Source of the DNA: Shimia thalassica
GTDB lineage: Bacteria; Pseudomonadota; Alphaproteobacteria; Rhodobacterales; Rhodobacteraceae
DNA length: 64,000 bases
Direction: 5' to 3'
Assembly: GCF_001458215.1 (NCBI RefSeq)
Contig: NZ_CYTW01000001.1
Coordinates: forward strand, 1,240,001 to 1,304,000
A model generated the notes under the pieces. The model searched no databases. It worked only from the letters and a program-made list of their open reading frames with translations, and was not told the DNA's origin. A program made the position numbers and the translations under genes. Of the stretch, positions 1 through 64,000 are shown piece by piece (within the stretch, counting starts at the first letter, position 1; the number at the start of each line of letters is the position of its first letter).

Positions 1-1051
1 GTTGTAGCGGCGGTGTGGTGGATGGTGCGCCGGATCCGCGCAAAGATGCACTAAGCACGCTGTTTGTGGCCAGGGCACCCGCTGCGATGGCGGCAACCGC
101 AAGCACGGCAGAGATCGAGAGTGTGGGCAGGCCAGACAGACCCGCGCCCACGGTGCAGCCGCCCGCCAAGACGCCACCAAACCCCATCAGCACAGCGCCA
201 AACATATAGCGGCCTGTCTGCCTCGGGGTTTCAAAGCTCCGCCATTGAAAGCTCTTGAACAGGAGAGAGGCCAGAAGGCTGCCCGCGATCACGCCGCCGA
301 TCAGACCGACACCAAAGTTTGCGCTGACGGCGGTTGAGGCCACGGTGAAGAACAGCGAGTCCGCTGCGGGGGCTGTGAAAGACAGGCTTTCAAATGCAAC
401 GGGATCGAAATCGTCATAAAGCACGAACCCTGTTCCAACCCACGCCAAGGGCACCAAGGCCCCGATGGCGACCGCACCTAAAAGGCGCAGTAGTGTGTTC
501 CCGGAACGTACCGCAACAAGCAGGGCCACAAGTACGACAACAGCAACCCAAAGACCTGCGGGACCGGGCAGGGCGGCGTTTTCAAGGGAAACCGTGATAC
601 CGCCCAAGCCAACCCGCAACGGCGACAAAAGACCCTTCAACGTGGCATGTGCAACAAATGCAAAGATGAAAAGAACCATCAACGCACGAAGATTTCCGGT
701 TCCGCTAAGAACCGTGAGCCGAGATGCACAGCCTCGGGTCAAAACCATGCCTGCGCCAAACAGGGCGCCGCCCAGCAAAATGGCCACGACCGGAAGGTCA
801 GATGTCATAAAGCGGTGATCCCCGAACGAGATCAGCTCGGCGAACACGGCCACCTGTGTGCCGATCATCGCAACTGCCAAAGCGAGCAACCAGACGCCTG
901 CCGCGGCGCGCCGGTCATGACCGACCAAGGCACGTCGAAAACAGAATTGAGTGCGCTCTGCAAAGAAACCAAACAGGACGCCAACAGCCAGTGCAAAGAA
1001 CACTGTGACTTGCGGGGCGGTCAGGTTTTCAAATCCGAAGGTCTCGAACAT
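1..1051 (-). CDS. YeeE/YedE-family (TsuA-like) thiosulfate/sulfur transporter, partial
   Basis: A highly hydrophobic integral membrane protein of about 350 residues that is still open at the left edge, so only a short C-terminal piece can be missing. It shows the duplicated YeeE architecture. The N-terminal half has GFFAERTQFCFRRAL (Cys37) and GAGMVLTRGCASR (Cys108). The C-terminal half has LAGGCTVGAGLSGLPTLS (Cys near 300). Three cysteines in this arrangement are the hallmark of the thiosulfate importer YeeE/TsuA, where they relay the substrate through the pore, so sulfur-compound import is the likely role. The start is the ATG at 1051. The gene has its own upstream region with an inverted repeat at 1141-1157. 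Partners beyond the edge are not visible. Confidence 0.8.
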   Translation of the reverse strand, partial: MFETFGFENLTAPQVTVFFALAVGVLFGFFAERTQFCFRRALVGHDRRAAAGVWLLALAVAMIGTQVAVFAELISFGDHRFMTSDLPVVAILLGGALFGAGMVLTRGCASRLTVLSGTGNLRALMVLFIFAFVAHATLKGLLSPLRVGLGGITVSLENAALPGPAGLWVAVVVLVALLVAVRSGNTLLRLLGAVAIGALVPLAWVGTGFVLYDDFDPVAFESLSFTAPAADSLFFTVASTAVSANFGVGLIGGVIAGSLLASLLFKSFQWRSFETPRQTGRYMFGAVLMGFGGVLAGGCTVGAGLSGLPTLSISAVLAVAAIAAGALATNSVLSASLRGSGAPSTTPPLQ

Positions 1052-1140
1052 GGTTTTGTCTCGCACTGAGGAATTTTTTCCCACATGAAGACAAATTCAG
1101 ATTCTTTCAAGTGTTATGAAAAGGCTCTGGTTGCGCTGTG

Positions 1141-1157
1141 TTGGGATAATTTCCCAA
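1141..1157. promoter_or_regulatory. Perfect inverted repeat, candidate operator of the YeeE gene
   Basis: TTGGGA-TAATT-TCCCAA is a perfect 6+5+6 inverted repeat about 90 bases upstream of the YeeE-family start codon. Its spacing is typical of a dimeric helix-turn-helix binding site. No regulator gene lies beside it, so the assignment is positional only. Confidence 0.35.
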
Positions 1158-1191
1158 TTGGGTGCGTTGGCAGGTCATTTTGTTCTGTAGC

Positions 1192-1224
1192 CAAAAAGAA
1201 AGGCCGGACACTGTGGTCCGGCCT
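1192..1224 (-). terminator. Rho-independent terminator of the peptide ABC permease genes
   Basis: A 9-bp perfect stem (1201-1209 with 1216-1224) and a 6-base loop lie just beyond the stop of the DppC-like permease. On the minus strand the stem is followed by a T-rich tail (complement of 1192-1200). Confidence 0.8.
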
Positions 1225-1256
1225 GTTCAACTAAGTTTGGATTTGTCCTTTTTGGA

Positions 1257-2225
1257 CTAGCGACCACGAATTCGCGGGTCCAGCGCGTCGCGCAGACCAT
1301 CCCCAAGGTAATTCACACTCAGCACAGTCAGCGAGATCGCCATACCGGGCAGAACCACACGCTCTGGGTATTGGTCCATGCGTGGCACAGCGTCCGCAAG
1401 CATCTTACCCCAAGTCGGGAAATCTGGTGGAAAGCCGACACCAAGGAAGGACAGGGCGCTTTCCGTGATGATTGCTGTCGCAAGACCCAAGGTGGCCGAA
1501 ACCATGATGGGGGAAATAACATTCGGCAGAAGGTGCCGGCGGATGATCGCCCCGGGTCTTGTGCCGATCGAGCGCGCCGCCAGAATGAACTCTCTTTCTT
1601 TCAGAGCCAGCACTTCAGAACGCACAATCCGTGCGGTCTGCATCCAACTGGTCACGCCGACAACGCCAACGATGAGGATAAACATACCGGTTTCCGGCCC
1701 CAGCGCGCCGCGCAGCTGTTCACGAAACAGGGTCACAGCCACCAACAGAAGGGGCAGGATAGGCAAAGACAACACAAGGTCGGTCAAGCGCATCAGCGGG
1801 CCGTCCAGCTTGCGGAAATACCCGGCAAGAACACCAATCGTGGTGCCAATGGACAGGGCGATGATCATCGCGACCCAGCCAACAGCCATCGAAGTGCGGC
1901 CCCCGACAATCATATTGGCCAGCGCATCGCGCCCAAGGTTGTCTGTTCCCAAGGGATGCGCCCACTGCACCTTGGCATCACTGTTCCAAAGCACGGTATA
2001 GATCGGGCGCACATCCTTGTTCCGGATGTCGAGTTTTTGCGGATCAAGCGTCCAGATGTATTCGCCAAACAAAACACCCAGCGTGATCAACAGAAGGAAG
2101 GTGCCCCCCATTAATGCGCCTTTGTGTTTGCGGAACTGGTCCCACACATCGCGCCATTGGCTGTGGGGTGGTTCCATCTCGATTTCGTCGCGCAGGGCTT
2201 CGATTTTTTGCACGGGCTCAGTCAT
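1257..2225 (-). CDS. Peptide/nickel-type ABC transporter permease (DppC family)
   Basis: This 322-residue inner-membrane permease is the second of two that form the translocation channel of a peptide-type ABC importer. It has one N-terminal membrane helix (about residues 40-60), an extracytoplasmic segment and then five helices, as in DppC/OppC. The EAA loop that contacts the ATPase reads AARSIGTRPGAIIRRHLLPN. An in-frame upstream ATG would add 14 residues, but starting at 2225 gives MTEPVQKIEALRD, the usual DppC N-terminus, with an 8-base overlap with the preceding permease. Substrate specificity cannot be read from the permease; the neighbouring amidohydrolases suggest peptides or N-acylated amino acids. 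Confidence 0.9.
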   Translation of the reverse strand: MTEPVQKIEALRDEIEMEPPHSQWRDVWDQFRKHKGALMGGTFLLLITLGVLFGEYIWTLDPQKLDIRNKDVRPIYTVLWNSDAKVQWAHPLGTDNLGRDALANMIVGGRTSMAVGWVAMIIALSIGTTIGVLAGYFRKLDGPLMRLTDLVLSLPILPLLLVAVTLFREQLRGALGPETGMFILIVGVVGVTSWMQTARIVRSEVLALKEREFILAARSIGTRPGAIIRRHLLPNVISPIMVSATLGLATAIITESALSFLGVGFPPDFPTWGKMLADAVPRMDQYPERVVLPGMAISLTVLSVNYLGDGLRDALDPRIRGR

Positions 2226-3225
2226 AACGAATCCTTGGGTCCAGAACGCCGTAAAGCACATCGGCAATCAGGTTGAAGAACACAATCAACACGGCGATCA
2301 TGAAGGTCAGCGTTTGAACGCTGGGAAGGTCATTGGCAAATAGCGCATTCAAAAGCTGGTCTCCGATACCATTCACTTTGAACACCACCTCGGTGATGAT
2401 GGCACCGCCGAAAATGCCGGGGACACCCAGAGCAATCGCGGTAATGACGGGGATCATCGAGTTGCGCAGAACGTGCACCATGACAACCATCTTTTCAGGC
2501 AGACCTTTGGCACGGGCCGTGCGGACATAATCCTGGTTCAGGTTATCGAGCATCGACGCGCGCATGAAGCGGCTGATTTGTGCGGTTGTTTGCAGGGCAA
2601 GCACCATGACGGGCATGATCATCTGGCGCAGCTGGACCACAAAACTGTCCCAGTCATTCACGACATGCGTGGTGTCATAGACAGACGGGAACCAGCCAAG
2701 GCTTACGGCGAACACCATGATCAGAAGGGGGCCGGTAAAGAAAGGCGGGATCGAAAAGCCGATCATCGTGACAAAGGTACCGGCTTGATCAAAGATCGAA
2801 TACTGGCGATAGGCTGAGTAAATCCCGATAGGCAGCGCGATCAGCACACCCACGATATAGGACATGCCAACAACCCAAAGGGTCTGTGGCAGACGCTGGG
2901 CGACCATGTCCATAACGGGTGAGCGTGTCTGCCATGACAGGATGCGTTGTTTGCCTTCGGCAAAGGTCGTGCCGAACATATTGTCGAACAGGACCTGCGG
3001 TTCGACCCAGAAAAACTGGACCAGCCATTTCCAATACCGGATGTGAAGTGGTTCACCGAGGCCGAGGGCCTCGCGCATTTTCTCTTTTACTTCTGGCGGC
3101 ACGGTCAATGGCACCTGTGCCATTGGATCACCCGGAGCCAGTTCCAGAAGCAAGAAGATAACAAGGCTGATGAACAAAAGCGTCGGGACTGCAAGGATCA
3201 GTCGTCGGATCGTGAAAGTCAGCAT
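2218..3225 (-). CDS. Peptide/nickel-type ABC transporter permease (DppB family)
   Basis: This 335-residue permease partners the DppC-like protein downstream. It begins MLTFTIRRLILAVPTLL, the standard DppB start, with the first helix at about residues 9-30. The EAA loop is YVRTARAKGLPEKMVVMVH followed by LRNSMIPVI. It ends in DPRIRYD, the conserved C-terminal signature of this permease family. It lies downstream of the binding-protein gene, separated by a strong hairpin (3307-3340) that probably lowers permease expression relative to the binding protein. Confidence 0.9.
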   Translation of the reverse strand: MLTFTIRRLILAVPTLLFISLVIFLLLELAPGDPMAQVPLTVPPEVKEKMREALGLGEPLHIRYWKWLVQFFWVEPQVLFDNMFGTTFAEGKQRILSWQTRSPVMDMVAQRLPQTLWVVGMSYIVGVLIALPIGIYSAYRQYSIFDQAGTFVTMIGFSIPPFFTGPLLIMVFAVSLGWFPSVYDTTHVVNDWDSFVVQLRQMIMPVMVLALQTTAQISRFMRASMLDNLNQDYVRTARAKGLPEKMVVMVHVLRNSMIPVITAIALGVPGIFGGAIITEVVFKVNGIGDQLLNALFANDLPSVQTLTFMIAVLIVFFNLIADVLYGVLDPRIRYD

Positions 3226-3306
3226 TAAGGGCGCCCTTGTTGATCAGTCTTTTTTTGATGAGGCGGAAGTGCGTCGCATTTGGCAAGCGGACGCGTGCAT
3301 AAATTG

Positions 3307-3340
3307 AGAGGCGCCCCGATGCAATGCTCAGGGCGCCTCT
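3307..3340 (-). terminator. Intercistronic hairpin between binding-protein and permease genes
   Basis: A perfect 10-bp GC-rich stem (3307-3316 with 3331-3340) with a 14-base loop lies between the binding-protein stop and the first permease start. On the minus strand it is followed by CAATTTATG, not a clean T run. It is therefore better read as a partial attenuator or mRNA 3'-end stabiliser, as is common after ABC binding-protein genes, than as a full terminator. Confidence 0.65.
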
Positions 3341-3352
3341 TTTTGCGTCAAA

Positions 3353-5053
3353 TTACTTGATGCGATGCCAGTCTGCGATGTTCCACAGTTCGGAATCCCA
3401 AGTATTCAGAACCACGCCACCAAGGCTGTTTGCATGTGCCGATACACGACCACGGTCCACGAGAGGAACGATTGTGTAGCTGTCTTTGGTCAGCATTTCG
3501 TTCATCTTCTTGGAAAGTGCATAGCGTGTTTCCAAATCGGAAGTGCGGCCCAGTTCGTCGATCAAAGCGTCATATGCCGGATCACAGAAACGGTTGATGT
3601 TCTCACCCTGCCACTGCGAAGAAGGCTTGGGCTCGTTGCCACAACGGTACATCGACAGGTAAGCCTGAGGATCGGTGCCGTCAAAGTTGTTGGCGTACAT
3701 TTCAACGTCTGCATAGAACTTCTGGAAGGTGTCAGGCGAACCTGGGTCACCACCGAAGAAGACCGATGCGTTCAGGTTGCGCAGTTCGGTTTCTACACCG
3801 ATTTCGCTCCACCACTGTTTGATCAGCGCTTGGAAATCCTGACGCACGGCGTTTGTCGAGGTTTGGTACAGGATCGAAATACGAACGCCGTCCTTGGCAC
3901 GGATGCCGTCAGATCCTTTGACCCAGCCAGCGTCGTCCAGCAGCTTGTTCGCGCCAGCGATGTCTTGTGTCAGACAGTCAGTGTTGTCTGATGCATAAAC
4001 CGCAGGTCCGGGAACAAGGTTACAGGTCGGGCGACCGGCCTGACCATAGCCAATTTCAACCAGCAGGTTGCGGTCGATGGCCATCGACAGTGCTTTACGC
4101 ACGTTGATGTCTGACAGGAACGGGTGCGGTGCAGCAACCGTTGCGCGCGTGTCGGCATCAAGCGATGGCGACGGGTCTGTCATGTTCATTTCGAGACGCT
4201 CAACCAGCGAACCAAAGGCCGCGATTGGCTTGCCTTTGCCGCCTTCGGCCATTTTGGCCAGAACGTCGGGTGCCAGCTGCATGTTCCATGCATAGTCAAA
4301 CTCGCCGGTTTCCATAACCGCACGACCAGCAGAGGTCGCGTCGCCGCCGCCTTTGAAGGTCAGCGTGGCAAATGCAGGCTTGGCAGGATCACGATAGTTC
4401 GGGTTCGCCGACATCGAGATCACGTCATTTGGCTTGAATTCGTCAACTTTGAAAGGGCCGGTGCCGATCGGGCCAAAGTTTGCGCTTGTGCACTCTGGTG
4501 CTTTTGCACCCAGACAATCAGCAAACTGTGCCGCTTGAAGGATAGGACCCTGACCGCCCATGAAAGGACCATAGGGGTTTGGCTTGGCTTCAGAGAAGCT
4601 GACCTTAACAGTCAGGTCATCGATAACTTCGACGTTCTCGACACCTTCGTATTTGGCAAGCTGCGCACAGCCGCCTTCGGGGTGCATGCAGTAGTCAGCG
4701 GTGAACTTGACGTCGGCCGCGGTGACATCAGAACCGTCTGACCATTTCAGGCCAGATTTGAGTTTCCATGTGATCGACTTCAGATCTTCGCTCACGCCGC
4801 CATTGGCAACCGAGGGAATTTCTTCTGCGAGGTAAGGAACCAGAGCGCCATTCGGATCATAGCGACCCAGCGGTTCGATAACCAGCGAAGCCGATTCTAT
4901 ATCTTTGGTGCCGCTGGACAGATAAGGGTTCAAGATTGAGGGCGCTTGCCAGTAAATGATATTTACGTGGCCGTCCGAGCCGCGTTCTGCCATAGCCGCA
5001 GGGGCCATTACAAACGCCGCTGCAGCGCCGAGCATGAGGGATTTAGCCTTCAT
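3353..5053 (-). CDS. Peptide ABC transporter periplasmic substrate-binding protein (SBP family 5)
   Basis: This 566-residue periplasmic protein captures the ligand for the DppB/DppC-like permeases. The ATG at 5053 gives a classic Sec signal (MKAKSLMLGAAAAFVMAPA, cut near AMA) and has GGAG six bases upstream. A further in-frame ATG at 5074 would bury that ribosome site. The SBP_bac_5 fold is recognisable from SLVIEPLGRYDPNGALVPYL, LKSGLKWSDGSDVTAADVKF and, near the C-terminus, RNLLVEIGYGQAGRP. Size and motifs fit DppA/OppA relatives. The ATPase and hydrolases are transcribed divergently from 5347. Confidence 0.9.
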   Translation of the reverse strand: MKAKSLMLGAAAAFVMAPAAMAERGSDGHVNIIYWQAPSILNPYLSSGTKDIESASLVIEPLGRYDPNGALVPYLAEEIPSVANGGVSEDLKSITWKLKSGLKWSDGSDVTAADVKFTADYCMHPEGGCAQLAKYEGVENVEVIDDLTVKVSFSEAKPNPYGPFMGGQGPILQAAQFADCLGAKAPECTSANFGPIGTGPFKVDEFKPNDVISMSANPNYRDPAKPAFATLTFKGGGDATSAGRAVMETGEFDYAWNMQLAPDVLAKMAEGGKGKPIAAFGSLVERLEMNMTDPSPSLDADTRATVAAPHPFLSDINVRKALSMAIDRNLLVEIGYGQAGRPTCNLVPGPAVYASDNTDCLTQDIAGANKLLDDAGWVKGSDGIRAKDGVRISILYQTSTNAVRQDFQALIKQWWSEIGVETELRNLNASVFFGGDPGSPDTFQKFYADVEMYANNFDGTDPQAYLSMYRCGNEPKPSSQWQGENINRFCDPAYDALIDELGRTSDLETRYALSKKMNEMLTKDSYTIVPLVDRGRVSAHANSLGGVVLNTWDSELWNIADWHRIK

Positions 5054-5346
5054 TTTACACTCCATGTTGCGCACTTGCGTGCTTTGTGCGGTGACTTAAG
5101 TCATCACTCGCGATTTAAATTCATTAAGAGAAACAACGCAGCGAAACGCACAATTTGTGCGCATTCGCCCGAAACATCCCCTCTCAACTGGAACCATCAC
5201 AGACCAAGGTTCACAAAATTGCAACCCTTCGTGAGGGGGTGACGCGACGCAACGTAAGCTTCGGACGTCACCTGTTTGACACTTGGGCAGACCTGTCGTT
5301 AGCGTCTTGCCAGAGCGATTAACATTGGAAGTGGGGTGTCAGCGGC
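5054..5346. promoter_or_regulatory. Divergent control region with two perfect palindromes
   Basis: This 293-base gene-free stretch separates the binding-protein gene from the ATPase/hydrolase operon. TGACTTAAGTCA at 5092-5103 is a perfect 12-base palindrome lying about 40 bases upstream of the binding-protein start. A second perfect palindrome, CGCACAA-T-TTGTGCG, is at 5147-5161. Both look like operators for a dimeric regulator, but no regulator gene lies in this locus. I could not assign -10/-35 elements with confidence. Confidence 0.45.
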
Positions 5347-7167
5347 ATGTTGGATAACGCAATTGCGTCCATAGAAAACCTGCGGGTCGAGTTCGAAACA
5401 AAGAGCGGCACCGTCGTAGGTGTCGAAGATGTTTCGTTCAAAGTGAACTCTGGTGAAACTGTTTGTATTGTTGGGGAATCCGGCTCTGGAAAGTCCGTTT
5501 CCAGCCTTTCTTTGATGCGTCTGGTCGAGTTTGGCGGCGGTAAAATTGCGGGCGGCACGCTCATTTTTGATCGCAAGGAAGGCGAGGATATCGACCTTGC
5601 CGCAACCGATCAGGAGTTGATGCGCACGATTCGCGGCAACGAGATCGGGATGATCTTTCAGGAACCGATGACCGCCCTGAACCCGGTATTCACTGTCGGA
5701 AGACAGTTGACCGAAGGGTTGCGGTTGCACAAAAAACTATCAAAGGCCGAGGCAGAGGCCCGCGCGCTGGAATTGTTGCGCGAAGTTCGCATCCCTGAAC
5801 CGGAACGCCGTCTTGTTCAGTACCCTCACGAATTGTCCGGCGGTATGCGCCAGCGCGTCGTGATTGCCATGGCGATGGCGTGCGAGCCACGGTTGCTGAT
5901 TGCGGACGAGCCGACAACGGCGCTGGATGTAACCATTCAGGCCGAAATTCTGGCCTTGATGGACCGCCTCAAGCGCGAAACCGGAACCGCAGTCATGTTC
6001 ATTACCCATGACATGGCTGTCGTGGCGCAAATGGCGGACCGCGTGATCGTTATGTTCCGAGGCAAAAAGGTCGAAGAAGGCACCGTCGAAGAGATTTTCG
6101 AAAACCCACAGCACAATTATACCAAGGCGCTTTTGGCGGCAGTTCCGAAGCTGGGCGAAATGAAAGGCACGGATGTGCCAAGCCCGATGAAGCTGTTCGG
6201 CCACGAGAACCAGAAGATCGAGGAAATCCCCGGCACAAACGAGCCGATCCTGACCGTGAGCAATCTGACCACGCGTTTTCCTGTTCAGGGGGGATTGCTG
6301 CGCCGGACCGTGGCGCATGTGCATGCGGTCGAAGACCTGTCGTTTACTGTGAACAAGGGGCAAACCCTGTCGCTGGTAGGAGAGTCGGGCTGTGGTAAAT
6401 CCACGGCGGGTCGTTCGATCCTGCGTCTGGTCGAGCCGCAATCGGGGCATGTCGAGTTTGATTGCTGTGATGTTATGTCCTTGAACCAAAAGGATCTGCA
6501 CCGTGTGCGTCAGGACATGCAGATGATCTTTCAAGATCCGTTTGCATCCCTGAATCCCCAGATGGTTCTCATGGATCAGGTCGCGGAACCCATGCGCAAC
6601 TATGGCACTCACAAAGGCAGCGAATTGCAGGATCGTGTTGCGATGTTGTTCGATCGCGTGGAACTGCCCCGCAGCTTTATGAAGCGTTTTCCGCACGAGC
6701 TGTCCGGCGGACAGCGTCAGCGGATCGCGATTGCGCGCGCTTTGGCCTTGAACCCGAAACTGATCGTCGCGGACGAGGCCGTTTCTGCCTTGGATGTTTC
6801 GGTGCAGGCACAGGTTTTGAACCTGATGATGGAATTACAGGCAGAACTGGATCTGTCTTACCTGTTTATTTCACATGATATGGCCGTGGTCGAACGCGTA
6901 AGCCACCACGTGGGTGTTATGTATCTGGGACGGATTGTTGAAATCGGTCCACGTCGCGAGGTGTTTGAAAACCCGCAACACCCATATACCCAAGCATTGA
7001 TGAAAGCCGTGCCCATTGCGGACCCGCGTCAGCGCAAGTCGGAAAAGGATTTGAACTTCAAACCGATTCCGTCGCCGATTCATCCCATTGGATACGAGCC
7101 GGCCCCTAGCGAATACCGAGAAATTTCACCGGGTCACAAGATCCTGATCACCGATAGCGGATACTGA
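5347..7167 (+). CDS. Peptide ABC transporter ATP-binding protein, two ATPase domains fused (DppD-DppF)
   Basis: This 606-residue cytoplasmic protein energises the dipeptide-type importer. It carries two complete ABC cassettes in tandem. The first has Walker A GESGSGKS (residues 43-50), signature LSGGMRQRV and Walker [13 protein letters not shown]. The second has [23 protein letters not shown] and [12 protein letters not shown]. Each is followed by an oligopeptide-type C-terminal motif ([30 protein letters not shown]). In E. coli DppD and DppF are separate proteins; the fused form is common in alphaproteobacteria. It is divergent from the binding-protein gene and heads the hydrolase operon, with its stop one base before the next ATG. 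Confidence 0.93.
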
Positions 7168-7168
7168 T

Positions 7169-8332
7169 ATGCCCGAAAAATTGAGCCCGAGGGCGATCCT
7201 CGAAAAACTGGTGTCCATTCCAACGGTCAGCCGGGACAGTAACCTTCCGCTGATTGAATGGGTGGAAACCTATTTGAACAGCCATGGCATCACTGCCCAT
7301 CGTCACTATGACGAGACCAATGAAAAAGCGGCGTTGTTTGCTCATGTCGGACCAGAGACAGAAGGTGCCGTGGTTTTGTCGGGGCACACGGATGTAGTGC
7401 CCGTGGACGGTCAGCCTTGGGGAACGAACCCGTTTGAGGTGGTCGAAAAAGACGGCAAGCTTTACGGGCGCGGCACGTGCGACATGAAGGGGTTCGATGC
7501 CTTGGCGATCTGGACCCTGATCGAAGGCCATTACGCGGACTTGAAGCGGCCTTTGCAATTGGCGCTGAGCTATGACGAAGAAATCGGATGTTTGGGCGCG
7601 CCGCCTATGATCGAGGCGATGCAACCGATTGTGCCTAAAGCGTCGGCAGTCATCGTTGGTGAGCCTTCCATGATGCAGGCCGTGAGCGGACACAAAGGCG
7701 GTTTTGGCTATCACGTGCACATGCAGGGCTTTGAAGTGCATTCGTCGATTCTACATACGGGTGTAAATGCGATCCTGTACGGCGCAAAAATCATCGAATG
7801 GGTCAACCAGATGAATTCGGAAAGCATGGCAAAAGAACCGGGCGAGGTTGCTGCCAAATTCGATCCTCCGTTTACCACAGTGCACGTCGGAACCATCAAA
7901 GGTGGAACCGCGCACAACATCACGGCTAAGGATTGCTGGTTTGGCGTCGACTTTCGGGTGGTGCCCGGCGACGACGCCGAAGACTGGCGGGACCTGTTTC
8001 TGGCCAAAGTGGCCGAGGTCGAAGCCGAGATGCAAGCGGTTGTTCCAGAAACAAAAATTGTTCTGGAAGAGCGTTTTCAATTGCCCGGATTGGTGCCCGA
8101 AGAAAATGGCGAGGCCGAAGCGATTGTGCGTCGTCTGACCGGAGACAACGGAAGCCATGTCGTGTCCTACGGCACCGAAGGCGGACAGTTTCAAGAGGCG
8201 GGATACTCGGCCGTGATTTGTGGTCCGGGTGACATCGCCCAAGCACACCAGCCCAATGAATACCTGACCGTCGCGCAGTTCGACGCGGGCAAGGCATTCA
8301 TGGAACGATTATTGGTCATGTTAAAAGGCTAA
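7169..8332 (+). CDS. M20 metallopeptidase, acetylornithine deacetylase (ArgE)-like
   Basis: This 387-residue cytoplasmic zinc hydrolase of the ArgE/DapE/CPG2 family is expected to remove an acyl group from an N-acylated amino acid. Metal-site motifs are GHTDVVPVDGQPW, GRGTCDMKGFDAL and the general-base pair in SYDEEIGCLGAP; EGGQFQEAGYSAVICGPG near the C-terminus is typical of ArgE. It starts one base after the ATPase stop, so it belongs to the transporter operon. This argues for a catabolic role on imported N-acyl compounds rather than arginine synthesis, although true ArgE activity cannot be excluded. Confidence 0.85.
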   Translation: MPEKLSPRAILEKLVSIPTVSRDSNLPLIEWVETYLNSHGITAHRHYDETNEKAALFAHVGPETEGAVVLSGHTDVVPVDGQPWGTNPFEVVEKDGKLYGRGTCDMKGFDALAIWTLIEGHYADLKRPLQLALSYDEEIGCLGAPPMIEAMQPIVPKASAVIVGEPSMMQAVSGHKGGFGYHVHMQGFEVHSSILHTGVNAILYGAKIIEWVNQMNSESMAKEPGEVAAKFDPPFTTVHVGTIKGGTAHNITAKDCWFGVDFRVVPGDDAEDWRDLFLAKVAEVEAEMQAVVPETKIVLEERFQLPGLVPEENGEAEAIVRRLTGDNGSHVVSYGTEGGQFQEAGYSAVICGPGDIAQAHQPNEYLTVAQFDAGKAFMERLLVMLKG

Positions 8333-8338
8333 GACGTG

Positions 8339-9682
8339 ATGTCGGTATTTCCCATTTCTCTCACGAACCCCATTGAACACAACGCGCCGCTTCCCGAACA
8401 GGCGGATGCAGTTATCATCGGCGGCGGCATCATCGGCATCGCATCCGCGTACTATCTCGCCCAAAAGGGCCTCAAGCCTGTTGTGCTGGAAAAAGGCCGC
8501 GTTGCGGGCGAACAATCCTCGCGCAATTGGGGCTGGATCCGGCAGATGGGCCGTGATCTGGATGAACTGCCTATTGTTATGGAGTCCACGCAGCTCTGGA
8601 AAGAGATGGCGAAGGATCTGGATACCGACATTGGCCTAACCCAATGCGGGCTGACCTATTTTGCGCAAAACCAGACACAGACCGAAGGGTACGAAGACTG
8701 GCTGTCAAAGGCACGCGAGATCGGTGTGGACAGTGTCATGTTGTCTGCCAAAGAGGTCGATGCCAAATTTCCGGGCATGACGCGTCAGTATACGGGGGCC
8801 TTGCACACACCTTCGGATATGCGGGCCGAACCCTGGGTCACCGTGCCAGCGATTGCGCGGGCAGCGGTCAAGATGGGGGCGGTGATCGTCGAAAATTGCG
8901 CGGCCCGCGTACTGGAAACATCCGGCGGCAAGGCCAGCGGCGTCGTCACCGAAAAAGGCACCATCCAAACCTCGGAGGTGATTGTTGCAGGTGGATCATG
9001 GTCCACCGTGTTCCTGCGCAATGAGGGGACCAACATTCCCCAATTGTCGGTACGGGCAACCGTTGTTGCGACCAATGCCCTGCCGGATGTGCATCAGGGC
9101 GGCGCAAACGGATCGGATTTTGCGTTCCGGCGACGGCAGGATGGCGGCTATACCTTGGCGGCTTCGGGGTTTCACGAAACCTTTGTGGGGCCGGATTCTT
9201 TCCGGCATTTCATGACCTACCTACCACAACTCATCAACCAGCCATTTTCACGCAATTACCTGCCCATGTCGCCCAAAGGATATCCGGACGGATGGGGCAC
9301 CCGCCGGCGCTGGAAGGGCAGTGACGTTTCTCCGTTCGAGAACATGCGCATGCTTGATCCCAAACCCAACATGCGCAAAGTCGAGGAAATCCGCAGCACG
9401 TTCCAAGGGTTGTTTCCGGCGTTGGGACCTGTTGAAGTGTCCACGGCCTGGGCCGGTATGATTGATGCCATGCCCGATATCGTTCCCGTCGTGGACCGTG
9501 CCCCTGTTCAGGGGCTGTCGATATGTACAGGCATGTGTGGTCATGGCTTTGGCATCGGTCCCGCGTTTGGACGTATCATGGCGGATATGGTGACAGGTGA
9601 TGACATCGGGCATGACCTGAGTCGGTTCCGTCTGTCTCGGTTCAGCGACGGCTCGAAACTGGTCATGGGGCCGGATCTGTAG
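8339..9682 (+). CDS. FAD-dependent oxidoreductase (DAO family, D-amino-acid/glycine oxidase-like)
   Basis: This 447-residue flavoenzyme has an N-terminal Rossmann FAD motif, VIIGGGIIGIASAYYLA (about residues 27-43), then EKGRVAGEQSSRNWGWIRQM, and a C-terminal FAD-closing segment (ICTGMCGHGFGIGPAFGRIM). These are hallmarks of the DAO family, which oxidises the C-N bond of D-amino acids, sarcosine or opines. A GTG at 8336 precedes the ATG at 8339; the ATG is preferred. It lies six bases after the ArgE-like gene and before two amidohydrolases, so it probably oxidises an amine or amino acid released from the imported substrate. The substrate is not determinable from sequence. Confidence 0.85.
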   Translation: MSVFPISLTNPIEHNAPLPEQADAVIIGGGIIGIASAYYLAQKGLKPVVLEKGRVAGEQSSRNWGWIRQMGRDLDELPIVMESTQLWKEMAKDLDTDIGLTQCGLTYFAQNQTQTEGYEDWLSKAREIGVDSVMLSAKEVDAKFPGMTRQYTGALHTPSDMRAEPWVTVPAIARAAVKMGAVIVENCAARVLETSGGKASGVVTEKGTIQTSEVIVAGGSWSTVFLRNEGTNIPQLSVRATVVATNALPDVHQGGANGSDFAFRRRQDGGYTLAASGFHETFVGPDSFRHFMTYLPQLINQPFSRNYLPMSPKGYPDGWGTRRRWKGSDVSPFENMRMLDPKPNMRKVEEIRSTFQGLFPALGPVEVSTAWAGMIDAMPDIVPVVDRAPVQGLSICTGMCGHGFGIGPAFGRIMADMVTGDDIGHDLSRFRLSRFSDGSKLVMGPDL

Positions 9683-9705
9683 CAACAAAAAGAGAGGGGT
9701 ACATC

Positions 9706-10878
9706 ATGCCGATCAAGAATAGCTTTGCAGAAATGCATGAGGAAATCACCGGCTGGCGGCATCACCTGCATGCCAACCCCGAACTGATGTTTGACGTGCA
9801 CGAAACTGCTGCCTTTGTTCAGGAGCGCCTGAAAGAGTTCGGCGTGGATGAGATCACGCCGGGTATCGGGCGCACAGGCGTGGTGGCTGTTATCAAAGGG
9901 CGCAGCAATACTTCGGGCCGTGTGATCGGATTGCGCGCAGATATGGATGCTTTGCCCATTCACGAGGTCACGGGGTTGGATTATGCGTCGACCGTATCGG
10001 GCAAGATGCACGCTTGCGGCCATGACGGGCATACGTCGATGCTGCTCGGAGCGGCCAAGTATCTTGCAGAGACGCGGAACTTTGACGGGACGGCGGTTCT
10101 GATTTTCCAGCCCGCCGAAGAAGGCGGCGGCGGCGGCAAAGAGATGTGCGACGACGGCATGATGGACCGTTGGGGCATCCAAGAGGTCTATGGCCTGCAC
10201 AACACACCCGGATTGCCGGTTGGTGAATTTGCGATCCGGCCCGGCGCCCTGATGGCTTCGGCAGATGAATTTGAAATTGTTGTCACAGGACGCGGCGGAC
10301 ACGCAGCGGCCCCGCATGAAGCCGTGGATACAACCTTGGTTGCCTCGCAAATTGTGGTTTCTTTACAAAGCATTGTTGCGCGTACCGTGAATCCGGTGAA
10401 GCGGGTGGTTGTCACGGTTGGCACGTTTGAAACCGACAGCGCCGCCTCGAATGTTATTGCCCACACCGCGCGCCTCACGGGCACAGTGCGTGTTCTCGAC
10501 CCCGATTACCGCGCCATTGCAGAAGAGCGTATCCGCGCCATTGCCGAACACACGGCACTGGCGTTTGGTGCCAAGGCCGAAGTCACATGGGAAGACGGCT
10601 ATCCGGTCACGGTCAATTCGACCGACCATACCGATTTTGCAGCAGATGCGGCACGTGCAGTCGCGGGCGCGGAAAAGGTCGACGTCGACACCGATCCGAT
10701 CATGCCTGCAGAGGACTTTTCCTTCATGTTGCAAGAGCGCCCCGGCGCCTACATCTTCCTCGGGAATGGCGATACGGAAATGTGTCACCATCCCGCCTAT
10801 CAATTTGACGACGACGCGATTCCGGCTGGGTGTAGCTGGTTCGCAGAAATGGTCGAGCGGCGCATGCCGCTGGGCTGA
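9706..10878 (+). CDS. M20 family amidohydrolase (hippurate hydrolase/aminoacylase type), copy 1
   Basis: This 390-residue metallohydrolase belongs to the HipO/AbgA/IlvE-conjugate branch of M20. Metal-site motifs are GLRADMDALPIHE, MHACGHDGHTSMLL and QPAEEGGGGGKEMCDDG, plus a dimerisation domain opening with GRGGHAAAPHEAVD and the distal histidine in NGDTEMCHHP. A ribosome site (AGAGAGGGG) precedes the ATG. The next gene is a close paralogue with the same motif spacing, so the pair arose by tandem duplication. It probably cleaves N-acyl amino acids taken up by the linked ABC importer. Confidence 0.88.
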   Translation: MPIKNSFAEMHEEITGWRHHLHANPELMFDVHETAAFVQERLKEFGVDEITPGIGRTGVVAVIKGRSNTSGRVIGLRADMDALPIHEVTGLDYASTVSGKMHACGHDGHTSMLLGAAKYLAETRNFDGTAVLIFQPAEEGGGGGKEMCDDGMMDRWGIQEVYGLHNTPGLPVGEFAIRPGALMASADEFEIVVTGRGGHAAAPHEAVDTTLVASQIVVSLQSIVARTVNPVKRVVVTVGTFETDSAASNVIAHTARLTGTVRVLDPDYRAIAEERIRAIAEHTALAFGAKAEVTWEDGYPVTVNSTDHTDFAADAARAVAGAEKVDVDTDPIMPAEDFSFMLQERPGAYIFLGNGDTEMCHHPAYQFDDDAIPAGCSWFAEMVERRMPLG

Positions 10879-10900
10879 TCACTACGAGGAGCGAGACCCA

Positions 10901-12064
10901 ATGCCAGTAAAGAACCGTTTTGCAGAGTTGCAGGCAGAAATCACAGAATGGCGCCGTGATATTCACGCGCATCCCGAAATCCTGTTCGAAACGCATCGAA
11001 CATCCGCGCTGGTCGCGGAAAAGCTCGAGGCGTTCGGGTGTGACGAGATCGTCACCGGAATTGGCCGCACAGGTGTGGTCGGGGTCATCAAGGGCAAAAC
11101 TGATACGTCGGGCAAGGTGATTGGATTGCGCGCCGATATGGATGCGCTTCCCATTCTCGAGGCAACAGGTCTGGACTATGCCTCACAAACCGATGGGGCC
11201 ATGCATGCCTGCGGTCACGACGGGCACACTGCGATGCTTTTGGGGGCTGCAAAGTACCTGAGCGAGACGCGGAATTTTGATGGCACTGTCGTTGTGATTT
11301 TCCAACCCGCAGAAGAAGGCGGCGGCGGCGGCAAGGAAATGTGTGATGACGGTATGATGGACCGCTGGAACATTCAGGAAGTTTACGGGATGCACAACTG
11401 GCCGGGCAAACCTGTTGGCGCATTTGCCATCCGTCCGGGGGCATTCTTTGCGGCCACCGACACCTTTGACATTGCGTTCGAGGGCAAGGGCGGCCATGCG
11501 GCCAAACCGCAGGAAACCGTCGACACCACTGTCATGACGGCGCAGGCGGTTTTGGCATTGCAAACCATTGCGAGCCGGAATGCCGATCCTGTGGATCAAA
11601 TCGTTGTGTCGGTCACATCGTTCGAGACATCGTCAAACGCCTTCAACGTGATCCCGCAATCCGTCCATCTTCGTGGAACCGTGCGCACCATGAGCCCCGA
11701 AATGCGCGACCTTGCGGAAAAGCGTATTCAGGAAATCTGTGACGGGATCGCCGTGACGTTTGGTGGAACGGTGAATGTGGATTACCACCGCGGTTATCCG
11801 GTGATGGTCAACTCGGAAGCACAAACCGAATTTGCGGCGGACGTGGCCCGTTCGATCAGTGGCCAGTGTGACGATGCCCCGCTTGTGATGGGCGGCGAAG
11901 ACTTTGCCTTTATGCTGGAAGAGCGTCCGGGCGCTTATATTCTGGTGGGTAATGGCGATACAGCCATGGTTCATCACCCCGAATACAACTTCAACGATGA
12001 AGCGATCCCTGCGGGCTGTAGCTGGTGGGCCGAAATCGTCGAACAGCGTATGCCTGCGGCGTGA
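10901..12064 (+). CDS. M20 family amidohydrolase, copy 2 (tandem paralogue)
   Basis: This 387-residue paralogue of the preceding gene keeps every metal motif (GLRADMDALPILE, MHACGHDGHTAMLL, QPAEEGGGGGKEMCDDG, GKGGHAAKPQETVD). The open frame extends far upstream inside copy 1, but the ATG at 10901 follows a good ribosome site (ACGAGGAGCGAG) and aligns exactly with the start of copy 1, so the longer frame is spurious. Differences cluster in the dimerisation/lid domain (for example AFFAATDTFDIAFEGK against ALMASADEFEIVVTGR), suggesting divergence in substrate range. It is the last gene of the operon. Confidence 0.88.
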   Translation: MPVKNRFAELQAEITEWRRDIHAHPEILFETHRTSALVAEKLEAFGCDEIVTGIGRTGVVGVIKGKTDTSGKVIGLRADMDALPILEATGLDYASQTDGAMHACGHDGHTAMLLGAAKYLSETRNFDGTVVVIFQPAEEGGGGGKEMCDDGMMDRWNIQEVYGMHNWPGKPVGAFAIRPGAFFAATDTFDIAFEGKGGHAAKPQETVDTTVMTAQAVLALQTIASRNADPVDQIVVSVTSFETSSNAFNVIPQSVHLRGTVRTMSPEMRDLAEKRIQEICDGIAVTFGGTVNVDYHRGYPVMVNSEAQTEFAADVARSISGQCDDAPLVMGGEDFAFMLEERPGAYILVGNGDTAMVHHPEYNFNDEAIPAGCSWWAEIVEQRMPAA

Positions 12065-12072
12065 CAAAACAA

Positions 12073-12103
12073 AACCCAAGAGTGGCGGTGCCTCTCTTGG
12101 GTT
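12073..12103 (-). terminator. Terminator hairpin between convergent hydrolase and arsC-like operons
   Basis: A perfect 10-bp stem (12073-12082 with 12094-12103) lies in the 60-base gap between two convergent operons. The T-rich tail (TTTTGTTTTG) is on the minus-strand side, so it best serves the pyrD/arsC-like operon. It may also stop rightward transcription. Confidence 0.7.
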
Positions 12104-12124
12104 GCTAAGCGTGTTGGGCGGATA

Positions 12125-12463
12125 TCAGAGAATATCCAACACTTGTTCGGGTGGCCGCCCCAAAGCAGCTTTGCCATTTGCAAACACAATTGGGCGTTCG
12201 ATCAGCTTTGGACATTTCGCCATTGCTTCGATCAGCGTCGCGTCGTCATCGTCCTTGTTCAGACCAAGTTCGCGGAAGGCGCTTTCTTTCGGGCGCATCA
12301 TTTCGATCGCCTTCAGCCCTAAAAGATCCAAGGCCTCGCGAATTTCATCGGCTGTTGGGCTGTCCTCAAGGTATTTGCGCACGGTGACAGCGCCCTTGTC
12401 TTCGATCAGGGCAAGCGTCTGGCGTGATTTTGAACAGCGCGGGTTGTGCCACATCGTGATCAT
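12125..12463 (-). CDS. ArsC/Spx-family reductase (arsenate reductase-like)
   Basis: This 112-residue thioredoxin-fold protein begins [20 protein letters not shown]; Cys9 within NPRCSKSR is the nucleophile position of glutaredoxin-linked ArsC. The ATG at 12463 has AGGA six bases upstream and overlaps the pyrD stop as ATGA; a TTG six bases further up is less likely. No arsR, arsB or ACR3 gene is nearby. Many stand-alone members (YffB type) are not arsenate reductases, so family membership is firm but arsenate reduction is only possible. It is translationally coupled to pyrD. Confidence 0.8.
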
Positions 12464-13518
12464 CGCCAATCCTTTCGTTTGCTTCCGACAGCATCGGCCA
12501 AATTGGCAAAGCCATCCCGTTCCAAAAGGGCATCAAGGCCGCGAACGACCTCTTCCGCAAGGGACAGGCCGCCGTAAACCAATGCCGTATAGAGTTGCAC
12601 CGCCGAAGCACCTGCGCAAATTTTCGCATAGGCCTGTTCCGCGTTAGAGATGCCGCCAACCCCGATCAGGGGCAGCTTTCCGTCTGTCAGTTCAGACATG
12701 CGCGCAAGAACCCGCGTGGATTTTTCAAACAGAGGAGCACCTGACAGCCCACCGGCCTCGGCCTTGTGTTCCGAGCGCAGGCCGCTGCGGTCCAATGTCG
12801 TATTGGTGGTGATCACGGCGTCCAGTTGGGCCTCTGTGGCCACTTCGGCAATTTCTTCCAGTTCCGCGTCGCTCAGATCCGGGGCGATTTTCAGGAAGAC
12901 GGGGATTTTTCTGTCCAGACCGTTACGTGTCTCCATGACCCCGGCGAGCAGAGCCGAAAGTGCGGCTTTGCCTTGTAGGTCGCGCAGTTTCTCTGTGTTG
13001 GGAGAGCTGACATTGACCGTTGCGAAATCAAGATATGCACCACAATGGCCCAACACCTTGGCGAAATCGCTGGCGCGATCCGTGCTGTCTTTGTTCGCCC
13101 CGAGATTGAGACCGATGACAGCATCCTTGGGACGTTGCGCCAAACGTGTGGCGATGGCTTCCATGCCGTCGTTGTTAAATCCGAACCGGTTGATTGCGGC
13201 TTGATCCTCTGTCAGGCGGAACAAACGGGGCTTGGGGTTGCCCGGTTGGGATTTGGGTGTCGCGGCGCCCACTTCGAAAAAACCAAAGCCCGCTTTGGCC
13301 AGCCCGTTCAGGGCCGTTGCATCCTTGTCAAAACCAGCGGCAAGACCGACGGGATTGGCAATCTCAATTCCCGCGATGCTGGTTCTGAGACGGTCTGACG
13401 TGATTGTTCCGGGGGCAGGGGCCACGCCCATCTGCAAGGCTTTGATTGCAAAGCCGTGCGCGGCTTCGGGGTCAATGCTGCGCAAGGCGCGCATGCCCAG
13501 GCTCTCGAGAAGTTTCAT
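12460..13518 (-). CDS. pyrD: Dihydroorotate dehydrogenase (quinone), class 2
   Basis: This 352-residue membrane-associated flavoprotein oxidises dihydroorotate to orotate with ubiquinone in pyrimidine synthesis. Class 2 features are the N-terminal amphipathic helix region (about residues 1-40) before the barrel, [37 protein letters not shown] and [18 protein letters not shown]. The catalytic serine segment is [15 protein letters not shown], and FMN contacts occur in ITTNTTLDR and LIGVGGISN. It overlaps the DUF952 gene upstream and the arsC-like gene downstream by four bases each, giving a three-gene operon. Confidence 0.95.
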
Positions 13519-13856
13519 ATGCCAAGCCCCGCAGGAAATTGATGTGTGCCATCTTCAAGCGGCAAAGGTTGGGCCCAAGCCACATCCTCAAGCCGCAATG
13601 TGCGATAGAGATGCGGAAACAATGCCCCCCCGCGAGAGGGTTCCCACTTCAATGCATCGCCCAGCTCGTCAGCTTCGAGACCCAGCAGGAACAGGTTCTC
13701 TTCGCCTGAAAAGTGTTTCGCAGCGGTTTCGGCCGCTTGGTCTGCGGTCGAGAAATGAACAAACCCATCCGCAATGTCGACAGGAGCGCCGGCGGTTTCG
13801 CCTTTTGCTCGCAATGCCGCCCATTCGTCGGCCCGGAATATCTTGAAAATCAGCAT
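13515..13856 (-). CDS. DUF952 domain protein
   Basis: This small cytoplasmic protein of about 113 residues begins [15 protein letters not shown] and continues with [34 protein letters not shown] and [10 protein letters not shown], the conserved blocks of DUF952. The family is often found beside pyrD in alphaproteobacteria. Its function is unknown; a glutathione-S-transferase-like role has been suggested only from fold comparison. The start at 13856 matches the usual family N-terminus; an ATG at 13871 would add five residues. Its stop overlaps the pyrD start as ATGA. Confidence 0.8.
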
Positions 13857-13965
13857 ATCAGGGACATGCAACGCTGTAAGCCCAACGTCAAGCGACAGAA
13901 GTTTTGACTCGGAGGTAAAAACAAGGGAACCATAGCGTTATCGTCTGACATGAGGGGGAAGACCA

Positions 13966-15540
13966 ATGATTAAAAAAATCCTTTCCGGCGCGGCTGCAAT
14001 GGCCTTGATGGCTGGGGCTGCTCAAGCTGATTACAATTTGACTGTTTTACACACCAACGATTTCCATGCGCGGTTTGAACCCATAAGCAAATATGACTCG
14101 GGCTGTTCAGAAGACAGCAATGCCGAGGGCAAATGCTTTGGCGGATCAGCGCGCTTGATCACGGCAGTAGAAGCGGCCCGGGGACGTGCCGAAAACAGCA
14201 TCCTTGTGGATGGCGGAGACCAGTTTCAGGGGACGCTGTTTTATACCTATTACAAAGGCAAAGTTGCCGCCGAGATGATGAACAAACTCGGATATGACGG
14301 CATGACCGTTGGCAACCACGAATTTGACGATGGTCCCGAGGTGCTGCGCGGGTTCATGGACGCAGTTGGCTTTCCGGTTCTCATGTCCAATGCGGATGTC
14401 ACCAAAGAAGAGCTTTTGGCAGACGTTTTGCAAAAATCGACCGTGATTGAAAAAGGCGGCGAAAAGATCGGGCTTATTGGCCTGACGCCTCAAGATACGG
14501 ATGAACTGGCCAGCCCGGGGCAAAACGTGACCTTTTCTGATCCTGTCGCGGCGGTTCAGGGCGAAGTGGACAAACTCACCGCGATGGGTGTGAACAAGAT
14601 CATCGTTCTCAGCCACTCGGGTTATGGCGTTGATCAACATGTTGCGGCCAATACCACGGGTGTCGATGTGATCGTTGGCGGGCATGACAATACCTACCTG
14701 TCCAATACCAGCGACAAGGCCAAAGGCCCGTATCCCACAATGGTTGGCGGCACGGCCATCGTTCAGGCCTATGCCTATGGCAAGTTTCTGGGCGAGCTGA
14801 ACATTGTGTTCAACGATGCCGGCGAAATCAAATCGGCCACAGGTGAGCCGATCATCATGGACGCTTCGGTTTCCGAGGACGCAGGCACAAAGGCCCGTAT
14901 TAGCGAGCTGGCTGCGCCGCTTGAAGAAATCCGCCAAAAAGTGGTGGCCGCGTCCAGTGCGGCGATCATGGGGGATCGCAGCGTGTGCCGTGTCGAAGAA
15001 TGCGCAATGGGCAATCTGGTTGCTGATGCCATGCTGGCCCGTGTTGCGGATCAAGGCGTGACAATCGCGATCACCAACTCGGGCGGGCTGCGTGCCAGCA
15101 TTGATGAAGGCGACGTCACAATGGGTGAAGTGCTCACGGTGCTGCCTTTCCAGAACACGCTGTCGACCTTTGAAGTCTCGGGACAAGTGGTGATCGATGC
15201 GTTGGAAAATGGCGTGAGCCAGGTCGAAGACGTCAAAGGCCGGTTCCCGCAGGTGGCCGGACTGAAATTCACGTGGGATTCAACCAAGGCGCCGAACGAG
15301 GGACGTATCACCGAAGTTCTGGTTCAAAAGGGGGACGGCTGGATGCCGATTGATCCGGCAGCAACCTATACGTTGGTCTCTAACAACTATGTGCGCAACG
15401 GCGGCGACGGCTATAAAATGTTCCGTGACGCGGCAAATGCATATGACTATGGGCCTGACCTTGCGGATGTTACGGCCGAATTCATGGCGCAGAACATTCC
15501 CTATAGCCCCTATACGGATGGGCGCATTACACGCAAATAA
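13966..15540 (+). CDS. Periplasmic 5'-nucleotidase / bifunctional metallophosphatase (UshA family)
   Basis: This 524-residue exported enzyme hydrolyses 5'-nucleotides or related phosphate esters. A signal peptide (about residues 1-22, ending GAAQA) precedes the two-metal phosphatase domain with LHTNDFHARFEP, VDGGDQFQGTLF, VGNHEFDDGPEVL, LSHSGYGVDQHV and VGGHDNTYL. The C-terminal nucleotide-binding domain (from about residue 345) carries AITNSGGLRASI, VLPFQNTLSTFEVSG and SNNYVRNGGDGYKMF. Full length for the family. It is single and followed by a clear terminator, consistent with phosphorus scavenging from dissolved nucleotides in the sea. Confidence 0.92.
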   Translation: MIKKILSGAAAMALMAGAAQADYNLTVLHTNDFHARFEPISKYDSGCSEDSNAEGKCFGGSARLITAVEAARGRAENSILVDGGDQFQGTLFYTYYKGKVAAEMMNKLGYDGMTVGNHEFDDGPEVLRGFMDAVGFPVLMSNADVTKEELLADVLQKSTVIEKGGEKIGLIGLTPQDTDELASPGQNVTFSDPVAAVQGEVDKLTAMGVNKIIVLSHSGYGVDQHVAANTTGVDVIVGGHDNTYLSNTSDKAKGPYPTMVGGTAIVQAYAYGKFLGELNIVFNDAGEIKSATGEPIIMDASVSEDAGTKARISELAAPLEEIRQKVVAASSAAIMGDRSVCRVEECAMGNLVADAMLARVADQGVTIAITNSGGLRASIDEGDVTMGEVLTVLPFQNTLSTFEVSGQVVIDALENGVSQVEDVKGRFPQVAGLKFTWDSTKAPNEGRITEVLVQKGDGWMPIDPAATYTLVSNNYVRNGGDGYKMFRDAANAYDYGPDLADVTAEFMAQNIPYSPYTDGRITRK

Positions 15541-15558
15541 GGCGACTTGCCGCCTGAG

Positions 15559-15590
15559 GCCCCTGCTGGAAAACTGGCGGGGGCTTTTTT
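15559..15590 (+). terminator. Rho-independent terminator of the 5'-nucleotidase gene
   Basis: An 8-bp stem with one G-T wobble (15559-15566 with 15577-15584) and a 10-base loop is followed directly by six T residues (15585-15590), 18 bases after the stop codon. Confidence 0.85.
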
Positions 15591-15601
15591 ATGGGGCACT
15601 C

Positions 15602-15907
15602 ATGGACCATCCGCTTTTCGATCTGATCAACCAGAAAATCCTTGCGGCGCAGGAAGCTGGCGACTTTGACAATCTCGAAGGCGCGGGAAAACCCTTGCCG
15701 AAAGAAGACGATCCTGAAAACGCGATGCTGAATCGTCTTGTGCGTGAAAGCGGGGGCGCGCCCGAGTTTGTGTTGCTTAGCCGCGAAATGGCGCGTTTGC
15801 GCGCCGAATTGCGTGAAACCGATGACCGCACCCGCCGTCAGGACCTGTTGAAGGAAATGTCGATGATGGATGCGCGTCTTGAACTGGCCCGCAAAGGGTA
15901 CCGCTAA
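15602..15907 (+). CDS. DUF1992 (DnaJ homologue subfamily C member 28-like) protein
   Basis: This cytoplasmic protein of 101 residues begins MDHPLFDLINQKILAAQEAG and contains FDNLEGAGKPLP, the diagnostic block of DUF1992, followed by a charged helical tail (LSREMARLRAELRETDDRTR). The bacterial proteins lack a J domain and have no established function. The start ATG lies immediately after the terminator of the upstream gene, so either its own promoter overlaps that hairpin or it depends on readthrough. Confidence 0.82.
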   Translation: MDHPLFDLINQKILAAQEAGDFDNLEGAGKPLPKEDDPENAMLNRLVRESGGAPEFVLLSREMARLRAELRETDDRTRRQDLLKEMSMMDARLELARKGYR

Positions 15908-15910
15908 CCC

Positions 15911-17650
15911 CTAGTCGAGGTCCGGCCAAAGGGCTGGATCAAGTTGCGCGCAAAACGGTTCAAGCGCCTTTTCCATACGTTTCCAGCCGCCAACGGATTT
16001 GGTGTGCACCCCTTCCCGGACTTGGGCCGAGGATGCGGTCCGCACCAGCCCCGTGTTCTTTTCAGGTGCTGCCATCTCGGGAATCCAGTCCAGCCCACAG
16101 AAGGTTGCCATTTTGCGGCTGGCACTGTCTACGTCGGCCACAACCTCGGCATAGTCCATCGTCAGGATGTGATCGGGGAACAGTGTGCCCCAATGCGTCA
16201 TATAGCTTTTGTAAAGATTGGCTTGATGCGCGATTGCGGTCAGATCAAACGAGAAACGCAGGCCCGTTGCCGGAAAATATGTGCGCCAGATCGACAACGC
16301 CACGTCTCTTGGATCCCGCGACAGGTGTAAGAAACGGGCTGTCGGAAACGCCTCGAGAAGAGGCCCGACATAGCGATAGTTTGACGGCATCTTGTCGATG
16401 AAAACCTGAGACTGCCGCGCATCATCTGGCAACTCTTTTCGATAGCTTTCTGCAAGGTGGGCGGGATCAGCGCCAGTGATCAGGGTCTCGGGTGTCAGAA
16501 CCTTGCTTGTGCTTAACATCTCACCACAATTGGCGATATCAGGATGCGCAGACAAGATCATCTCGCTGAGTGTTGTGCCGGACCGTGGCAGGCCGATGAC
16601 AAACAACGGGCGCGGTGTGTCATGGTCGCCTTGATCCATATTGACGGCGAAACCTTGCGGGTAGGCGGCCAAGATGGCGGACAGTTCGGCATCAGCGCCT
16701 TTGCGGTCATAAGGGTGTTCTTTGGCCAGCATCGCATTGCCACGTGCCAATGAAGGCGCGGCTTTTTCAAAATCCTTTGCCTGAAAAAACGTGTTGCCCA
16801 ATGCCAGATGCAAAAAGGCCTGCCGTTCGTCTTTGGTGGGTAATTTGTTCATGGCCGCTTTGATGGCGGGCACCATGGCCAGGTTTTCTTCTGCTGTCTG
16901 GCTGTCGACCAGCCCCCGATAGGTCGGCCCGTCCAGCGGATCCATCTCGAGCACCCGTTTGTAGATGGCGTTAGAGTTGGCCAGACGCCCCATTTGCGAC
17001 AGTTGGATCGCGAGGTATTTTTGCGCCCGCAGGTCACTGGGCGCCATTTCGACCGCCTTTTCCAAAGCGGCGAGCGCCTCCTCTGGCCGGTGGCGGCGGG
17101 TCAGGGGATCTGCGAGATTTACAAGCGCGGACGAATCTTGGGTCAGTTCGAAAAACCGTTCAAAATCTGCAATCGCGTCATCATCATTTTTTAGTTCGTC
17201 ATGTGAGGTTCCACGCAGGCTCAACGCTTCTGCATGGTTAGGCACGGTTTCAAGAATGCGCGTTGTCGTTTCAATAACGTTTTGCGGTTGTCCGAGATGC
17301 ATTTGCGCATTTGCTTTGAGTATCAAAAGCTGTGTTTTCTCGGCGCGTTTGGGTTCGAGTTTGGCAATCAGTTCCAGCGCCTTTTCACCTCGACCCGCCT
17401 GTATCAGAGCGCGCAACAGGTTGTCTTGCGTCGCGGGATCCCCCGGCGCCAGACCGAGGGCTTTGTTAAAGAAACTCACCGCCTGCGCAAAATTTCCGGC
17501 ACGGGCATGGGCGGCACCTGCCGCATTTGCGAACCCGGGTTCTTTGGGGAATTTTTTCGCTGCAGCCATCGCGGTTTTGGCCGCCCCTGCAAATTGTCCG
17601 GCCTGCATCTGGCTGTTGATTTTTTCGAGGTGTTTCTGTGCCGGATTCAT
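15911..17650 (-). CDS. Tetratricopeptide-repeat sulfotransferase, copy B
   Basis: This 579-residue protein has an N-terminal TPR array (about residues 1-300; repeats such as FANAAGAAHARAGNFAQAVS and ALAALEKAVEMAPSDLRAQK) joined to a C-terminal sulfotransferase domain. The PAPS 5'-phosphosulfate loop reads VIGLPRSGTTLSEMILSAHP and the 3'-phosphate motif reads LSRDPRDVALSIWRTYFP. The architecture resembles protein sulfotransferases, but the acceptor is unknown and no signal peptide is visible. It lies four bases downstream of a paralogue of the same layout; the pair is a tandem duplication. Confidence 0.87.
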   Translation of the reverse strand: MNPAQKHLEKINSQMQAGQFAGAAKTAMAAAKKFPKEPGFANAAGAAHARAGNFAQAVSFFNKALGLAPGDPATQDNLLRALIQAGRGEKALELIAKLEPKRAEKTQLLILKANAQMHLGQPQNVIETTTRILETVPNHAEALSLRGTSHDELKNDDDAIADFERFFELTQDSSALVNLADPLTRRHRPEEALAALEKAVEMAPSDLRAQKYLAIQLSQMGRLANSNAIYKRVLEMDPLDGPTYRGLVDSQTAEENLAMVPAIKAAMNKLPTKDERQAFLHLALGNTFFQAKDFEKAAPSLARGNAMLAKEHPYDRKGADAELSAILAAYPQGFAVNMDQGDHDTPRPLFVIGLPRSGTTLSEMILSAHPDIANCGEMLSTSKVLTPETLITGADPAHLAESYRKELPDDARQSQVFIDKMPSNYRYVGPLLEAFPTARFLHLSRDPRDVALSIWRTYFPATGLRFSFDLTAIAHQANLYKSYMTHWGTLFPDHILTMDYAEVVADVDSASRKMATFCGLDWIPEMAAPEKNTGLVRTASSAQVREGVHTKSVGGWKRMEKALEPFCAQLDPALWPDLD

Positions 17651-17654
17651 CTGG

Positions 17655-19409
17655 TTATCCCTTGTCCGCTATTTCTGGCCAGAGATCGGGGTCCAGTGCA
17701 TCTGTGAAAGGTTGCAGATGTTTCTCCATCACGCGCCATCCGCCGACAGATTTTGTATGGACGCCTTCGCGTACCTGAACCACAGAAGCCGTGCGCACGC
17801 GCGCGGTGTTGCGTTCAGGCGATGCCATGTCTTCGACCCAATCAAGGGCACAAGCGGATGCCAGCGTATGGCTTGCGGCGTCCACGTCGGACACGATATC
17901 GCGATAATCAAGCGTGACAATGCGATCGCCGTAAACGGTTTTCCAATGATTCATATAGTGTTTATAGAGGTTTGCGCTGTGCGCCATGGATTTGAGCCCA
18001 AAAGTGAAATTCATCCAGCCACTTGGAAAGAAGCTGCGCCACATCGACAGGGCAACGTCGCGGGGGTCACGTTCGATGTGAATGATCGGCGCCTCTGGAA
18101 AGGCGTGCAGCAGGAACCCGACATAGCGATAGTTCGCGGGCATCTTGTCCACGAATGCTTGGGTGCCATCGGGCAGGGCAGGAAGACGCCCACGGAAGTC
18201 TTTTGCGTATTGCGCGGCTTCAAAGGGGGCGTCGGATTGCAGAACATCCGGCGACAATCGACCTGCAATCGGCAACTCGCCACAAGACGTGACATCGGGA
18301 TGTGCCGACAGGATCATCTCTGTCAGGGTTGTTCCCGATCGGGGTTGGCCAACCACAAAAATGGGCCGTGGCAGAGCGGTATCACCCACTGCCGGAATTT
18401 CATCGCCCACGGGAAACAAGGATTTGATCTGTTCAAACTCGTCTTCGGCTTTGGCCGCATCATAGGGGCGGCTTTGCGCGGCGAGCGTGTTTGACGTCGC
18501 CAGAAACTTTGCAGCCTTTTCGAATTCTTTTTGCTGATACAGCAGATTGCCCATGCCAAGGTTCAGGAAAATCTGGGAAGGTGATTTCTTTGGAACCTTG
18601 GCAATCGCCGAACGCAATTGAGGTTCAAGCTTGGCATTGTCCGCTGCGGGCTGGGTTTTGATCAGCTCCGAATAGGCCTCTCCATGAAGAGGATCGGTGC
18701 GCAGCAAGGCATTGTATTGTGCAATGGATTCTTCAACGCGACCAAGTTCTGCCAAAAGCACCGCATGTCGATGCAAGGCGTTGATGTGGCCGGGGTGCAA
18801 GGCAAGCGCCTTTTCTACCACTTCCATCGCTTCTTCGTTACGATCTAGACGCGACAGGGGCAGACCCGCATTTGCCAAAGGATCGGGGTCTTTGGGGTTC
18901 AGGGCATGGGATTTTTCGAAATCCGCAACAGCGTCGAGGTCATTTCCAAGATCGGAATTGGCGATGCCACGCATGTTAAAGGCCAAAGCCATTTTTGGGT
19001 CAGCCTCGATGGCGTTGCTGGCATATTCCAGAACTTTTTCGGGCTGGGCCAACTGCGCATAGGATACCGCCTTGAAGTGCCACAAAATCGCGGAAGACCC
19101 GCGTTTGACCAAAAGTTTGTCAATCAAGCTGTTGGCTTTTGCGGTCTGGCCACAGCTCACCAGAGACTGGATCAGGTTGTTTTGAATATCCGCATCGCCG
19201 GGCTTTAGTTTGAGGGCTTTGGTGAAGAAGCCGACAGCGTCGCGGGGATTGCCGCTTTGGGCCAGAGCCATGCCAACCATATTTGCAAAATGGCCTTCTC
19301 GCGGAAACTTGCGGGTGGCTGTTTTCGCAGCTTTGGCGGCTGCCGCAAATTGCCCTGCATTCATGAGTTGCATGATTTTCTGGGCGAGGTGCTGCGGATT
19401 GTCTGCCAT
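17655..19409 (-). CDS. Tetratricopeptide-repeat sulfotransferase, copy A
   Basis: This 584-residue paralogue of the next gene has TPR repeats over about residues 1-310 (for example DAVGFFTKALKLKPGDADIQ and YAQLAQPEKVLEYASNAIEA) and a sulfotransferase domain with VVGQPRSGTTLTEMILSAHP and IERDPRDVALSMWRSFFP. Both copies share a long conserved C-terminal block (DKMPANYRYVGFLLHAFPEA; VREGVHTKSVGGWRVMEKHL). The ATG at 19409 follows AAGGG at suitable spacing and matches the start of copy B, so the ten residues further upstream were excluded. The two genes form one operon. Confidence 0.87.
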   Translation of the reverse strand: MADNPQHLAQKIMQLMNAGQFAAAAKAAKTATRKFPREGHFANMVGMALAQSGNPRDAVGFFTKALKLKPGDADIQNNLIQSLVSCGQTAKANSLIDKLLVKRGSSAILWHFKAVSYAQLAQPEKVLEYASNAIEADPKMALAFNMRGIANSDLGNDLDAVADFEKSHALNPKDPDPLANAGLPLSRLDRNEEAMEVVEKALALHPGHINALHRHAVLLAELGRVEESIAQYNALLRTDPLHGEAYSELIKTQPAADNAKLEPQLRSAIAKVPKKSPSQIFLNLGMGNLLYQQKEFEKAAKFLATSNTLAAQSRPYDAAKAEDEFEQIKSLFPVGDEIPAVGDTALPRPIFVVGQPRSGTTLTEMILSAHPDVTSCGELPIAGRLSPDVLQSDAPFEAAQYAKDFRGRLPALPDGTQAFVDKMPANYRYVGFLLHAFPEAPIIHIERDPRDVALSMWRSFFPSGWMNFTFGLKSMAHSANLYKHYMNHWKTVYGDRIVTLDYRDIVSDVDAASHTLASACALDWVEDMASPERNTARVRTASVVQVREGVHTKSVGGWRVMEKHLQPFTDALDPDLWPEIADKG

Positions 19410-19490
19410 CGACGGCCCTTTTTGTATCTGTCTGGCCAAAGGCCTGTAATTTCGTCTTGGCCCGATTGGGCCTGCTGATAGGGTGTAACC

Positions 19491-20153
19491 ATGTGTGGAA
19501 GATTTGCAATCACCTTACCCAATGACGCAATGGCGCAGCTGTTTTCCGCGGCGCCGGCAAATGATTTGCCTGACGTGCCGAATTACAACGTCTGTCCAAC
19601 AACCCGGATTCACACGGTCCTTGGAGGAGAGAGCGGACGCCGTTTGGTATCTATGCGCTGGGGATTCTTGCCGCATTGGTACAAGGCAACGGATGATGGT
19701 CCCCTGTTGATCAACGCACGGGCCGAAACCATCGCAACAAAGCCGGCGTTTCGCGAAGCCTGTCGCCAACGGCGCTGTTTGATTCCGGTGACCGGTTTTT
19801 ACGAATGGACCAAAGACGAGGACGGGGTGCGCTGGCCATGGTACATCCGTGCCGAAGGGCCGCTGGCCTTTGCCGGCGTCTGGCAGAGCTGGAAGTCCGA
19901 GGGTGAGACGATCGACTCTTGCGCCATCGTGACCACGGGTGCCAATCGCAACATGTCTGCAATTCATCACCGGATGCCTGTCATTGTCGGGCACGAAGAC
20001 TGGTCTTTGTGGTTGGGTGAAGCGGGACATGGGGCTGCTGCCCTGATGACCGCGGCGCCCGAGGACCTTTTGTCATACTATCAGGTAGATCGTGCCGTGA
20101 ATTCGAACCGCGCATCAGGGCCGGAATTGATCGACCCGTTGGACAGCAAGTGA
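19491..20153 (+). CDS. SOS response-associated peptidase / abasic-site DNA-protein crosslinking protein (YedK/HMCES, SRAP)
   Basis: This 220-residue cytoplasmic protein shields abasic sites in single-stranded DNA by a thiazolidine link through its N-terminal cysteine. MCGRFAITLP places Cys2 as nucleophile after methionine removal. The other family residues fall at Asn75 (PLLINARAET), Glu105 (TGFYEW) and His160 (SAIHHRMPVI), the same positions as in E. coli YedK. Length is standard and it is a single gene. No LexA-type box was recognised in the 80 bases upstream. Confidence 0.93.
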   Translation: MCGRFAITLPNDAMAQLFSAAPANDLPDVPNYNVCPTTRIHTVLGGESGRRLVSMRWGFLPHWYKATDDGPLLINARAETIATKPAFREACRQRRCLIPVTGFYEWTKDEDGVRWPWYIRAEGPLAFAGVWQSWKSEGETIDSCAIVTTGANRNMSAIHHRMPVIVGHEDWSLWLGEAGHGAAALMTAAPEDLLSYYQVDRAVNSNRASGPELIDPLDSK

Positions 20154-20262
20154 TTGTCAAATAATCCAAGTCATTGTTTCAGGCGTTCAAGTTGCGGAAG
20201 ATAATGGACCCTTGCAGCGACGCTTGCCATGATGGACTCATCCCGATTTCCGGAAAAAAACG

Positions 20263-21084
20263 ATGACAAAACCCAGCTATTACGCCCCGACCGGTGGTTT
20301 GCCTCCTCAAACACAAATCCTCACGGATCGTGCGATGTTCACCGATGCCTATGCGGTAATACCCAAAGGCACGATGAGCGATATCGTGACGTCCTTCTTA
20401 CCGTTCTGGGAGGGCGCCAGATTCTGGGTGATTGCACGGCCCTTGTCGGGGTTTGCGGAAACCTTCTCGCAATACATTGCCGAAGTGTCACCGGGTGGGG
20501 GGAGTGATCGTCCCGAACTTGATCCCGATGCGCAGGCAGTGCTTTTTGTTGTGGAAGGCGAGATTGAACTGTCCATTAATGACGTTGTGCACAGGATGGG
20601 CGAAGGCGGATATGCCTATCTTCCTAGCGGGTGCAACTGGACACTCAAAAACAACGGCACGACGCCTGCACGGTTCCACTGGATCCGCAAGGCGTATGAA
20701 GCGGTGGAAGGCCTTGAAAAACCCGAAGCCTTTGTGACCAACGAACAGGACATCGAACCTTCGTGGATGCCTGATACCAACGAAACATGGGGCACAACCC
20801 GCTTTGTCGATCCTGCGGATTTGCGCCATGACATGCACGTGACCATTGTGACCTTTAAACCGGGGGGCGTGATCCCGTTTGCCGAAACACATGTTATGGA
20901 ACACGGTCTTTATGTGCTTGAAGGCAAAGCCGTCTATCGGCTCAATCAGGATTGGGTCGAGGTCGAAGCCGGAGATTACATGTGGCTGCGCGCCTTCTGC
21001 CCCCAAGCCTGCTATGCGGGGGGGCCTTCGAATTTCCGCTACCTTTTGTACAAAGACGTCAACCGGCACGTCAAACTGCGCTGA
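20263..21084 (+). CDS. allE: (S)-ureidoglycine aminohydrolase (double cupin)
   Basis: This 273-residue bicupin enzyme releases ammonia from (S)-ureidoglycine to give ureidoglycolate in purine-ring breakdown. The Mn-binding C-terminal cupin shows the expected ligand set, FAETHVMEHGLYVLEG (Glu, His, His) with the Gln in FCPQACYAG. SYYAPTGGLPPQTQILTDRA at the N-terminus is characteristic of the family. No allantoinase, allantoicase or urate genes lie beside it, so here the gene stands alone. Confidence 0.88.
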   Translation: MTKPSYYAPTGGLPPQTQILTDRAMFTDAYAVIPKGTMSDIVTSFLPFWEGARFWVIARPLSGFAETFSQYIAEVSPGGGSDRPELDPDAQAVLFVVEGEIELSINDVVHRMGEGGYAYLPSGCNWTLKNNGTTPARFHWIRKAYEAVEGLEKPEAFVTNEQDIEPSWMPDTNETWGTTRFVDPADLRHDMHVTIVTFKPGGVIPFAETHVMEHGLYVLEGKAVYRLNQDWVEVEAGDYMWLRAFCPQACYAGGPSNFRYLLYKDVNRHVKLR

Positions 21085-21204
21085 GGCTGTGCATCAGAGG
21101 GCAAGCGCCCCGTCGGCCAAGACTTCTGATATGACACATCACAAAAATGCGCTGGCCTTTCCCGGATAAACTGGCTGAATACAGGTTCAGGACCGGAGGC
21201 GCAG

Positions 21205-22203
21205 ATGACAGACCGCAAGATTCGTATCTTTCTCAACGGCTTTGGCCGGATTGGCCGCACCCTTTTGCGCATTCTTGCACAGGGGCGCCATACCGATATC
21301 GAGATCGTTGGGATCAATGATATCGAGCCACTGGAAACATGCGCCTATCTCTTTGAATACGATAGCGTTTTTGGCACTTATCCCGGACAGGTCGAGGCCG
21401 GCGATGGCGCGATTGTTATCGATGGGCTGCGGATACCCTTCCATGATGTGCGCGACCTTCGAGAATTGGATCTTGCGGGTGTTGATGTTGTTCTGGAGTG
21501 TACCGGAATGGCAGGCGCGCGCGCTGTGGCCGAGCGGGGATTGCAGGCCGGTGCAGAGGCCGTTTTGATCTCGGGACCGGCCGAGGAAGCGGACAAAACC
21601 CTTGTCATGGGGGCGAACGAAGACCTTCTGGGATCGCACAAGATCATTTCGAACGCGTCGTGCACAACGAACGCTTTGGCCCCGTTGCTCAAACTGCTCG
21701 ACGCCGAATACGGGTTGATCAGCGGGCATATGACAACGGTGCATTGTTATACCGGCAGCCAGCCGACCGTGGACAAACCGCGCGGGGATCTGGCGCGTTC
21801 GCGGGCTGCGGCGCTGTCCATGGTGCCCACCACAACCAGCGCTGGCCGGTTGATCGACAAGGTGCTGCCGGACATTGCCGGACGGGTTCTGGCGCGCGCG
21901 ATCCGCGTGCCCACGGCCAGTGTTTCGGCCATTGATCTTACAATTCAGACGGACGGGCCGACCACGGTTGACGGTGTGAACACCCTGTTGAAATCCGAAG
22001 CGGCCAAGGCCCACTTGCTGGGATGGACCGAGAAACCCTTGGTCTCGACCGACCTGCGGGCCCGACCGGAGTCTCTGATCGTGTCGGGGCGGGAGACCTC
22101 GGTCTCGGTGGGTGGGCTTTTGCGCGTCTTTGGCTGGTATGACAACGAATGGGGGTTTTCAAATCGCATGCTGGACATGGCCCGCCTGATGGGACGCCGC
22201 TAA
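21205..22203 (+). CDS. gap: Type I glyceraldehyde-3-phosphate dehydrogenase
   Basis: This 332-residue cytoplasmic NAD(P)-dependent enzyme has the start IFLNGFGRIGRTLLRI (Rossmann motif), the catalytic Cys in ISNASCTTNALAPLLKLL, HCYTGSQPTVDKP and the C-terminal WYDNEWGFSNRM. Segments such as FEYDSVFGTYPG depart somewhat from the core glycolytic type (FKYDSVHG), so this may be a second GAPDH; a gapB-like erythrose-4-phosphate activity cannot be ruled out. It ends in a four-base convergent overlap with the SLC13 permease gene. Confidence 0.87.
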   Translation: MTDRKIRIFLNGFGRIGRTLLRILAQGRHTDIEIVGINDIEPLETCAYLFEYDSVFGTYPGQVEAGDGAIVIDGLRIPFHDVRDLRELDLAGVDVVLECTGMAGARAVAERGLQAGAEAVLISGPAEEADKTLVMGANEDLLGSHKIISNASCTTNALAPLLKLLDAEYGLISGHMTTVHCYTGSQPTVDKPRGDLARSRAAALSMVPTTTSAGRLIDKVLPDIAGRVLARAIRVPTASVSAIDLTIQTDGPTTVDGVNTLLKSEAAKAHLLGWTEKPLVSTDLRARPESLIVSGRETSVSVGGLLRVFGWYDNEWGFSNRMLDMARLMGRR

Positions 22204-23972
22204 AGCGGCCAGAACACCAGGATGGCAGGGACGGATACGGCAACGACCAGAACCTCCAACGGTAATCCGATCCGCCAGTAGTCACCAAAGTGGTATCCCC
22301 CCGGCCCAAGGATCAGCGTGTTGTTCTTGTGTCCGATCGGGGTCAGGAAGGCCGACGATGCGGCCACAGCCACAGCCATCAGGAACGGGTCAGGGGACAC
22401 ACCCAACGACGATGCCATCTGGATGCCGACGGGGGCTGCCACAATTGTTGTGGCGGTATTATTCAACACATCCGACAGCGTCATGGTAACAAGCATCAAA
22501 ACAGTCAGAACCGCCCATGCCGGCATTCCGCTTGTCAAACTGACCAGCGAATTGGCGATCAACTCGGTGCCACCGGCGTCTTCCAAGGCAGCCCCAAGCG
22601 GAATCATGGATCCCAACAAGACAACCACCGGCCATTCAATGTGATCATAGAGTTCGGATATGGGAACAATCTTGGTGAGGACATAAGCGACGACCACCAT
22701 GCCCAAGGCGATTGGCAGATAAATTAGGCCAATCGAGGCCGCAGCAACCGCAGCCACAAACAGGCCAATCGCAAGCCAGACCTTTTTGTTGTCGGTTACA
22801 ACATATCCCTTGTCGGCAAGCGGCAGACATCCCAGCCATTCCGTCACGTCCTGACCGCGGTCTTTTGGCACCAGCAACAAGAGGATGTCACCCGTGCGAA
22901 TTTCGGTACGTCTGACATGACCTGTCAGCCGTTCACCCCCGCGGGATATCCCCATGAGAATCGAGTTGCGACGCCATGCCAGCCCAACCCCTTGGGCCGT
23001 CTTGCCTGTGATACGGGCATTTTCCGGCACCACGACCTCAATCATATCAAGGCCTTCGCCGGCGGCCTTTAGGTGTTCTTCGCGTTTTTCATCCGAGAAG
23101 TTCAGCTTCAACGCCTGCCGGAATTCGTCCAAGGCATCAGGGGCGCCGTCAATAATCAGCGTATCATTCGCTTCAAGGCGCACATGACGCGCGGCGCCAT
23201 ACCGACGCTGGCCGTTTCGGATCAGACCCAACAGGGCGACATCGGCATCGTCTGCCTCGGGTTGTAATTCCGCCAGACGCTTTCCGATTTGTTTGCTTTC
23301 GCTCGGGATGGTCAGCTCTGCAACATAGCTGTCGCCTTCGGACACCGATTTGCCCGCATCTTCGCGCGCTGGGATCAACCGCCAGCCGATCAGGGCGACA
23401 AAAGCCAGCCCTGCAATGGCCGTGATGCCCCCGACCGGCGCAAAGTCGAACATCTTGTATGGCTCGCCGATCGATTTCTCACGAATGGACGCAATGATGA
23501 TATTCGGCGGTGTGCCTATCAAGGTCGCCATCCCGCCAAGAATGGTGGCAAAGGACAAAGGCATCAGGGACAAAGACGGAGAGCGACCCGCCTTGCGGGC
23601 GGTCTGGATATCGACCGGCATAAGAAGCGCAAGCGCAGCCACGTTGTTCATAAAGGCCGAAAGAATGGCACCCACGGCCCCCATCAAGGCAATATGGCTG
23701 CCAAGGCTGCGGGCGCTGTCGACCAAGGTTCGCGTGATCAGGAAAACCGCGCCCGACCGCATCAATCCGGCAGAGACAACAAGGACCAGCGCCACAATGA
23801 TCGTGGCGGGGTGGCCGAAACCGCTAAAGGCATCGTCCACTTTGACGACCCCCAGAACCACCCCCAAAAGAAGTGCCGAGAACGCCACAAGATCATACCG
23901 GAACCGCCCCCACAACAAGAGGGCGAAAACGCCACCGAACAGAGAAAACAGAATGATTTGGTCAGTTGTCAT
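22200..23972 (-). CDS. SLC13-family (DASS) permease with two TrkA-C (RCK_C) domains
   Basis: This 590-residue inner-membrane transporter belongs to the divalent-anion:Na+ symporter superfamily. Membrane helices flank a central cytoplasmic insert (about residues 205-370) holding two RCK_C domains (SYVAELTIPSESKQIGKRL; IEVVVPENARITGKTAQG). Scaffold motifs include FGHPATIIVALVLVVSAGL, LIGTPPNIIIASIR and SAFLTPIGHKNNTLILGPGG, the last two being family hairpin signatures. Relatives carry sulfate or other divalent anions; the substrate here is not determinable. The ATG at 23972 with AAGGTG upstream is preferred to an in-frame start 36 bases higher. Confidence 0.87.
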   Translation of the reverse strand: MTTDQIILFSLFGGVFALLLWGRFRYDLVAFSALLLGVVLGVVKVDDAFSGFGHPATIIVALVLVVSAGLMRSGAVFLITRTLVDSARSLGSHIALMGAVGAILSAFMNNVAALALLMPVDIQTARKAGRSPSLSLMPLSFATILGGMATLIGTPPNIIIASIREKSIGEPYKMFDFAPVGGITAIAGLAFVALIGWRLIPAREDAGKSVSEGDSYVAELTIPSESKQIGKRLAELQPEADDADVALLGLIRNGQRRYGAARHVRLEANDTLIIDGAPDALDEFRQALKLNFSDEKREEHLKAAGEGLDMIEVVVPENARITGKTAQGVGLAWRRNSILMGISRGGERLTGHVRRTEIRTGDILLLLVPKDRGQDVTEWLGCLPLADKGYVVTDNKKVWLAIGLFVAAVAAASIGLIYLPIALGMVVVAYVLTKIVPISELYDHIEWPVVVLLGSMIPLGAALEDAGGTELIANSLVSLTSGMPAWAVLTVLMLVTMTLSDVLNNTATTIVAAPVGIQMASSLGVSPDPFLMAVAVAASSAFLTPIGHKNNTLILGPGGYHFGDYWRIGLPLEVLVVAVSVPAILVFWPL

Positions 23973-24168
23973 AAGGCACCTTTTACGCTTGGACCTACAC
24001 AAACCCATAAGTCGGGGCAGGGCAAGAAGTGTCCGAAGGCAATATTTTTCCCTGAAATTGATATGTCACCGGATTTTCCCCCAAGACATGATGTCCGGCT
24101 TGGTTGCAGCCAACCGTTGCCTTGCGCTATACGAGGCGAAATATTCTTAACAGATGGGGCGCGTACAC

Positions 24169-24909
24169 ATGGCCGGCCACAGTAAATGGGCAAATATTCA
24201 GCACCGCAAAGGGCGTCAGGACGCCGCGCGGTCAAAACTGTTCTCGAAGTTGTCGAAAGAGATCACCGTGGCCGCCAAGATGGGCGACCCGGATCCGGAA
24301 AAGAACCCGCGTTTGCGCTTGGCCGTAAAAGAAGCCAAATCGCAGTCTGTCCCAAAGGACGTGATTGATCGCGCCATCAAGAAATCGACGGCTGGTGAAG
24401 GCGACGATTACGAAGAAATCCGTTACGAAGGTTACGGCCCCAACGGTGTTGCCGTGATTGTCGAAACAATGACCGACAACCGCAACCGTACCGCATCGAC
24501 AGTGCGTTCTACCTTTGCAAAGACCGGTGGCAATCTGGGTGAAACCGGGTCTGTGGGGTTCATGTTCGAACGCAAGGGCGAAGTGACCTATCCCGCTACC
24601 GTCGGCGATGCGGACACCGTTTTCGAAGCTGCAATTGAAGCAGGTGCCGAGGATGTTGAAAGCTCTGAAGAGGGGCACATCATCTGGTGCCTTGATACCG
24701 ATCTGAACGATGTGTCTAACGCTTTGGAAGCGGCTTTGGGTGAATCCGAGTCAACCAAGCTGGTCTGGAAGCCGACCACCACAACAGAAATGGATCTGGA
24801 AGGTATGCAAAAGCTGATGAAGCTGATTGATGCCTTGGAAGATGATGACGACGTCCAGCGCGTCACCGCAAACTTTGAAGCATCTGACGAGGTTATGGAG
24901 CAACTCTAA
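24169..24909 (+). CDS. YebC/PmpR (TACO1) family translation/transcription factor
   Basis: This 246-residue cytoplasmic protein begins [20 protein letters not shown], the invariant family N-terminus, and continues with [39 protein letters not shown] and [14 protein letters not shown]. Family members were described as transcriptional regulators; recent work assigns YebC a role in relieving ribosome stalling at proline-rich stretches. An ATG at 24154 would add five residues, but the family always starts MAGHS. A terminator follows. Confidence 0.93.
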
Positions 24910-24935
24910 CCTTCGAAAAGAGCGCCGAGACATCA

Positions 24936-24964
24936 AGCCCTGACCTATTGGTCGGGGCTTTTTT
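24936..24964 (+). terminator. Rho-independent terminator of yebC
   Basis: A 10-bp stem with one wobble pair (24936-24945 with 24950-24959), a 4-base loop and five T residues (24960-24964) lie 27 bases after the stop. The T tract overlaps the stop codon of the convergent ClpP-like gene. Confidence 0.88.
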
Positions 24965-25826
24965 ATGGTGCAGAGATCACGCCTGCCGATATCAAAAGGT
25001 CATTTGGCGGATACCACAGGCCGTCACTGGATTGCTCAAACATCCGGCCCAGAAAAACGGGGCTTACGCCCTGATTTCGGAAAAACTCCACATCCTTTGC
25101 CTGCTCGCGTGCGATATCAACCGAGGGCAGAGTGTTTCCAAACAGGACCGCATATTGGTGAAAGCCCAAGCGGGCATCGGGGGAAAGGGCGCGCGGTGTG
25201 CCCGCAATGAAAATAAGCGTGCAGGCCGAACTGCAATCCGAAACCACCCGCGTTCCCAAACCGGCCTTCAGGATCAGCCGGGCAACGCCGCGCGCCTCGT
25301 AAATATGTCCTCCGGGGCTTGTGAGGACAAGCGTTTCGATTGAGGGCGTTTCGTCCAGAAGCGCGCGAATACGTTTGGTCAGGCCAAATGTAATCTCACC
25401 TGCAAAGACAAGGTCCCTGCCGTTCTCCGCAACGGTCAATGAATAGGTTTCGCGGCGAAGGCGTTCTTCCTGATCTGCATAGGATTCCAGCTCGGGTGGT
25501 GTCAGCGCGGCAAGTATCACCCCCCACCAGAGGGTGAAAGAGAAGCCCGCGATAAACAGAAGCGCGAGATACCCGCCCCAGACTGCGCTCATGCTGCCGT
25601 GGCTGCGCAAGTGCGTCTCCGTCGCGCGGTTGAACCCCGTCAGTTGCAAGAGAAAGACAACAAGGTCGGCAGCCAAAAAGGGAAGCAACGCCCATATCAA
25701 GGGATAAGGCCAAAACCCAACCAGCCACAGCCCAAGCCAGATCACCCCGCGCGGCGCGACGATAAAGACAAACATAGACTGGGCAAGGGGTAATTTGCCC
25801 TCAAGAAACGCGCGTATCCGAGACAT
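24963..25826 (-). CDS. Membrane-anchored ClpP/crotonase-fold protein (COG3904-like)
   Basis: This 287-residue protein has two or three N-terminal membrane segments (about residues 20-60 and 80-105) and then a soluble domain of ClpP-like fold: VFAGEITFGLTKRIRALLDE, TLVLTSPGGHIYEARGVARL, VVSDCSSACTLIFIAGTPR and ARLGFHQYAV. The SSAC segment after the GG motif is where ClpP-type enzymes keep the nucleophilic Ser. A membrane-linked peptidase is possible but no substrate is known. It is convergent with yebC and probably monocistronic. Confidence 0.72.
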   Translation of the reverse strand: MSRIRAFLEGKLPLAQSMFVFIVAPRGVIWLGLWLVGFWPYPLIWALLPFLAADLVVFLLQLTGFNRATETHLRSHGSMSAVWGGYLALLFIAGFSFTLWWGVILAALTPPELESYADQEERLRRETYSLTVAENGRDLVFAGEITFGLTKRIRALLDETPSIETLVLTSPGGHIYEARGVARLILKAGLGTRVVSDCSSACTLIFIAGTPRALSPDARLGFHQYAVLFGNTLPSVDIAREQAKDVEFFRNQGVSPVFLGRMFEQSSDGLWYPPNDLLISAGVISAP

Positions 25827-25847
25827 GCCTTAACACATGGCAGGTCT

Positions 25848-26732
25848 TTAGCTGCGAGGCAAATGAACCCGCGCTGTTTTGCGAACGGCTCGGGTCAGAG
25901 GGTCTATCGCGGTGCGCAACAGGCGGCTGCTTTGCCAGAAAAGCGGCGTGTCAAAGGGGGTGTCAGGGATCAAGGGAACCAGACGTCCGGTTTCAATATG
26001 CGCCTTTACCAAGGGCTCTGGGTTCATGCCCCACCCAAGGCCCAGAAGGCTGGCGTCAACAAACCCCTGCGATGACGGAAGACCGTGGCTGGGCGGGGTG
26101 ATCTTGCGTCCCAATTGCCTTTGCATCCAGCTGGCTTGCAATTCGTCCTTTTGATCGAACCGCAGCATGGGGGCCTGCTTTAGGGCGTCTATCGTGACCC
26201 CCTGCGGGAAGAATTGTGCGTGGAAATCAGGGCTGCATGTCGCCACATAGCGCAAAACCCCAAGAGGAACGCTGTCGCAGCCAGAGACCGGGCGGGCATG
26301 GGATGTGATGGCGGCCACCACCTCTCCACGGCGCAACCACTCGGCGGAAAAATCCTGATCATCTACGATCAGGTCAAACAAAAGGCCGGGCACTTCGGCC
26401 AGTGCGGCCAAGACCCAAGTGGCAAGGCTGTCTGCTGTCACGGCAATCCGTAAACGGCTTTCGGCGGTGGGCACCATCGCCCCCAGATCTTTGGCAAGTT
26501 GCCCCTCAAGAAGGCCGACATGCTCTATATGGGCCGCAAGACGGCGTCCCGCATCAGTACCGGTACAGGGCTGACCACGGTTTACTAGCAAGGTTCCAGC
26601 CTGGTCTTCCAGTGCCTTCAGACGTTGAGATATAGCAGAGGGGGTGACGCCCAATTCCGTTGCCGCTGCTTCGAACGAGCCGTTGCGTAAAATCGCGGCC
26701 AAGGCGTGCATCTGAGCATAATCCAGTTTCAT
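25848..26732 (-). CDS. LysR-family regulator of a LysE exporter (ArgP/LysG type)
   Basis: This 294-residue DNA-binding regulator has a winged helix at residues 1-60 (MKLDYAQMHALAAILRNGSF; GVTPSAISQRLKALEDQAG) and a co-inducer domain matching ArgP/LysG. It is divergent from a LysE-family exporter, the classic arrangement in which lysine or arginine switches on export. The ATG at 26732 gives the standard N-terminus. The 95-base gap between the two genes carries a perfect 9-bp inverted repeat at 26738-26767. Confidence 0.88.
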   Translation of the reverse strand: MKLDYAQMHALAAILRNGSFEAAATELGVTPSAISQRLKALEDQAGTLLVNRGQPCTGTDAGRRLAAHIEHVGLLEGQLAKDLGAMVPTAESRLRIAVTADSLATWVLAALAEVPGLLFDLIVDDQDFSAEWLRRGEVVAAITSHARPVSGCDSVPLGVLRYVATCSPDFHAQFFPQGVTIDALKQAPMLRFDQKDELQASWMQRQLGRKITPPSHGLPSSQGFVDASLLGLGWGMNPEPLVKAHIETGRLVPLIPDTPFDTPLFWQSSRLLRTAIDPLTRAVRKTARVHLPRS

Positions 26733-26737
26733 TAGAA

Positions 26738-26767
26738 AAATTAATCCAAGGTAAGATTGATTAATTT
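26738..26767. promoter_or_regulatory. Inverted repeat in the lysR-lysE gap, candidate ArgP/LysG operator
   Basis: AAATTAATC at 26738-26746 and its exact reverse complement GATTAATTT at 26759-26767 are separated by 12 bases. The repeat is AT-rich, contains the T-N11-A type pattern and lies just upstream of the LysR start codon, as expected for an autoregulated LysR site. Confidence 0.6.
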
Positions 26768-26827
26768 GTGTAACCTTGTGCAGCTTTGTATGCAAGGCCG
26801 TGACACCTAAGCTGGAAAGTACAATTC

Positions 26828-27427
26828 ATGACACAAGCCTTTACCGCCGGATTTTTGTTGGGGTTTTCTCTGATCATGGCAATCGGAGCGCAGAATGCGT
26901 TTATCTTGCGTCAGGGGCTGCGTGGTGAATATGTGCTGCCGTTGGTTTTGACCTGTGCCATGTCCGATGCGCTGTTGATCACCGCGGGTGTCTTGGGGTT
27001 TGGCGTTCTTGTGGAAGCTTATCCGGACGCGGTGAATTATGCGCGTTGGGGTGGCGCAGCCTTTCTGATTGTCTACGGAGCCATGAGTTTTCGGGCCGCT
27101 TCGGCCGGTGGTGAAGCTCTTGAAGATACAGGAAAAACCGTGCCGAGTGTTTGGGCCGCGTTGGCCACCTGTTTGCTGCTGACATGGGCCAATCCGCATG
27201 TGTATCTGGACACTGTGGTTTTGTTGGGCGGGATTTCCTCGCAGTATGCGCCGGCATGGGGCTTTGGGCTTGGGGCTGTTCTGTCGAGCTTTGTTTTCTT
27301 TTTCTGCCTTGGCTATGGCGCGCGCCTTTTGCGGCCGTTTTTCACAAGCCCGCGTGCCTGGCAGGTTCTCGATGTTGCAGTCGGCCTGACGATGTGGGCC
27401 ATTGCGCTCAAGCTGATCTGGATGTGA
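26828..27427 (+). CDS. LysE/ArgO-family amino-acid exporter
   Basis: This 199-residue inner-membrane protein has the family start (TQAFTAGFLLGFSLIMAIGA followed by QNAFILRQGLRGEYV) and about six hydrophobic helices. ATCLLLTWANPHVYLDTVVL is the LysE/ArgO signature. It exports basic amino acids (lysine, arginine or toxic analogues such as canavanine), and is paired with the divergent ArgP-like regulator that presumably controls it. Confidence 0.92.
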   Translation: MTQAFTAGFLLGFSLIMAIGAQNAFILRQGLRGEYVLPLVLTCAMSDALLITAGVLGFGVLVEAYPDAVNYARWGGAAFLIVYGAMSFRAASAGGEALEDTGKTVPSVWAALATCLLLTWANPHVYLDTVVLLGGISSQYAPAWGFGLGAVLSSFVFFFCLGYGARLLRPFFTSPRAWQVLDVAVGLTMWAIALKLIWM

Positions 27428-27558
27428 TCGCCGCTTTTCGTCGCGTTTGCCCGCGCCGTGCGTTTGTCGGGAACAGACCAACACGTTTTTCGATCTTCCG
27501 TGATCTTTAACCTGTTGTGTATCTCGACAACCCGTGCCCAAGCGGTGTTAATGCCTGC

Positions 27559-28464
27559 ATGAACCAGAGCGATACAACACGGCCCGTCATGGGTGTTTTT
27601 TGGATGCTGATCACAGGCCTTTGTTTTGTGGCTGTGACGGCGCTCGTCAAATATCTTGGGCCCCGTGTACCCGCCGCAGAGGCCGCTTTTCTGAGGTATC
27701 TTCTGGGGTTGGTGTTTTTGCTGCCCATGATCCGGCCCATTCTGAATGCCCGCCTCACACGTCGTCAGGTGGGATTGTTCGGCCTTCGGGGCGTCGTTCA
27801 TACGCTTGGTGTGATTTGCTGGTTCTATGCCATGACCCAAATCCCGATCGCGGAAGTCACTGCAATGAACTATCTGTCTCCGGTCTATGTGACCATCGGG
27901 GCGGCCCTGTTTTTAGGGGAAAAGCTGGCCACACGCCGTATCCTTGCGGTGGTTGTGGCTTTGGTGGGGGCATTGATCATCCTGCGCCCCGGTTTTCGCG
28001 AAGTGAATTCGGGTCATATGGCGATGTTGTTCACGGCGGTTATGTTCGCCGTCGGTTATCTCATTGCAAAGGTTATGAGCGATGAAGTGAGCCCTGTGGT
28101 CGTTGTGGGGATGTTGTCGATCACGGTGACAATCGGGCTGGCGCCTGTTGCTGCTGCGGTCTGGGTCACGCCAACCTTGGGGGATCTGCTGATCCTGTTT
28201 GGTGTGGCCTGTTTCGCCACTGCGGGGCATTTCACGATGACGCTTGCTTTTGCCGCGGCTCCGATCACTGTGACCCAGCCCGTGACCTTTCTGCAATTGG
28301 TCTGGGCGGTGCTTCTTGGGTGGCTGGTCTTTGCTGAAAGTGTCGACATCTACGTTGTGGCCGGCGGATTGATTATCATCGGCTCGATCAGCTTTATCAC
28401 GTGGCGAGAGGCGGTTCTGAAACGCCGGCAGGTCACGCCAACTGTCAACGCCACCAAAGTTTAA
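27559..28464 (+). CDS. DMT-superfamily transporter (two EamA domains)
   Basis: This inner-membrane transporter of about 301 residues has ten predicted helices in two EamA repeats (first from about residue 10, second from about 150). Typical features are YLGPRVPAAEAAFLRYLLGL, NYLSPVYVTIGAALFLGEKL and, in repeat two, TQPVTFLQLVWAVLLGWLVF. Substrates of this family are metabolites or amino acids and cannot be assigned. The start is uncertain: the ATG at 27559 (MNQSDTTRPVMGVFWML) suits the membrane topology, while a longer in-frame option begins at 27517. Confidence 0.85.
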   Translation: MNQSDTTRPVMGVFWMLITGLCFVAVTALVKYLGPRVPAAEAAFLRYLLGLVFLLPMIRPILNARLTRRQVGLFGLRGVVHTLGVICWFYAMTQIPIAEVTAMNYLSPVYVTIGAALFLGEKLATRRILAVVVALVGALIILRPGFREVNSGHMAMLFTAVMFAVGYLIAKVMSDEVSPVVVVGMLSITVTIGLAPVAAAVWVTPTLGDLLILFGVACFATAGHFTMTLAFAAAPITVTQPVTFLQLVWAVLLGWLVFAESVDIYVVAGGLIIIGSISFITWREAVLKRRQVTPTVNATKV

Positions 28465-28507
28465 ACGCTGAGCCTGCGCTGCGGGGGTATGAATTTTCGG
28501 TCTGGTA

Positions 28508-28539
28508 TTTTTATTGATTGACTGATCAATCAATAAAAA
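28508..28539. promoter_or_regulatory. BetI operator upstream of betI-betC
   Basis: A perfect inverted repeat has 14-base arms (28508-28521 and 28526-28539) around a 4-base centre, with core ATTGATTGA-CTGA-TCAATCAAT, 35 bases upstream of the betI start. The sequence resembles the known BetI box (TTGATTG half-sites) of betaine-synthesis operons and overlaps the likely promoter. Autorepression relieved by choline is therefore expected. Confidence 0.82.
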
Positions 28540-28573
28540 ATTATCCTGTCGAAAATGGACCTGGGACGGATCA

Positions 28574-29149
28574 ATGCCAAAAACCGGAATGGAACCCTTG
28601 CGCCGCGCCGCGCTTGTTGATGCTGCGATTATTGAGATCGGGGCCGCACGGTCTCTGGACGTGACCGTAGCGCAAATTGCGCGCCGCGCAGGGATGAGCA
28701 GCGGTTTGGCTCATCACTATTTCGGCGGCAAAGACCAGATGCTTCTGGCGGCCATGAAACAAATCCTGTCAGAGTTTTCGCAGAAGATGTGCGCGGGCTT
28801 ACATCAAGCGAAAACGCCACGTGAACGGCTTGAGGCGGTGGTGCATGCGAACTTTGCCGATCATGTTTTTGATCGCAGCAAGACAAGTGCATGGCTCAGC
28901 TTTTACGGGTTGGCCCAAAGCAATGATCAGGCGGCGTATTTGATGCGCATATACCAACGCCGGTTGCGATCAAATTTGCTGTTTGACCTGAAAACCCTGA
29001 CCCCGTGCGCCGACGAAATCGCGGCCGCGCTGGGCGCGCTGATTGACGGGGTTTACCTCAGAGCGGCGCTTACAGGAGCCGGCCCTGATCCCAAAGCGTC
29101 AGAAACTGTTTTGATGACCCTGAATGCCCTGCTTGGAGACACGCAATGA
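28574..29149 (+). CDS. betI: Transcriptional repressor BetI (TetR family)
   Basis: This 191-residue choline-sensing repressor has the near-invariant BetI start (MPKTGMEPLRRAALVDAAI) and the helix-turn-helix VAQIARRAGMSSGLAHHYF at about residues 32-50. The ligand domain follows (for example ANFADHVFDRSKTSAWLSFY). It overlaps the betC start by four bases, so repressor and sulfatase are co-made. A 28-base palindromic operator lies directly upstream. The usual betB and betA genes are not adjacent. Confidence 0.93.
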   Translation: MPKTGMEPLRRAALVDAAIIEIGAARSLDVTVAQIARRAGMSSGLAHHYFGGKDQMLLAAMKQILSEFSQKMCAGLHQAKTPRERLEAVVHANFADHVFDRSKTSAWLSFYGLAQSNDQAAYLMRIYQRRLRSNLLFDLKTLTPCADEIAAALGALIDGVYLRAALTGAGPDPKASETVLMTLNALLGDTQ

Positions 29150-30654
29150 ACAAACCGAATATTCTGATTTTTATGGTGGATCAGCTAAACGGCACCTTGT
29201 TTCCCGATGGGCCGGCAGATTGGTTACATGCGCCGAACCTCAAAAAACTGGCCGCGCAATCCACGCGGTTTCAAAATGCCTATACGGCAAGCCCCCTGTG
29301 TGCACCGGGACGGGCCAGCTTCATGTCAGGGCAATTGCCCAGTGCCACCCGTGTCTATGACAATGCGGCCGAGTTTGCGTCGTCGATCCCGACATATGCA
29401 CACCACTTGCGGCGGGCCGGTTACCAGACCTGTTTGTCAGGAAAGATGCATTTCGTCGGGCCGGATCAGTTGCATGGTTTCGAAGAACGCCTGACCACTG
29501 ATATTTACCCGCCAGATTTTGGCTGGACGCCGGACTATCGCAAACCGGGCGAGCGGATCGAATGGTGGTATCACAATATGGGCTCTGTAACGGGCGCCGG
29601 TGTTGCCGAGATTTCCAACCAGATGGAGTTCGATGACGAAGTGGCCTATCACGCGACGCGCAAGGTTTATGATCTGGCGCGCGGGAAAGATGAACGCCCG
29701 TGGTGTCTCACGGTGAGTTTTACCCATCCCCATGATCCTTATGTGGCGCGGCGCAAATACTGGGATCTTTATGAAGAGTGTGAACATCTTCAGCCAACGG
29801 TCCCCGCCATTCCTTATGAAGATCAGGACACGCATTCAAAGCGGATTTTTGACGCCAACGACTGGCGCTCTTTTGAGATTACAAACGACGATATCCGTAA
29901 ATCCCGACAGGCCTATTTCGCGAATATCTCGTATCTTGATGACAAGATCGGCGAGGTGCTGGAAGCATTGGAAAGCACACGGCAGGAAGCCATCATTCTT
30001 TTCGTCAGCGATCATGGCGACATGTTGGGGGAACGAGGTCTGTGGTTCAAAATGTCTTTCTATGAGGGATCTGCGCGTGTGCCCTTGATGGTGTGTGCCC
30101 CGCAAATGGCACCGGGTCTTGTCACGACGCCGGTCAGTAACATCGATGTCTGTCCAACACTGTGCGATCTGGCGGGGGTGAGCATGGAAGAGGTGATGCC
30201 GTGGACCAGCGGCGAAAGCCTTGTGCATTTGGGGCAGGGAGGCGAACGCACCAGCCCTGTCGCGATGGAATACGCCGCCGAAGCCTCTTACGCGCCGATG
30301 GTGTCGCTGCGCTATGGAAAATGGAAATACAATCGCTGTCTTCTGGATGAGGAGCAATTATTCGACCTTGAAAACGACCCTCACGAGCTGACCAACCTCG
30401 CGACCGTGGACGCGCATCAAGGCACGTTGCAAACGCTTCGCGCAAAATCAGAGGCACGGTGGGACCTTGAACGGTTCGATGCCGACGTCCGTGAAAGTCA
30501 GGCGCGCCGGTGGGTGGTCTACGAAGCCTTGCGGCAGGGCGGATATTTTCCTTGGGATTATCAACCCTTGCAACAGGCGTCCGAGCGGTACATGCGCAAT
30601 CACATGGACCTCAACGATGTTGAAGAAAACCAGAGGTTCCCGCGCGGTGAGTGA
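29146..30654 (+). CDS. betC: Choline-sulfatase
   Basis: This 502-residue type I sulfatase converts choline-O-sulfate to choline and sulfate. The catalytic formylglycine derives from Cys52 in SPLCAPGRASFMSGQLP (CxPxR motif); metal ligands appear in ILIFMVDQLNG (Asp12) and FVSDHGDMLGERG. The C-terminal extension (YFPWDYQPLQQASERYMRNH) distinguishes choline-sulfatases from other sulfatases. No signal peptide is present, so the enzyme is cytoplasmic and depends on uptake. The product choline feeds betaine synthesis or catabolism and the sulfate is a sulfur source. Confidence 0.93.
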   Translation: MNKPNILIFMVDQLNGTLFPDGPADWLHAPNLKKLAAQSTRFQNAYTASPLCAPGRASFMSGQLPSATRVYDNAAEFASSIPTYAHHLRRAGYQTCLSGKMHFVGPDQLHGFEERLTTDIYPPDFGWTPDYRKPGERIEWWYHNMGSVTGAGVAEISNQMEFDDEVAYHATRKVYDLARGKDERPWCLTVSFTHPHDPYVARRKYWDLYEECEHLQPTVPAIPYEDQDTHSKRIFDANDWRSFEITNDDIRKSRQAYFANISYLDDKIGEVLEALESTRQEAIILFVSDHGDMLGERGLWFKMSFYEGSARVPLMVCAPQMAPGLVTTPVSNIDVCPTLCDLAGVSMEEVMPWTSGESLVHLGQGGERTSPVAMEYAAEASYAPMVSLRYGKWKYNRCLLDEEQLFDLENDPHELTNLATVDAHQGTLQTLRAKSEARWDLERFDADVRESQARRWVVYEALRQGGYFPWDYQPLQQASERYMRNHMDLNDVEENQRFPRGE

Positions 30655-30657
30655 CGC

Positions 30658-31389
30658 TTAGGTCTTGGGCGAAACGATGCGCAGAAAAAGGCGGCGCGGC
30701 AGATAGCGTCCAAAGCGAAACAGCCACGAAAACGGGGCAGGGAAAGCCGTAGAAACCCTGCGCCTGCGTATGGCTTTGACGACATGTTCTGCGGCCTGTT
30801 CGGGTGATTGCAGAAAGGGCATGTCAAACGTGTTCTTTTCCGTCAGCCGCGTCTTGATGAAGCCGGGGTTTACGACACGGACCCGCAAGTTGGTTTTGCG
30901 AAAATCGGCCTCGAGGTTTTCCCCAAGGTGCATCAACGCGGCCTTGGATGCGCCATACCCGATGGCACCGGGCAACCCCGAATAGCCCGCCAAAGACCCG
31001 ATAAGCACGATCGTGCCAGAGTCTCGCCGCTTCATGTTGGGAACAAGGCGGCCCAGAACCCTGAGCGCGCCCATGAAGTTGCTGTCGGCCATGGCTTCAG
31101 CGCTGTCTGCGTTCCAGTTCAGCGCCGACATCGGATCATACTGACCCACGCAATAAATCATGCCGTCGACCTCGCCCAGCTGGGTAGTGGCCGTGGCGAC
31201 GTCTTTAGACGAGGACACATCCATTACAACGGCGGTTGCATTTGAAAGGTCTTGCGTCAAGGTTTCAAGGCGTTGGGCATTTCGGGCAGACACAATGAGT
31301 TCGGCCCCCAACCCGTCGAGGTGAAGCGCCAAAGCCCGCCCCAAACCTTCGCTTGCGCCAACAATCCACCAGGTTTTGCCTTCGAACAT
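30658..31389 (-). CDS. Short-chain dehydrogenase/reductase, last gene of the RpoE-linked operon
   Basis: This 243-residue Rossmann-fold oxidoreductase has the nucleotide motif GASEGLGRALALHL (residues 11-24), the catalytic Ser in LIGSLAGYSG and the Tyr-Lys pair in YGASKAALMHLGENL. The C-terminus is basic and hydrophobic and may touch the membrane (FSWLFRFGRYLPRRLFLRIV). It is the seventh gene of the operon divergent from the sigma factor, one base after DUF3833. An SDR closes the equivalent singlet-oxygen-induced operon of Rhodobacter sphaeroides (from memory). Substrate unknown, possibly a lipid-derived carbonyl. Confidence 0.85.
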   Translation of the reverse strand: MFEGKTWWIVGASEGLGRALALHLDGLGAELIVSARNAQRLETLTQDLSNATAVVMDVSSSKDVATATTQLGEVDGMIYCVGQYDPMSALNWNADSAEAMADSNFMGALRVLGRLVPNMKRRDSGTIVLIGSLAGYSGLPGAIGYGASKAALMHLGENLEADFRKTNLRVRVVNPGFIKTRLTEKNTFDMPFLQSPEQAAEHVVKAIRRRRVSTAFPAPFSWLFRFGRYLPRRLFLRIVSPKT

Positions 31390-31390
31390 A

Positions 31391-31939
31391 TCAGTTTCCA
31401 GCAGGGCGCATTGTGGCGGTCAATTCGGCCACTTTGATGCCGAATTTGCGTAATTCCGAACGGTTGAGCAACGTGCCGTTCTCCATCAGATACAACCAGT
31501 CGGTCACGTCCAGAACATGACCGCCTGCATTTTCGGGAAGCCGGATGCGATAGGTCATCGATAGGGTTGCGCCGGAAACCTGTCCTTTGGCAAGGCCGAT
31601 AATATCATCGGCGGTGGCCGTAAAATGGCCGTCTTCTTTCAAGGTCAGGTTCCACAATCGTTGTTGGGTGCCCCCATTGGCATAGGTGAAGTTTTCGGCC
31701 AGCGTGCCCGTGTTTCCATCCCAGGTTCCATGCATCTCGGCCACAAATCTCGAGACCATGCGCCCGCGCAGATCATGGATCATACCCTCAGAGATGATCG
31801 GGCCGCTAAGATGGGTTTTCATGTCAAATTCCGGCGCGGTCCCACCATAGTGAGACGGGCGTTGGCTTTTAAAGCCGAACCCCGGGCGCAGGATGGATAA
31901 TGCCAGCAGAACCAATAGGATAATAAGAAACAGTTTCAT
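31391..31939 (-). CDS. DUF3833 family lipocalin-like protein
   Basis: This 182-residue protein has an N-terminal hydrophobic anchor or signal (MKLFLIILLVLLALSIL) and then beta-rich sequence with GTAPEFDMKTHLSGPIISEG, MVSRFVAEMHGTWDGNTGTL, WNLTLKEDGHFTATADDIIG and VLDVTDWLYLMENGTLLNRS, characteristic of DUF3833. The fold is expected to resemble lipocalins that hold fatty acyl chains, fitting a role in membrane-lipid modification. Function is unproven. It overlaps the MFS gene by four bases. Confidence 0.82.
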   Translation of the reverse strand: MKLFLIILLVLLALSILRPGFGFKSQRPSHYGGTAPEFDMKTHLSGPIISEGMIHDLRGRMVSRFVAEMHGTWDGNTGTLAENFTYANGGTQQRLWNLTLKEDGHFTATADDIIGLAKGQVSGATLSMTYRIRLPENAGGHVLDVTDWLYLMENGTLLNRSELRKFGIKVAELTATMRPAGN

Positions 31940-33150
31940 GGGTACGAGACCTCTTTGGGCATACGAAGAACAAGGGCAATGGCGACAAATTTCACAAGGC
32001 AGGGCACCACGGCATAGGCGAAGCCAAGCGCATTGAGCGCTTGAACCGAGTTGTTTGAGCCGGGTTGAAATCCGGCCAGATCAAGCAGCGGCAACAAGGT
32101 TGCAGCGGCCAAAGCAAGGGCGAGCTTGCCAGCGAAAAACCAAAGACCAAATGCCTGTCCCGCCTGAAGACCCGCGCGTTCCAGCGTGGATGAAAACAGG
32201 ACGGGCAGGATGACCATATCGGCCCCGAGTGCGGCACCTGATCCGATGCACACCAAAGCAAACGCAAAAGCATCCCCTGATTGAAGCAGGGCCGCCCAGA
32301 AAAAGCACAGGATTGCCAACGCCATCGCAGGCAAAAGAACCTGCCGCACACCAAATCGACCACACAGATGTGTCCAGACCGGAACAGACAGGCCCGCCGA
32401 CACAAAAAACAGCACCAGAAACGCGCCTGACATTCCGGTCAGGTTCAGTCGGTCTTCAACAAAGAACAGGAACAGGGTCGACGTCATCGCAACCGGCAAG
32501 GCGTTCACCAGCGCGAGAAGCAAAAGATAGCTGCTGCCCGATTGGCGCAGGCCCGAAAACGTCAGCTTGCCTGCCTTGGTGCTGGCACTGGTCCAAAGCG
32601 GGCGTGCCATGTGCCAGACGATCATGCAAAGCACCGCAAGGGAAACGCCAAATGCAGCATATCCGCTGGTGCCGGTGAGCGCCGCAAAGATGATCGGGGC
32701 CAGCGCCGCCAGAATAACGCCGATCAAAGCGCCAGCCTCGCGAAACCCTGCAAGCCGGATCATCGATCCATCGTTTTGCGCCAGGGCGGTGCTTTGGCTG
32801 TAAAACAGGATCGCGCCAAGACTGTAGGAGGTGAAAAGTAAGATCAGGGTGAGGCTGACCCAAAGCACAGGCTGGATCAGCGGAGGCACCGAGAACAACA
32901 ACAAGAAGCCCGTTCCCATGCCCAATGTCGCGAGGGCTGCAAACGTCGCATTTGCAGAAGGAAACCGGTCTACAAACCACCCGAGCAGCGGGTCCTGCAC
33001 GAAATCCATCACGCGCAAACCAATGAGCAACGTGCCCACAACCGAAAGGCTCAGACCCAGTTCTGTTGTGGCAAATCGCGGCAAGTGGATATAGAGCGGC
33101 AGGCTGGCCGCAGCCAACATCATCGAAAAAAGGGCGACGCGCGGGTACAT
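31936..33150 (-). CDS. MFS transporter of the GPH (Na+/melibiose symporter) type
   Basis: This 404-residue inner-membrane protein has about twelve helices. The start YPRVALFSMMLAAASLPLYI and the block LRVMDFVQDPLLGWFVDRFP match GPH transporters, the latter being their loop 2-3 signature. Despite the sugar-symporter name, its place in an operon of fatty-acid-modifying enzymes suggests transport or flipping of a lipid-related compound. It shares one base (TAATG) with the preceding gene. A GPH-type transporter occupies the matching position in the R. sphaeroides operon. Confidence 0.85.
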   Translation of the reverse strand: MYPRVALFSMMLAAASLPLYIHLPRFATTELGLSLSVVGTLLIGLRVMDFVQDPLLGWFVDRFPSANATFAALATLGMGTGFLLLFSVPPLIQPVLWVSLTLILLFTSYSLGAILFYSQSTALAQNDGSMIRLAGFREAGALIGVILAALAPIIFAALTGTSGYAAFGVSLAVLCMIVWHMARPLWTSASTKAGKLTFSGLRQSGSSYLLLLALVNALPVAMTSTLFLFFVEDRLNLTGMSGAFLVLFFVSAGLSVPVWTHLCGRFGVRQVLLPAMALAILCFFWAALLQSGDAFAFALVCIGSGAALGADMVILPVLFSSTLERAGLQAGQAFGLWFFAGKLALALAAATLLPLLDLAGFQPGSNNSVQALNALGFAYAVVPCLVKFVAIALVLRMPKEVSYP

Positions 33151-33665
33151 TACTGTCCCTTCAACCTCGGTCCAAGGCGGGCAATCCGGCTGTCGCCGGA
33201 CAACCAGATTCCAAGGAACCTTTTCTGGATGTTCTGAAAGCCGAGATCACACAGCCTGATGCTGTTTTGATAGAGGCTCAGCCTGTTCGGAGAAGTCGAC
33301 ACCGCGACCACGCGATCACCGGGTTTGACCTCGCGGTAACAGTCAGCCAGCGCGGTTTGAAGTGCCGGCGTGTCATTGCGCGTGCCTTCGACGCGGATGA
33401 TCTCTTTCATCGTGGCCTCTAACAGTTGGCCCTTTGCAAAACCACGGCGGTACGTCAGTTCAAGCGCCATCGGCGCGTTCCATTCAAAAGCCTGCGCTTT
33501 GGGCGTGAATACAGCCGCCTCGTAAATGGGCACGCCGAGCCAACGAATGGTCGCCTCGCCCAGACGTTCAGCTTCCCCCAGACCGGCCCGCTCGAGATCG
33601 GGCCGCGCATGTCCCAGCGTGGGAAGTGCGAGTGCAAGCGCTGCGATCAGGAGCCCTTTACGCAT
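33150..33665 (-). CDS. Exported chalcone-isomerase-like domain protein
   Basis: This 171-residue protein begins with a signal peptide (MRKGLLIAALALALPTLGHA, residues 1-20). The mature part has RWLGVPIYEAAVFTPKAQAF, MALELTYRRGFAKGQLLEAT, ADCYREVKPGDRVVAVSTSP and FLGIWLSGDSRI, the blocks of the bacterial chalcone-isomerase-like domain. These proteins lack the plant catalytic residues, and related folds bind fatty acids. It probably acts in the periplasm on the modified lipid or as a fatty-acid carrier. The ATG at 33665 follows an 8-base overlap with the methylase gene. Confidence 0.8.
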   Translation of the reverse strand: MRKGLLIAALALALPTLGHARPDLERAGLGEAERLGEATIRWLGVPIYEAAVFTPKAQAFEWNAPMALELTYRRGFAKGQLLEATMKEIIRVEGTRNDTPALQTALADCYREVKPGDRVVAVSTSPNRLSLYQNSIRLCDLGFQNIQKRFLGIWLSGDSRIARLGPRLKGQ

Positions 33666-34815
33666 GAGCCAATTCCACTTGCACCACATCGGTCTGGCCG
33701 ACGGCAAATGTGCCCGCACAGAGCTCAAGATAGTATTTCCAGTTTCGCTGAAAGGACGAGTCATGCCCCAAGCCCGCGATTTTCGGGGCCATGGCATTCA
33801 GCCGTTCGGCCCAAATCCGGCAGGTCCGCGCATAGTCCTGGCCAAATGCAAAGTTGTCTTTGACCACCAGCCCCGATTTTGCAGCCTGATCCCGTATTTG
33901 TTGCGAGGACAGAAGCATCCCACCGGGGAAGGTGTATTGGCGTATATAGTCAGAGTTGCGCCGGTAAGTCTCGAAGTAGGAATCTTCAACGGTGATCGCC
34001 TGAATGACGGCGCGCCCGTTTTGAGCAAGGCGTTCTTTCAGCATGCCGAAATAGGTGGGCCAGTACTTCTCGCCGACCGCTTCGATCATTTCGATGCTGA
34101 CGATGTTGTCGAACGTGCCATCGGTTTTGCGATAGTCTTGCAAACGGATGTCGGCCCGCCCGTCAAGGCGTGCATCCGCGTAACCTTTCTGGCTTGGCGA
34201 AATTGTAATACCTGTCACATGACGGCCCTGTTCGGCAGCGCGTTCCGCGAACCCGCCCCAGCCGCATCCGATTTCAAGAACGCCTTCGCCGTCGCCCAAG
34301 CGATCCAGAATACGGTCGTATTTGCGGTTTTGTGCCCGTTCGAGATCATTGTCCCCTTTTGCAAACAGGGCTGACGAATAGGTCATGCCCGAGTCGAGCC
34401 AAAGTTGGTAAAACTCGTTGCCCACATCGTAATGGGACCGGATATTGCGCGATGATCCACGTACCGAGTTGCCTCGCAGGATACGGTCAACCGCGCGGAA
34501 TTTCAGAGTGTTAAGCAGGCCGGGACGTGCGAAGGTGCCCAATGCATCGCGGTTCTTGAGCGCCACAGTGATCAGGGTTTCGATCGATGGGGAATCCCAG
34601 AGACCGGCCACATAGGTCTCGCCAAAGCCGACATCTCCACGGGCCGCGATGGCCGTGATCGCGGACCAGTCGTTGATCTGCAACTCGGCTTGCGGCGATC
34701 CGGTGCCAAAGTCGTGAATTTCGCCTTCCGGTGTCAGCACCCGCAAGCTTCCATGGCGCAACCCTTCACACGTGTTAAGGAAATCGTGCTTCAAGTGTTT
34801 GGTAATGAATTTCAT
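33658..34815 (-). CDS. Cfa-family SAM-dependent fatty-acyl methyltransferase (UfaM-like)
   Basis: This 385-residue membrane-associated enzyme acts on phospholipid acyl chains. The SAM site is EIGCGWGGFAERA (residues 181-193), and family motifs SHYDVGNEFYQLWL and YTFPGGMLLS are present. Two bicarbonate-binding residues of E. coli cyclopropane synthase are changed: Cys139 corresponds to Ser148 (MTYSSAL) and His266 to Gln272 (VIQAIT). This favours formation of a methyl-branched unsaturated chain, the first step to furan fatty acids, rather than a cyclopropane ring. The ATG at 34815 overlaps DUF1365 as ATGA. Confidence 0.85.
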   Translation of the reverse strand: MKFITKHLKHDFLNTCEGLRHGSLRVLTPEGEIHDFGTGSPQAELQINDWSAITAIAARGDVGFGETYVAGLWDSPSIETLITVALKNRDALGTFARPGLLNTLKFRAVDRILRGNSVRGSSRNIRSHYDVGNEFYQLWLDSGMTYSSALFAKGDNDLERAQNRKYDRILDRLGDGEGVLEIGCGWGGFAERAAEQGRHVTGITISPSQKGYADARLDGRADIRLQDYRKTDGTFDNIVSIEMIEAVGEKYWPTYFGMLKERLAQNGRAVIQAITVEDSYFETYRRNSDYIRQYTFPGGMLLSSQQIRDQAAKSGLVVKDNFAFGQDYARTCRIWAERLNAMAPKIAGLGHDSSFQRNWKYYLELCAGTFAVGQTDVVQVELAHA

Positions 34816-35570
34816 GAGCTGACCTCTTGCTTTGGCGGGGTGGGGCGGGGCGTAAACGGCGCGCCTTTCAGTTTCAGGATAAGAGCTTGCCAGTGGATCA
34901 GGGCAAGAATGCGAATGGCCCATGCGGGGCGACGTATTCCGGACCACAGCAGCCCGAGATTTCCAAGGCGCGTCCGCTTGCCCGAAAGGGTTGCAATGAC
35001 CCCTTCCGACCCGTTTCCGTGTTTGATGTGGATCGCGATTTTTGAGGGTCGGATATCAAAACGAAAGCTGTAGGTGCCCGCAACCTTCTGGAAGGGCGAG
35101 ACGTGAAACACCTTTTGTGCCTCGATCTGGTCCTCTGGTGTGAGGGGGGCAAAATCGGGCAAGTGACAAAGATAGCTGTGCCTGTCTCCAAAGGTGTTGT
35201 TCACTTCGGCAATCACGGCCAGAACGTCTTGGTTCTGCATCGCGATCCAGAAGCTGACCGGATTGAAAACATGCCCGAGGACCGTGGGTTGTGTCAGCAG
35301 CAAAACCTGCTTGTCACCGTCTATGGCAAGGCCTGCCTTGGTGAACACCTCGACGGCCCAGGCAAGGCCTCTGCCGTCGCCTCGGGTTCCGCCGTGGTTG
35401 CGGTCATGAACAGAGGCAAGGTTGAACCGGTTGCGCGAAAACAGGGCGGGGCCCTGACGCTCGGTCGGGTCGATCAGCACATAGTCGATGCCATAGGTGA
35501 ACCGATGCCCGACCGCGCCCTTGCGAATGTGGGTTGTCGTACCCGCGATATGTTCCGGCCAGAAAGTCAT
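34812..35570 (-). CDS. DUF1365 family protein (furan fatty-acid/cyclopropane-associated)
   Basis: This 252-residue protein begins MTFWPEHIAGTTTHIRKGAV and contains VGHRFTYGIDYVLIDPTERQ, TQPTVLGHVFNPVSFWIAMQ, EVNNTFGDRHSYL and VFHVSPFQKVAGTYSFRFDI, all diagnostic of DUF1365. The family regularly pairs with a flavin amine oxidase and a Cfa-like methylase. In R. sphaeroides the homologous RpoE-controlled gene has been linked to furan fatty-acid formation (from memory). The ATG at 35570 gives the family N-terminus and overlaps the amine oxidase as ATGA. Confidence 0.85.
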   Translation of the reverse strand: MTFWPEHIAGTTTHIRKGAVGHRFTYGIDYVLIDPTERQGPALFSRNRFNLASVHDRNHGGTRGDGRGLAWAVEVFTKAGLAIDGDKQVLLLTQPTVLGHVFNPVSFWIAMQNQDVLAVIAEVNNTFGDRHSYLCHLPDFAPLTPEDQIEAQKVFHVSPFQKVAGTYSFRFDIRPSKIAIHIKHGNGSEGVIATLSGKRTRLGNLGLLWSGIRRPAWAIRILALIHWQALILKLKGAPFTPRPTPPKQEVSS

Positions 35571-36856
35571 GCGGCGATGCGGGTTTTGAGGGCATCCATT
35601 CCGCGTGCCACACGGGCGGCGCTGGCAAATCCATCTTCGTGAAAGCCGTTGCGCAACCAAGCGCCGGTGAACCATGTGGCGTTGGCGCCTTGCATGCTGG
35701 CGATTTTGGTCTGGGCGCGCATCGCGGCCCGATCAAATATCGGATGACGGAAGGTGTTCACGTCATAAATCATGTCATCCCGAACGGTTTTCGTCGGGTT
35801 CAGGGAAATGAACATCGGATCGCTTTCCGGGATATTCTGAAGGCGGTTCATCCAGTAGGTCACGCCAACGGCAGGGTTCTGGGGGCTGCCGGACGTGCGA
35901 TAGACCCAGCTGCTCCAACAGGCGCGGCGTGCCGGCATCTGGTCCATGTCGCGGTGCAGGATGACTTCGTTGTCCTGAAAGCGAACATCGCCCAAGGCCT
36001 GTTTCTCGTCAGCGGTCGGCTGGGCCAAAAGGCGCAACGCCTGATCCGGATGACAGCCAAAGATAACCTGATCAAACCGCTCGGCCCCAAACCGTTCTGT
36101 CTGGATCGTGGCCCCGAACCCGTCACGGATCACCGTCTGAACCGGCGTATCGTCGCGCATCCGGCACCCCAAGGTTTCAAGACGCGCTGTGAGGCGGCGA
36201 ACGTACTCGATGCTGCCCCCTTTAACGGTCCACCATTGGTGCTGTTTGCGCGACAAAAGAGAATGGTTGGCAAAGAAACGCACCAGCGTGCGGGCGGGAA
36301 AATCGCGAACGCCCTCGGTCGGGGTCGACCAGATCGCGCCACAGATGGGCAGCAGATAAAACCGTTCGAACCAGTCCCCCAGGCGCAGTTCTTTGACCAG
36401 ATCTGCGATGGTCACATCATCGGATTTGGCCACTTCCTCTGCGCGCGCATTGAACGTCATGATATCGCGTACCATCCGGTAAAATTCCGGCCGCATCAGA
36501 TTGCGCCGCTGCGCGGTCAGCGCGTTGATGCTGTAAAGGGCATACTCCAGAGCTCCGTCATCTGCCGAGACGCCAAAGGTCATGTCACTTTTCGCGAGGG
36601 GTACATCAAGGTCGCGAAACATCGATGTTAAGTGCGGATAGTTGACGTAGTTGAAAACGATAAATCCGGTATCAACAGGCCTGTTTCCATCAAGCCCCGC
36701 GTGCACAGTGCGTGCGTGTCCACCAAAGCGCGGCTCTGCCTCGAACACAGTTACATCATGCTGTGGTGACAGCAGATAGGCTGAAGCAAGGCCCGAAATT
36801 CCGCCGCCGATAATGGCGATCTTTTGTCGGGTCGGGAACGGGGCATCAAACGACAT
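35567..36856 (-). CDS. FAD-dependent amine-oxidase-like protein, first gene of the RpoE-linked operon
   Basis: This 429-residue flavoprotein has the FAD-binding motif KIAIIGGGISGLASAYLL (about residues 12-29) followed by FEAEPRFGGHARTVHA. Conserved segments FIVFNYVNYPHLTSMFRDL and FYLLPICGAIWSTP belong to the branch associated with DUF1365 and Cfa-like methylases, thought to desaturate or oxidise methylated acyl chains. The ATG at 36856 has AAGGAG seven bases upstream; the much longer open frame is spurious. A TGATCC-N18-TATCC element begins 52 bases upstream. Homologues act in furan fatty-acid synthesis in R. sphaeroides. Confidence 0.85.
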   Translation of the reverse strand: MSFDAPFPTRQKIAIIGGGISGLASAYLLSPQHDVTVFEAEPRFGGHARTVHAGLDGNRPVDTGFIVFNYVNYPHLTSMFRDLDVPLAKSDMTFGVSADDGALEYALYSINALTAQRRNLMRPEFYRMVRDIMTFNARAEEVAKSDDVTIADLVKELRLGDWFERFYLLPICGAIWSTPTEGVRDFPARTLVRFFANHSLLSRKQHQWWTVKGGSIEYVRRLTARLETLGCRMRDDTPVQTVIRDGFGATIQTERFGAERFDQVIFGCHPDQALRLLAQPTADEKQALGDVRFQDNEVILHRDMDQMPARRACWSSWVYRTSGSPQNPAVGVTYWMNRLQNIPESDPMFISLNPTKTVRDDMIYDVNTFRHPIFDRAAMRAQTKIASMQGANATWFTGAWLRNGFHEDGFASAARVARGMDALKTRIAA

Positions 36857-36880
36857 GGAAACTCCTTCTGTTTTGAAAGG

Positions 36881-36908
36881 GATACGCGCCCTCGTCGAAA
36901 ACGGATCA
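36881..36908 (-). promoter_or_regulatory. RpoE (singlet-oxygen ECF sigma) type promoter for the lipid operon
   Basis: On the minus strand TGATCC (complement of 36903-36908) is followed after 18 bases by TATCC (complement of 36880-36884). The -35 is the exact R. sphaeroides RpoE consensus and the -10 keeps the leading TA. The predicted start leaves a short leader holding the AAGGAG ribosome site. Confidence 0.65.
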
Positions 36909-36981
36909 CTTGCGGCGGGAATAATTTCGCAATTATTTTTTCGGCTGTTTTGATTGCCATGAAAAAAGCCGAAGATTTTTG

Positions 36982-37010
36982 TGATCCAATGTGTGCTGGC
37001 CTGCGTAAAA
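36982..37010 (+). promoter_or_regulatory. RpoE-type promoter for rpoE-chrR (autoregulation)
   Basis: TGATCC at 36982-36987 and TAAAA at 37006-37010 are separated by 18 bases, the same layout as the divergent element. The -10 differs by one base from the TAAGA consensus. Autoregulation of rpoE-chrR is known in R. sphaeroides. Confidence 0.68.
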
Positions 37011-37015
37011 GAAGC

Positions 37016-37648
37016 ATGTTGACCACAACGACACACCCAACTGAGGCGCGAACCGTGCCCGCCGCGCGACGCAGCCCGCTTAAGCCAGAGACGGGTCTGG
37101 ACGCAGTGTCCGAGCAGACGCTCTGGCTCATGGCCGTGCGCGATAGGCAGGACCGTCAGGCATTTGTAAACCTGTTTGACTATTTTGCGCCGCGTCTGAA
37201 GGGCATGTTCATCAAATCCGGCCTGTCGGCGGCACGTGCGGAAGATATCATTCAAGACACCATGCTGAATGTCTGGCGCAAGGCGCATCTATTTGATCCG
37301 CACCGTGCCCAAGCGACGTCATGGATCTATCGCATCGCGCGCAACCGGCACATTGATGTGTTGCGCCGTGAAAACAGACCCCTTCCCGAAGAGTTGAAGA
37401 TAGAAGATCAGCCTGCCGAGGATGCCAGCCAGATTGTTGCGCTGGAAATGGAAACAGAAAAACTGCGCAGCGCCTTGATGCGTCTGCGTCCGGAACAAAG
37501 AGAATTGGTCGAAAAGGCCTACCTTGGGGAACTTAGCCACAGCGATATTCAAGCTGAGACAGGTTTGCCACTCGGGACAATCAAATCACGTATTCGGTTG
37601 GGGATGGAACGTCTCCGCCATGAAATGAAAGCCAACACCGCATCATGA
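37016..37648 (+). CDS. rpoE: ECF RNA polymerase sigma factor (RpoE of the RpoE-ChrR singlet-oxygen response)
   Basis: This sigma factor of about 210 residues has region 2 (FVNLFDYFAPRLKGMFIKSG; AEDIIQDTMLNVWRKAHLF; SWIYRIARNRHIDVLRRE) and region 4 (LRPEQRELVEKAYLGELSHS followed by TGLPLGTIKSRIRLGMERLR). It overlaps chrR by four bases, the standard pairing. The start is ambiguous: the ATG at 37016 follows the -10 by five bases, so the message may be leaderless or start at a later codon, while an upstream ATG at 36959 would lie before the promoter. It should drive both this operon and the divergent lipid operon when singlet oxygen inactivates ChrR. Confidence 0.9.
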   Translation: MLTTTTHPTEARTVPAARRSPLKPETGLDAVSEQTLWLMAVRDRQDRQAFVNLFDYFAPRLKGMFIKSGLSAARAEDIIQDTMLNVWRKAHLFDPHRAQATSWIYRIARNRHIDVLRRENRPLPEELKIEDQPAEDASQIVALEMETEKLRSALMRLRPEQRELVEKAYLGELSHSDIQAETGLPLGTIKSRIRLGMERLRHEMKANTAS

Positions 37649-38280
37649 CTTCAATTCGTCATCATATCCCCGAAGACATTCTCGCGTCTTATGTGTCAGG
37701 GTCCCTGAGCTATGCGTTTTCTCTGATCGTGGCCAGTCACATATCCCTGTGCAAAGACTGTCGCGCCCGTCTTGAAACGCACGAAGCCGTTGGCGGAGGC
37801 CTTCTTGAGGCGACCAAGCCGGCGCCTGTGTCTGCCGATCTTCTGGACAATGTGCTCGGCGCTTTGGATGCACCGTTCGAGGCACCCCGAACCTTTGCGC
37901 GTCAGGGACCATTGCCGGGACCCGTTGTCGAAGCCCTCGGAGGCAAGCCACCGGTCTGGCGCAGTCTTGGCATGGGGATTGGTCAATGCGTGTTGCAACG
38001 CAGCAAAAACCAATCCGTGCGGCTTTTGTCGATCCCCCCGGGACAGGCTGTGCCCGACCACGGTCACCGTGGTCTGGAACTCACGCTTGTTTTAAAAGGT
38101 GCCTTTTCGGACGAGACGGGTCATTTTGGTGTGGGCGATCTTGAGGTCGCGGACGAGCATCTCGAGCACACTCCCATGGCTCTGGAAGGTGAAACCTGTA
38201 TTTGTCTTGCTGCAACGGATGCAAGGCTGAAGTTTAACGCCTTTGTTCCGCGTATGTTGCAACCGGTTTTGGGAATTTAA
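37645..38280 (+). CDS. chrR: Zinc anti-sigma factor ChrR (cupin)
   Basis: This 211-residue cytoplasmic anti-sigma factor holds RpoE until singlet oxygen appears. The N-terminal zinc anti-sigma domain has His6/His7, His32, Cys36 and Cys39 (SHISLCKDCRARL). The C-terminal cupin has His139, His141, Glu145 and His175 (VPDHGHRGLELTLVLKGAF; EHLEHTP). These are the four cupin zinc ligands of R. sphaeroides ChrR shifted by two positions, so both zinc sites look intact. The start overlaps rpoE as ATGA. The stop overlaps the convergent LysR gene by four bases. Confidence 0.92.
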   Translation: MTSIRHHIPEDILASYVSGSLSYAFSLIVASHISLCKDCRARLETHEAVGGGLLEATKPAPVSADLLDNVLGALDAPFEAPRTFARQGPLPGPVVEALGGKPPVWRSLGMGIGQCVLQRSKNQSVRLLSIPPGQAVPDHGHRGLELTLVLKGAFSDETGHFGVGDLEVADEHLEHTPMALEGETCICLAATDARLKFNAFVPRMLQPVLGI

Positions 38281-39167
38281 CCATCCACCGCGTCATTGCC
38301 AAAGATCTCTTCGAGCCACGCTTCGAAAACTTCTTTGGCTTTGGCGCTGCTGGGTTTGCCTGGATGCCCCAGAATATAGTGGGCTTGATCCAGGGGCACC
38401 GCGTCGCCCACGATCTCAATCGGTTGCCCATCTTTGATGGCGCGCCTTGCAAACCGTTCAAGGATCACGGCATGGCCGCCCCCACCCGCGACGATACCAA
38501 CGGCGGCCACGGTTGTGTCTACAGCATAGGCCAAAGCCGCGGGGGCAGCCGTTTTTCCAAAGGCGCCAAGATAGCTGCCCCACATGTCCTCGTACCCCAG
38601 AATTTGGATGAGCGGCCCGTTGTGCAACGTTTGTGCGCTTAGGTCTACGGGTTGCCGGGACGAGGCAATCGGCACCATGGCCTCTTGGGAAATACGGCGC
38701 GAGGCGCTGTTTTGCCAATGGCCTTTGCCCAGCCGCAATTCCACATCGACATCATCCTGACCTGCGGATTCCGCCCAGATATTTGATACCAACCGGATGG
38801 AAATGCCGGGATGCCGCGCCTTGAATTCCGGAAGCCGTTGCACCAGCCAGAGCGCCGCCGTCGAGATCGGAACACGCACCGTCAACCCTTGGGTTGCACC
38901 CGCTCCGAACAGGCTGTTTGTCGAAAGAGCGATGTCCGCAAGCGCACGCCGCAATGTCATGGAATAGGCCTGTCCCATTTCTGTTAATGTCAGCTTGCGT
39001 GCGGCACGCGTGAACAACTGGCACCTCAAATCCGCCTCGAGCGAGCGGATATGCAGACTCACAGCGGTTTGCGTGATGCCCAGCTCATCCGCCGCGGCAG
39101 TGAAGTTGAGATGTCGAGCCGCAGCATCAAAGGATCGTATCCAGACCAGATTGGGAAGTTTTTCCAC
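38277..39167 (-). CDS. LysR-family regulator (GcvA-like)
   Basis: This 296-residue regulator has its winged helix near the N-terminus (LVWIRSFDAAARHLNFTAAA; GITQTAVSLHIRSLEADL) and an effector domain with GLTVRVPISTAALWLVQRLP and DVDVELRLGKGHW, typical of the GcvA branch. It is divergent, with a 111-base gap, from a beta-hydroxyacid dehydrogenase gene that is its probable target. Its 3' end overlaps chrR convergently by four bases, so transcription of the two could interfere. Confidence 0.87.
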   Translation of the reverse strand: MEKLPNLVWIRSFDAAARHLNFTAAADELGITQTAVSLHIRSLEADLRCQLFTRAARKLTLTEMGQAYSMTLRRALADIALSTNSLFGAGATQGLTVRVPISTAALWLVQRLPEFKARHPGISIRLVSNIWAESAGQDDVDVELRLGKGHWQNSASRRISQEAMVPIASSRQPVDLSAQTLHNGPLIQILGYEDMWGSYLGAFGKTAAPAALAYAVDTTVAAVGIVAGGGGHAVILERFARRAIKDGQPIEIVGDAVPLDQAHYILGHPGKPSSAKAKEVFEAWLEEIFGNDAVDG

Positions 39168-39278
39168 AGTAGCACCAAAATTATTTGGGTATGACGGTCA
39201 ATATTACTCGTTTTACTTTTGGCTGCCAACATTTCCTAATTCGCGCATGAAAAGGATGCCAATTTCAGGAGAACAGGC

Positions 39279-40244
39279 ATGAAAGTAGGCTTTATCGGAT
39301 TGGGCAATGTCGGCGGCAAACTGTCGGGATCGCTTTTGCGGAACGGGATTGACCTCACGGTTCACGATCTGAATGCAGATCTTGTTGCGGCATGTGTCGA
39401 AAAAGGCGCCAAGGCCGCCGAAGGACCGGCTCAGCTGATGCGGGATTGCGATGCCGTAATCACCTGTCTGCCATCCCCTGCGGCGTCGGACGCCGTGATG
39501 CAGGAGATGATCGGCGAAGTGACAGAAGGCAAAATCTGGATGGAGATGTCGACGACCGACGAGGCCGAGGTTAAACGGCTTGGGGCGATGGTCATCGAAA
39601 AGGGGGGGGCGGCCGTTGATTGTCCGGTATCGGGCGGGTGTCACCGCGCGGATACGGGCAACATCTCGATCTTTGCGGGGTGTGATCGCGCCACGTTCGC
39701 GCGGATTTTGCCCTTCTTGACCACAATGGGCCGTCGTGTCCTGCACACGGGCGAGTTGGGGTCGGCATCCGTACTCAAGGTGCTGACCAACTATCTGGCG
39801 ACAGCCAACCTGATCACCTGTAGCGAGGCGCTTGTGGTGGCCAAAGCTGCGGGTATGGACCTCAACACGGCCTATGAGGCGATGAAGATCAGTTCTGGCA
39901 CGTCTTTTGTGCATGAAACCGAAAGTCAGGTGATTTTGAACGGATCGCGCGACATCTCTTTCACGATGGATTTGGTCCTGAAGGACATCGGGCTGTTTCA
40001 AGAGGTCGCCGATCGCGCAGGCGTTCCTTTGGAAATCAACCCGTTGATGATCGAAATCTTCAAAGACGGGATCGAAAAATATGGTCCTCGAGAGCTGTCA
40101 CCCAACATCATCAAACGTCTGGAGGACAAAACCGGTCTCGACATCACTGCGCCGGGGTTTCCTGCCGAAATGGTGGACGATGAGCCCGAAGAGCCAGGTT
40201 ATGAGGTGCATCCTCAGGGCAAAGGGGCTGTTGCTGCAGAATGA
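39279..40244 (+). CDS. NAD(P)-dependent beta-hydroxyacid dehydrogenase (3-hydroxyisobutyrate dehydrogenase family)
   Basis: This 321-residue cytoplasmic oxidoreductase has the Rossmann motif VGFIGLGNVGGKLSGSLLRN (residues 3-22), the substrate motif DCPVSGGCHRADTGNISIFA and the catalytic Lys in ASVLKVLTNYLATAN. Its substrate could be a 3-hydroxyacid, a hydroxymethyl compound or a sulfonate-derived alcohol; the sequence does not decide. Ribosome site CAGGAG precedes the ATG. It is divergent from a GcvA-like regulator and its last 31 bases overlap the next, convergent LysR gene. Confidence 0.87.
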   Translation: MKVGFIGLGNVGGKLSGSLLRNGIDLTVHDLNADLVAACVEKGAKAAEGPAQLMRDCDAVITCLPSPAASDAVMQEMIGEVTEGKIWMEMSTTDEAEVKRLGAMVIEKGGAAVDCPVSGGCHRADTGNISIFAGCDRATFARILPFLTTMGRRVLHTGELGSASVLKVLTNYLATANLITCSEALVVAKAAGMDLNTAYEAMKISSGTSFVHETESQVILNGSRDISFTMDLVLKDIGLFQEVADRAGVPLEINPLMIEIFKDGIEKYGPRELSPNIIKRLEDKTGLDITAPGFPAEMVDDEPEEPGYEVHPQGKGAVAAE

Positions 40245-41131
40245 TCCGCATCTGATACGGGCTGGCTCAGCGCATCGCGCAGGGCCAGTACCAGCGCCCG
40301 TGATTTCTTGGATGTCAGTTTGTCTTCTGGCCACGTCAGCCAATAGCCGTCTTTCGTCGCAAGCGCTGGTAGATCCAGTTTGACCAACTGACCACTGTTC
40401 AGCATGGGCGCGGCAAGCGCCTGCGATCCAAGGACAAGCCCCAAGCCATTTGCAGCCGCAACAAGCGCATGCTCCATCGAGTCAACGCTGATGGAGGCGG
40501 CCCTTGGAGCAGGCATATCGTTCTTGCGACCCCATCTGCGCCATCCCGGGCGCTCTCCTCGCAGTTCAATCAAAGCCATGTCTTGCCAGCGCATATGCAT
40601 GAGGCTCGGGCTTGTCATTAGACAGAGCGTTTCGGTGCAGATCAGCGCCATTTCACGCCCCGCCCATTTTCCAGGGCCATAACGCAGATGCAGCCATGTT
40701 TTTTCATCGTCAAAGTTGCTGCGTTGTGGCACCGAATCCGTTGTGAACCGAACGTCCGGATGTTTGTGTTGCAACTCTGACAAACAGGGCATGACCAAGG
40801 TTGTCAGATGCGAAGACAAAGCCGCAATTCGAAGTTCGCGGGGCGCTTTGCCAAACAGATCTTCCGTACCCCGTTCAAGGGCTTCCAAAGATTCCTGTAC
40901 GATTGGTAAATAGCTTTCACCGGCATAGGTCAGGGTGACACCGCGGGCTGAGCGTACGAACAACTCTCGTGCCAGCCAGGTTTCCAGACTTCGAATGCGT
41001 TGGCTCACGGCGGCCTGCGTTAGTCCAAATTCTCGCGCGGCCGCGCTAAACCCGCCCAATCGGGCGGCGGCTTCGAAGATACGAAGCCAATCCAGCGGCG
41101 GCAGGCCTTTGTTACGAAGATTGTCAGACAT
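40214..41131 (-). CDS. LysR-family regulator divergent from tmpA-tmpB
   Basis: This 305-residue GcvA-like regulator has the helix-turn-helix FGLTQAAVSQRIRSLETWL and the start MSDNLRNKGLPPLDWLRIFE. It is transcribed away from the tmpA-like gene across a roughly 96-base gap, so it probably controls that operon. An in-frame ATG at 41200 would extend it into the neighbouring control region and is rejected. The C-terminal end overlaps the convergent dehydrogenase gene by 31 bases. Confidence 0.85.
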   Translation of the reverse strand: MSDNLRNKGLPPLDWLRIFEAAARLGGFSAAAREFGLTQAAVSQRIRSLETWLARELFVRSARGVTLTYAGESYLPIVQESLEALERGTEDLFGKAPRELRIAALSSHLTTLVMPCLSELQHKHPDVRFTTDSVPQRSNFDDEKTWLHLRYGPGKWAGREMALICTETLCLMTSPSLMHMRWQDMALIELRGERPGWRRWGRKNDMPAPRAASISVDSMEHALVAAANGLGLVLGSQALAAPMLNSGQLVKLDLPALATKDGYWLTWPEDKLTSKKSRALVLALRDALSQPVSDADHSAATAPLP

Positions 41132-41149
41132 AAGAAATTCTAAGCCTAA

Positions 41150-42969
<1,820 letters not shown>

Positions 42970-42972
42970 AGG

Positions 42973-43536
42973 TTAGGCGCGAAAGGCCTCGGCAAGGTTT
43001 TCGGGAAGATCAAATTCGCTCAGAACCCGTTCACGCGCCTCGGCTGACATCTTGCGCGCGGTCTTGGTCACAATATCGAGCACTTTTTCAGGCGTGTGCT
43101 TTGCGGCGAAAGGCGCAAAGTACCACGTGATAAACGTGAAACAAATCACATCTTCAAGGGCTTGGACCTTGTCATCGCGTTTGATGCCTTGCTTGCGCAG
43201 CATGCGACCGGCCTGTTCGATGTCCGCGGTTTCATAGCCTGCTTCAGCCATGATCTCTGCCAAGCGGTTGGCATGGTGGTCCGCCAGATCACGCCGCCAG
43301 GACAGGTATCCAATGCGCCCTTCGGGATAGTCTTTGCGCAAGAGAACCCAACGCTCGATGTGTTGAGCACGCGCGGTGAGTTTCAAGACGTCCGAGGCAT
43401 CCGGAAACAAGCGGTCACATTGTTCACTCATGCGTTGCCCGTAAAGCAAGGCTTCGGGATGGTCTTCGTCAAGGCGTGGATCGGCGGAGTTCGCAGCATC
43501 AATAGCTGCAACAGCACTGTTGTAACGGTCAGACAT
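42973..43536 (-). CDS. DUF4202 domain protein
   Basis: This 187-residue cytoplasmic, mainly helical protein begins MSDRYNSAVAAIDAANSADP and contains LTARAQHIERWVLLRKDYPE and GYLSWRRDLADHHANRLAEI, then VQALEDVICFTFITWYFAPF, the conserved blocks of DUF4202. Function is unknown; conserved histidines and acidic residues suggest a metal site. It is convergent with tmpB, the stops three bases apart. It lies downstream of tex on the same strand across 114 bases and may or may not be co-transcribed. Confidence 0.82.
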   Translation of the reverse strand: MSDRYNSAVAAIDAANSADPRLDEDHPEALLYGQRMSEQCDRLFPDASDVLKLTARAQHIERWVLLRKDYPEGRIGYLSWRRDLADHHANRLAEIMAEAGYETADIEQAGRMLRKQGIKRDDKVQALEDVICFTFITWYFAPFAAKHTPEKVLDIVTKTARKMSAEARERVLSEFDLPENLAEAFRA

Positions 43537-43650
43537 AATAAGTCTCTTGCTTTCCTGTTCGCGTTAAAAGCAGGGCCATTGTCAGCCAGCCTGCGTTGTT
43601 TTTCAACGCAAGAGGCCACATTGCGACGACACGTCCGACGCGAAAGAGGG

Positions 43651-45984
43651 TCAGGTCTTGCGACGCATTGCATCCAGAAGGGCTGCACCCAGCGCACCAT
43701 TGTCGGCTTGTGCGGGCTTTTGCGAGGCCTGTTTGGCAGGGGGACCGGACCGTCTGGCAGGCGCTTTTCCCCGATTTTGACGTTCGGGTTTTGGCGAAGC
43801 GGATTTTGCGCCCGCGCCGCCATCTTTGCGCATGCTCAGACCAATACGTTTGCGCGGGATGTCGACTTCTGTAACCCGCACTTTGACAACATCACCCGCC
43901 TTGACCACTTCATGCGGGTCGCTGACATATTTGTCGGCAAGTTGGCTGATATGGACAAGCCCGTCCTGATGTACGCCGACATCAACAAAGGCCCCAAAGG
44001 CCGCAACGTTTGTCACCGTGCCTTCCAGCAACATACCGGATTTCAGATCCGAAATTTGCTCGACACCATCTGTGAAACTGGCAGTCTTAAAACTTGGGCG
44101 CGGGTCACGGCCGGGCTTTTCCAGCTCTGAAAGAATATCGCGCACGGTGGGCAAACCAAAGCTGTCGTCGACAAAGTCTTCGGCACGCAGACGTTTGAGC
44201 GCGCCTTCATCGCCCATAATATCACGCAGATCACGGCCACATGCGTCGACGATGCGACGTGCAACGCCGTACGCTTCGGGGTGGACAGAAGATGCATCAA
44301 GCGCCTCTTCCCCATCGCGAATGCGCAGGAAGCCCGCGCATTGCTCAAACGCTTTTGGCCCAAGGCCTGACACTTTGAGCAGGGACTTGCGAGACCCGAA
44401 TGCCCCGTGGATATCGCGGTGGGTGACAATCGCCTGTGCCAGCGACGGGCCAAGCCCCGCGACATGCGACAGCAAAGGCGCAGAGGCCATATTGAGATCA
44501 ACCCCGACGGCGTTCACGGCATCTTCGACGACTGCTTCCAACGTCTGCGAGAGGCGGCGCTGATCCACATCATGCTGGTATTGTCCAACGCCAATGGATT
44601 TCGGTTCGATTTTCACAAGTTCTGCAAGAGGATCCTGAAGGCGGCGGGCGATCGAGACAGCACCGCGCAACGACACGTCGAGGTCGGGGAACTCTGCCGC
44701 GGCCAGTTCCGACGCCGAATAGACAGATGCGCCGGCTTCCGAAACGATCACCTTTGTGGGGCGTTTGATGGCTGCAGGCAGCAACTTGAGAATGTCACCC
44801 ACCATACGTTCGGTTTCACGGCTGGCGGTGCCGTTTCCAATCGCAATCAGATCGACATCGTGTTTTTTCATCAGCGCGATAAGGGTCGCTTCGGCACCGC
44901 GCAGGTCATTCTTTGGCTGAAACGGATAAATCGTGGCGGTGTCGACGACCTTGCCTGTCGCTTCTACCACGGCGACCTTCACGCCGGTCCGGATGCCGGG
45001 GTCAAGTCCAATGGTCGCCTTGTTGCCTGCCGGTGCGGCCAAAAGCAGGTCTTTGAGATTGCGTGAAAAGACGGAAATCGCTTCTTCGTGGGCGCGTCGG
45101 CGCAGCTCGGTCATCAGATCAAGATACATGCTGAGGCTCAGCTTGACCCGCCACGTCCAAGAGGCCGCCTTGCGCAGCCATTGATCGCCGGGGGCGTCGC
45201 CCTGAATGCCAATCACAAGCGCGATCATGCCTTCGGCGCGGGCAACGCCTGTTTCCGGATCCGGGGCAATATCAATCGAAACGATTTCTTCCTTGGATGC
45301 GCGCAAAATGGCCAAGGCGCGGTGCGAGGGGATTGTGGCCCATTTTTCGCGGTGGTCGAAATAGTCAGAGAATTTGCTGCCAACCTGTTCCTTGTCCGGA
45401 AGAACCCGAGACCCGATAAAGGCCTCTTTGCGCATGAAGTCGCGCAAATTACCAAGCAAGGTCGCATTTTCACTCAGCTCTTCAACAAGGATATCACGTG
45501 CGCCATTCAGCGCATCCTTGGATGTGGCGACCGCCTCGGTGACATAGGTTTCAGCAAGGGTTTCAGGGGCCGTATTCCGATTGTCCAGAATGGCCCGAAG
45601 CAGCGGTTCCAACCCGTTTTCACGGGCAATCATCGCCTTGGTGCGCCGCTTGGGCTTATAGGGCAGATAGATGTCTTCCAGTGTTGATTTCGTGTCGGCG
45701 GCCGTGATGGCGCGGGCAAGAGCATCCGTCATCTTGCCCTGATCCTTGATCGACTGGGTGATCGCTTCGCGGCGCGTTTCCAGTTCGCGCAGATAGGACA
45801 GCCGGTCTGCCAATGTGCGCAATTGGGTATCGTCCAGCCCGCCCGTGGCTTCTTTGCGGTACCGCGCCACAAAAGGCACTGTGGCGCCACCATCCAGCAA
45901 CGTAACGGCAGACGAAACCTGCGTTGGTGCAGCCGAAATTTCAGAGGCGATGATACGGGCGATACGGGCAGAGGTGTCGGTCAA
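43651..45984 (-). CDS. tex: Tex family RNA-binding transcription accessory protein
   Basis: This cytoplasmic nucleic-acid-binding protein of about 777 residues has the Tex order: N-terminal helical domain (TSARIARIIASEISAAPTQV; TVPFVARYRKEATGGLDD), YqgF/RNase H-like domain (TIGLDPGIRTGVKVAVVEAT), helix-hairpin-helix repeats (LSHVAGLGPSLAQAIVTHRD) and a C-terminal S1 domain (LEGTVTNVAAFGAFVDVGVH), then a basic Ala/Lys tail. The start is taken as TTG at 45984, which has AAAGGA seven bases upstream and gives the usual family N-terminus; the ATG at 46041 would add 19 untypical residues. Confidence 0.93.
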   Translation of the reverse strand: MTDTSARIARIIASEISAAPTQVSSAVTLLDGGATVPFVARYRKEATGGLDDTQLRTLADRLSYLRELETRREAITQSIKDQGKMTDALARAITAADTKSTLEDIYLPYKPKRRTKAMIARENGLEPLLRAILDNRNTAPETLAETYVTEAVATSKDALNGARDILVEELSENATLLGNLRDFMRKEAFIGSRVLPDKEQVGSKFSDYFDHREKWATIPSHRALAILRASKEEIVSIDIAPDPETGVARAEGMIALVIGIQGDAPGDQWLRKAASWTWRVKLSLSMYLDLMTELRRRAHEEAISVFSRNLKDLLLAAPAGNKATIGLDPGIRTGVKVAVVEATGKVVDTATIYPFQPKNDLRGAEATLIALMKKHDVDLIAIGNGTASRETERMVGDILKLLPAAIKRPTKVIVSEAGASVYSASELAAAEFPDLDVSLRGAVSIARRLQDPLAELVKIEPKSIGVGQYQHDVDQRRLSQTLEAVVEDAVNAVGVDLNMASAPLLSHVAGLGPSLAQAIVTHRDIHGAFGSRKSLLKVSGLGPKAFEQCAGFLRIRDGEEALDASSVHPEAYGVARRIVDACGRDLRDIMGDEGALKRLRAEDFVDDSFGLPTVRDILSELEKPGRDPRPSFKTASFTDGVEQISDLKSGMLLEGTVTNVAAFGAFVDVGVHQDGLVHISQLADKYVSDPHEVVKAGDVVKVRVTEVDIPRKRIGLSMRKDGGAGAKSASPKPERQNRGKAPARRSGPPAKQASQKPAQADNGALGAALLDAMRRKT

Positions 45985-46122
45985 GGCGCGGTCCTTTGAT
46001 GTGCGGACTATCTTGATAGCGAGCCGTAGCATTGAGGCCAAGAGGGTGTTTTGCTTTTAACGGCCGGAAGCGCCAGGAGGCTGACGCCAAGTCAGGGTTG
46101 TAAGGTGACGTGTTTCCGAATT

Positions 46123-46152
46123 AGTACGTAAGCGAACAGTACGCAAGCGAAC
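46123..46152. repeat. 15-bp tandem repeat upstream of the marR gene
   Basis: AGTACGTAAGCGAAC (46123-46137) is followed immediately by AGTACGCAAGCGAAC (46138-46152), one mismatch apart, ending 13 bases before the MarR start codon. It overlaps where promoter and leader should lie, so it may be a repeated regulator half-site. Confidence 0.6.
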
Positions 46153-46165
46153 CAATGGGGCGGAA

Positions 46166-46642
46166 ATGAAGACACAACCAAAAGTCTTTCTGCATTTGAG
46201 CAGGGCGCACAGCGCATTGTTTCGGGCCGCTGACAGGCGGTCCAAAACCGATATCGGGCTGTCCACCAGCCAGCAGGCCGTCCTGTTCACCTTGGCGCGT
46301 CAGGACGGCATGTCCCAAAGGGAAATCGGCGCATTGCTTTCACTTGGTAAGTCCGGATTATCCGGAATGGTCGACCGTCTGGTTGCCAAAGGGTTGATCC
46401 GGAAAGAAGCCACTGAGGAAGATGCGCGCGTAACACGTGTGTTTCTCGAGCCTTCCGGTCTTGAACTGGTCCGACGCAGCCAATCTGTGGTCAAGCGGTT
46501 CAATGAGGCCCTTCTGGCGCCCTTTGATGAAGCGGAACAAGACGTCATTGCGAGGTTCCTGCACCACATCACAGAAAACGCAGAGCAGATCATCAATCCC
46601 GAAGGTGCCAAGAACACATCCGGAAAAGGATCATTGGAATGA
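46166..46642 (+). CDS. MarR-family transcriptional regulator
   Basis: This 158-residue winged-helix regulator starts MKTQPKVFLHLSRAHSALF and has the recognition region LFTLARQDGMSQREIGALLS followed by GKSGLSGMVDRLVAKGLIRK and the wing EATEEDARVTRVFLEPSG. Its stop overlaps the next gene as ATGA, so it is co-translated with an alpha/beta hydrolase and probably regulates it. The tandem repeat at 46123-46152 is a candidate binding site. Confidence 0.87.
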   Translation: MKTQPKVFLHLSRAHSALFRAADRRSKTDIGLSTSQQAVLFTLARQDGMSQREIGALLSLGKSGLSGMVDRLVAKGLIRKEATEEDARVTRVFLEPSGLELVRRSQSVVKRFNEALLAPFDEAEQDVIARFLHHITENAEQIINPEGAKNTSGKGSLE

Positions 46643-47532
46643 ATGCCCTTGCAAGCGACTTGGCCGTGATCGTCAAAGAAAACCAGCGTATCGAAACCTC
46701 TGATGGGGTTACGCTTGCCGGTGATCTCTTTGTCGGGCGCGATCCCCGGATTGCGGTCATGATCTCGGCAGGCACCGGGTTTCCGCGTAGCTTTTACCGT
46801 TCCTTTGCCGAATGGCTTGCCGGGCAGGGGGCGATCGTTCTGACCTATGACTATCGCGGGATTGCCGACTCGCGTCAGGGCAGCCTTTCAGGATCCGAAA
46901 TCGAATATTGGGATTGGGGGCGATTGGATCAGACGGCCGTTCTTGATCATCTGGCAGAGGCCGCTCCGGGATTGCCATTGACGCATGTCGCGCACAGTGT
47001 CGGAGGGCACTTTCTGGGCCTGATGCCAAACCAGGATCGCATCGTGCGACATGCTTTTGTTGCGATTGGCAGCGGGTATTGGGGGGCGCATCCCCCGAAA
47101 CGCTGGCCGCTCGAGTGGTATTTCTGGTGGGGCATGGGGGGGTATTCCCTTGCACGCTGGGGGTATATCCGCTCGGCAGGTGGCTGGACGGGGGAACCTT
47201 TGCCGCCGCGTGTCTTTCGCACATGGCGCCGCTGGGCGCACCGCAAAGACTATTTCTTGGGTGATCTGGACGGGGATTTGCGGCCACACCATTACGAAGA
47301 GGTCACGTCTTCGATCCGGTCCTGGCTGTTTACAGACGACGGGATCGCGACACCAAAAGCAGCCGAGTTTATTCGCAAGCTTTACGCGAATGCCGATTAT
47401 AGTGAAGTTCTGCGTTCACCCGAGGACGTTGGCGTCAAACGTATCGACCACGAAGCGGCGTTTCGCATCGGTCGCGAGGCGCTGTGGCAAGAGTGGTGGC
47501 AGTGGTTGAGCCAAGCGCAGGAACCAGCATAA
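46639..47532 (+). CDS. Alpha/beta hydrolase (COG4757-like)
   Basis: This 297-residue predicted serine hydrolase has the nucleophile elbow AHSVGGHFLGL, an oxyanion region MISAGTGFPRSFYRSFAEWL and the strand VLTYDYRGIADSR (Asp). A late histidine is plausibly KRIDHEAAFRIGREALW. No signal peptide is seen, so it is likely cytoplasmic. Relatives are uncharacterised esterases or lipases. Its coupling to a MarR regulator suggests induction by its substrate, perhaps an aromatic or lipid ester. Confidence 0.8.
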   Translation: MNALASDLAVIVKENQRIETSDGVTLAGDLFVGRDPRIAVMISAGTGFPRSFYRSFAEWLAGQGAIVLTYDYRGIADSRQGSLSGSEIEYWDWGRLDQTAVLDHLAEAAPGLPLTHVAHSVGGHFLGLMPNQDRIVRHAFVAIGSGYWGAHPPKRWPLEWYFWWGMGGYSLARWGYIRSAGGWTGEPLPPRVFRTWRRWAHRKDYFLGDLDGDLRPHHYEEVTSSIRSWLFTDDGIATPKAAEFIRKLYANADYSEVLRSPEDVGVKRIDHEAAFRIGREALWQEWWQWLSQAQEPA

Positions 47533-47608
47533 AGGGCGCGTCCCCTTCTACGGCTTTCGACTGCGCGTGCCTGCTTGGGCAACCATCTTTTCGTCAGAGG
47601 TAGTGGGG

Positions 47609-48325
47609 TTAGCTAGCTACGGCTGTGCTATCTTGTGAGCCGTCAAACAGATCTTGGGTCAGTTTGGAGACCGGCGCAGATACGATCCCGGCAAAGGCAT
47701 CCGCAACATTGTCGGGCGCCCAAGGCGCGTTCCAGTAAGGATCGTAGTTGTCACCATGTTGCAACGCCTGTTCGCGCGCAGAACCGGACATAAGCAGGAA
47801 CTTCATGGCAAGCCTGATCCGTTGTTCCAGAATTTCCGAGGGCATTTCCGGCGCAAGGCGGCGGATGTGATCCAGACATCTCTCAAGTCCCGGCCGGTTT
47901 TCCAGAGCATCCATCATCATGTCGCGATGGCTGAGCATGGCCATGTGCAGGAACCGAAGAGAGTGCGTGCAGGTCGTGATGTCATCCGAAATCTCGGAGA
48001 GGGGACGCACAAGGATACTGGCAACTTCGCGGACATCCTTGGGGCCTGATTGCGCCTCGAGTTCATCAAGACGCGCCGCATGGTCCGCATCCAGAATTTT
48101 TCCCACATCCAACATGATTTCGCGAATAAGATCATCGCGCGACGAAAAGTGATAGTTGATCGATCCCGCATTTCGTTGACCGGATGCTTTGTTGATGTCC
48201 CGCACGGACACAGCTTCAAGCCCGCGTTGTGCAAAAAGCTTCATCGCGGCCATTTTGATTTTCTGGCGGGTCACTTCCCCTTTGGAGGGCGAGCAATCTA
48301 GTCGGATCAAAGTTGGTACCTGCAT
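47609..48325 (-). CDS. TetR-family transcriptional regulator
   Basis: This regulator of about 238 residues has a TetR helix-turn-helix near residues 20-65 (QKIKMAAMKLFAQRGLEAVS; RDINKASGQRNAGSINYHFS), with the family SxxYYHF-like turn read as GSINYHF. The C-terminal ligand domain is of the AcrR type. It is divergent from modA with about 170 bases between them, but a link to molybdate is not implied by the family. The ATG at 48325 is preferred to a TTG six codons upstream. Confidence 0.85.
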   Translation of the reverse strand: MQVPTLIRLDCSPSKGEVTRQKIKMAAMKLFAQRGLEAVSVRDINKASGQRNAGSINYHFSSRDDLIREIMLDVGKILDADHAARLDELEAQSGPKDVREVASILVRPLSEISDDITTCTHSLRFLHMAMLSHRDMMMDALENRPGLERCLDHIRRLAPEMPSEILEQRIRLAMKFLLMSGSAREQALQHGDNYDPYWNAPWAPDNVADAFAGIVSAPVSKLTQDLFDGSQDSTAVAS

Positions 48326-48497
48326 TTCATTTCGGAATTTCAAGAACTCTAGAACAGGTTTTTACAAAAAAGAAGGTTTTCCCGAGGTATCGCCACGTAA
48401 ATCTACTTTTTTGCCTGTAGGTAAACACTGGTCGAGGCGTCAAAAGTGGAATTATCGCTTGCATGGTTGCGAATGGCGCGGATACTTCCGAGCGAAC

Positions 48498-49301
48498 ATG
48501 TCAATGATAGCACACCTCTTCCGCTTTTACCTAACCAAAGCTCAAGTCGCATTGGTTATATTTCTGTTATGTTTGGGAAATATTGCAAATGCTGCATCGC
48601 TCACAGTGTTTGCCGCGGCGAGTTTGAAAGAGGCGTTGGAAGACGTCGCCGGTAGATATCAGGCCCAGAGCGGCACCAAAGTGGTGCTGTCATTTGCGGG
48701 ATCTTCCATACTGGCGCGACAAATTGAACTGGGTGCGCCAGCCGACATATTTTTTTCCGCAAATGTGGCATGGATGGATGTTTTGGGGCAAAAACAGCTT
48801 CTCGTCGCGGAGGGGCCTGTAAGCCTGCTGTCCAACCGCTTGGTGCTGGTGTCCAATCGTGATGCGGCTGCGGTTGATCTGACTTCCGAAACTGACTTGG
48901 TCGGACTGCTGGAAGGGGGGCGTCTGGCAATGGCCTTGGTCGATGCGGTGCCCGCCGGCATCTATGGCAAGGCGGCATTGCAGTCATTGAAGCTGTGGCA
49001 GGATGTGGCGCCTTATGTTGCCCAGACCGACAACGTGAGGGCGGCTCTTGCGCTGGTGACGCGCGGAGAAGTCCCGTTGGGCATCGTTTATGCCACCGAT
49101 GTGGTGGATGGCATGGATGTGTCTATCGTCGCGACCTTCCCGCCCGAAACGCACCCCGAGATCGTTTATCCCGTTGCAGCAATCGCCGAAGGCAACGTTG
49201 CCGAAGCGCGCGCCTTTTTATCCTTTCTTCAGACCGACGATGCCCAAGACGTTTTCAGAGCCCATGGTTTTCAAGTGATTGAAAGGGCTGATGATGGCTG
49301 A
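48498..49301 (+). CDS. modA: Molybdate ABC transporter substrate-binding protein
   Basis: This 267-residue periplasmic protein binds molybdate (and tungstate). The signal peptide is MSMIAHLFRFYLTKAQVALV and the following hydrophobic run, cleaved near NAASL. The mature start SLTVFAAASLKEALEDVAGR is the ModA signature, with oxyanion contacts in SFAGSSILARQIELGAPADI and DNVRAALALVTRGEVPLGIV. It overlaps modB by 11 bases. Molybdate uptake would supply the molybdopterin cofactor of the formate dehydrogenase at the right end of the window. Confidence 0.93.
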   Translation: MSMIAHLFRFYLTKAQVALVIFLLCLGNIANAASLTVFAAASLKEALEDVAGRYQAQSGTKVVLSFAGSSILARQIELGAPADIFFSANVAWMDVLGQKQLLVAEGPVSLLSNRLVLVSNRDAAAVDLTSETDLVGLLEGGRLAMALVDAVPAGIYGKAALQSLKLWQDVAPYVAQTDNVRAALALVTRGEVPLGIVYATDVVDGMDVSIVATFPPETHPEIVYPVAAIAEGNVAEARAFLSFLQTDDAQDVFRAHGFQVIERADDG

Positions 49302-49989
49302 TTGGCTGGGCCCGAATGAATGGCAGGCGGTGTTTCTGTCGCTCAAGGTGGCCATATGGGCCACGATCTGGACTCTGCCGCTGGGTATTTTTACGGCTTT
49401 TGCTTTGGCGCGCTGGAACTTTCCGGGCAAACAGTTGCTGAACGGGTTGGTGCATCTTCCCTTGATCCTGCCGCCTGTCGTGACGGGGTATCTGTTGTTG
49501 ATGACCTTTGGAACGCGCGGGGCGGTGGGCGCGATGCTCGAAGAGATCGGGATTGTCTTTGCCTTCCGCTGGACCGGCGCGGCATTGGCTGCAGGTATCA
49601 TGGCGTTCCCGTTGATGGTGCGTGCCATTCGTCTTTCGATTGAAGCTGTTGATCCAAAACTGGAACAGGCCGCCGCGACACTCGGGGCCTCTAAGATCTG
49701 GGTCTTTTTGACAGTGACGCTGCCTTTGATCCTGCCGGGTGTTCTGGCGGGTACGATATTGGCCTTTGCCAAGGCGATGGGAGAATTTGGCGCCACCATC
49801 ACCTTTGCGTCCAATATTCCGGGGCAGACGCAAACCTTGCCGTCTGCGATCTATGCTTTCCTGCAAGTGCCCGGTGGTGAGAGTTCTGCGCTGAAGCTGG
49901 TGATCGTCTCCGTCGTCATTGCAATGACTGCCCTGTTGGCGTCTGAAGTCATTGCGCAAAGGATGGCCAAAAGGGTGTCTGGCACATGA
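49291..49989 (+). CDS. modB: Molybdate ABC transporter permease
   Basis: This 232-residue inner-membrane permease has five or six helices and the EAA loop EQAATLGASKIWVFLTVTLP. The block LVHLPLILPPVVTGYLLLMT is the standard ModB signature, and ALAAGIMAFPLMVRAIRLSI follows. Either of two adjacent ATG codons (49291, 49294) could initiate; the AAAGG at 49285-49289 suits the second slightly better. It overlaps both modA and modC. Confidence 0.93.
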   Translation: MMADWLGPNEWQAVFLSLKVAIWATIWTLPLGIFTAFALARWNFPGKQLLNGLVHLPLILPPVVTGYLLLMTFGTRGAVGAMLEEIGIVFAFRWTGAALAAGIMAFPLMVRAIRLSIEAVDPKLEQAAATLGASKIWVFLTVTLPLILPGVLAGTILAFAKAMGEFGATITFASNIPGQTQTLPSAIYAFLQVPGGESSALKLVIVSVVIAMTALLASEVIAQRMAKRVSGT

Positions 49990-51077
49990 CTCTTTCGGTT
50001 TCGATAAAGCACCAGCTTGACGGCTTTGAACTTGATGTTGCCTTTGATGCGCCTGCTGGGCTGACAGCGCTGTTTGGCCATTCGGGATCGGGAAAGACAA
50101 GCGTCATCAATGGCGTGGCCGGGTTGCTGAAACCGGACGCGGGAAAGATCAGTGTTGACGATGACGTCTTGTTCGACAGCGGGGCAGGTCGCTGGGTGCC
50201 GCCGCACAAACGCCGAATTGGATATATCTTTCAAGAGGCCCGCCTGTTTCCCCATTTGAACGTTCTGAAAAACCTTGTGTTCGGACAGCGGTTTGCTGGC
50301 AAGGCTGAACCAAAGGCAGATTTTGACCGTGTGGTTGGTATGCTCGGGCTTGAGGGTATGCTGACGCGCCGCGTGCATCACCTGTCAGGCGGTGAAAAAC
50401 AGCGTGTTGCGATCGGGCGGGCTCTTTTGGCGAGACCACGCTTGATTTTGGCCGATGAACCCTTGGCCGCATTGGATGATGCCCGCAAGGATGAAATCCT
50501 TCCGTATTTCGAACGGCTTCGAGATGAAATGGCGGTTCCGATCCTCTATGTCAGCCATTCTTTGGCAGAAGTTGCGCGGCTGGCGACCACGGTTGTGGTT
50601 CTGGACAAGGGGCACGTCAGCCATCAAGGCGACACCGCAGCCCTGTTTAGCGATCCAAGCTTTCGACCTGCTGGTGTGCGTTGGGTGGGGGCCTTGCTTG
50701 AGGCCAAAGTGCGCAAACATCATACGGATGGGTTGACCGAACTATCCGCAGGTCAAGAGGCGTTGTTTCTGCCCCGCGTCTCTGCAGATGAGGGAAGCCT
50801 GTTGCGCGTCCGTATTTCTGCTCAGGATGTGATCCTGTCCAAGGATCGCCCGACGGGATTGTCGGCGTTGAATATCCTGCCTGGCGTTGTTGAAAACCTT
50901 CAGGCAGGGGACGGGCCGGGCGCCATTGCCTCGGTGCGAACCTCGGCGGGACTGGTGCTCGCACGTATCACGCGCCGCTCGGTTCAGGCATTGGGAATCA
51001 GTGTCGGAACACCATGTTATGTGGTGGTTAAAACCGTCTCAATCGCGCGCGATGACATCGGTGGAACCCTTCGCTAA
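49986..51077 (+). CDS. modC: Molybdate ABC transporter ATP-binding protein
   Basis: This 363-residue cytoplasmic ATPase has Walker A GHSGSGKTS (about residues 31-39), the signature HLSGGEKQRVAIGRALLARP, Walker B LILADEPLAALDD and the switch histidine in ILYVSHSLAEVARL. The C-terminal third is the TOBE/Mop regulatory domain (GLSALNILPGVVENLQAG), which binds molybdate. It overlaps modB by four bases and completes a modABC operon. I see no clear terminator after it. Confidence 0.94.
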   Translation: MTLSVSIKHQLDGFELDVAFDAPAGLTALFGHSGSGKTSVINGVAGLLKPDAGKISVDDDVLFDSGAGRWVPPHKRRIGYIFQEARLFPHLNVLKNLVFGQRFAGKAEPKADFDRVVGMLGLEGMLTRRVHHLSGGEKQRVAIGRALLARPRLILADEPLAALDDARKDEILPYFERLRDEMAVPILYVSHSLAEVARLATTVVVLDKGHVSHQGDTAALFSDPSFRPAGVRWVGALLEAKVRKHHTDGLTELSAGQEALFLPRVSADEGSLLRVRISAQDVILSKDRPTGLSALNILPGVVENLQAGDGPGAIASVRTSAGLVLARITRRSVQALGISVGTPCYVVVKTVSIARDDIGGTLR

Positions 51078-51215
51078 CGCAGGCTGTGCGCGGAATTCAG
51101 ACAGGTGTAATGCATTATTTTAAAATGTTTTCAGGCGATTAGCAGATAATTCAATTCGGTGTTGAAAGCTTCATTTTCTGAAGTATATTTCCTGCAAACG
51201 TCACGGGTTTAAAAC

Positions 51216-51710
51216 ATGACTTCAAAATTTTCCGAAGTATCTGACTTTTTGGGCGAGAATTATCCGCCCGAAATCCGGTCTATGATGGGCATCCACGTCA
51301 TGTTCTGGCGGCTGGAAGAGTTGATGGAAACCTTGAGTGAGGGCATGCCGCTCACCAAACAGGAACGTCATATGCTCGTGCGTTTGGACGAACCCAAACG
51401 CATGGGGGTTCTGGCCCAGCAAATGGCAGCACTTCCTTCAACCGTAACGGCCGTGGCCGATGCATTGGAAGAGCGCGGTCTGGTGCTGCGTGAACGGGAC
51501 CCGACAGACCGGCGGGCGTGGTGCGTGACACTGACCAAGACCGGTGACCGCGTGCGTACCGATTTACTGGAAGAGGCAGGGACCGCTTTTGCCGAGCTGT
51601 CTGGCCTGACCAAAACTGAAATAGAACGCTTTGCCGAATTGGTTTCAAAAGCGAGCATCAAAATCCTGGAACATGGAATACCGGAGGGTATGAAAAGTGC
51701 AGATTGTTAA
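51216..51710 (+). CDS. MarR-family regulator of the RND efflux operon
   Basis: This 164-residue winged-helix regulator has MLVRLDEPKRMGVLAQQMAA, PSTVTAVADALEERGLVLRE and the wing RDPTDRRAWCVTLTKTG. Its last 14 bases overlap the start of the RND adaptor, so the regulator and pump are translated together and it probably represses them until an effector binds. No obvious palindrome was recognised in the 138 bases upstream beyond short inverted repeats. Confidence 0.88.
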   Translation: MTSKFSEVSDFLGENYPPEIRSMMGIHVMFWRLEELMETLSEGMPLTKQERHMLVRLDEPKRMGVLAQQMAALPSTVTAVADALEERGLVLRERDPTDRRAWCVTLTKTGDRVRTDLLEEAGTAFAELSGLTKTEIERFAELVSKASIKILEHGIPEGMKSADC

Positions 51711-52737
51711 ACTAGTAAGCCTGATCACAATGGTCGCCGCTGCAACGCCTGTGTTGGCAGCAGACCCCTTGAAGCCGGTAAAGCTCATGTCGGTATCGAC
51801 CCAGCCCGTGACGATGGAGCGCCAGTTTATTGGCCGCGTCGCCGCAAAACAGTCAGTTGATCTCGCGTTTCAGGTCGGGGGGCAGATCCTCGAATTTCCA
51901 ATCATCGAAGGCAACATGCTGGGCCAAGGAGAGCTGATCGCCAAGCTGGATCAGGAAACCTTCGAGATCCAGTTGGAACAGGCCCGTTTGCAGCAGGAAC
52001 AGGCCGAGCGTACGCTTGAGCGCATGTCGAAACTGTCCGGCAATACGGTCAGTGAAGCCGCCGTGGATGATGCCGAAACGCAGGTGGGTCTTACAGGGGC
52101 CGCGGTGCGCAACGCAGAATGGTCTCTTGAACATGCGACCTTGCTGGCCCCGTTTGACGGGTTGGTTTCAAGCCGGAATGTCGAAGTGTTTTCGACCGTG
52201 TCTGCGGGAACACCGGTTGTCCGCATCCATGATATGTCTGAATTGCATATCGAGGTCGACGTGCCGGAAGTTCTGTTCCAACGGTCCGGTGAAAACCGCG
52301 ACAATGAAATTCGCGCACGCTTTCCGATCTCGGATCAAGAGTTTCCGCTCCAGATCCGTGAATTCGACGCCGAAACATCAACAGTGGGGCAAACTTTCCG
52401 CGCCACATTTGGCATGGCACCGCCCGAGGGCATGATGGTGCTGCCCGGATCTTCGGTCACGGTAGTGATCCGCGCCACACTTCCCGAGGACGGGATGACT
52501 GTGCCGACAACGGCGCTGGTCATGAGCGATCAGGGAGAACCGGGCGTGATGCGGTTTGACAAAACCAATGAAACCGATGGCATGGTCGTGTGGACGCCGG
52601 TCAAGATTTCCCCGACCCAATCAGGGGATGCGCGCGTGACAGAGGGCCTTGAAGACGGTGACGAGATCGTCGTCGTTGGCGGAAGCGCTCTGGAAAACGG
52701 CCAGATGGTGCGCCGGTTTTCCGGATTTGCGAACTGA
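51697..52737 (+). CDS. RND efflux periplasmic adaptor (membrane fusion protein)
   Basis: This 346-residue periplasmic adaptor connects the RND pump to an outer-membrane channel. It starts at GTG (51697), preceded by GGAGGG, with a signal peptide to about residue 23 (ending PVLAA). Domains in order: barrel-sandwich half (VDLAFQVGGQILEFPIIEGN), a short coiled-coil hairpin (LEQARLQQEQAERTLERMSK), the second lipoyl half (LAPFDGLVSSRNVEVFSTVS) and the beta barrel. No outer-membrane channel gene accompanies it. Confidence 0.9.
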   Translation: MQIVKLVSLITMVAAATPVLAADPLKPVKLMSVSTQPVTMERQFIGRVAAKQSVDLAFQVGGQILEFPIIEGNMLGQGELIAKLDQETFEIQLEQARLQQEQAERTLERMSKLSGNTVSEAAVDDAETQVGLTGAAVRNAEWSLEHATLLAPFDGLVSSRNVEVFSTVSAGTPVVRIHDMSELHIEVDVPEVLFQRSGENRDNEIRARFPISDQEFPLQIREFDAETSTVGQTFRATFGMAPPEGMMVLPGSSVTVVIRATLPEDGMTVPTTALVMSDQGEPGVMRFDKTNETDGMVVWTPVKISPTQSGDARVTEGLEDGDEIVVVGGSALENGQMVRRFSGFAN

Positions 52738-52747
52738 GGGCTGAGAC

Positions 52748-55700
52748 ATGAACATCGCCCGCAACTCAATTGAAAAGCCACTCTATACGTGGTTGATTAT
52801 CGTTGTTTTCCTGTTCGGCGGGATATGGGGGTTCTTCTCCCTTGGCCGTTTGGAAGACCCTGCTTTTACCATCAAACAGGCCGTCATTATCACCACCTAT
52901 TCCGGCGCAACGGCCGAACAGGTGGCCAATGAGGTCTCCGAACCTCTGGAATCCGCCATCCAGAAGATGGGAGAGGTCGACTATATCACGTCAACCAACC
53001 GTCCCGGTTACAGCCGGATCGATGTTCACATCGAGTCGACCTATGACGGGGATGAATTGACGGCCATCTGGACCGATCTGAGGGCGCGTATACGTGATGC
53101 GTCACGGTCATTGCCGTCCGGCGTGTCGCAACCCTATGTGAATGACACATTCGGCGATGTGTTCGGGATTTTCTTTGCCGTTACCGCCCAAGGGTATTCC
53201 GACGCTGAAAAGCATGATTTGGCAACGTTTCTAAGGCGCGAGTTGCTGACCGTGGACGGTGTCGCGGATGTCGAAGTGGCCGGCCTGCCGGAAGAGGCCA
53301 TCTTTGTCGAGCCCGACATGACGTTGTCTGTGAACACCGGTATTCCTATCGATGCGATTGTGAATGCCATCTCGACCGCCGACTCTGTTGCGCCAGCGGG
53401 GGCCGTCGACAACGGCGTGACCAAAACCCAGATTTTGACACCCGACGGGTCGGATTCCGTATCGGCCATTGCCGGTTTGTCCGTGGGTGTCGGGGGCTCG
53501 GTGCTGAACCTCTTTGATATCGCGGATGTCTATCGGGGGCGTCAGGATGATCCGGACCTAATCGTCCGCTTCAACGGCACCGAAGCCTTCACGCTTGGCG
53601 TGGCGGGGCTTGCAGATGAAAACATCGTCGAAGTCGGCAAACGCGTGGATGCCAAGCTGGCCGAGCTGGACAGCAATATTCCCTACGGTGTCGAACTTTT
53701 GCCGATCTATCAGCAACACGTTGTTGTCGAGAAAGCTTCGAACGATTTCCTTGTGAACCTTGCGATGTCGGTGGCCATTGTTGTGGTTGTTCTGGCCGTC
53801 TTTATGGGGTGGCGGGCCGCTGTTGTGGTGGGGGTGACCCTGTTGCTGACGGTTGTGGGCACCTTGTTGTTCATGAACCTCTGGTCGATCGAGATGGAGC
53901 GTATTTCTCTTGGGGCATTGATCATCGCAATGGGGATGTTGGTGGACAACGCAATCGTTGTGGCCGAAGGGATGCAAATCTCGATGTTGCACGGGCGCAC
54001 CTCGCGCGAGGCCGCAGATGATGCCGCTGCCAAAACCCAGATACCGCTTCTTGGGGCGACCGTGATCGGGATCATGGCCTTTGCAGGTATCGGGCTTTCG
54101 CCGGATGCGACGGGCGAATTTCTATTCTCGCTTTTTGCTGTGATCGCGATCTCGTTGCTGCTGAGCTGGTTGCTTGCGCTGACGGTGACGCCGTTGCTTG
54201 GTCACTATCTGTTCAAACAGGGCAAAGAAGGCGGAGAAGACGCCTATGGTGGCTTGTTCTTCCGCCTTTACGGAAGCAGCCTGCGTCTGGCGCTCAAGTT
54301 TCGCTGGTTTGTGATCGTGGGACTTGTCGCGGTGACAGCGGTTTGTTTCGCGGGTTTTGCGCAGGTCAAACAACAGTTCTTCCCGGATTCGAACACGCCG
54401 TTGTTCTTCGTCCACTACAAGTTGCCACAAGGGACATCCATCTCAACCACGTCCAAGCATATGGCCGAGATGGAAAAATGGCTGGCCGAGCGCGAAGAAG
54501 TGGTGTCTGTCGCAACCTTTGTCGGGCAGGGGGCTACACGCTTCATGCTGACTTACAATTCGGAACCCATCAATCCAAGCTATGGGCATCTGATCGTGCG
54601 CACGCATGACCTGAGCGAAATTCCTGAGTTGCAAAAAGATCTTGAGGACTTTGGCAACAGTGCCTTCCCCGAAGGCGAATTCCGCACCAAACGCTTGGTC
54701 TTCGGGCCGGGTGGGAACGACCCTATTCAGGTTCGTGTCTCTGGCAGCGATCCGGTTGTTTTGCGTGAACTGGCCTCGGAAGTGGCGTCTTTGCTGGGAG
54801 CAAACTCTGACAATTTGCATGGCATTCGCACCGATTGGCGCGAGCAGGAAGTGATGATCCGACCCATTTACGCAACCGAGCGTGCACAGAACGCGGGCGT
54901 CAATCGTGACGACATTGCAGATATGTTGCTGTTCTCGCTGGACGGGTTTACCGGGGGCGTGTTCCGTGAACGCGAACGGTTGATCCCGATCATCGTCAGA
55001 CGCGAAGCCGAGTCTGAATACAACCTCATGGATCAGGTGGTCTATTCCTCTACTGCGAACCAGGCCTTGCCTGTCGAACAGATGGTGGATGGGTTTGCGT
55101 ATGAGGTGCAGAATACCTTGCTGCAACGACGTGACCGCGTTCTGACCATCACTGTCGGGGCCGACATTTCCCGCGATGTGACCGCGGCGTCAGTTCAGGC
55201 CGAGATTCAGGAGGCTGTCGAAGCGATGGAGCTGCCTCCGGGTTACAAAATCACTTGGGGTGGCGAAAAAGAAAGCTCGGCCGAAGCGCAGGCCGCGCTT
55301 GGCTCGCAGCTTCCGTTGAGTGCGCTGATCATGGTCTTGATCTCGATCCTGTTGTTCAACGCCATTCGCCAACCGATCATCATTTGGTTGCTGGTGCCCA
55401 TGTCGGTAAACGGCGTCGTGATTGGTTTGCTGGGCACAGGACTGCCGTTCAGCTTTACCGCCTTGCTGGGTCTGCTCAGCCTGTCGGGGATGCTGATCAA
55501 AAACGGGATCGTGCTTGTGGAAGAGATTGACCATGTGCGCGGGACGGGTCTGCCGCTTCGTGAAAGCATCATCAAGGCAAGCGTCTCGCGTTTGCGCCCC
55601 GTGATGCTGGCTGCGGTGACCACCATTCTTGGAATGGCGCCGCTTCTTAGCGATGCCTTCTTTGTGTCGATGTCGGTCACCATCATGGGCGGGTTGGCCT

Positions 55701-55813
55701 TTGCAACGGTCCTGACGCTGATCGCTGCGCCCGTGTTCTATCTGGTCTTTTTCCGAGCTGACGAAAAACGCGAACAAGCAGTCGCGGCCAAAGGCGCGCC
55801 TGTTCCGGCGTAA
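52748..55813 (+). CDS. RND multidrug efflux transporter (AcrB superfamily)
   Basis: This 1021-residue inner-membrane pump has twelve helices and two large periplasmic loops, full length for the family. It starts MNIARNSIEKPLYTWLIIVV. The proton-relay helix reads GMLVDNAIVVAEGMQISM, with one Asp followed by Asn where AcrB has Asp-Asp, a pattern common in TriC/MexK-like relatives. Further markers are LLSLSGMLIKNGIVLVEEID and ASVSRLRPVMLAAVTTILGM. Substrates are unknown. It lies ten bases after the adaptor and is followed by a strong hairpin. Confidence 0.92.
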   Translation: MNIARNSIEKPLYTWLIIVVFLFGGIWGFFSLGRLEDPAFTIKQAVIITTYSGATAEQVANEVSEPLESAIQKMGEVDYITSTNRPGYSRIDVHIESTYDGDELTAIWTDLRARIRDASRSLPSGVSQPYVNDTFGDVFGIFFAVTAQGYSDAEKHDLATFLRRELLTVDGVADVEVAGLPEEAIFVEPDMTLSVNTGIPIDAIVNAISTADSVAPAGAVDNGVTKTQILTPDGSDSVSAIAGLSVGVGGSVLNLFDIADVYRGRQDDPDLIVRFNGTEAFTLGVAGLADENIVEVGKRVDAKLAELDSNIPYGVELLPIYQQHVVVEKASNDFLVNLAMSVAIVVVVLAVFMGWRAAVVVGVTLLLTVVGTLLFMNLWSIEMERISLGALIIAMGMLVDNAIVVAEGMQISMLHGRTSREAADDAAAKTQIPLLGATVIGIMAFAGIGLSPDATGEFLFSLFAVIAISLLLSWLLALTVTPLLGHYLFKQGKEGGEDAYGGLFFRLYGSSLRLALKFRWFVIVGLVAVTAVCFAGFAQVKQQFFPDSNTPLFFVHYKLPQGTSISTTSKHMAEMEKWLAEREEVVSVATFVGQGATRFMLTYNSEPINPSYGHLIVRTHDLSEIPELQKDLEDFGNSAFPEGEFRTKRLVFGPGGNDPIQVRVSGSDPVVLRELASEVASLLGANSDNLHGIRTDWREQEVMIRPIYATERAQNAGVNRDDIADMLLFSLDGFTGGVFRERERLIPIIVRREAESEYNLMDQVVYSSTANQALPVEQMVDGFAYEVQNTLLQRRDRVLTITVGADISRDVTAASVQAEIQEAVEAMELPPGYKITWGGEKESSAEAQAALGSQLPLSALIMVLISILLFNAIRQPIIIWLLVPMSVNGVVIGLLGTGLPFSFTALLGLLSLSGMLIKNGIVLVEEIDHVRGTGLPLRESIIKASVSRLRPVMLAAVTTILGMAPLLSDAFFVSMSVTIMGGLAFATVLTLIAAPVFYLVFFRADEKREQAVAAKGAPVPA

Positions 55814-55820
55814 AATCAAA

Positions 55821-55852
55821 ACAAGCGGCCCACAGGATGGTGGGCCGCTTGT
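55821..55852. terminator. Bidirectional terminator hairpin after the RND operon
   Basis: A perfect 13-bp stem (55821-55833 with 55840-55852) with a 6-base loop starts eight bases after the pump stop. On the plus strand the tail is not T-rich; on the minus strand it is followed by TTTTGATTTTA, so it also suits termination of the riboswitch-linked gene at 55919-56221. Confidence 0.8.
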
Positions 55853-55918
55853 CAAACCTGTTTGGTTTCGCGATTGGCAGAACCTCAAAACCCCGCCAAA
55901 TCTGTATCCCTAGAAAAC

Positions 55919-56221
55919 CTAAAGCGCGTCACGCCTGCGCTTTGCTCCGCCTTTGCGACGGGGCTTGGGCAGGCTCAGGTCAAGCGGGACCAATGGCCGG
56001 CGCAGTGATTTCCGGATCAGATCACAAAAAACCGCCACCGCGGGGTCCGTATCAACAAAATCCATTGCCACCAAATAGGCTTTGACGGCTTCAGCCTCAT
56101 AGCTGGTGTGGCCCGGAAGCCATCCCAACCATTGGATATATCCCATCCGGCCCAGTTCTTGGGCTCGTTCGGTTGTGGTTGCTTCGACCTGTAACTGGGT
56201 CAGAGTTCTTTCTACTAGCAT
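55919..56221 (-). CDS. Unrecognised 100-residue protein under a cobalamin riboswitch
   Basis: This soluble protein of 100 residues begins MLVERTLTQLQVEATTTERA. It has an aromatic segment (MGYIQWLGWLPGHTSYEAEA) and a helical core, and ends in a very basic tail (PKPRRKGGAKRRRDAL). No signal peptide or membrane helix is seen, and I do not recognise a family. It is supported as a real gene by a strong ribosome site (GGAGGG at 56226-56231), by the cobalamin riboswitch 114 bases upstream on the same strand and by the terminator beyond its stop. The tail suggests nucleic-acid or acidic-partner binding. It appears monocistronic, so it should be the only direct target of the riboswitch. Confidence 0.65.
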   Translation of the reverse strand: MLVERTLTQLQVEATTTERAQELGRMGYIQWLGWLPGHTSYEAEAVKAYLVAMDFVDTDPAVAVFCDLIRKSLRRPLVPLDLSLPKPRRKGGAKRRRDAL

Positions 56222-56335
56222 CGCGCCCTCCGCGCTTTGGGAAGGGGGCAGAAAAGGCGATCAAGAAAGAGGGTACAACAGACCCCGTTGATACGCGCCT
56301 TTCCGGAGCACCCCGCCCGGGTTACGTTCATATGC

Positions 56336-56510
56336 GATGGCAGGTCTCCTGACTTGCGGGTCACAGCTTGCCGTCCCTTCCCGGCCAATTGGCCAGTGGT
56401 GTTGACGGGTCGCTCGCCGCTTACAGTTGCGGGGGCAGTCGCGGCATTGGATCAAAAGATCCGCACCGTGTTCCCAATTATGCGAAGATTTTGAGGTCTC
56501 CAGCACCATC
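56336..56510 (-). ncRNA. Cobalamin (B12) riboswitch aptamer
   Basis: Read on the minus strand, the aptamer opens with GATGG, which pairs with CCATC at its end (P1). It contains the conserved core elements AATTGGGAACACGGTG and CCCCGCAACTGTAAGCGG, then ends with the B12 box AGTCAGGAGACCTGCC (complement of 56339-56354). These match the AdoCbl class in order and spacing. The following 114-base leader runs to the 100-residue gene and contains CCCTC (near 56267-56271) that could pair with the GAGGG ribosome site, suggesting translational control. Confidence 0.92.
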
Positions 56511-56749
56511 ACCCCTAGATATGCCCAAGACCTGTGATGTGGCAACAGAAATTTTTACGGTGTTTCGAGGGTGCGCAAAAAGCGGTGTGTTGCCGCCTAT
56601 GAGCGGGATTTCACCGTTTGTGGATGCGATGGATGTCGCCGGATCATCAACGGGCCCCTCCCGCCGGTGTGACGATGCTTGCCCTTGGTTGACAATGGGT
56701 GACACAATGCCCGTGATGCACCAGGGGCCCACCGGTTAAGGACAAGAAA
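56511..56749. other. Gene-free region between riboswitch and histidine kinase
   Basis: About 240 bases must hold the promoters for the leftward riboswitch transcript and the rightward kinase. I see no conserved operator or convincing gene. AAGGACAAGAA just before 56750 supplies the kinase ribosome site. Confidence 0.4.
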
Positions 56750-58726
56750 ATGATGGGAAAATTGCTTGGATCGGTACGCCTGCGTCTTTTGGTGCTGGCC
56801 TTGCTGCCCTTGATTGTCCTGATGCCTTTGTTGCTTTTGATGGCGATGACGCGATGGACGTCGGATTATGACAAGGTGCTGATCGCAAACGTCGAAAGCG
56901 ATTTGCGCATTGCAGAGCAGTATCTGGGCCAGATCATTCTAGCGACAGGTACCAATGTGCGCAGTTTAGCAGGATCGGTACAGTTTGAAGAGGTCATTGC
57001 GGGAAACGAAACCGAATTTCAGCATTTTCTGGCACAGGCGCAGTGGGATCTCAGCCTCGACTTTTTGTATTTTCTGCCGCTCGAAGACGCCGCCTCGGCC
57101 GGAGAAGACTGGCCCGTTATCGGGCGCGCGGCCCGTGGCGAACTGGCCACCAATATCGACATCTTTTCCGGAGAGGACCTGCGCAAGATTTCAGTGGACC
57201 TGCTGAAACAGGCACGGCTGCCGTTGATTGATACCGAAGCCGCGGTGCCCACAACCCGCAAGGTCGAAGATCGGGGCATGGTGGTGCACACGGCCAGCCC
57301 GGTTCGGATTTCCGGTCATGAAGGCGTTTTGATTGGGGGTATTCTTCTTAATCGCAACTTGCAGTTTATCGATACCATTAACGCGCTTGTGTACCGCGAC
57401 GATGGCACGGGCGAAGCCCGACAGGGGACGGCCACCCTGTTTCTGGATGACGTGCGCATTTCCACCAATGTTCGCCTGTTCGAAGACGTGCGTGCGCTGG
57501 GCACACGAGTATCTGCGGCGGTGCGCTCCAATGTTCTTGGCAAAGGCCAAACATGGCTGAACCGCGCCTTCGTGGTGAACGATTGGTATATTTCGGGATA
57601 TTTACCGCTGACCGACAGCTTCGGTGAACGGGTCGGGATGCTGTATGTCGGCTTTCTGGAAGCCCCTTTTGCGACCGCCAAACGCTCGGCCTATTGGACG
57701 GTGCTCGGGGCGTTTATCGCAGTTCTGACGCTATCTGTGCCGGTGTTCCTTTTGTTGGCCAAGGGCATTTTTTCGCCTCTGGAACGCATGACCCAGACGA
57801 TGAAGAAGGTGGAGGCCGGTGATCTGAACGCCCGCAACGGGGACGTAGGTACGGGCGATGAAATCGGTCAGGTGGCCGCGCACCTTGATACACTTCTCAA
57901 CCAGATTCAGGAGCGCGATCAGGCGTTGCGATCCTGGGCGGATGAGTTGAACGACCGTGTTGAGCGGCGCACGGGTGAATTGCGTGATGCAAACATCAAG
58001 CTTGAAGAAACCTTCAAACAGCTGGTGATGTCGGAAAAGCTGGCATCAATTGGCGAAATCACGGCTGGCGTCGCCCATGAGATCAATAATCCCGTGGCGG
58101 TCATTCAGGGCAACGTCGACGTCATGCGCCAGACACTGCCACTGGATGTGGCGCGAGAGGTCGAAACCGAGATGGATCTGATCGACCAACAAGTACAGCG
58201 GATTGACGTGATCGTTGGCAAGCTGCTTCAGTTTGCGCGCCCCAGCGAATTTGGCTCACAAGAAGAAAGCGTCGATCTGTCGGTTTTGATCCGCGATTGT
58301 CTGGTGCTGGTCGATCACGTTCTTTCCAAGCAGGACATTACCGTTCAATTGCAGATCGACACGGCCCCCTTGGTCTGTGTGGCACCGGGGGAAATGCAGC
58401 AGGTGATCATCAACCTTATCATCAATGCCACGCAAGCGATGGAGGGACGGGGCACTTTGATGTTGTATCTAGATACAGAAACACGCGGTGACAAAATCGG
58501 GGCACGTCTGCGTGTGGCCGACACTGGCCCGGGTCTTCCCGGAAATGATATGCGGTCGGTCTTTGACCCGTTTTACACCACGAAACTGGGTGAAGGCACC
58601 GGTTTGGGATTGTCGATCAGCCAGACCCTTGTTCAGCGCGCCAAAGGGTTGATCTCGGTGGAAAACCGCCCCGAAGGAGGGGCAGAGTTCACGGTCTGGC
58701 TGCCGCCTTGCGAAAGCGCACTCTAG
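56750..58726 (+). CDS. Sensor histidine kinase (Cache-HAMP-HisKA-HATPase)
   Basis: This 658-residue membrane sensor has helix 1 at about residues 12-34 and a periplasmic Cache-like sensor domain (about 40-305) with RKVEDRGMVVHTASPVRISG. Helix 2 (about 310-335) is followed by a HAMP domain (SPLERMTQTMKKVEAGDLNA), a coiled coil and the kinase core. The phospho-acceptor is His443 in ITAGVAHEINNPVAVIQGN. ATP-binding boxes are QVIINLIINATQAM, DTGPGLPG and GEGTGLGLSISQTLV. It converges on the NtrC-like response regulator with stops three bases apart, its likely partner. It probably senses a small carboxylate or related signal for formate metabolism. Confidence 0.9.
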   Translation: MMGKLLGSVRLRLLVLALLPLIVLMPLLLLMAMTRWTSDYDKVLIANVESDLRIAEQYLGQIILATGTNVRSLAGSVQFEEVIAGNETEFQHFLAQAQWDLSLDFLYFLPLEDAASAGEDWPVIGRAARGELATNIDIFSGEDLRKISVDLLKQARLPLIDTEAAVPTTRKVEDRGMVVHTASPVRISGHEGVLIGGILLNRNLQFIDTINALVYRDDGTGEARQGTATLFLDDVRISTNVRLFEDVRALGTRVSAAVRSNVLGKGQTWLNRAFVVNDWYISGYLPLTDSFGERVGMLYVGFLEAPFATAKRSAYWTVLGAFIAVLTLSVPVFLLLAKGIFSPLERMTQTMKKVEAGDLNARNGDVGTGDEIGQVAAHLDTLLNQIQERDQALRSWADELNDRVERRTGELRDANIKLEETFKQLVMSEKLASIGEITAGVAHEINNPVAVIQGNVDVMRQTLPLDVAREVETEMDLIDQQVQRIDVIVGKLLQFARPSEFGSQEESVDLSVLIRDCLVLVDHVLSKQDITVQLQIDTAPLVCVAPGEMQQVIINLIINATQAMEGRGTLMLYLDTETRGDKIGARLRVADTGPGLPGNDMRSVFDPFYTTKLGEGTGLGLSISQTLVQRAKGLISVENRPEGGAEFTVWLPPCESAL

Positions 58727-58729
58727 GGC

Positions 58730-60079
58730 CTAAAGGCCCCAGCCTGCACATTTCCGGTCGATGGTCTTGCGGGACACACCCAACCGGCGCGCCGCTTCTG
58801 CGCGGTTGCCGTCGCAGGTGTCCAGCACATGCATGATGTGGCGCTGGGTCACCAGATCAAGGGTTTCAATCGCGCGCACTCCGCTGATGTTGCCGCTTCC
58901 GGAAAACTCTTCCGGAAACTCTCCAAGGATCACCGAGCGTTCGATCAGGTTGCGCAGTTCGCGCACATTTCCGGGCCAGTCATAGCGACAAAACTTGAGC
59001 AACGTCTCTTCGTTGAGGTCCAGAGCCGGCATGCCAAGCGAGACCGAGAATTGTTCCATAAACAGAGCCGCCAGTTCGACGATGTCTTCTGAGCGGTCGC
59101 TGAGGTTCGGCATGTCCAGCTGAAACACATTGATGCGGTGATACAGATCTGCCCGAAAACGGCCTTCCTGAACGGCCTGTTCAAGATTGGCATTGGTGGC
59201 AAACAGAAACCGCAGGTTCAAAGGGATTTCGCGTTCGGCGCCTACGGGGCGAATGCGTTTTTCCTCGAGCACACGAAGCAGAGCGGCCTGAACCTGATCC
59301 GGCATCTGGGCAACTTCATCAAGAAACAAAGTGCCGCCGTCCGCATGCAGAAACAGCCCGTCCTTGCGAATGTTCTGGTCGTCGATCAAACCAAACAACT
59401 CTTGCCCGACGCGGTCAGGCGCCACAGCGGCGCAGTTTACCGCGACAAAGGGTTGCTCGGCGCGATCCGACATTGAATGCAGCGTGCGTGCGGCGATCTC
59501 TTTGCCAGTGCCACTTGCGCCAGTAAACAGAACGGGCGTGGGCAAGGGCGCAAGACGATGCAGTATCTCGCGTGTTTTCTCGATGGCAACCGATTTCCCC
59601 AAAAGGCGCCCGCGCATAGCGCTGCCTTCGGCAGACAGCTCGTGCTTCAACAGATAGTTTTCACGCCGCAGGTATTTACGATCCAGTGCGCGCGCCACAG
59701 CGTTTAAAATCTGGTTCGCCCGAAAGGGTTTCAGCACAAAGTCGGCAACACCGGTTCGAAGCGCAGTGATTGCGGTTTCCAGATCAGCATAAGCCGTGAT
59801 CAGAATGGTATCGGCAAAAAAACCGACCTTGCCCTGTTCCCGCAACCATTCAAGACCTGTGCGGCCGGGCATGATGTTGTCCAGAATCACAAGGTCAAAA
59901 TGGGCCTGATCCAGAATGCGGGTGGCCTCGTCGGGGGATGCGGCCTGTTCCACACGTTTGCATCGCGGGGTCAGGATTTTTGTCAGAAAATTACGCATAC
60001 CGGGTTCGTCATCGATCACGAGTATCGACGCACCAGCAAGGTTTTCCCCGTATTCGTCTTTGGCTGCGGCCTGCATCAT
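58730..60079 (-). CDS. NtrC-like response regulator (receiver-AAA+-Fis) lacking the GAFTGA motif
   Basis: This 449-residue regulator has a receiver domain with phospho-acceptor Asp67 (FDLVILDNIMPGRTG), an AAA+ domain with Walker A GASGTGKEIAARTLHS and Walker B LHADGGTLFLDEV, and a C-terminal Fis helix-turn-helix (CDGNRAEAARRLGVSRKTID). Between ELFG and the Walker B strand it reads LIDDQNIRKDGLFL, so the GAFTGA loop that contacts sigma-54 is missing. Rhodobacter NtrC and HupR share this lack and work with the housekeeping sigma factor. It is last in the formate dehydrogenase operon; its ATG overlaps the small upstream gene as TGATG (a GTG at 60082 is an alternative). Confidence 0.88.
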   Translation of the reverse strand: MMQAAAKDEYGENLAGASILVIDDEPGMRNFLTKILTPRCKRVEQAASPDEATRILDQAHFDLVILDNIMPGRTGLEWLREQGKVGFFADTILITAYADLETAITALRTGVADFVLKPFRANQILNAVARALDRKYLRRENYLLKHELSAEGSAMRGRLLGKSVAIEKTREILHRLAPLPTPVLFTGASGTGKEIAARTLHSMSDRAEQPFVAVNCAAVAPDRVGQELFGLIDDQNIRKDGLFLHADGGTLFLDEVAQMPDQVQAALLRVLEEKRIRPVGAEREIPLNLRFLFATNANLEQAVQEGRFRADLYHRINVFQLDMPNLSDRSEDIVELAALFMEQFSVSLGMPALDLNEETLLKFCRYDWPGNVRELRNLIERSVILGEFPEEFSGSGNISGVRAIETLDLVTQRHIMHVLDTCDGNRAEAARRLGVSRKTIDRKCAGWGL

Positions 60080-60213
60080 CACTTCATAGTGTCCAGTCGT
60101 ACATCTGCGCCGCTATACCGGTCCTGAGACGAAAATCCAATTTGGTCGAGCACCAGATTGGCGCCGATTGCGATGATAACGATGGCGGCAAATCCTGCCA
60201 GCATGGCTTGCAT
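60079..60213 (-). CDS. 44-residue single-helix membrane peptide in the formate dehydrogenase operon
   Basis: A short gene starts MQAMLAGFAAIVIIAIGANL and has one hydrophobic helix (about residues 3-22) followed by a short polar tail (FSSQDRYSGADVRLDTMK). Its ATG lies three bases after the stop of the WD40-cytochrome gene and its stop overlaps the response-regulator start as TGATG. This tight packing supports translation. It resembles small accessory subunits of respiratory oxidoreductases (such as NapE or TorE) only in size and topology. Function unknown. Confidence 0.6.
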   Translation of the reverse strand: MQAMLAGFAAIVIIAIGANLVLDQIGFSSQDRYSGADVRLDTMK

Positions 60214-60216
60214 GTC

Positions 60217-61503
60217 TTAGTTCTCCGAACTTGTTGCGTGTTTTAAAAAGTCGATCAGGTCCGCACGATCCTGTTGGCCCGTAATCCGTTGTTGGGGCAT
60301 CTTCGAGCCGGGAATATAGTGATCCGGCCCCAGATCGAACAGCTGGTCAATAGTTTCTTCCGACCAAATGATATCCAGATCCAGCAATGTGGATGAATAG
60401 CGGTAATCGGGCAGGGTGCCCGCCTTGCGGCCGAACACACCAAAAAGGGTTGGGCCCGCTTTGCGAGATGGGGGCGGCGTGATGGCATGGCAAATGGCGC
60501 ATTTGCGCGTGTATTGGCGCTCGCCATTGGGCATGGTGTCTGCGGCTCGCAAAAAGGCGCGTTCGCCGGTGATGGCTGGGTCAAATTCGCTGAGCAACGT
60601 GACCGGCCAGCGGTACGCGGCGTCATCCAGACCGCCCGCATAGATCATCGCGCCGTCGGGTGAAAAGGCCAGTGCCCAGACAGGCCCTTTGCGGGTCGCC
60701 CGAAAATCGCGTGCAATTGACCATGTGTCGGTGTCGACAACCATGATGAACCCGTGCCCGTCGCCCACTGCCATTTGGCGGCTTTGTGGGCTGTAATCCA
60801 TCGACAGGATCGGGCGACGTTCCAGCGTCAGATCGGCAATGTTTTGCCCCTCGTGGGTGATAACCCGCGTGCCGCCATCAACAGCGCCATAGGCAATCCA
60901 GTCCGGTGTTGTGATCAGGCGGTTTATGCCAAACCCGTGCGACACAAGAAGGCGCATCTCGAAGGGGGCGCTCATGTCATAGGCCACCAACTGACCTGTC
61001 ATGGTCGCCACATACAAGGTCAACCCATCGGCAGAGAAAGCAACGTCATTGGCGCCGCCCTGATGCGATGAAAGAAAGATGGGGGGCACATCCGCGCCCC
61101 AGATCCCGACGGTACCGTCCCAGCTTGCCGAAGCAAGCCGTGTGCCATCAGGAGAAAAGGCCAGTCCGTTGATCTTGCCCTTGTGAGAGCCGATTTTTTC
61201 GGCCTGCTTGCCGGTCCAGCGATAAAGGACATAGTCATCACCAGCCGAAGCAATCGTGCCGTCAGGGGCCGAGGCCAAGGCGGTGACCGCTGCATCATGG
61301 GCTTCCAGCCACGACGGGGTCACATCGGTCCAAAGACCAACTGAATTGTCAAAACTGGCTGTGGCCACCTGACCCTGGTCCGTCACTGCAATATCCATAA
61401 TCGGACCACCATGCCCTTTGAGGGTGGCAAATTCTTCGGTCTGGGCAGGCATTGCACCTGCCCAGAGGCTCACCGTGAAACTGAGGATAAAACGGCGAGC
61501 CAT
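60217..61503 (-). CDS. Periplasmic WD40-repeat/cytochrome c fusion protein
   Basis: This 428-residue protein has a signal peptide (about residues 1-20, MARRFILSFTVSLWAGAMPA), a WD40-type propeller (about 25-305; repeats such as INGLAFSPDGTRLASASWDG and VWALAFSPDGAMIYAGGLDD) and a C-terminal class I cytochrome c domain. Haem attachment is Cys335-x-x-Cys338-His339 (KCAICHAI) and the likely axial Met402 lies in IPGSKMPQQRI. It sits eight bases after the cytochrome b subunit of formate dehydrogenase. It may carry electrons from, or dock with, that complex in the periplasm; this is inferred from the operon only. Confidence 0.87.
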   Translation of the reverse strand: MARRFILSFTVSLWAGAMPAQTEEFATLKGHGGPIMDIAVTDQGQVATASFDNSVGLWTDVTPSWLEAHDAAVTALASAPDGTIASAGDDYVLYRWTGKQAEKIGSHKGKINGLAFSPDGTRLASASWDGTVGIWGADVPPIFLSSHQGGANDVAFSADGLTLYVATMTGQLVAYDMSAPFEMRLLVSHGFGINRLITTPDWIAYGAVDGGTRVITHEGQNIADLTLERRPILSMDYSPQSRQMAVGDGHGFIMVVDTDTWSIARDFRATRKGPVWALAFSPDGAMIYAGGLDDAAYRWPVTLLSEFDPAITGERAFLRAADTMPNGERQYTRKCAICHAITPPPSRKAGPTLFGVFGRKAGTLPDYRYSSTLLDLDIIWSEETIDQLFDLGPDHYIPGSKMPQQRITGQQDRADLIDFLKHATSSEN

Positions 61504-61511
61504 ACCTTGGT

Positions 61512-62717
61512 TTACTCTGCGGGGGTTGCGCTGCCCGATTTGGCTTTGGCGGCGCTCTTTTCGTCTTCGAGGACTTCATCCAGCCAGATCGAGTGGTGCT
61601 GATGTGCCCAAGCTTCGTCAACTTCCCCTGATCCCATCGCGTCATAGGCACCTTCCATGCCAACCGATCCGATATAGATGTGGGCCAGAACAATCGCCGT
61701 CAGAACGAACGCCATGATCGCGTGCCAAAGCTGTGCGAATTGCATCTCTTCCTGAGGCGACATGGTTTCCGGCAGAACACCAAAGCCCAACAGTTCGGGC
61801 AGGCCGGTCCAGTTCAGCATCGCAAAGGTTTTCGCAAACAGCGGCAGTTCGAATGGGAACAGCAACGAAACACCGGAAACCGCAATCGATGTGCCAAACA
61901 GGATCACCGACCAGAAGATCATTTTCTGACCCGCGTTGAATTTTTTCGCAGGAGGATGGGCTTTGCCGATGATGCCGCCGAACTGACGCAACCAGGTGAT
62001 GTCGGTCTTATTGGGGATATTGTGTACGACCCACATCACAAAGACCATCACGAGCCCCAGAATAAAGGCCCAGGCGACATTGTTGTGAACGAACTTTGAC
62101 CAGATCAACAGGTTCGAATTGAAGCTTTTCCCCAGATAGGGCGCGATGAAACTGCGGCCGAACAAAACAAACAGACCGGTGAAGCCCAGCAAAACAAAGG
62201 AACCCGCCAAAAGCCAGTGGCCAAAGCGTTCAATCGCCTTGAAGCGGGTCACGGTGCGCCCTGTCATCGGCTCGTCGATGCCGATTTTGCCACGCAGCAG
62301 GAAGAACAGAAGCAGTGCGCCAATTGTTCCGAGCAACAGCCATCCACCATAGATACGAACAGGGCCGTCGCGGAACGTCAGCCACCACATGCCGCCGTCC
62401 TGCATCAGAACGTCTGCGGCCTCGCTCTGGTTCGATACGCGGGTGTCTGCCGATCCATATCTGACAGCCCGCCACAGTTCAGGGTCCGAGACGCCGCCAA
62501 GCGTTCCCAATTGCTCGCGCATGTCTTTTGCCCGAGCATCATCGCCAGTGTTGCCACTGCGAAAGGTGCTGTCCACATTTTGGCCCGACTGGCGTGCCAT
62601 GATATCTTCAAGTGTTTGTGCACCACCGGTCGAGGTGCGGTCGGATTCCTGTGCGAGTGCCGGAATGGCAACAATCAGCGACAGGACAAGTGCGAGTGCC
62701 ATGCGAAGCATCGGCAA
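61512..62717 (-). CDS. Formate dehydrogenase cytochrome b (gamma) subunit
   Basis: This 401-residue membrane subunit passes electrons from formate oxidation to quinone or a cytochrome. It starts with a signal peptide (MPMLRMALALVLSLIVAIPA) and a periplasmic segment of about 100 residues, as in other roseobacter FDH gamma subunits. One helix (about 125-145) precedes the four-helix cytochrome b core (FKAIERFGHWLLAGSFVLLG; WSKFVHNNVAWAFILGLVMV; FAQLWHAIMAFVLTAIVLAH). The haem-b histidines lie in RFGHW, KFVHN and LWHA, and VHNIPNKTDITWL follows the second helix of the core. It ends in an Ala/Lys-rich tail. Confidence 0.92.
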   Translation of the reverse strand: MPMLRMALALVLSLIVAIPALAQESDRTSTGGAQTLEDIMARQSGQNVDSTFRSGNTGDDARAKDMREQLGTLGGVSDPELWRAVRYGSADTRVSNQSEAADVLMQDGGMWWLTFRDGPVRIYGGWLLLGTIGALLLFFLLRGKIGIDEPMTGRTVTRFKAIERFGHWLLAGSFVLLGFTGLFVLFGRSFIAPYLGKSFNSNLLIWSKFVHNNVAWAFILGLVMVFVMWVVHNIPNKTDITWLRQFGGIIGKAHPPAKKFNAGQKMIFWSVILFGTSIAVSGVSLLFPFELPLFAKTFAMLNWTGLPELLGFGVLPETMSPQEEMQFAQLWHAIMAFVLTAIVLAHIYIGSVGMEGAYDAMGSGEVDEAWAHQHHSIWLDEVLEDEKSAAKAKSGSATPAE

Positions 62718-62795
62718 CCCTCCTTGGATAAGAATTCTAATAAAGAGGAACAGGGCGGCCCCATCACAGGGCCGCCCGTTTAACGGTTGCCGAAG

Positions 62796-63389
62796 TTAGC
62801 CGCCTTTTTGGTCGTAGGCAGTGCCCCAACCCCAGGCGCCCGAGCCAAAGCCGCGGGCCACAACACGTTCGCGATAGATCGCCGACACCACATCGCCGTC
62901 ACCGGCAAGCAGGGCTTTTGTCGAACACATCTCGGCGCAGATTGGCAATTTGCCTTCTGCAATCCGGTTGCGGCCGTACTTGGCGAACTCAGCATTCGAG
63001 TGGTTTTCTTCGGGGCCACCGGCGCAGAAGGTACATTTGTCCATCTTGCCGCGGCTTCCAAAGTTGCCAGCCTGTGGATACTGCGGCGCGCCGAATGGGC
63101 ACGCGTAGAAGCAATAACCACACCCGATGCACAGGTCCTTGGAGTGCAGCACCACACCGTCATCGGTCTGATAGAAGCAATCCACCGGACAAACGGCCAT
63201 ACATGGCGCGTCGGAACAGTGCATACAGGCCACCGACAGCGAACGCTCGCCCGGTTTACCGTCATTCAGGGTTACCACGCGACGGCGGTTGATCCCCCAC
63301 GGCACCTCGTGCTCGTTCTTACAGGCGGTGACACAGGCGTTGCATTCGATGCAGCGTTCGGCGTCACAGAGGAACTTTGCTCTTGCCAT
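62796..63389 (-). CDS. Formate dehydrogenase iron-sulfur (beta) subunit, FDH3 type
   Basis: This 197-residue electron-transfer subunit carries four cysteine clusters for four [4Fe-4S] centres: CIECNACVTACKNEHEVPWG, CMHCSDAPCMAVCPVDC, CIGCGYCFYACPFGAPQYP and the pair CTFCAGG with LPICAEMCSTKALLAGD. It lacks a signal peptide, so it would be exported with the alpha subunit through the Tat system. It is shorter than FdnH and matches the FDH3 beta type. It sits 12 bases after the alpha stop, with a GGAGAGAG ribosome site. Confidence 0.93.
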   Translation of the reverse strand: MARAKFLCDAERCIECNACVTACKNEHEVPWGINRRRVVTLNDGKPGERSLSVACMHCSDAPCMAVCPVDCFYQTDDGVVLHSKDLCIGCGYCFYACPFGAPQYPQAGNFGSRGKMDKCTFCAGGPEENHSNAEFAKYGRNRIAEGKLPICAEMCSTKALLAGDGDVVSAIYRERVVARGFGSGAWGWGTAYDQKGG

Positions 63390-63401
63390 ATCTCTCTCTC
63401 C

Positions 63402-64000
63402 TTACGCTGACCAGATTTTGCAGAGCGTGGTCTTCGTCTCTTGCATCTGGGTTACCGAGTCATAGCCATAGGTCTGGGCGGTGTTTGTTGATTCACCCAG
63501 CACATAGGGATCGGCGCCGTCGGGGTATTTGTCCCGCAGGTCCTGTCCCTGGAAATGGCCGCCAAAGTGGAACGGCATAAAGGCGACGCCTTCACCGACA
63601 CGCTCCGTGACCAGTGCCATGACCTTGACCTTGCCGCCTTCAGGGCCTTCGACCCAGACTTGCGCGCCGTCCCGCACACCAAGGTTATTGGCGTCACGCG
63701 GGTTCATTTCGACAAACATGTCTTGCTGAAGTTCGGCCAGCCATGGGTTCGAACGGGTCTCGTCACCGCCACCTTCATATTCGACCAGACGGCCGGATGT
63801 GAGGATGATCGGATAGTCTTTCGAGAAGTCGTTCTTCTGGATCGATGCATACAAGGTCGGCAGACGATAGGACTGACGGTCCTCGTATGTTGGATAATCC
63901 TCGACCAGATCGCGCCGCGGCGTATAGAGAGGCTCGCGGTGCAGCGGCACCGGATCGGGGAATGTCCAGACAACAGCACGGGCTTTTGCGTTCCCGAAGG
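63402..64000 (-). CDS. Formate dehydrogenase molybdopterin (alpha) subunit, C-terminal part
   Basis: About 199 C-terminal residues of a much larger catalytic subunit enter from the right edge, and the frame stays open to base 64000. The visible part is the molybdopterin dinucleotide-binding domain: YPIILTSGRLVEYEGGGDET, WLAELQQDMFVEMNPRDANN, VWVEGPEGGKVKVMALVTER and VAFMPFHFGGHFQG. With the beta and gamma subunits downstream it forms a periplasmic formate:quinone oxidoreductase. The N-terminal Fe-S motif, the Cys/SeCys site and the Tat signal are outside the window. An internal GTG at 63950 is not a start. Confidence 0.9.
   Translation of the reverse strand, partial: FGNAKARAVVWTFPDPVPLHREPLYTPRRDLVEDYPTYEDRQSYRLPTLYASIQKNDFSKDYPIILTSGRLVEYEGGGDETRSNPWLAELQQDMFVEMNPRDANNLGVRDGAQVWVEGPEGGKVKVMALVTERVGEGVAFMPFHFGGHFQGQDLRDKYPDGADPYVLGESTNTAQTYGYDSVTQMQETKTTLCKIWSA

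Follow-up and report, generated by a model that had tools for sequence, protein, structure and literature searches.

A probable RpoE-ChrR-controlled furan-fatty-acid operon in Shimia thalassica with an operon-type methylase and a chalcone-isomerase-fold gene

Biosynthesis of furan fatty acids (FuFA) has been worked out in two organisms. According to PMC7380195, three enzymes, UfaM, UfaD and UfaO, are sufficient for the formation of the furan lipid, with UfaD acting as a fatty-acid desaturase and UfaO as an O2-dependent furan-forming oxygenase. R. sphaeroides mutants that each lack one of RSP1087, RSP1088 and RSP1089 showed no detectable change in the fatty-acid profile (PMC7380195), and homologues of RSP1089-1087 have been stated to be restricted to the Rhodobacteraceae (PMC3818230).

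The window, that is the whole 64,000-nucleotide stretch of S. thalassica DNA analysed here, carries the following features.

30658..31389, minus strand: SDR, counterpart of RSP1087 (PF00106, E=1.7e-37)
31391..31939, minus strand: DUF3833 protein, counterpart of RSP1088 (PF12915, E=1.5e-55; model pLDDT 95.1)
31936..33150, minus strand: MFS_2 (GPH/MelB-type) transporter, counterpart of RSP1089 (PF13347, E=2.2e-38)
33150..33665, minus strand: chalcone-isomerase-fold protein, CHI-like (PF16036 family profile and AlphaFold model)
33658..34815, minus strand: ufaM-like SAM methylase of the operon type, 'type A' (PF02353, E=7.8e-74; tree)
34812..35570, minus strand: ufaO-like DUF1365 protein, counterpart of RSP1090 (PF07103, E=2.7e-63)
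35567..36856, minus strand: ufaD-like flavin amine oxidoreductase, counterpart of RSP1091 (PF01593, E=2e-20; position and order)
36883..36908, minus strand: RpoE-type promoter site TGATCC-N16-CGTA, directed toward ufaD
36982..37007, plus strand: RpoE-type promoter site TGATCC-N16-CGTA, directed toward rpoE
37016..37648, plus strand: rpoE, ECF11-type sigma factor (Pfam Sigma70_r2/r4; ORF check)
37645..38280, plus strand: chrR, zinc anti-sigma factor with a cupin-like domain (TIGR02451, 200 bits)

All nine genes have an ATG start, one stop and an open frame. A first-pass annotation of this DNA had read rpoE-chrR as divergent from a seven-gene operon, with which the coordinates agree base for base, and had neighbours overlapping by 1-8 bases or lying one base apart, which is exact: ufaD/ufaO, ufaO/ufaM, MFS/DUF3833 and rpoE/chrR overlap by 4 bases each, ufaM/CHI by 8 and CHI/MFS by 1, and a single base separates DUF3833 from the SDR gene. 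Its family assignments were matched in Pfam or NCBIfam for the ECF sigma factor, ChrR, amine oxidoreductase, DUF1365, CMAS, MFS_2, DUF3833 and SDR; the chalcone-isomerase-like label is weak on the single protein and firm at family level (PF16036) and by model. At the level of protein families the UfaD-UfaO-UfaM set is complete (PF01593, PF07103 and PF02353), with a DUF1365 protein as UfaO and an amine-oxidase-like protein encoded upstream of ufaO as UfaD. The locus is very probably an RpoE-ChrR-controlled FuFA operon.

ChrR scored 200 bits against a TIGR02451 cut-off of 124.5, and its zinc ligands, compared by motif and position with the list in PMC6852236, are present in both the anti-sigma domain (H6, H32, C36, C39) and the cupin domain (H139, H141, E145, H175). 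As in an ECF11 switch, this ChrR-family anti-sigma factor adjoins an ECF sigma factor, and a TGATC-type site faces rpoE, consistent at the sequence level with autoregulation; because that site ends 8 bases upstream of the annotated ATG, the rpoE start codon is uncertain. Where rpoE and ufaD diverge, in 43 loci (the window counted), a TGATC-type site precedes rpoE in 41 and ufaD in 37. A spacer of 16 gave 189 matches versus 7-30 for each of eight other spacers in 2.9 Mb of fetched loci that are related to one another and partly overlap. The strain's own genome has 14 exact RpoE-type sites, against about 7 expected from base composition alone and 0 in a reversed-pattern control. Several of the 14 are probably chance, and 5 of the 12 that lie beyond the locus lack a convincing gene start nearby. 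Exact sites stand before folE2, a fasciclin-domain gene and a sigma-70-family gene (rpoH-like by eye), and the R. sphaeroides RpoE regulon includes folE2, fasciclin and rpoHII (PMC7074977); another stands before a glutathione peroxidase gene, which the Shewanella RpoE2 regulon also has (PMC4336711). The genome holds two rpoE-chrR pairs, the one in the window and one more, and the acting RpoE may be either. RpoE-ChrR control, as first proposed, is supported by the predicted ChrR zinc ligands and the two divergent putative promoters.

In the proposed mechanism, singlet oxygen or an organic peroxide would lead to loss of ChrR and release of RpoE, and free RpoE would act at both divergent promoters to yield more RpoE-ChrR and ufa gene products. 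By analogy with the published enzymes, UfaM would methylate cis-vaccenoyl chains of phospholipids, UfaD would desaturate the methylated product and UfaO would insert O2-derived oxygen, closing the furan ring; the furan would in turn be destroyed by singlet oxygen. Published work on R. sphaeroides, transferred here to the window, indicates that ChrR turnover also requires furan genes, so the operon may help to operate the switch that controls it. The analysis itself gave the gene content, promoter sites, family membership, ChrR ligands and methylase phylogeny, and the individual enzyme steps and the ChrR feedback were transferred from publications. We infer that the strain runs the pathway with the type A methylase of the window, and that the second, R. 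sphaeroides-type methylase of the genome is not RpoE-driven. The earlier description of a self-contained module of regulator, methylase, oxidases, transporter and accessory proteins is an overstatement, since three enzymes suffice and the single deletions named above left the fatty-acid profile as it was (PMC7380195). Furan lipids under light and oxygen, also predicted by the first-pass annotation, would need a sensitiser other than a photosystem, as the genome gave no match to PF00124 when searched for a reaction centre. In such a strain the cluster would most likely permit light-protective furan lipids once singlet oxygen arises.

The methylase tree places the window copy in a 63-row clade (node value 99), and the R. 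sphaeroides-like copy together with a second methylase of the strain's own genome (type B, L108) in a 14-row clade (node value 97). Type A and type B are 42% identical and both have open frames. L108 and L127 have common gene surroundings (genes named by eye) that the window methylase does not share, and type B lies elsewhere in the genome with no photolyase and no exact RpoE site. By tree and synteny, then, R. sphaeroides UfaM (RSP2144) and the window methylase are paralogues, without the common clade and synteny of orthologues, and type B is the syntenic, tree-supported counterpart of RSP2144. At the positions of C139 and H266 in E. coli Cfa the window methylase carries S and Q, as in R. sphaeroides-type UfaM; among 113 compared methylases, Q stands at H266 in 113/113, and C139 is replaced by S in 104 and by A in 9. 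Type A, of the right family and with these changes but in a separate clade, is a putative UfaM on a tree whose rows do not include the assayed, operon-borne R. palustris RPA2569. A methylase moved from photolyase to operon was also considered, and is ruled out by tree and synteny, the genome having both copies. Genome G051, which we take to be R. sphaeroides-like and which has the order ufaO-MFS-DUF3833-SDR, and the named relative L197 bear out the first-pass placement of the R. sphaeroides methylase away from the operon and next to a photolyase.

Two open copies, one of them the counterpart of the assayed R. sphaeroides UfaM, might mean that type B makes the 11-methyl intermediate and that the window copy is not the first methylase of the pathway but has a different task, such as a second methylation of the kind carried out by R. 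palustris FufM. We regard this as improbable, given that ufaM directly follows ufaO in 65 of the 80 named loci (chosen by methylase similarity) and that both copies carry the same active-site changes; moreover, for FufM an identity of 26% to R. sphaeroides UfaM is reported (PMC7380195), against 42% between the window copy and type B. The analysis reveals two UfaM lineages, and the RpoE regulon can include either.

Stand-alone type B methylases were compared across 40 fetched regions. In 20 of these the genome also has type A, in 18 it has none, and two come from genomes with an intermediate copy (51-52% identical), both photolyase-linked. Photolyase adjoins type B in 7/21 genomes with type A (L108 included) versus 16/18 without (Fisher 0.0008), and an RpoE-type site lies upstream of it in 6/21 versus 11/18 (Fisher 0.057), in regions picked for their already known coordinates, not randomly, and with p-values that ignore relatedness. 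Four genomes of the window's genus were left out; three of these had fragmentary or diverged extra methylase matches. With type A taken as at least 58% identity to the window methylase, a reaction centre was found in 2 of the 39 genomes that have such a copy versus 81/159 others (raw Fisher 3.5e-8), and in 0/19 genomes with CHI versus 83/179 without (raw Fisher 2.6e-5). When the two traits are followed on a UfaO tree covering 56 of these genomes, they change 6 and 4 times, and an independent-pairs test gives no support for a tie between FuFA operon type and photosynthesis; we make no such claim.

The seven-gene order of the window was found in 18 of the 80 named loci, from several proteobacterial classes; these loci were fetched by ufaM or methylase similarity, and CHI genes elsewhere fall outside them. 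The survey thus shows an arrangement that is not confined to this strain. Chance clustering and misannotation are ruled out, as the order recurs across genera and classes. Betaproteobacteria and Gammaproteobacteria, too, have genes of the RSP1089-1087 families behind ufaM in this order, contradicting the Rhodobacteraceae-only statement of PMC3818230. The FuFA pathway is already published and the seven-gene order is common to many bacteria, so the core reading is not novel; many relatives carry more parts than the model strain R. sphaeroides.

The CHI-like gene is the least understood part of the cluster. Alone, its protein matched PF16036 at E=0.0025, below the family cut-off, and 35/35 aligned CHI-like members (window included) matched at E<=0.01, the best at 3.3e-15. 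Foldseek with the AlphaFold model (pLDDT 92.6) returned chalcone isomerase 5wl4 (E=4e-8) and AtFAP1 (E=4.6e-6), so model and family profile together predict a CHI fold. An N-terminal signal-like sequence, judged by eye, suggests that the protein is periplasmic. A single-protein CHI search of genome contigs and a UfaO search of viral contigs each gave 0 relatives, and the CHI profile, run against PDB sequences, gave 0 matches at E<=1. The word 'chalcone' has 0 occurrences in the available text of PMC7380195, PMC9758184, PMC4336711, PMC10012899 and PMC8465259, which is not proof that the gene is unpublished. For the MFS_2 transporter the best PDB relatives are MelB (E=1.9e-5). The DUF3833 model predicts an N-terminal helix and a ten-stranded barrel with nitrobindin as the best fold match and further nitrobindins, nitrophorins and Ycf58 among the matches; Ycf58 is described as fatty-acid-binding-protein-like.

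We conjecture an envelope arm made up of the CHI-like, MFS and DUF3833 proteins, which would bind or transport the furan lipid, products of its oxidation, or a photosensitiser. Tentatively, a periplasmic CHI-fold protein, MFS_2 and a membrane-anchored, nitrobindin/lipocalin-like DUF3833 protein could make up an undescribed RpoE-regulated arm that travels with the furan enzymes in alpha-, beta- and gammaproteobacteria and that binds furan acyl lipids (or a photosensitiser) or carries them from one membrane to another. Binding or export of a porphyrin or haem photosensitiser by the arm, and not of a furan lipid, seems rather unlikely. The CHI model resembles AtFAP1 and AtFAP3, fatty-acid binders of plants, to about the same degree as the yeast hemoprotein Aim18p, and no haem-ligand residue is established; yet CHI-domain proteins of yeast and other fungi bind haem, and the two from yeast showed no binding of fatty acids (PMC9996372). 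The DUF3833 matches, closest to nitrobindin, would suit a haem ligand, but fatty-acid-binding-protein-like Ycf58 is among them. Porphyrins are plausible sensitisers here because the genome lacks a PF00124 match, and a ferrochelatase paralogue is under Shewanella RpoE2 (PMC4336711).

It is also doubtful that the accessory genes are passengers, retained through operon inertia with no furan-lipid role. The unchanged fatty acids of the R. sphaeroides single deletants (PMC7380195) would fit such a reading, as would the lack of a CHI match in 179 of 198 family genomes and the 16 of 37 further alphaproteobacterial CHI-like places with no adjacent ufaM, MFS, DUF3833 or ufaO. However, CHI, found in 34 of the 80 named loci, stands directly behind ufaM in 34/34 (loci fetched by ufaM), and in family genomes searched by CHI itself it adjoins MFS in 18 of the 19 that have it. 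An RpoE-type site of their own also precedes five of eight relocated CHI-MFS pairs without ufa genes in front (L087, L089, L091, L264, L265, L273, L276, L277); L095, L097 and L283, inside ufa operons, and L093, with CHI but no MFS and no site upstream of CHI, were left out. L272, L274 and L278, with DUF3833 as sole CHI partner, had no RpoE-type site. If the envelope arm is real, lipid handling would be a physiological role for bacterial CHI-fold proteins, the first that we know of. R. sphaeroides would then be a reduced case in which CHI was lost and a photolyase-linked methylase replaced the operon one. The role of the accessory genes, left unanswered by the R. sphaeroides single deletions, is now testable, best in a CHI-keeping strain.

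Among described clusters, Aeromonas salmonicida has SDR, FAD oxidoreductase, DUF1365, cfa and DUF2878 genes side by side, and in Erwinia amylovora cfa adjoins a DUF3833 lipoprotein gene; the enzyme families are those of the window, although the available text assigns neither a furan-lipid function (PMC10012899, PMC8465259). The Pseudomonas cluster of phrB, SDR, FAD oxidoreductase and ufaM likewise joins ufaM to oxidoreductases and is light-induced (PMC9758184), but through LitR/LOV (LitR/PplR) control where the window has RpoE-ChrR. Shewanella oneidensis RpoE2-ChrR shares the TGATCC...CGTAAT promoters and a cfa-like gene (SO_3386-SO_3374, phrB and cfa), whereas its operon lies apart from rpoE2-chrR and includes a photolyase (PMC4336711). 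R. palustris, like the window, keeps ufaD-ufaO-ufaM together (RPA2571-2570-2569), with FufM encoded by RPA0924, a step for which no gene was identified in the window; the available text of PMC7380195, with 0 occurrences of 'DUF3833', does not mention a CHI-MFS-DUF3833-SDR part. In R. sphaeroides the RSP1091-1087 operon likewise lies upstream of rpoE-chrR, each with an RpoE promoter, and comprises ufaD, ufaO, a GPH-type symporter, a hypothetical protein and an SDR (PMC7380195, PMC3818230, PMC7074977). Its ufaM (phrA-ufaM, RSP2144) belongs to the other methylase clade and lies behind a photolyase, whereas the window adds ufaM and the CHI-like gene between ufaO and MFS.

Nine open genes span positions 30658-38280 of the window, and the rpoE-ufaD intergenic region carries two divergent RpoE-type sites. 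The features are as follows.

36856 down to 30658, leftwards: a seven-gene run of ufaD (amine oxidoreductase), ufaO (DUF1365), ufaM (CMAS methylase), CHI (chalcone-isomerase-like), MFS_2, DUF3833 and SDR, in that order
36883-36908, minus strand: RpoE-type site TGATCC-N16-CGTA, intergenic
36982-37007, plus strand: RpoE-type site TGATCC-N16-CGTA, intergenic
37016-37648, plus strand (rightwards): rpoE, start codon uncertain
37645-38280, plus strand (rightwards): chrR

The neighbour spacing reported in the first-pass annotation (overlaps of 1-8 bases or one base apart) is exact. A TetR regulator (Pfam) and a sulfatase-like gene (by eye) at 28574-30654 are convergent with the operon end and show no sign of operon membership. 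According to excerpts of PMC7380195, vaccenoyl chains in R. sphaeroides are first methylated by UfaM (RSP2144); UfaD (RSP1091) then desaturates the methylated chain, and UfaO (RSP1090, DUF1365) inserts O2-derived oxygen; single deletion of RSP1087, RSP1088 or RSP1089 gave no detectable change in fatty-acid profile, and R. palustris RPA2569-2571 (ufaM, ufaO, ufaD) were reported necessary and sufficient. RpoE promoters precede both rpoE-chrR and the RSP1091-1087 operon upstream of it (PMC3818230, in part). ChrR turnover on singlet oxygen requires the furan lipid genes, which form part of a conserved core regulon that non-photosynthetic species have as well (PMC6852236, in part). The earlier reading of an RpoE-ChrR-controlled furan fatty acid locus is sound and agrees with this R. 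sphaeroides and R. palustris work; since the UfaM/UfaD/UfaO pathway, the RpoE promoters and the ChrR feedback are published, its central inference rests on established work. The gene content described for a special, self-contained module was likewise found, the claim that it is special and self-contained being overstated. The parts worth pursuing are the CHI-MFS-DUF3833 arm and the two methylase lineages.

By motif and position, all eight ChrR zinc-ligand positions described in the excerpt of PMC6852236 are occupied in the window ChrR. Among 43 loci with divergent rpoE and ufaD (window included), TGATC[CTA]-N18-TA precedes rpoE in 41 and ufaD in 37. Across 2.9 Mb of fetched loci, which are related and partly overlapping, TGATC[CT]-N16-[CT]GTA occurred 189 times, against 7-30 times for spacers of 12-15 and 17-20. 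The genome of the window holds 14 exact sites, compared with none for a reversed control and about 7 expected from base composition. Twelve of these sites lie outside the locus. For seven of them a plausible gene start follows after 47-103 bases; the genes are folE2, one with a fasciclin domain, one of the sigma-70 family (rpoH-like by eye), one for a glutathione peroxidase, a DUF3095 gene, a SPOR-domain gene (start uncertain) and a gene for a secreted-looking protein without a Pfam match. The other five lack a convincing gene start close by. R. sphaeroides RpoE targets include FolE2, fasciclin and rpoHII (PMC7074977, in part). One site, at C2:665858, lies 57 bases before a gene for a 169-residue secreted-looking protein with no Pfam match, with two photolyase-family matches a few kb away. 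A second rpoE-chrR pair (about C1:331907-333150) encodes a 53% identical ChrR in which, by eye, the zinc motifs recur. It lies beside genes that were identified by eye as encoding an SDR, a TetR-like regulator and a branched-chain-type ABC transporter; the exact site is absent throughout this 18-kb locus.

The genome of the window also encodes a second CMAS protein (C1:1861048-1862175), 42% identical to the window methylase. Its neighbours (SufS-like, cysteine synthase, MscK-like; by eye) are also those that surround the methylase of genome G051, which we take to be R. sphaeroides 2.4.1. There a photolyase immediately precedes the methylase, and an RpoE-type site stands in front; Luteovulum azotoformans has the same pair and site, so the first-pass placement of the R. 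sphaeroides methylase beside a photolyase is borne out. In a quick-search tree with one support measure (115 rows, rooted on E. coli Cfa), these three methylases share a 14-row clade (support 97), 11 loci of which contain a photolyase gene; the window methylase belongs to a clade of 63 rows (99), inside which it groups with a Rhodobacteraceae clade of 45 rows (98). With these separate clades, and with the second copy grouping with G051 and L. azotoformans, the window methylase (type A) is a paralogue of the UfaM of R. sphaeroides (type B). Across 113 methylases of both types, E. coli Cfa His266 is replaced by Q in all 113 and Cys139 by S in 104 and A in 9. These residues form the Cfa bicarbonate site, and their replacement in both types fits a shared non-cyclopropane chemistry.

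The type B gene of the window's genome has neither a photolyase nor an exact RpoE-type site in its 18-kb locus, the closest resemblance having two mismatches and a shorter spacer. In a convenience sample, a photolyase adjoins type B in 7/21 genomes with type A versus 16/18 without (Fisher 0.0008, relatedness ignored), and an RpoE-type site precedes it in 6/21 versus 11/18 (p 0.057). These counts hint that the regulon retains one RpoE-driven methylase, of either type. Two further observations concern this family. At C4:290336-290665 there is a third CMAS match, weak at 34 bits, for which a FufM-like furan methylase and an unrelated methyltransferase are both candidates. The methylase behind ufaD-ufaO in genome G018 has diverged strongly (39% identity) and lacks the otherwise conserved Glu239; its function may be being lost or altered.

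CHI was the sole weakly supported gene name in the locus, matching PF16036 at E=0.0025, under the family cut-off. PF16036 is hit at E<=0.01 by each of the 35 aligned members, the window protein among them, with a best value of 3.3e-15. A Foldseek search with the AlphaFold model (pLDDT 92.6, pTM 0.85) retrieved chalcone isomerases (5wl4 at E=4e-8) as well as AtFAP1, which binds fatty acids in plants (4doo, E=4.6e-6), and Aim18p, a hemoprotein of yeast (8ew8, E=5.5e-6). Family matches and predicted fold together thus show that the chalcone-isomerase-like assignment is real. The protein has a signal-like N-terminus (by eye). DUF3833 proteins carry an N-terminal helix, or a lipobox in at least 16 of 67 relatives (simple motif); the model is a ten-stranded barrel (pLDDT 95.1) whose nitrobindin matches reach E 1e-4 and which also matches a fatty-acid-binding-protein-like chain at E 5e-4. 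The PDB relatives of the MFS_2 protein are melibiose carriers (E 2e-5). Ligand-binding folds in the envelope together with a transporter suggest that the arm may bind or move furan lipids, their oxidation products or a photosensitiser. Both lipid and photosensitiser are kept as candidates because CHI-fold proteins bind fatty acids in plants and are hemoproteins in fungi (PMC9996372, in part).

We compared a family set of 198 genomes, one per genus code and Rhodobacteraceae judging by named relatives. Matches were found for UfaM in 190, UfaO in 171, ChrR in 163 and CHI in 19; a methylase at least 58% identical to that of the window occurs in 39 of the 190, the next best being 49%. To remove the bias of methylase-fetched loci, neighbours were also read from searches started from CHI. 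In the family set CHI adjoins ufaM in 13 and MFS in 18 of its 19 genomes. It occurred in 37 of 385 genomes of a class-wide draw, and among 37 further CHI places 12 adjoin ufaM and 17 adjoin MFS. The CHI family is broader than a furan-operon role, since 16 of the 37 have no ufaM, MFS, DUF3833 or ufaO beside CHI on the same strand (neighbours in the three examined: cytochrome bd genes, a porin, an ABC transporter). In eight CHI-MFS pairs without ufa genes in front, TGATC[CT]-N16-[CT]GTA lies 50-123 bases upstream in five, one of them from the window's own genus, while each of 12 other spacers gave 0 or 1 match.

Reaction centres occur in 83 of the 198 family genomes. In the window's genome PF00124 (reaction centre) has no match and PF03441 (photolyase-type) has three; light stress would thus have to act via other sensitizers. 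Type A and CHI are almost confined to family genomes without reaction centres, an association for which a tree-aware test did not support an independent link.

The exact nine-gene layout recurs in G070, G075 and G073, in Pseudophaeobacter and Rhodovulum MAGs (L143, L148) and in locus L271; in G005 the seven genes are present but rpoE-chrR is not next to them, and L116, L119 and L121-L124 have all nine, rearranged. A further 80 named loci were selected for methylase similarity, as the best 80 among at least 585 confirmed. In 65 of them ufaM comes next after ufaO; 34 contain CHI, in every case directly behind ufaM, and 18 show the full seven-gene order. A second, diverged DUF3833 gene lies slightly downstream of the first in L095, L117, L122, L155 and L156 (lipoprotein-like in L155). 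In nine loci (L130, L171, L181, L183, L185, L187, L201, L208, L216) a photolyase is directly upstream of ufaD-ufaO-ufaM, a second operon type from which the photolyase-ufaM pair of R. sphaeroides may derive. Holders of the seven-gene order include Herbaspirillum, Glaciimonas, Duganella, Zoogloea, Dechloromonas, Janthinobacterium, Facilibium and a Francisellaceae genome (several being MAGs), which runs counter to the statement in section 8 of PMC3818230 that RSP1089-1087 homologues are restricted to Rhodobacteraceae. From this spread we infer that the seven-gene order is the older form and the R. sphaeroides arrangement a reduced one.
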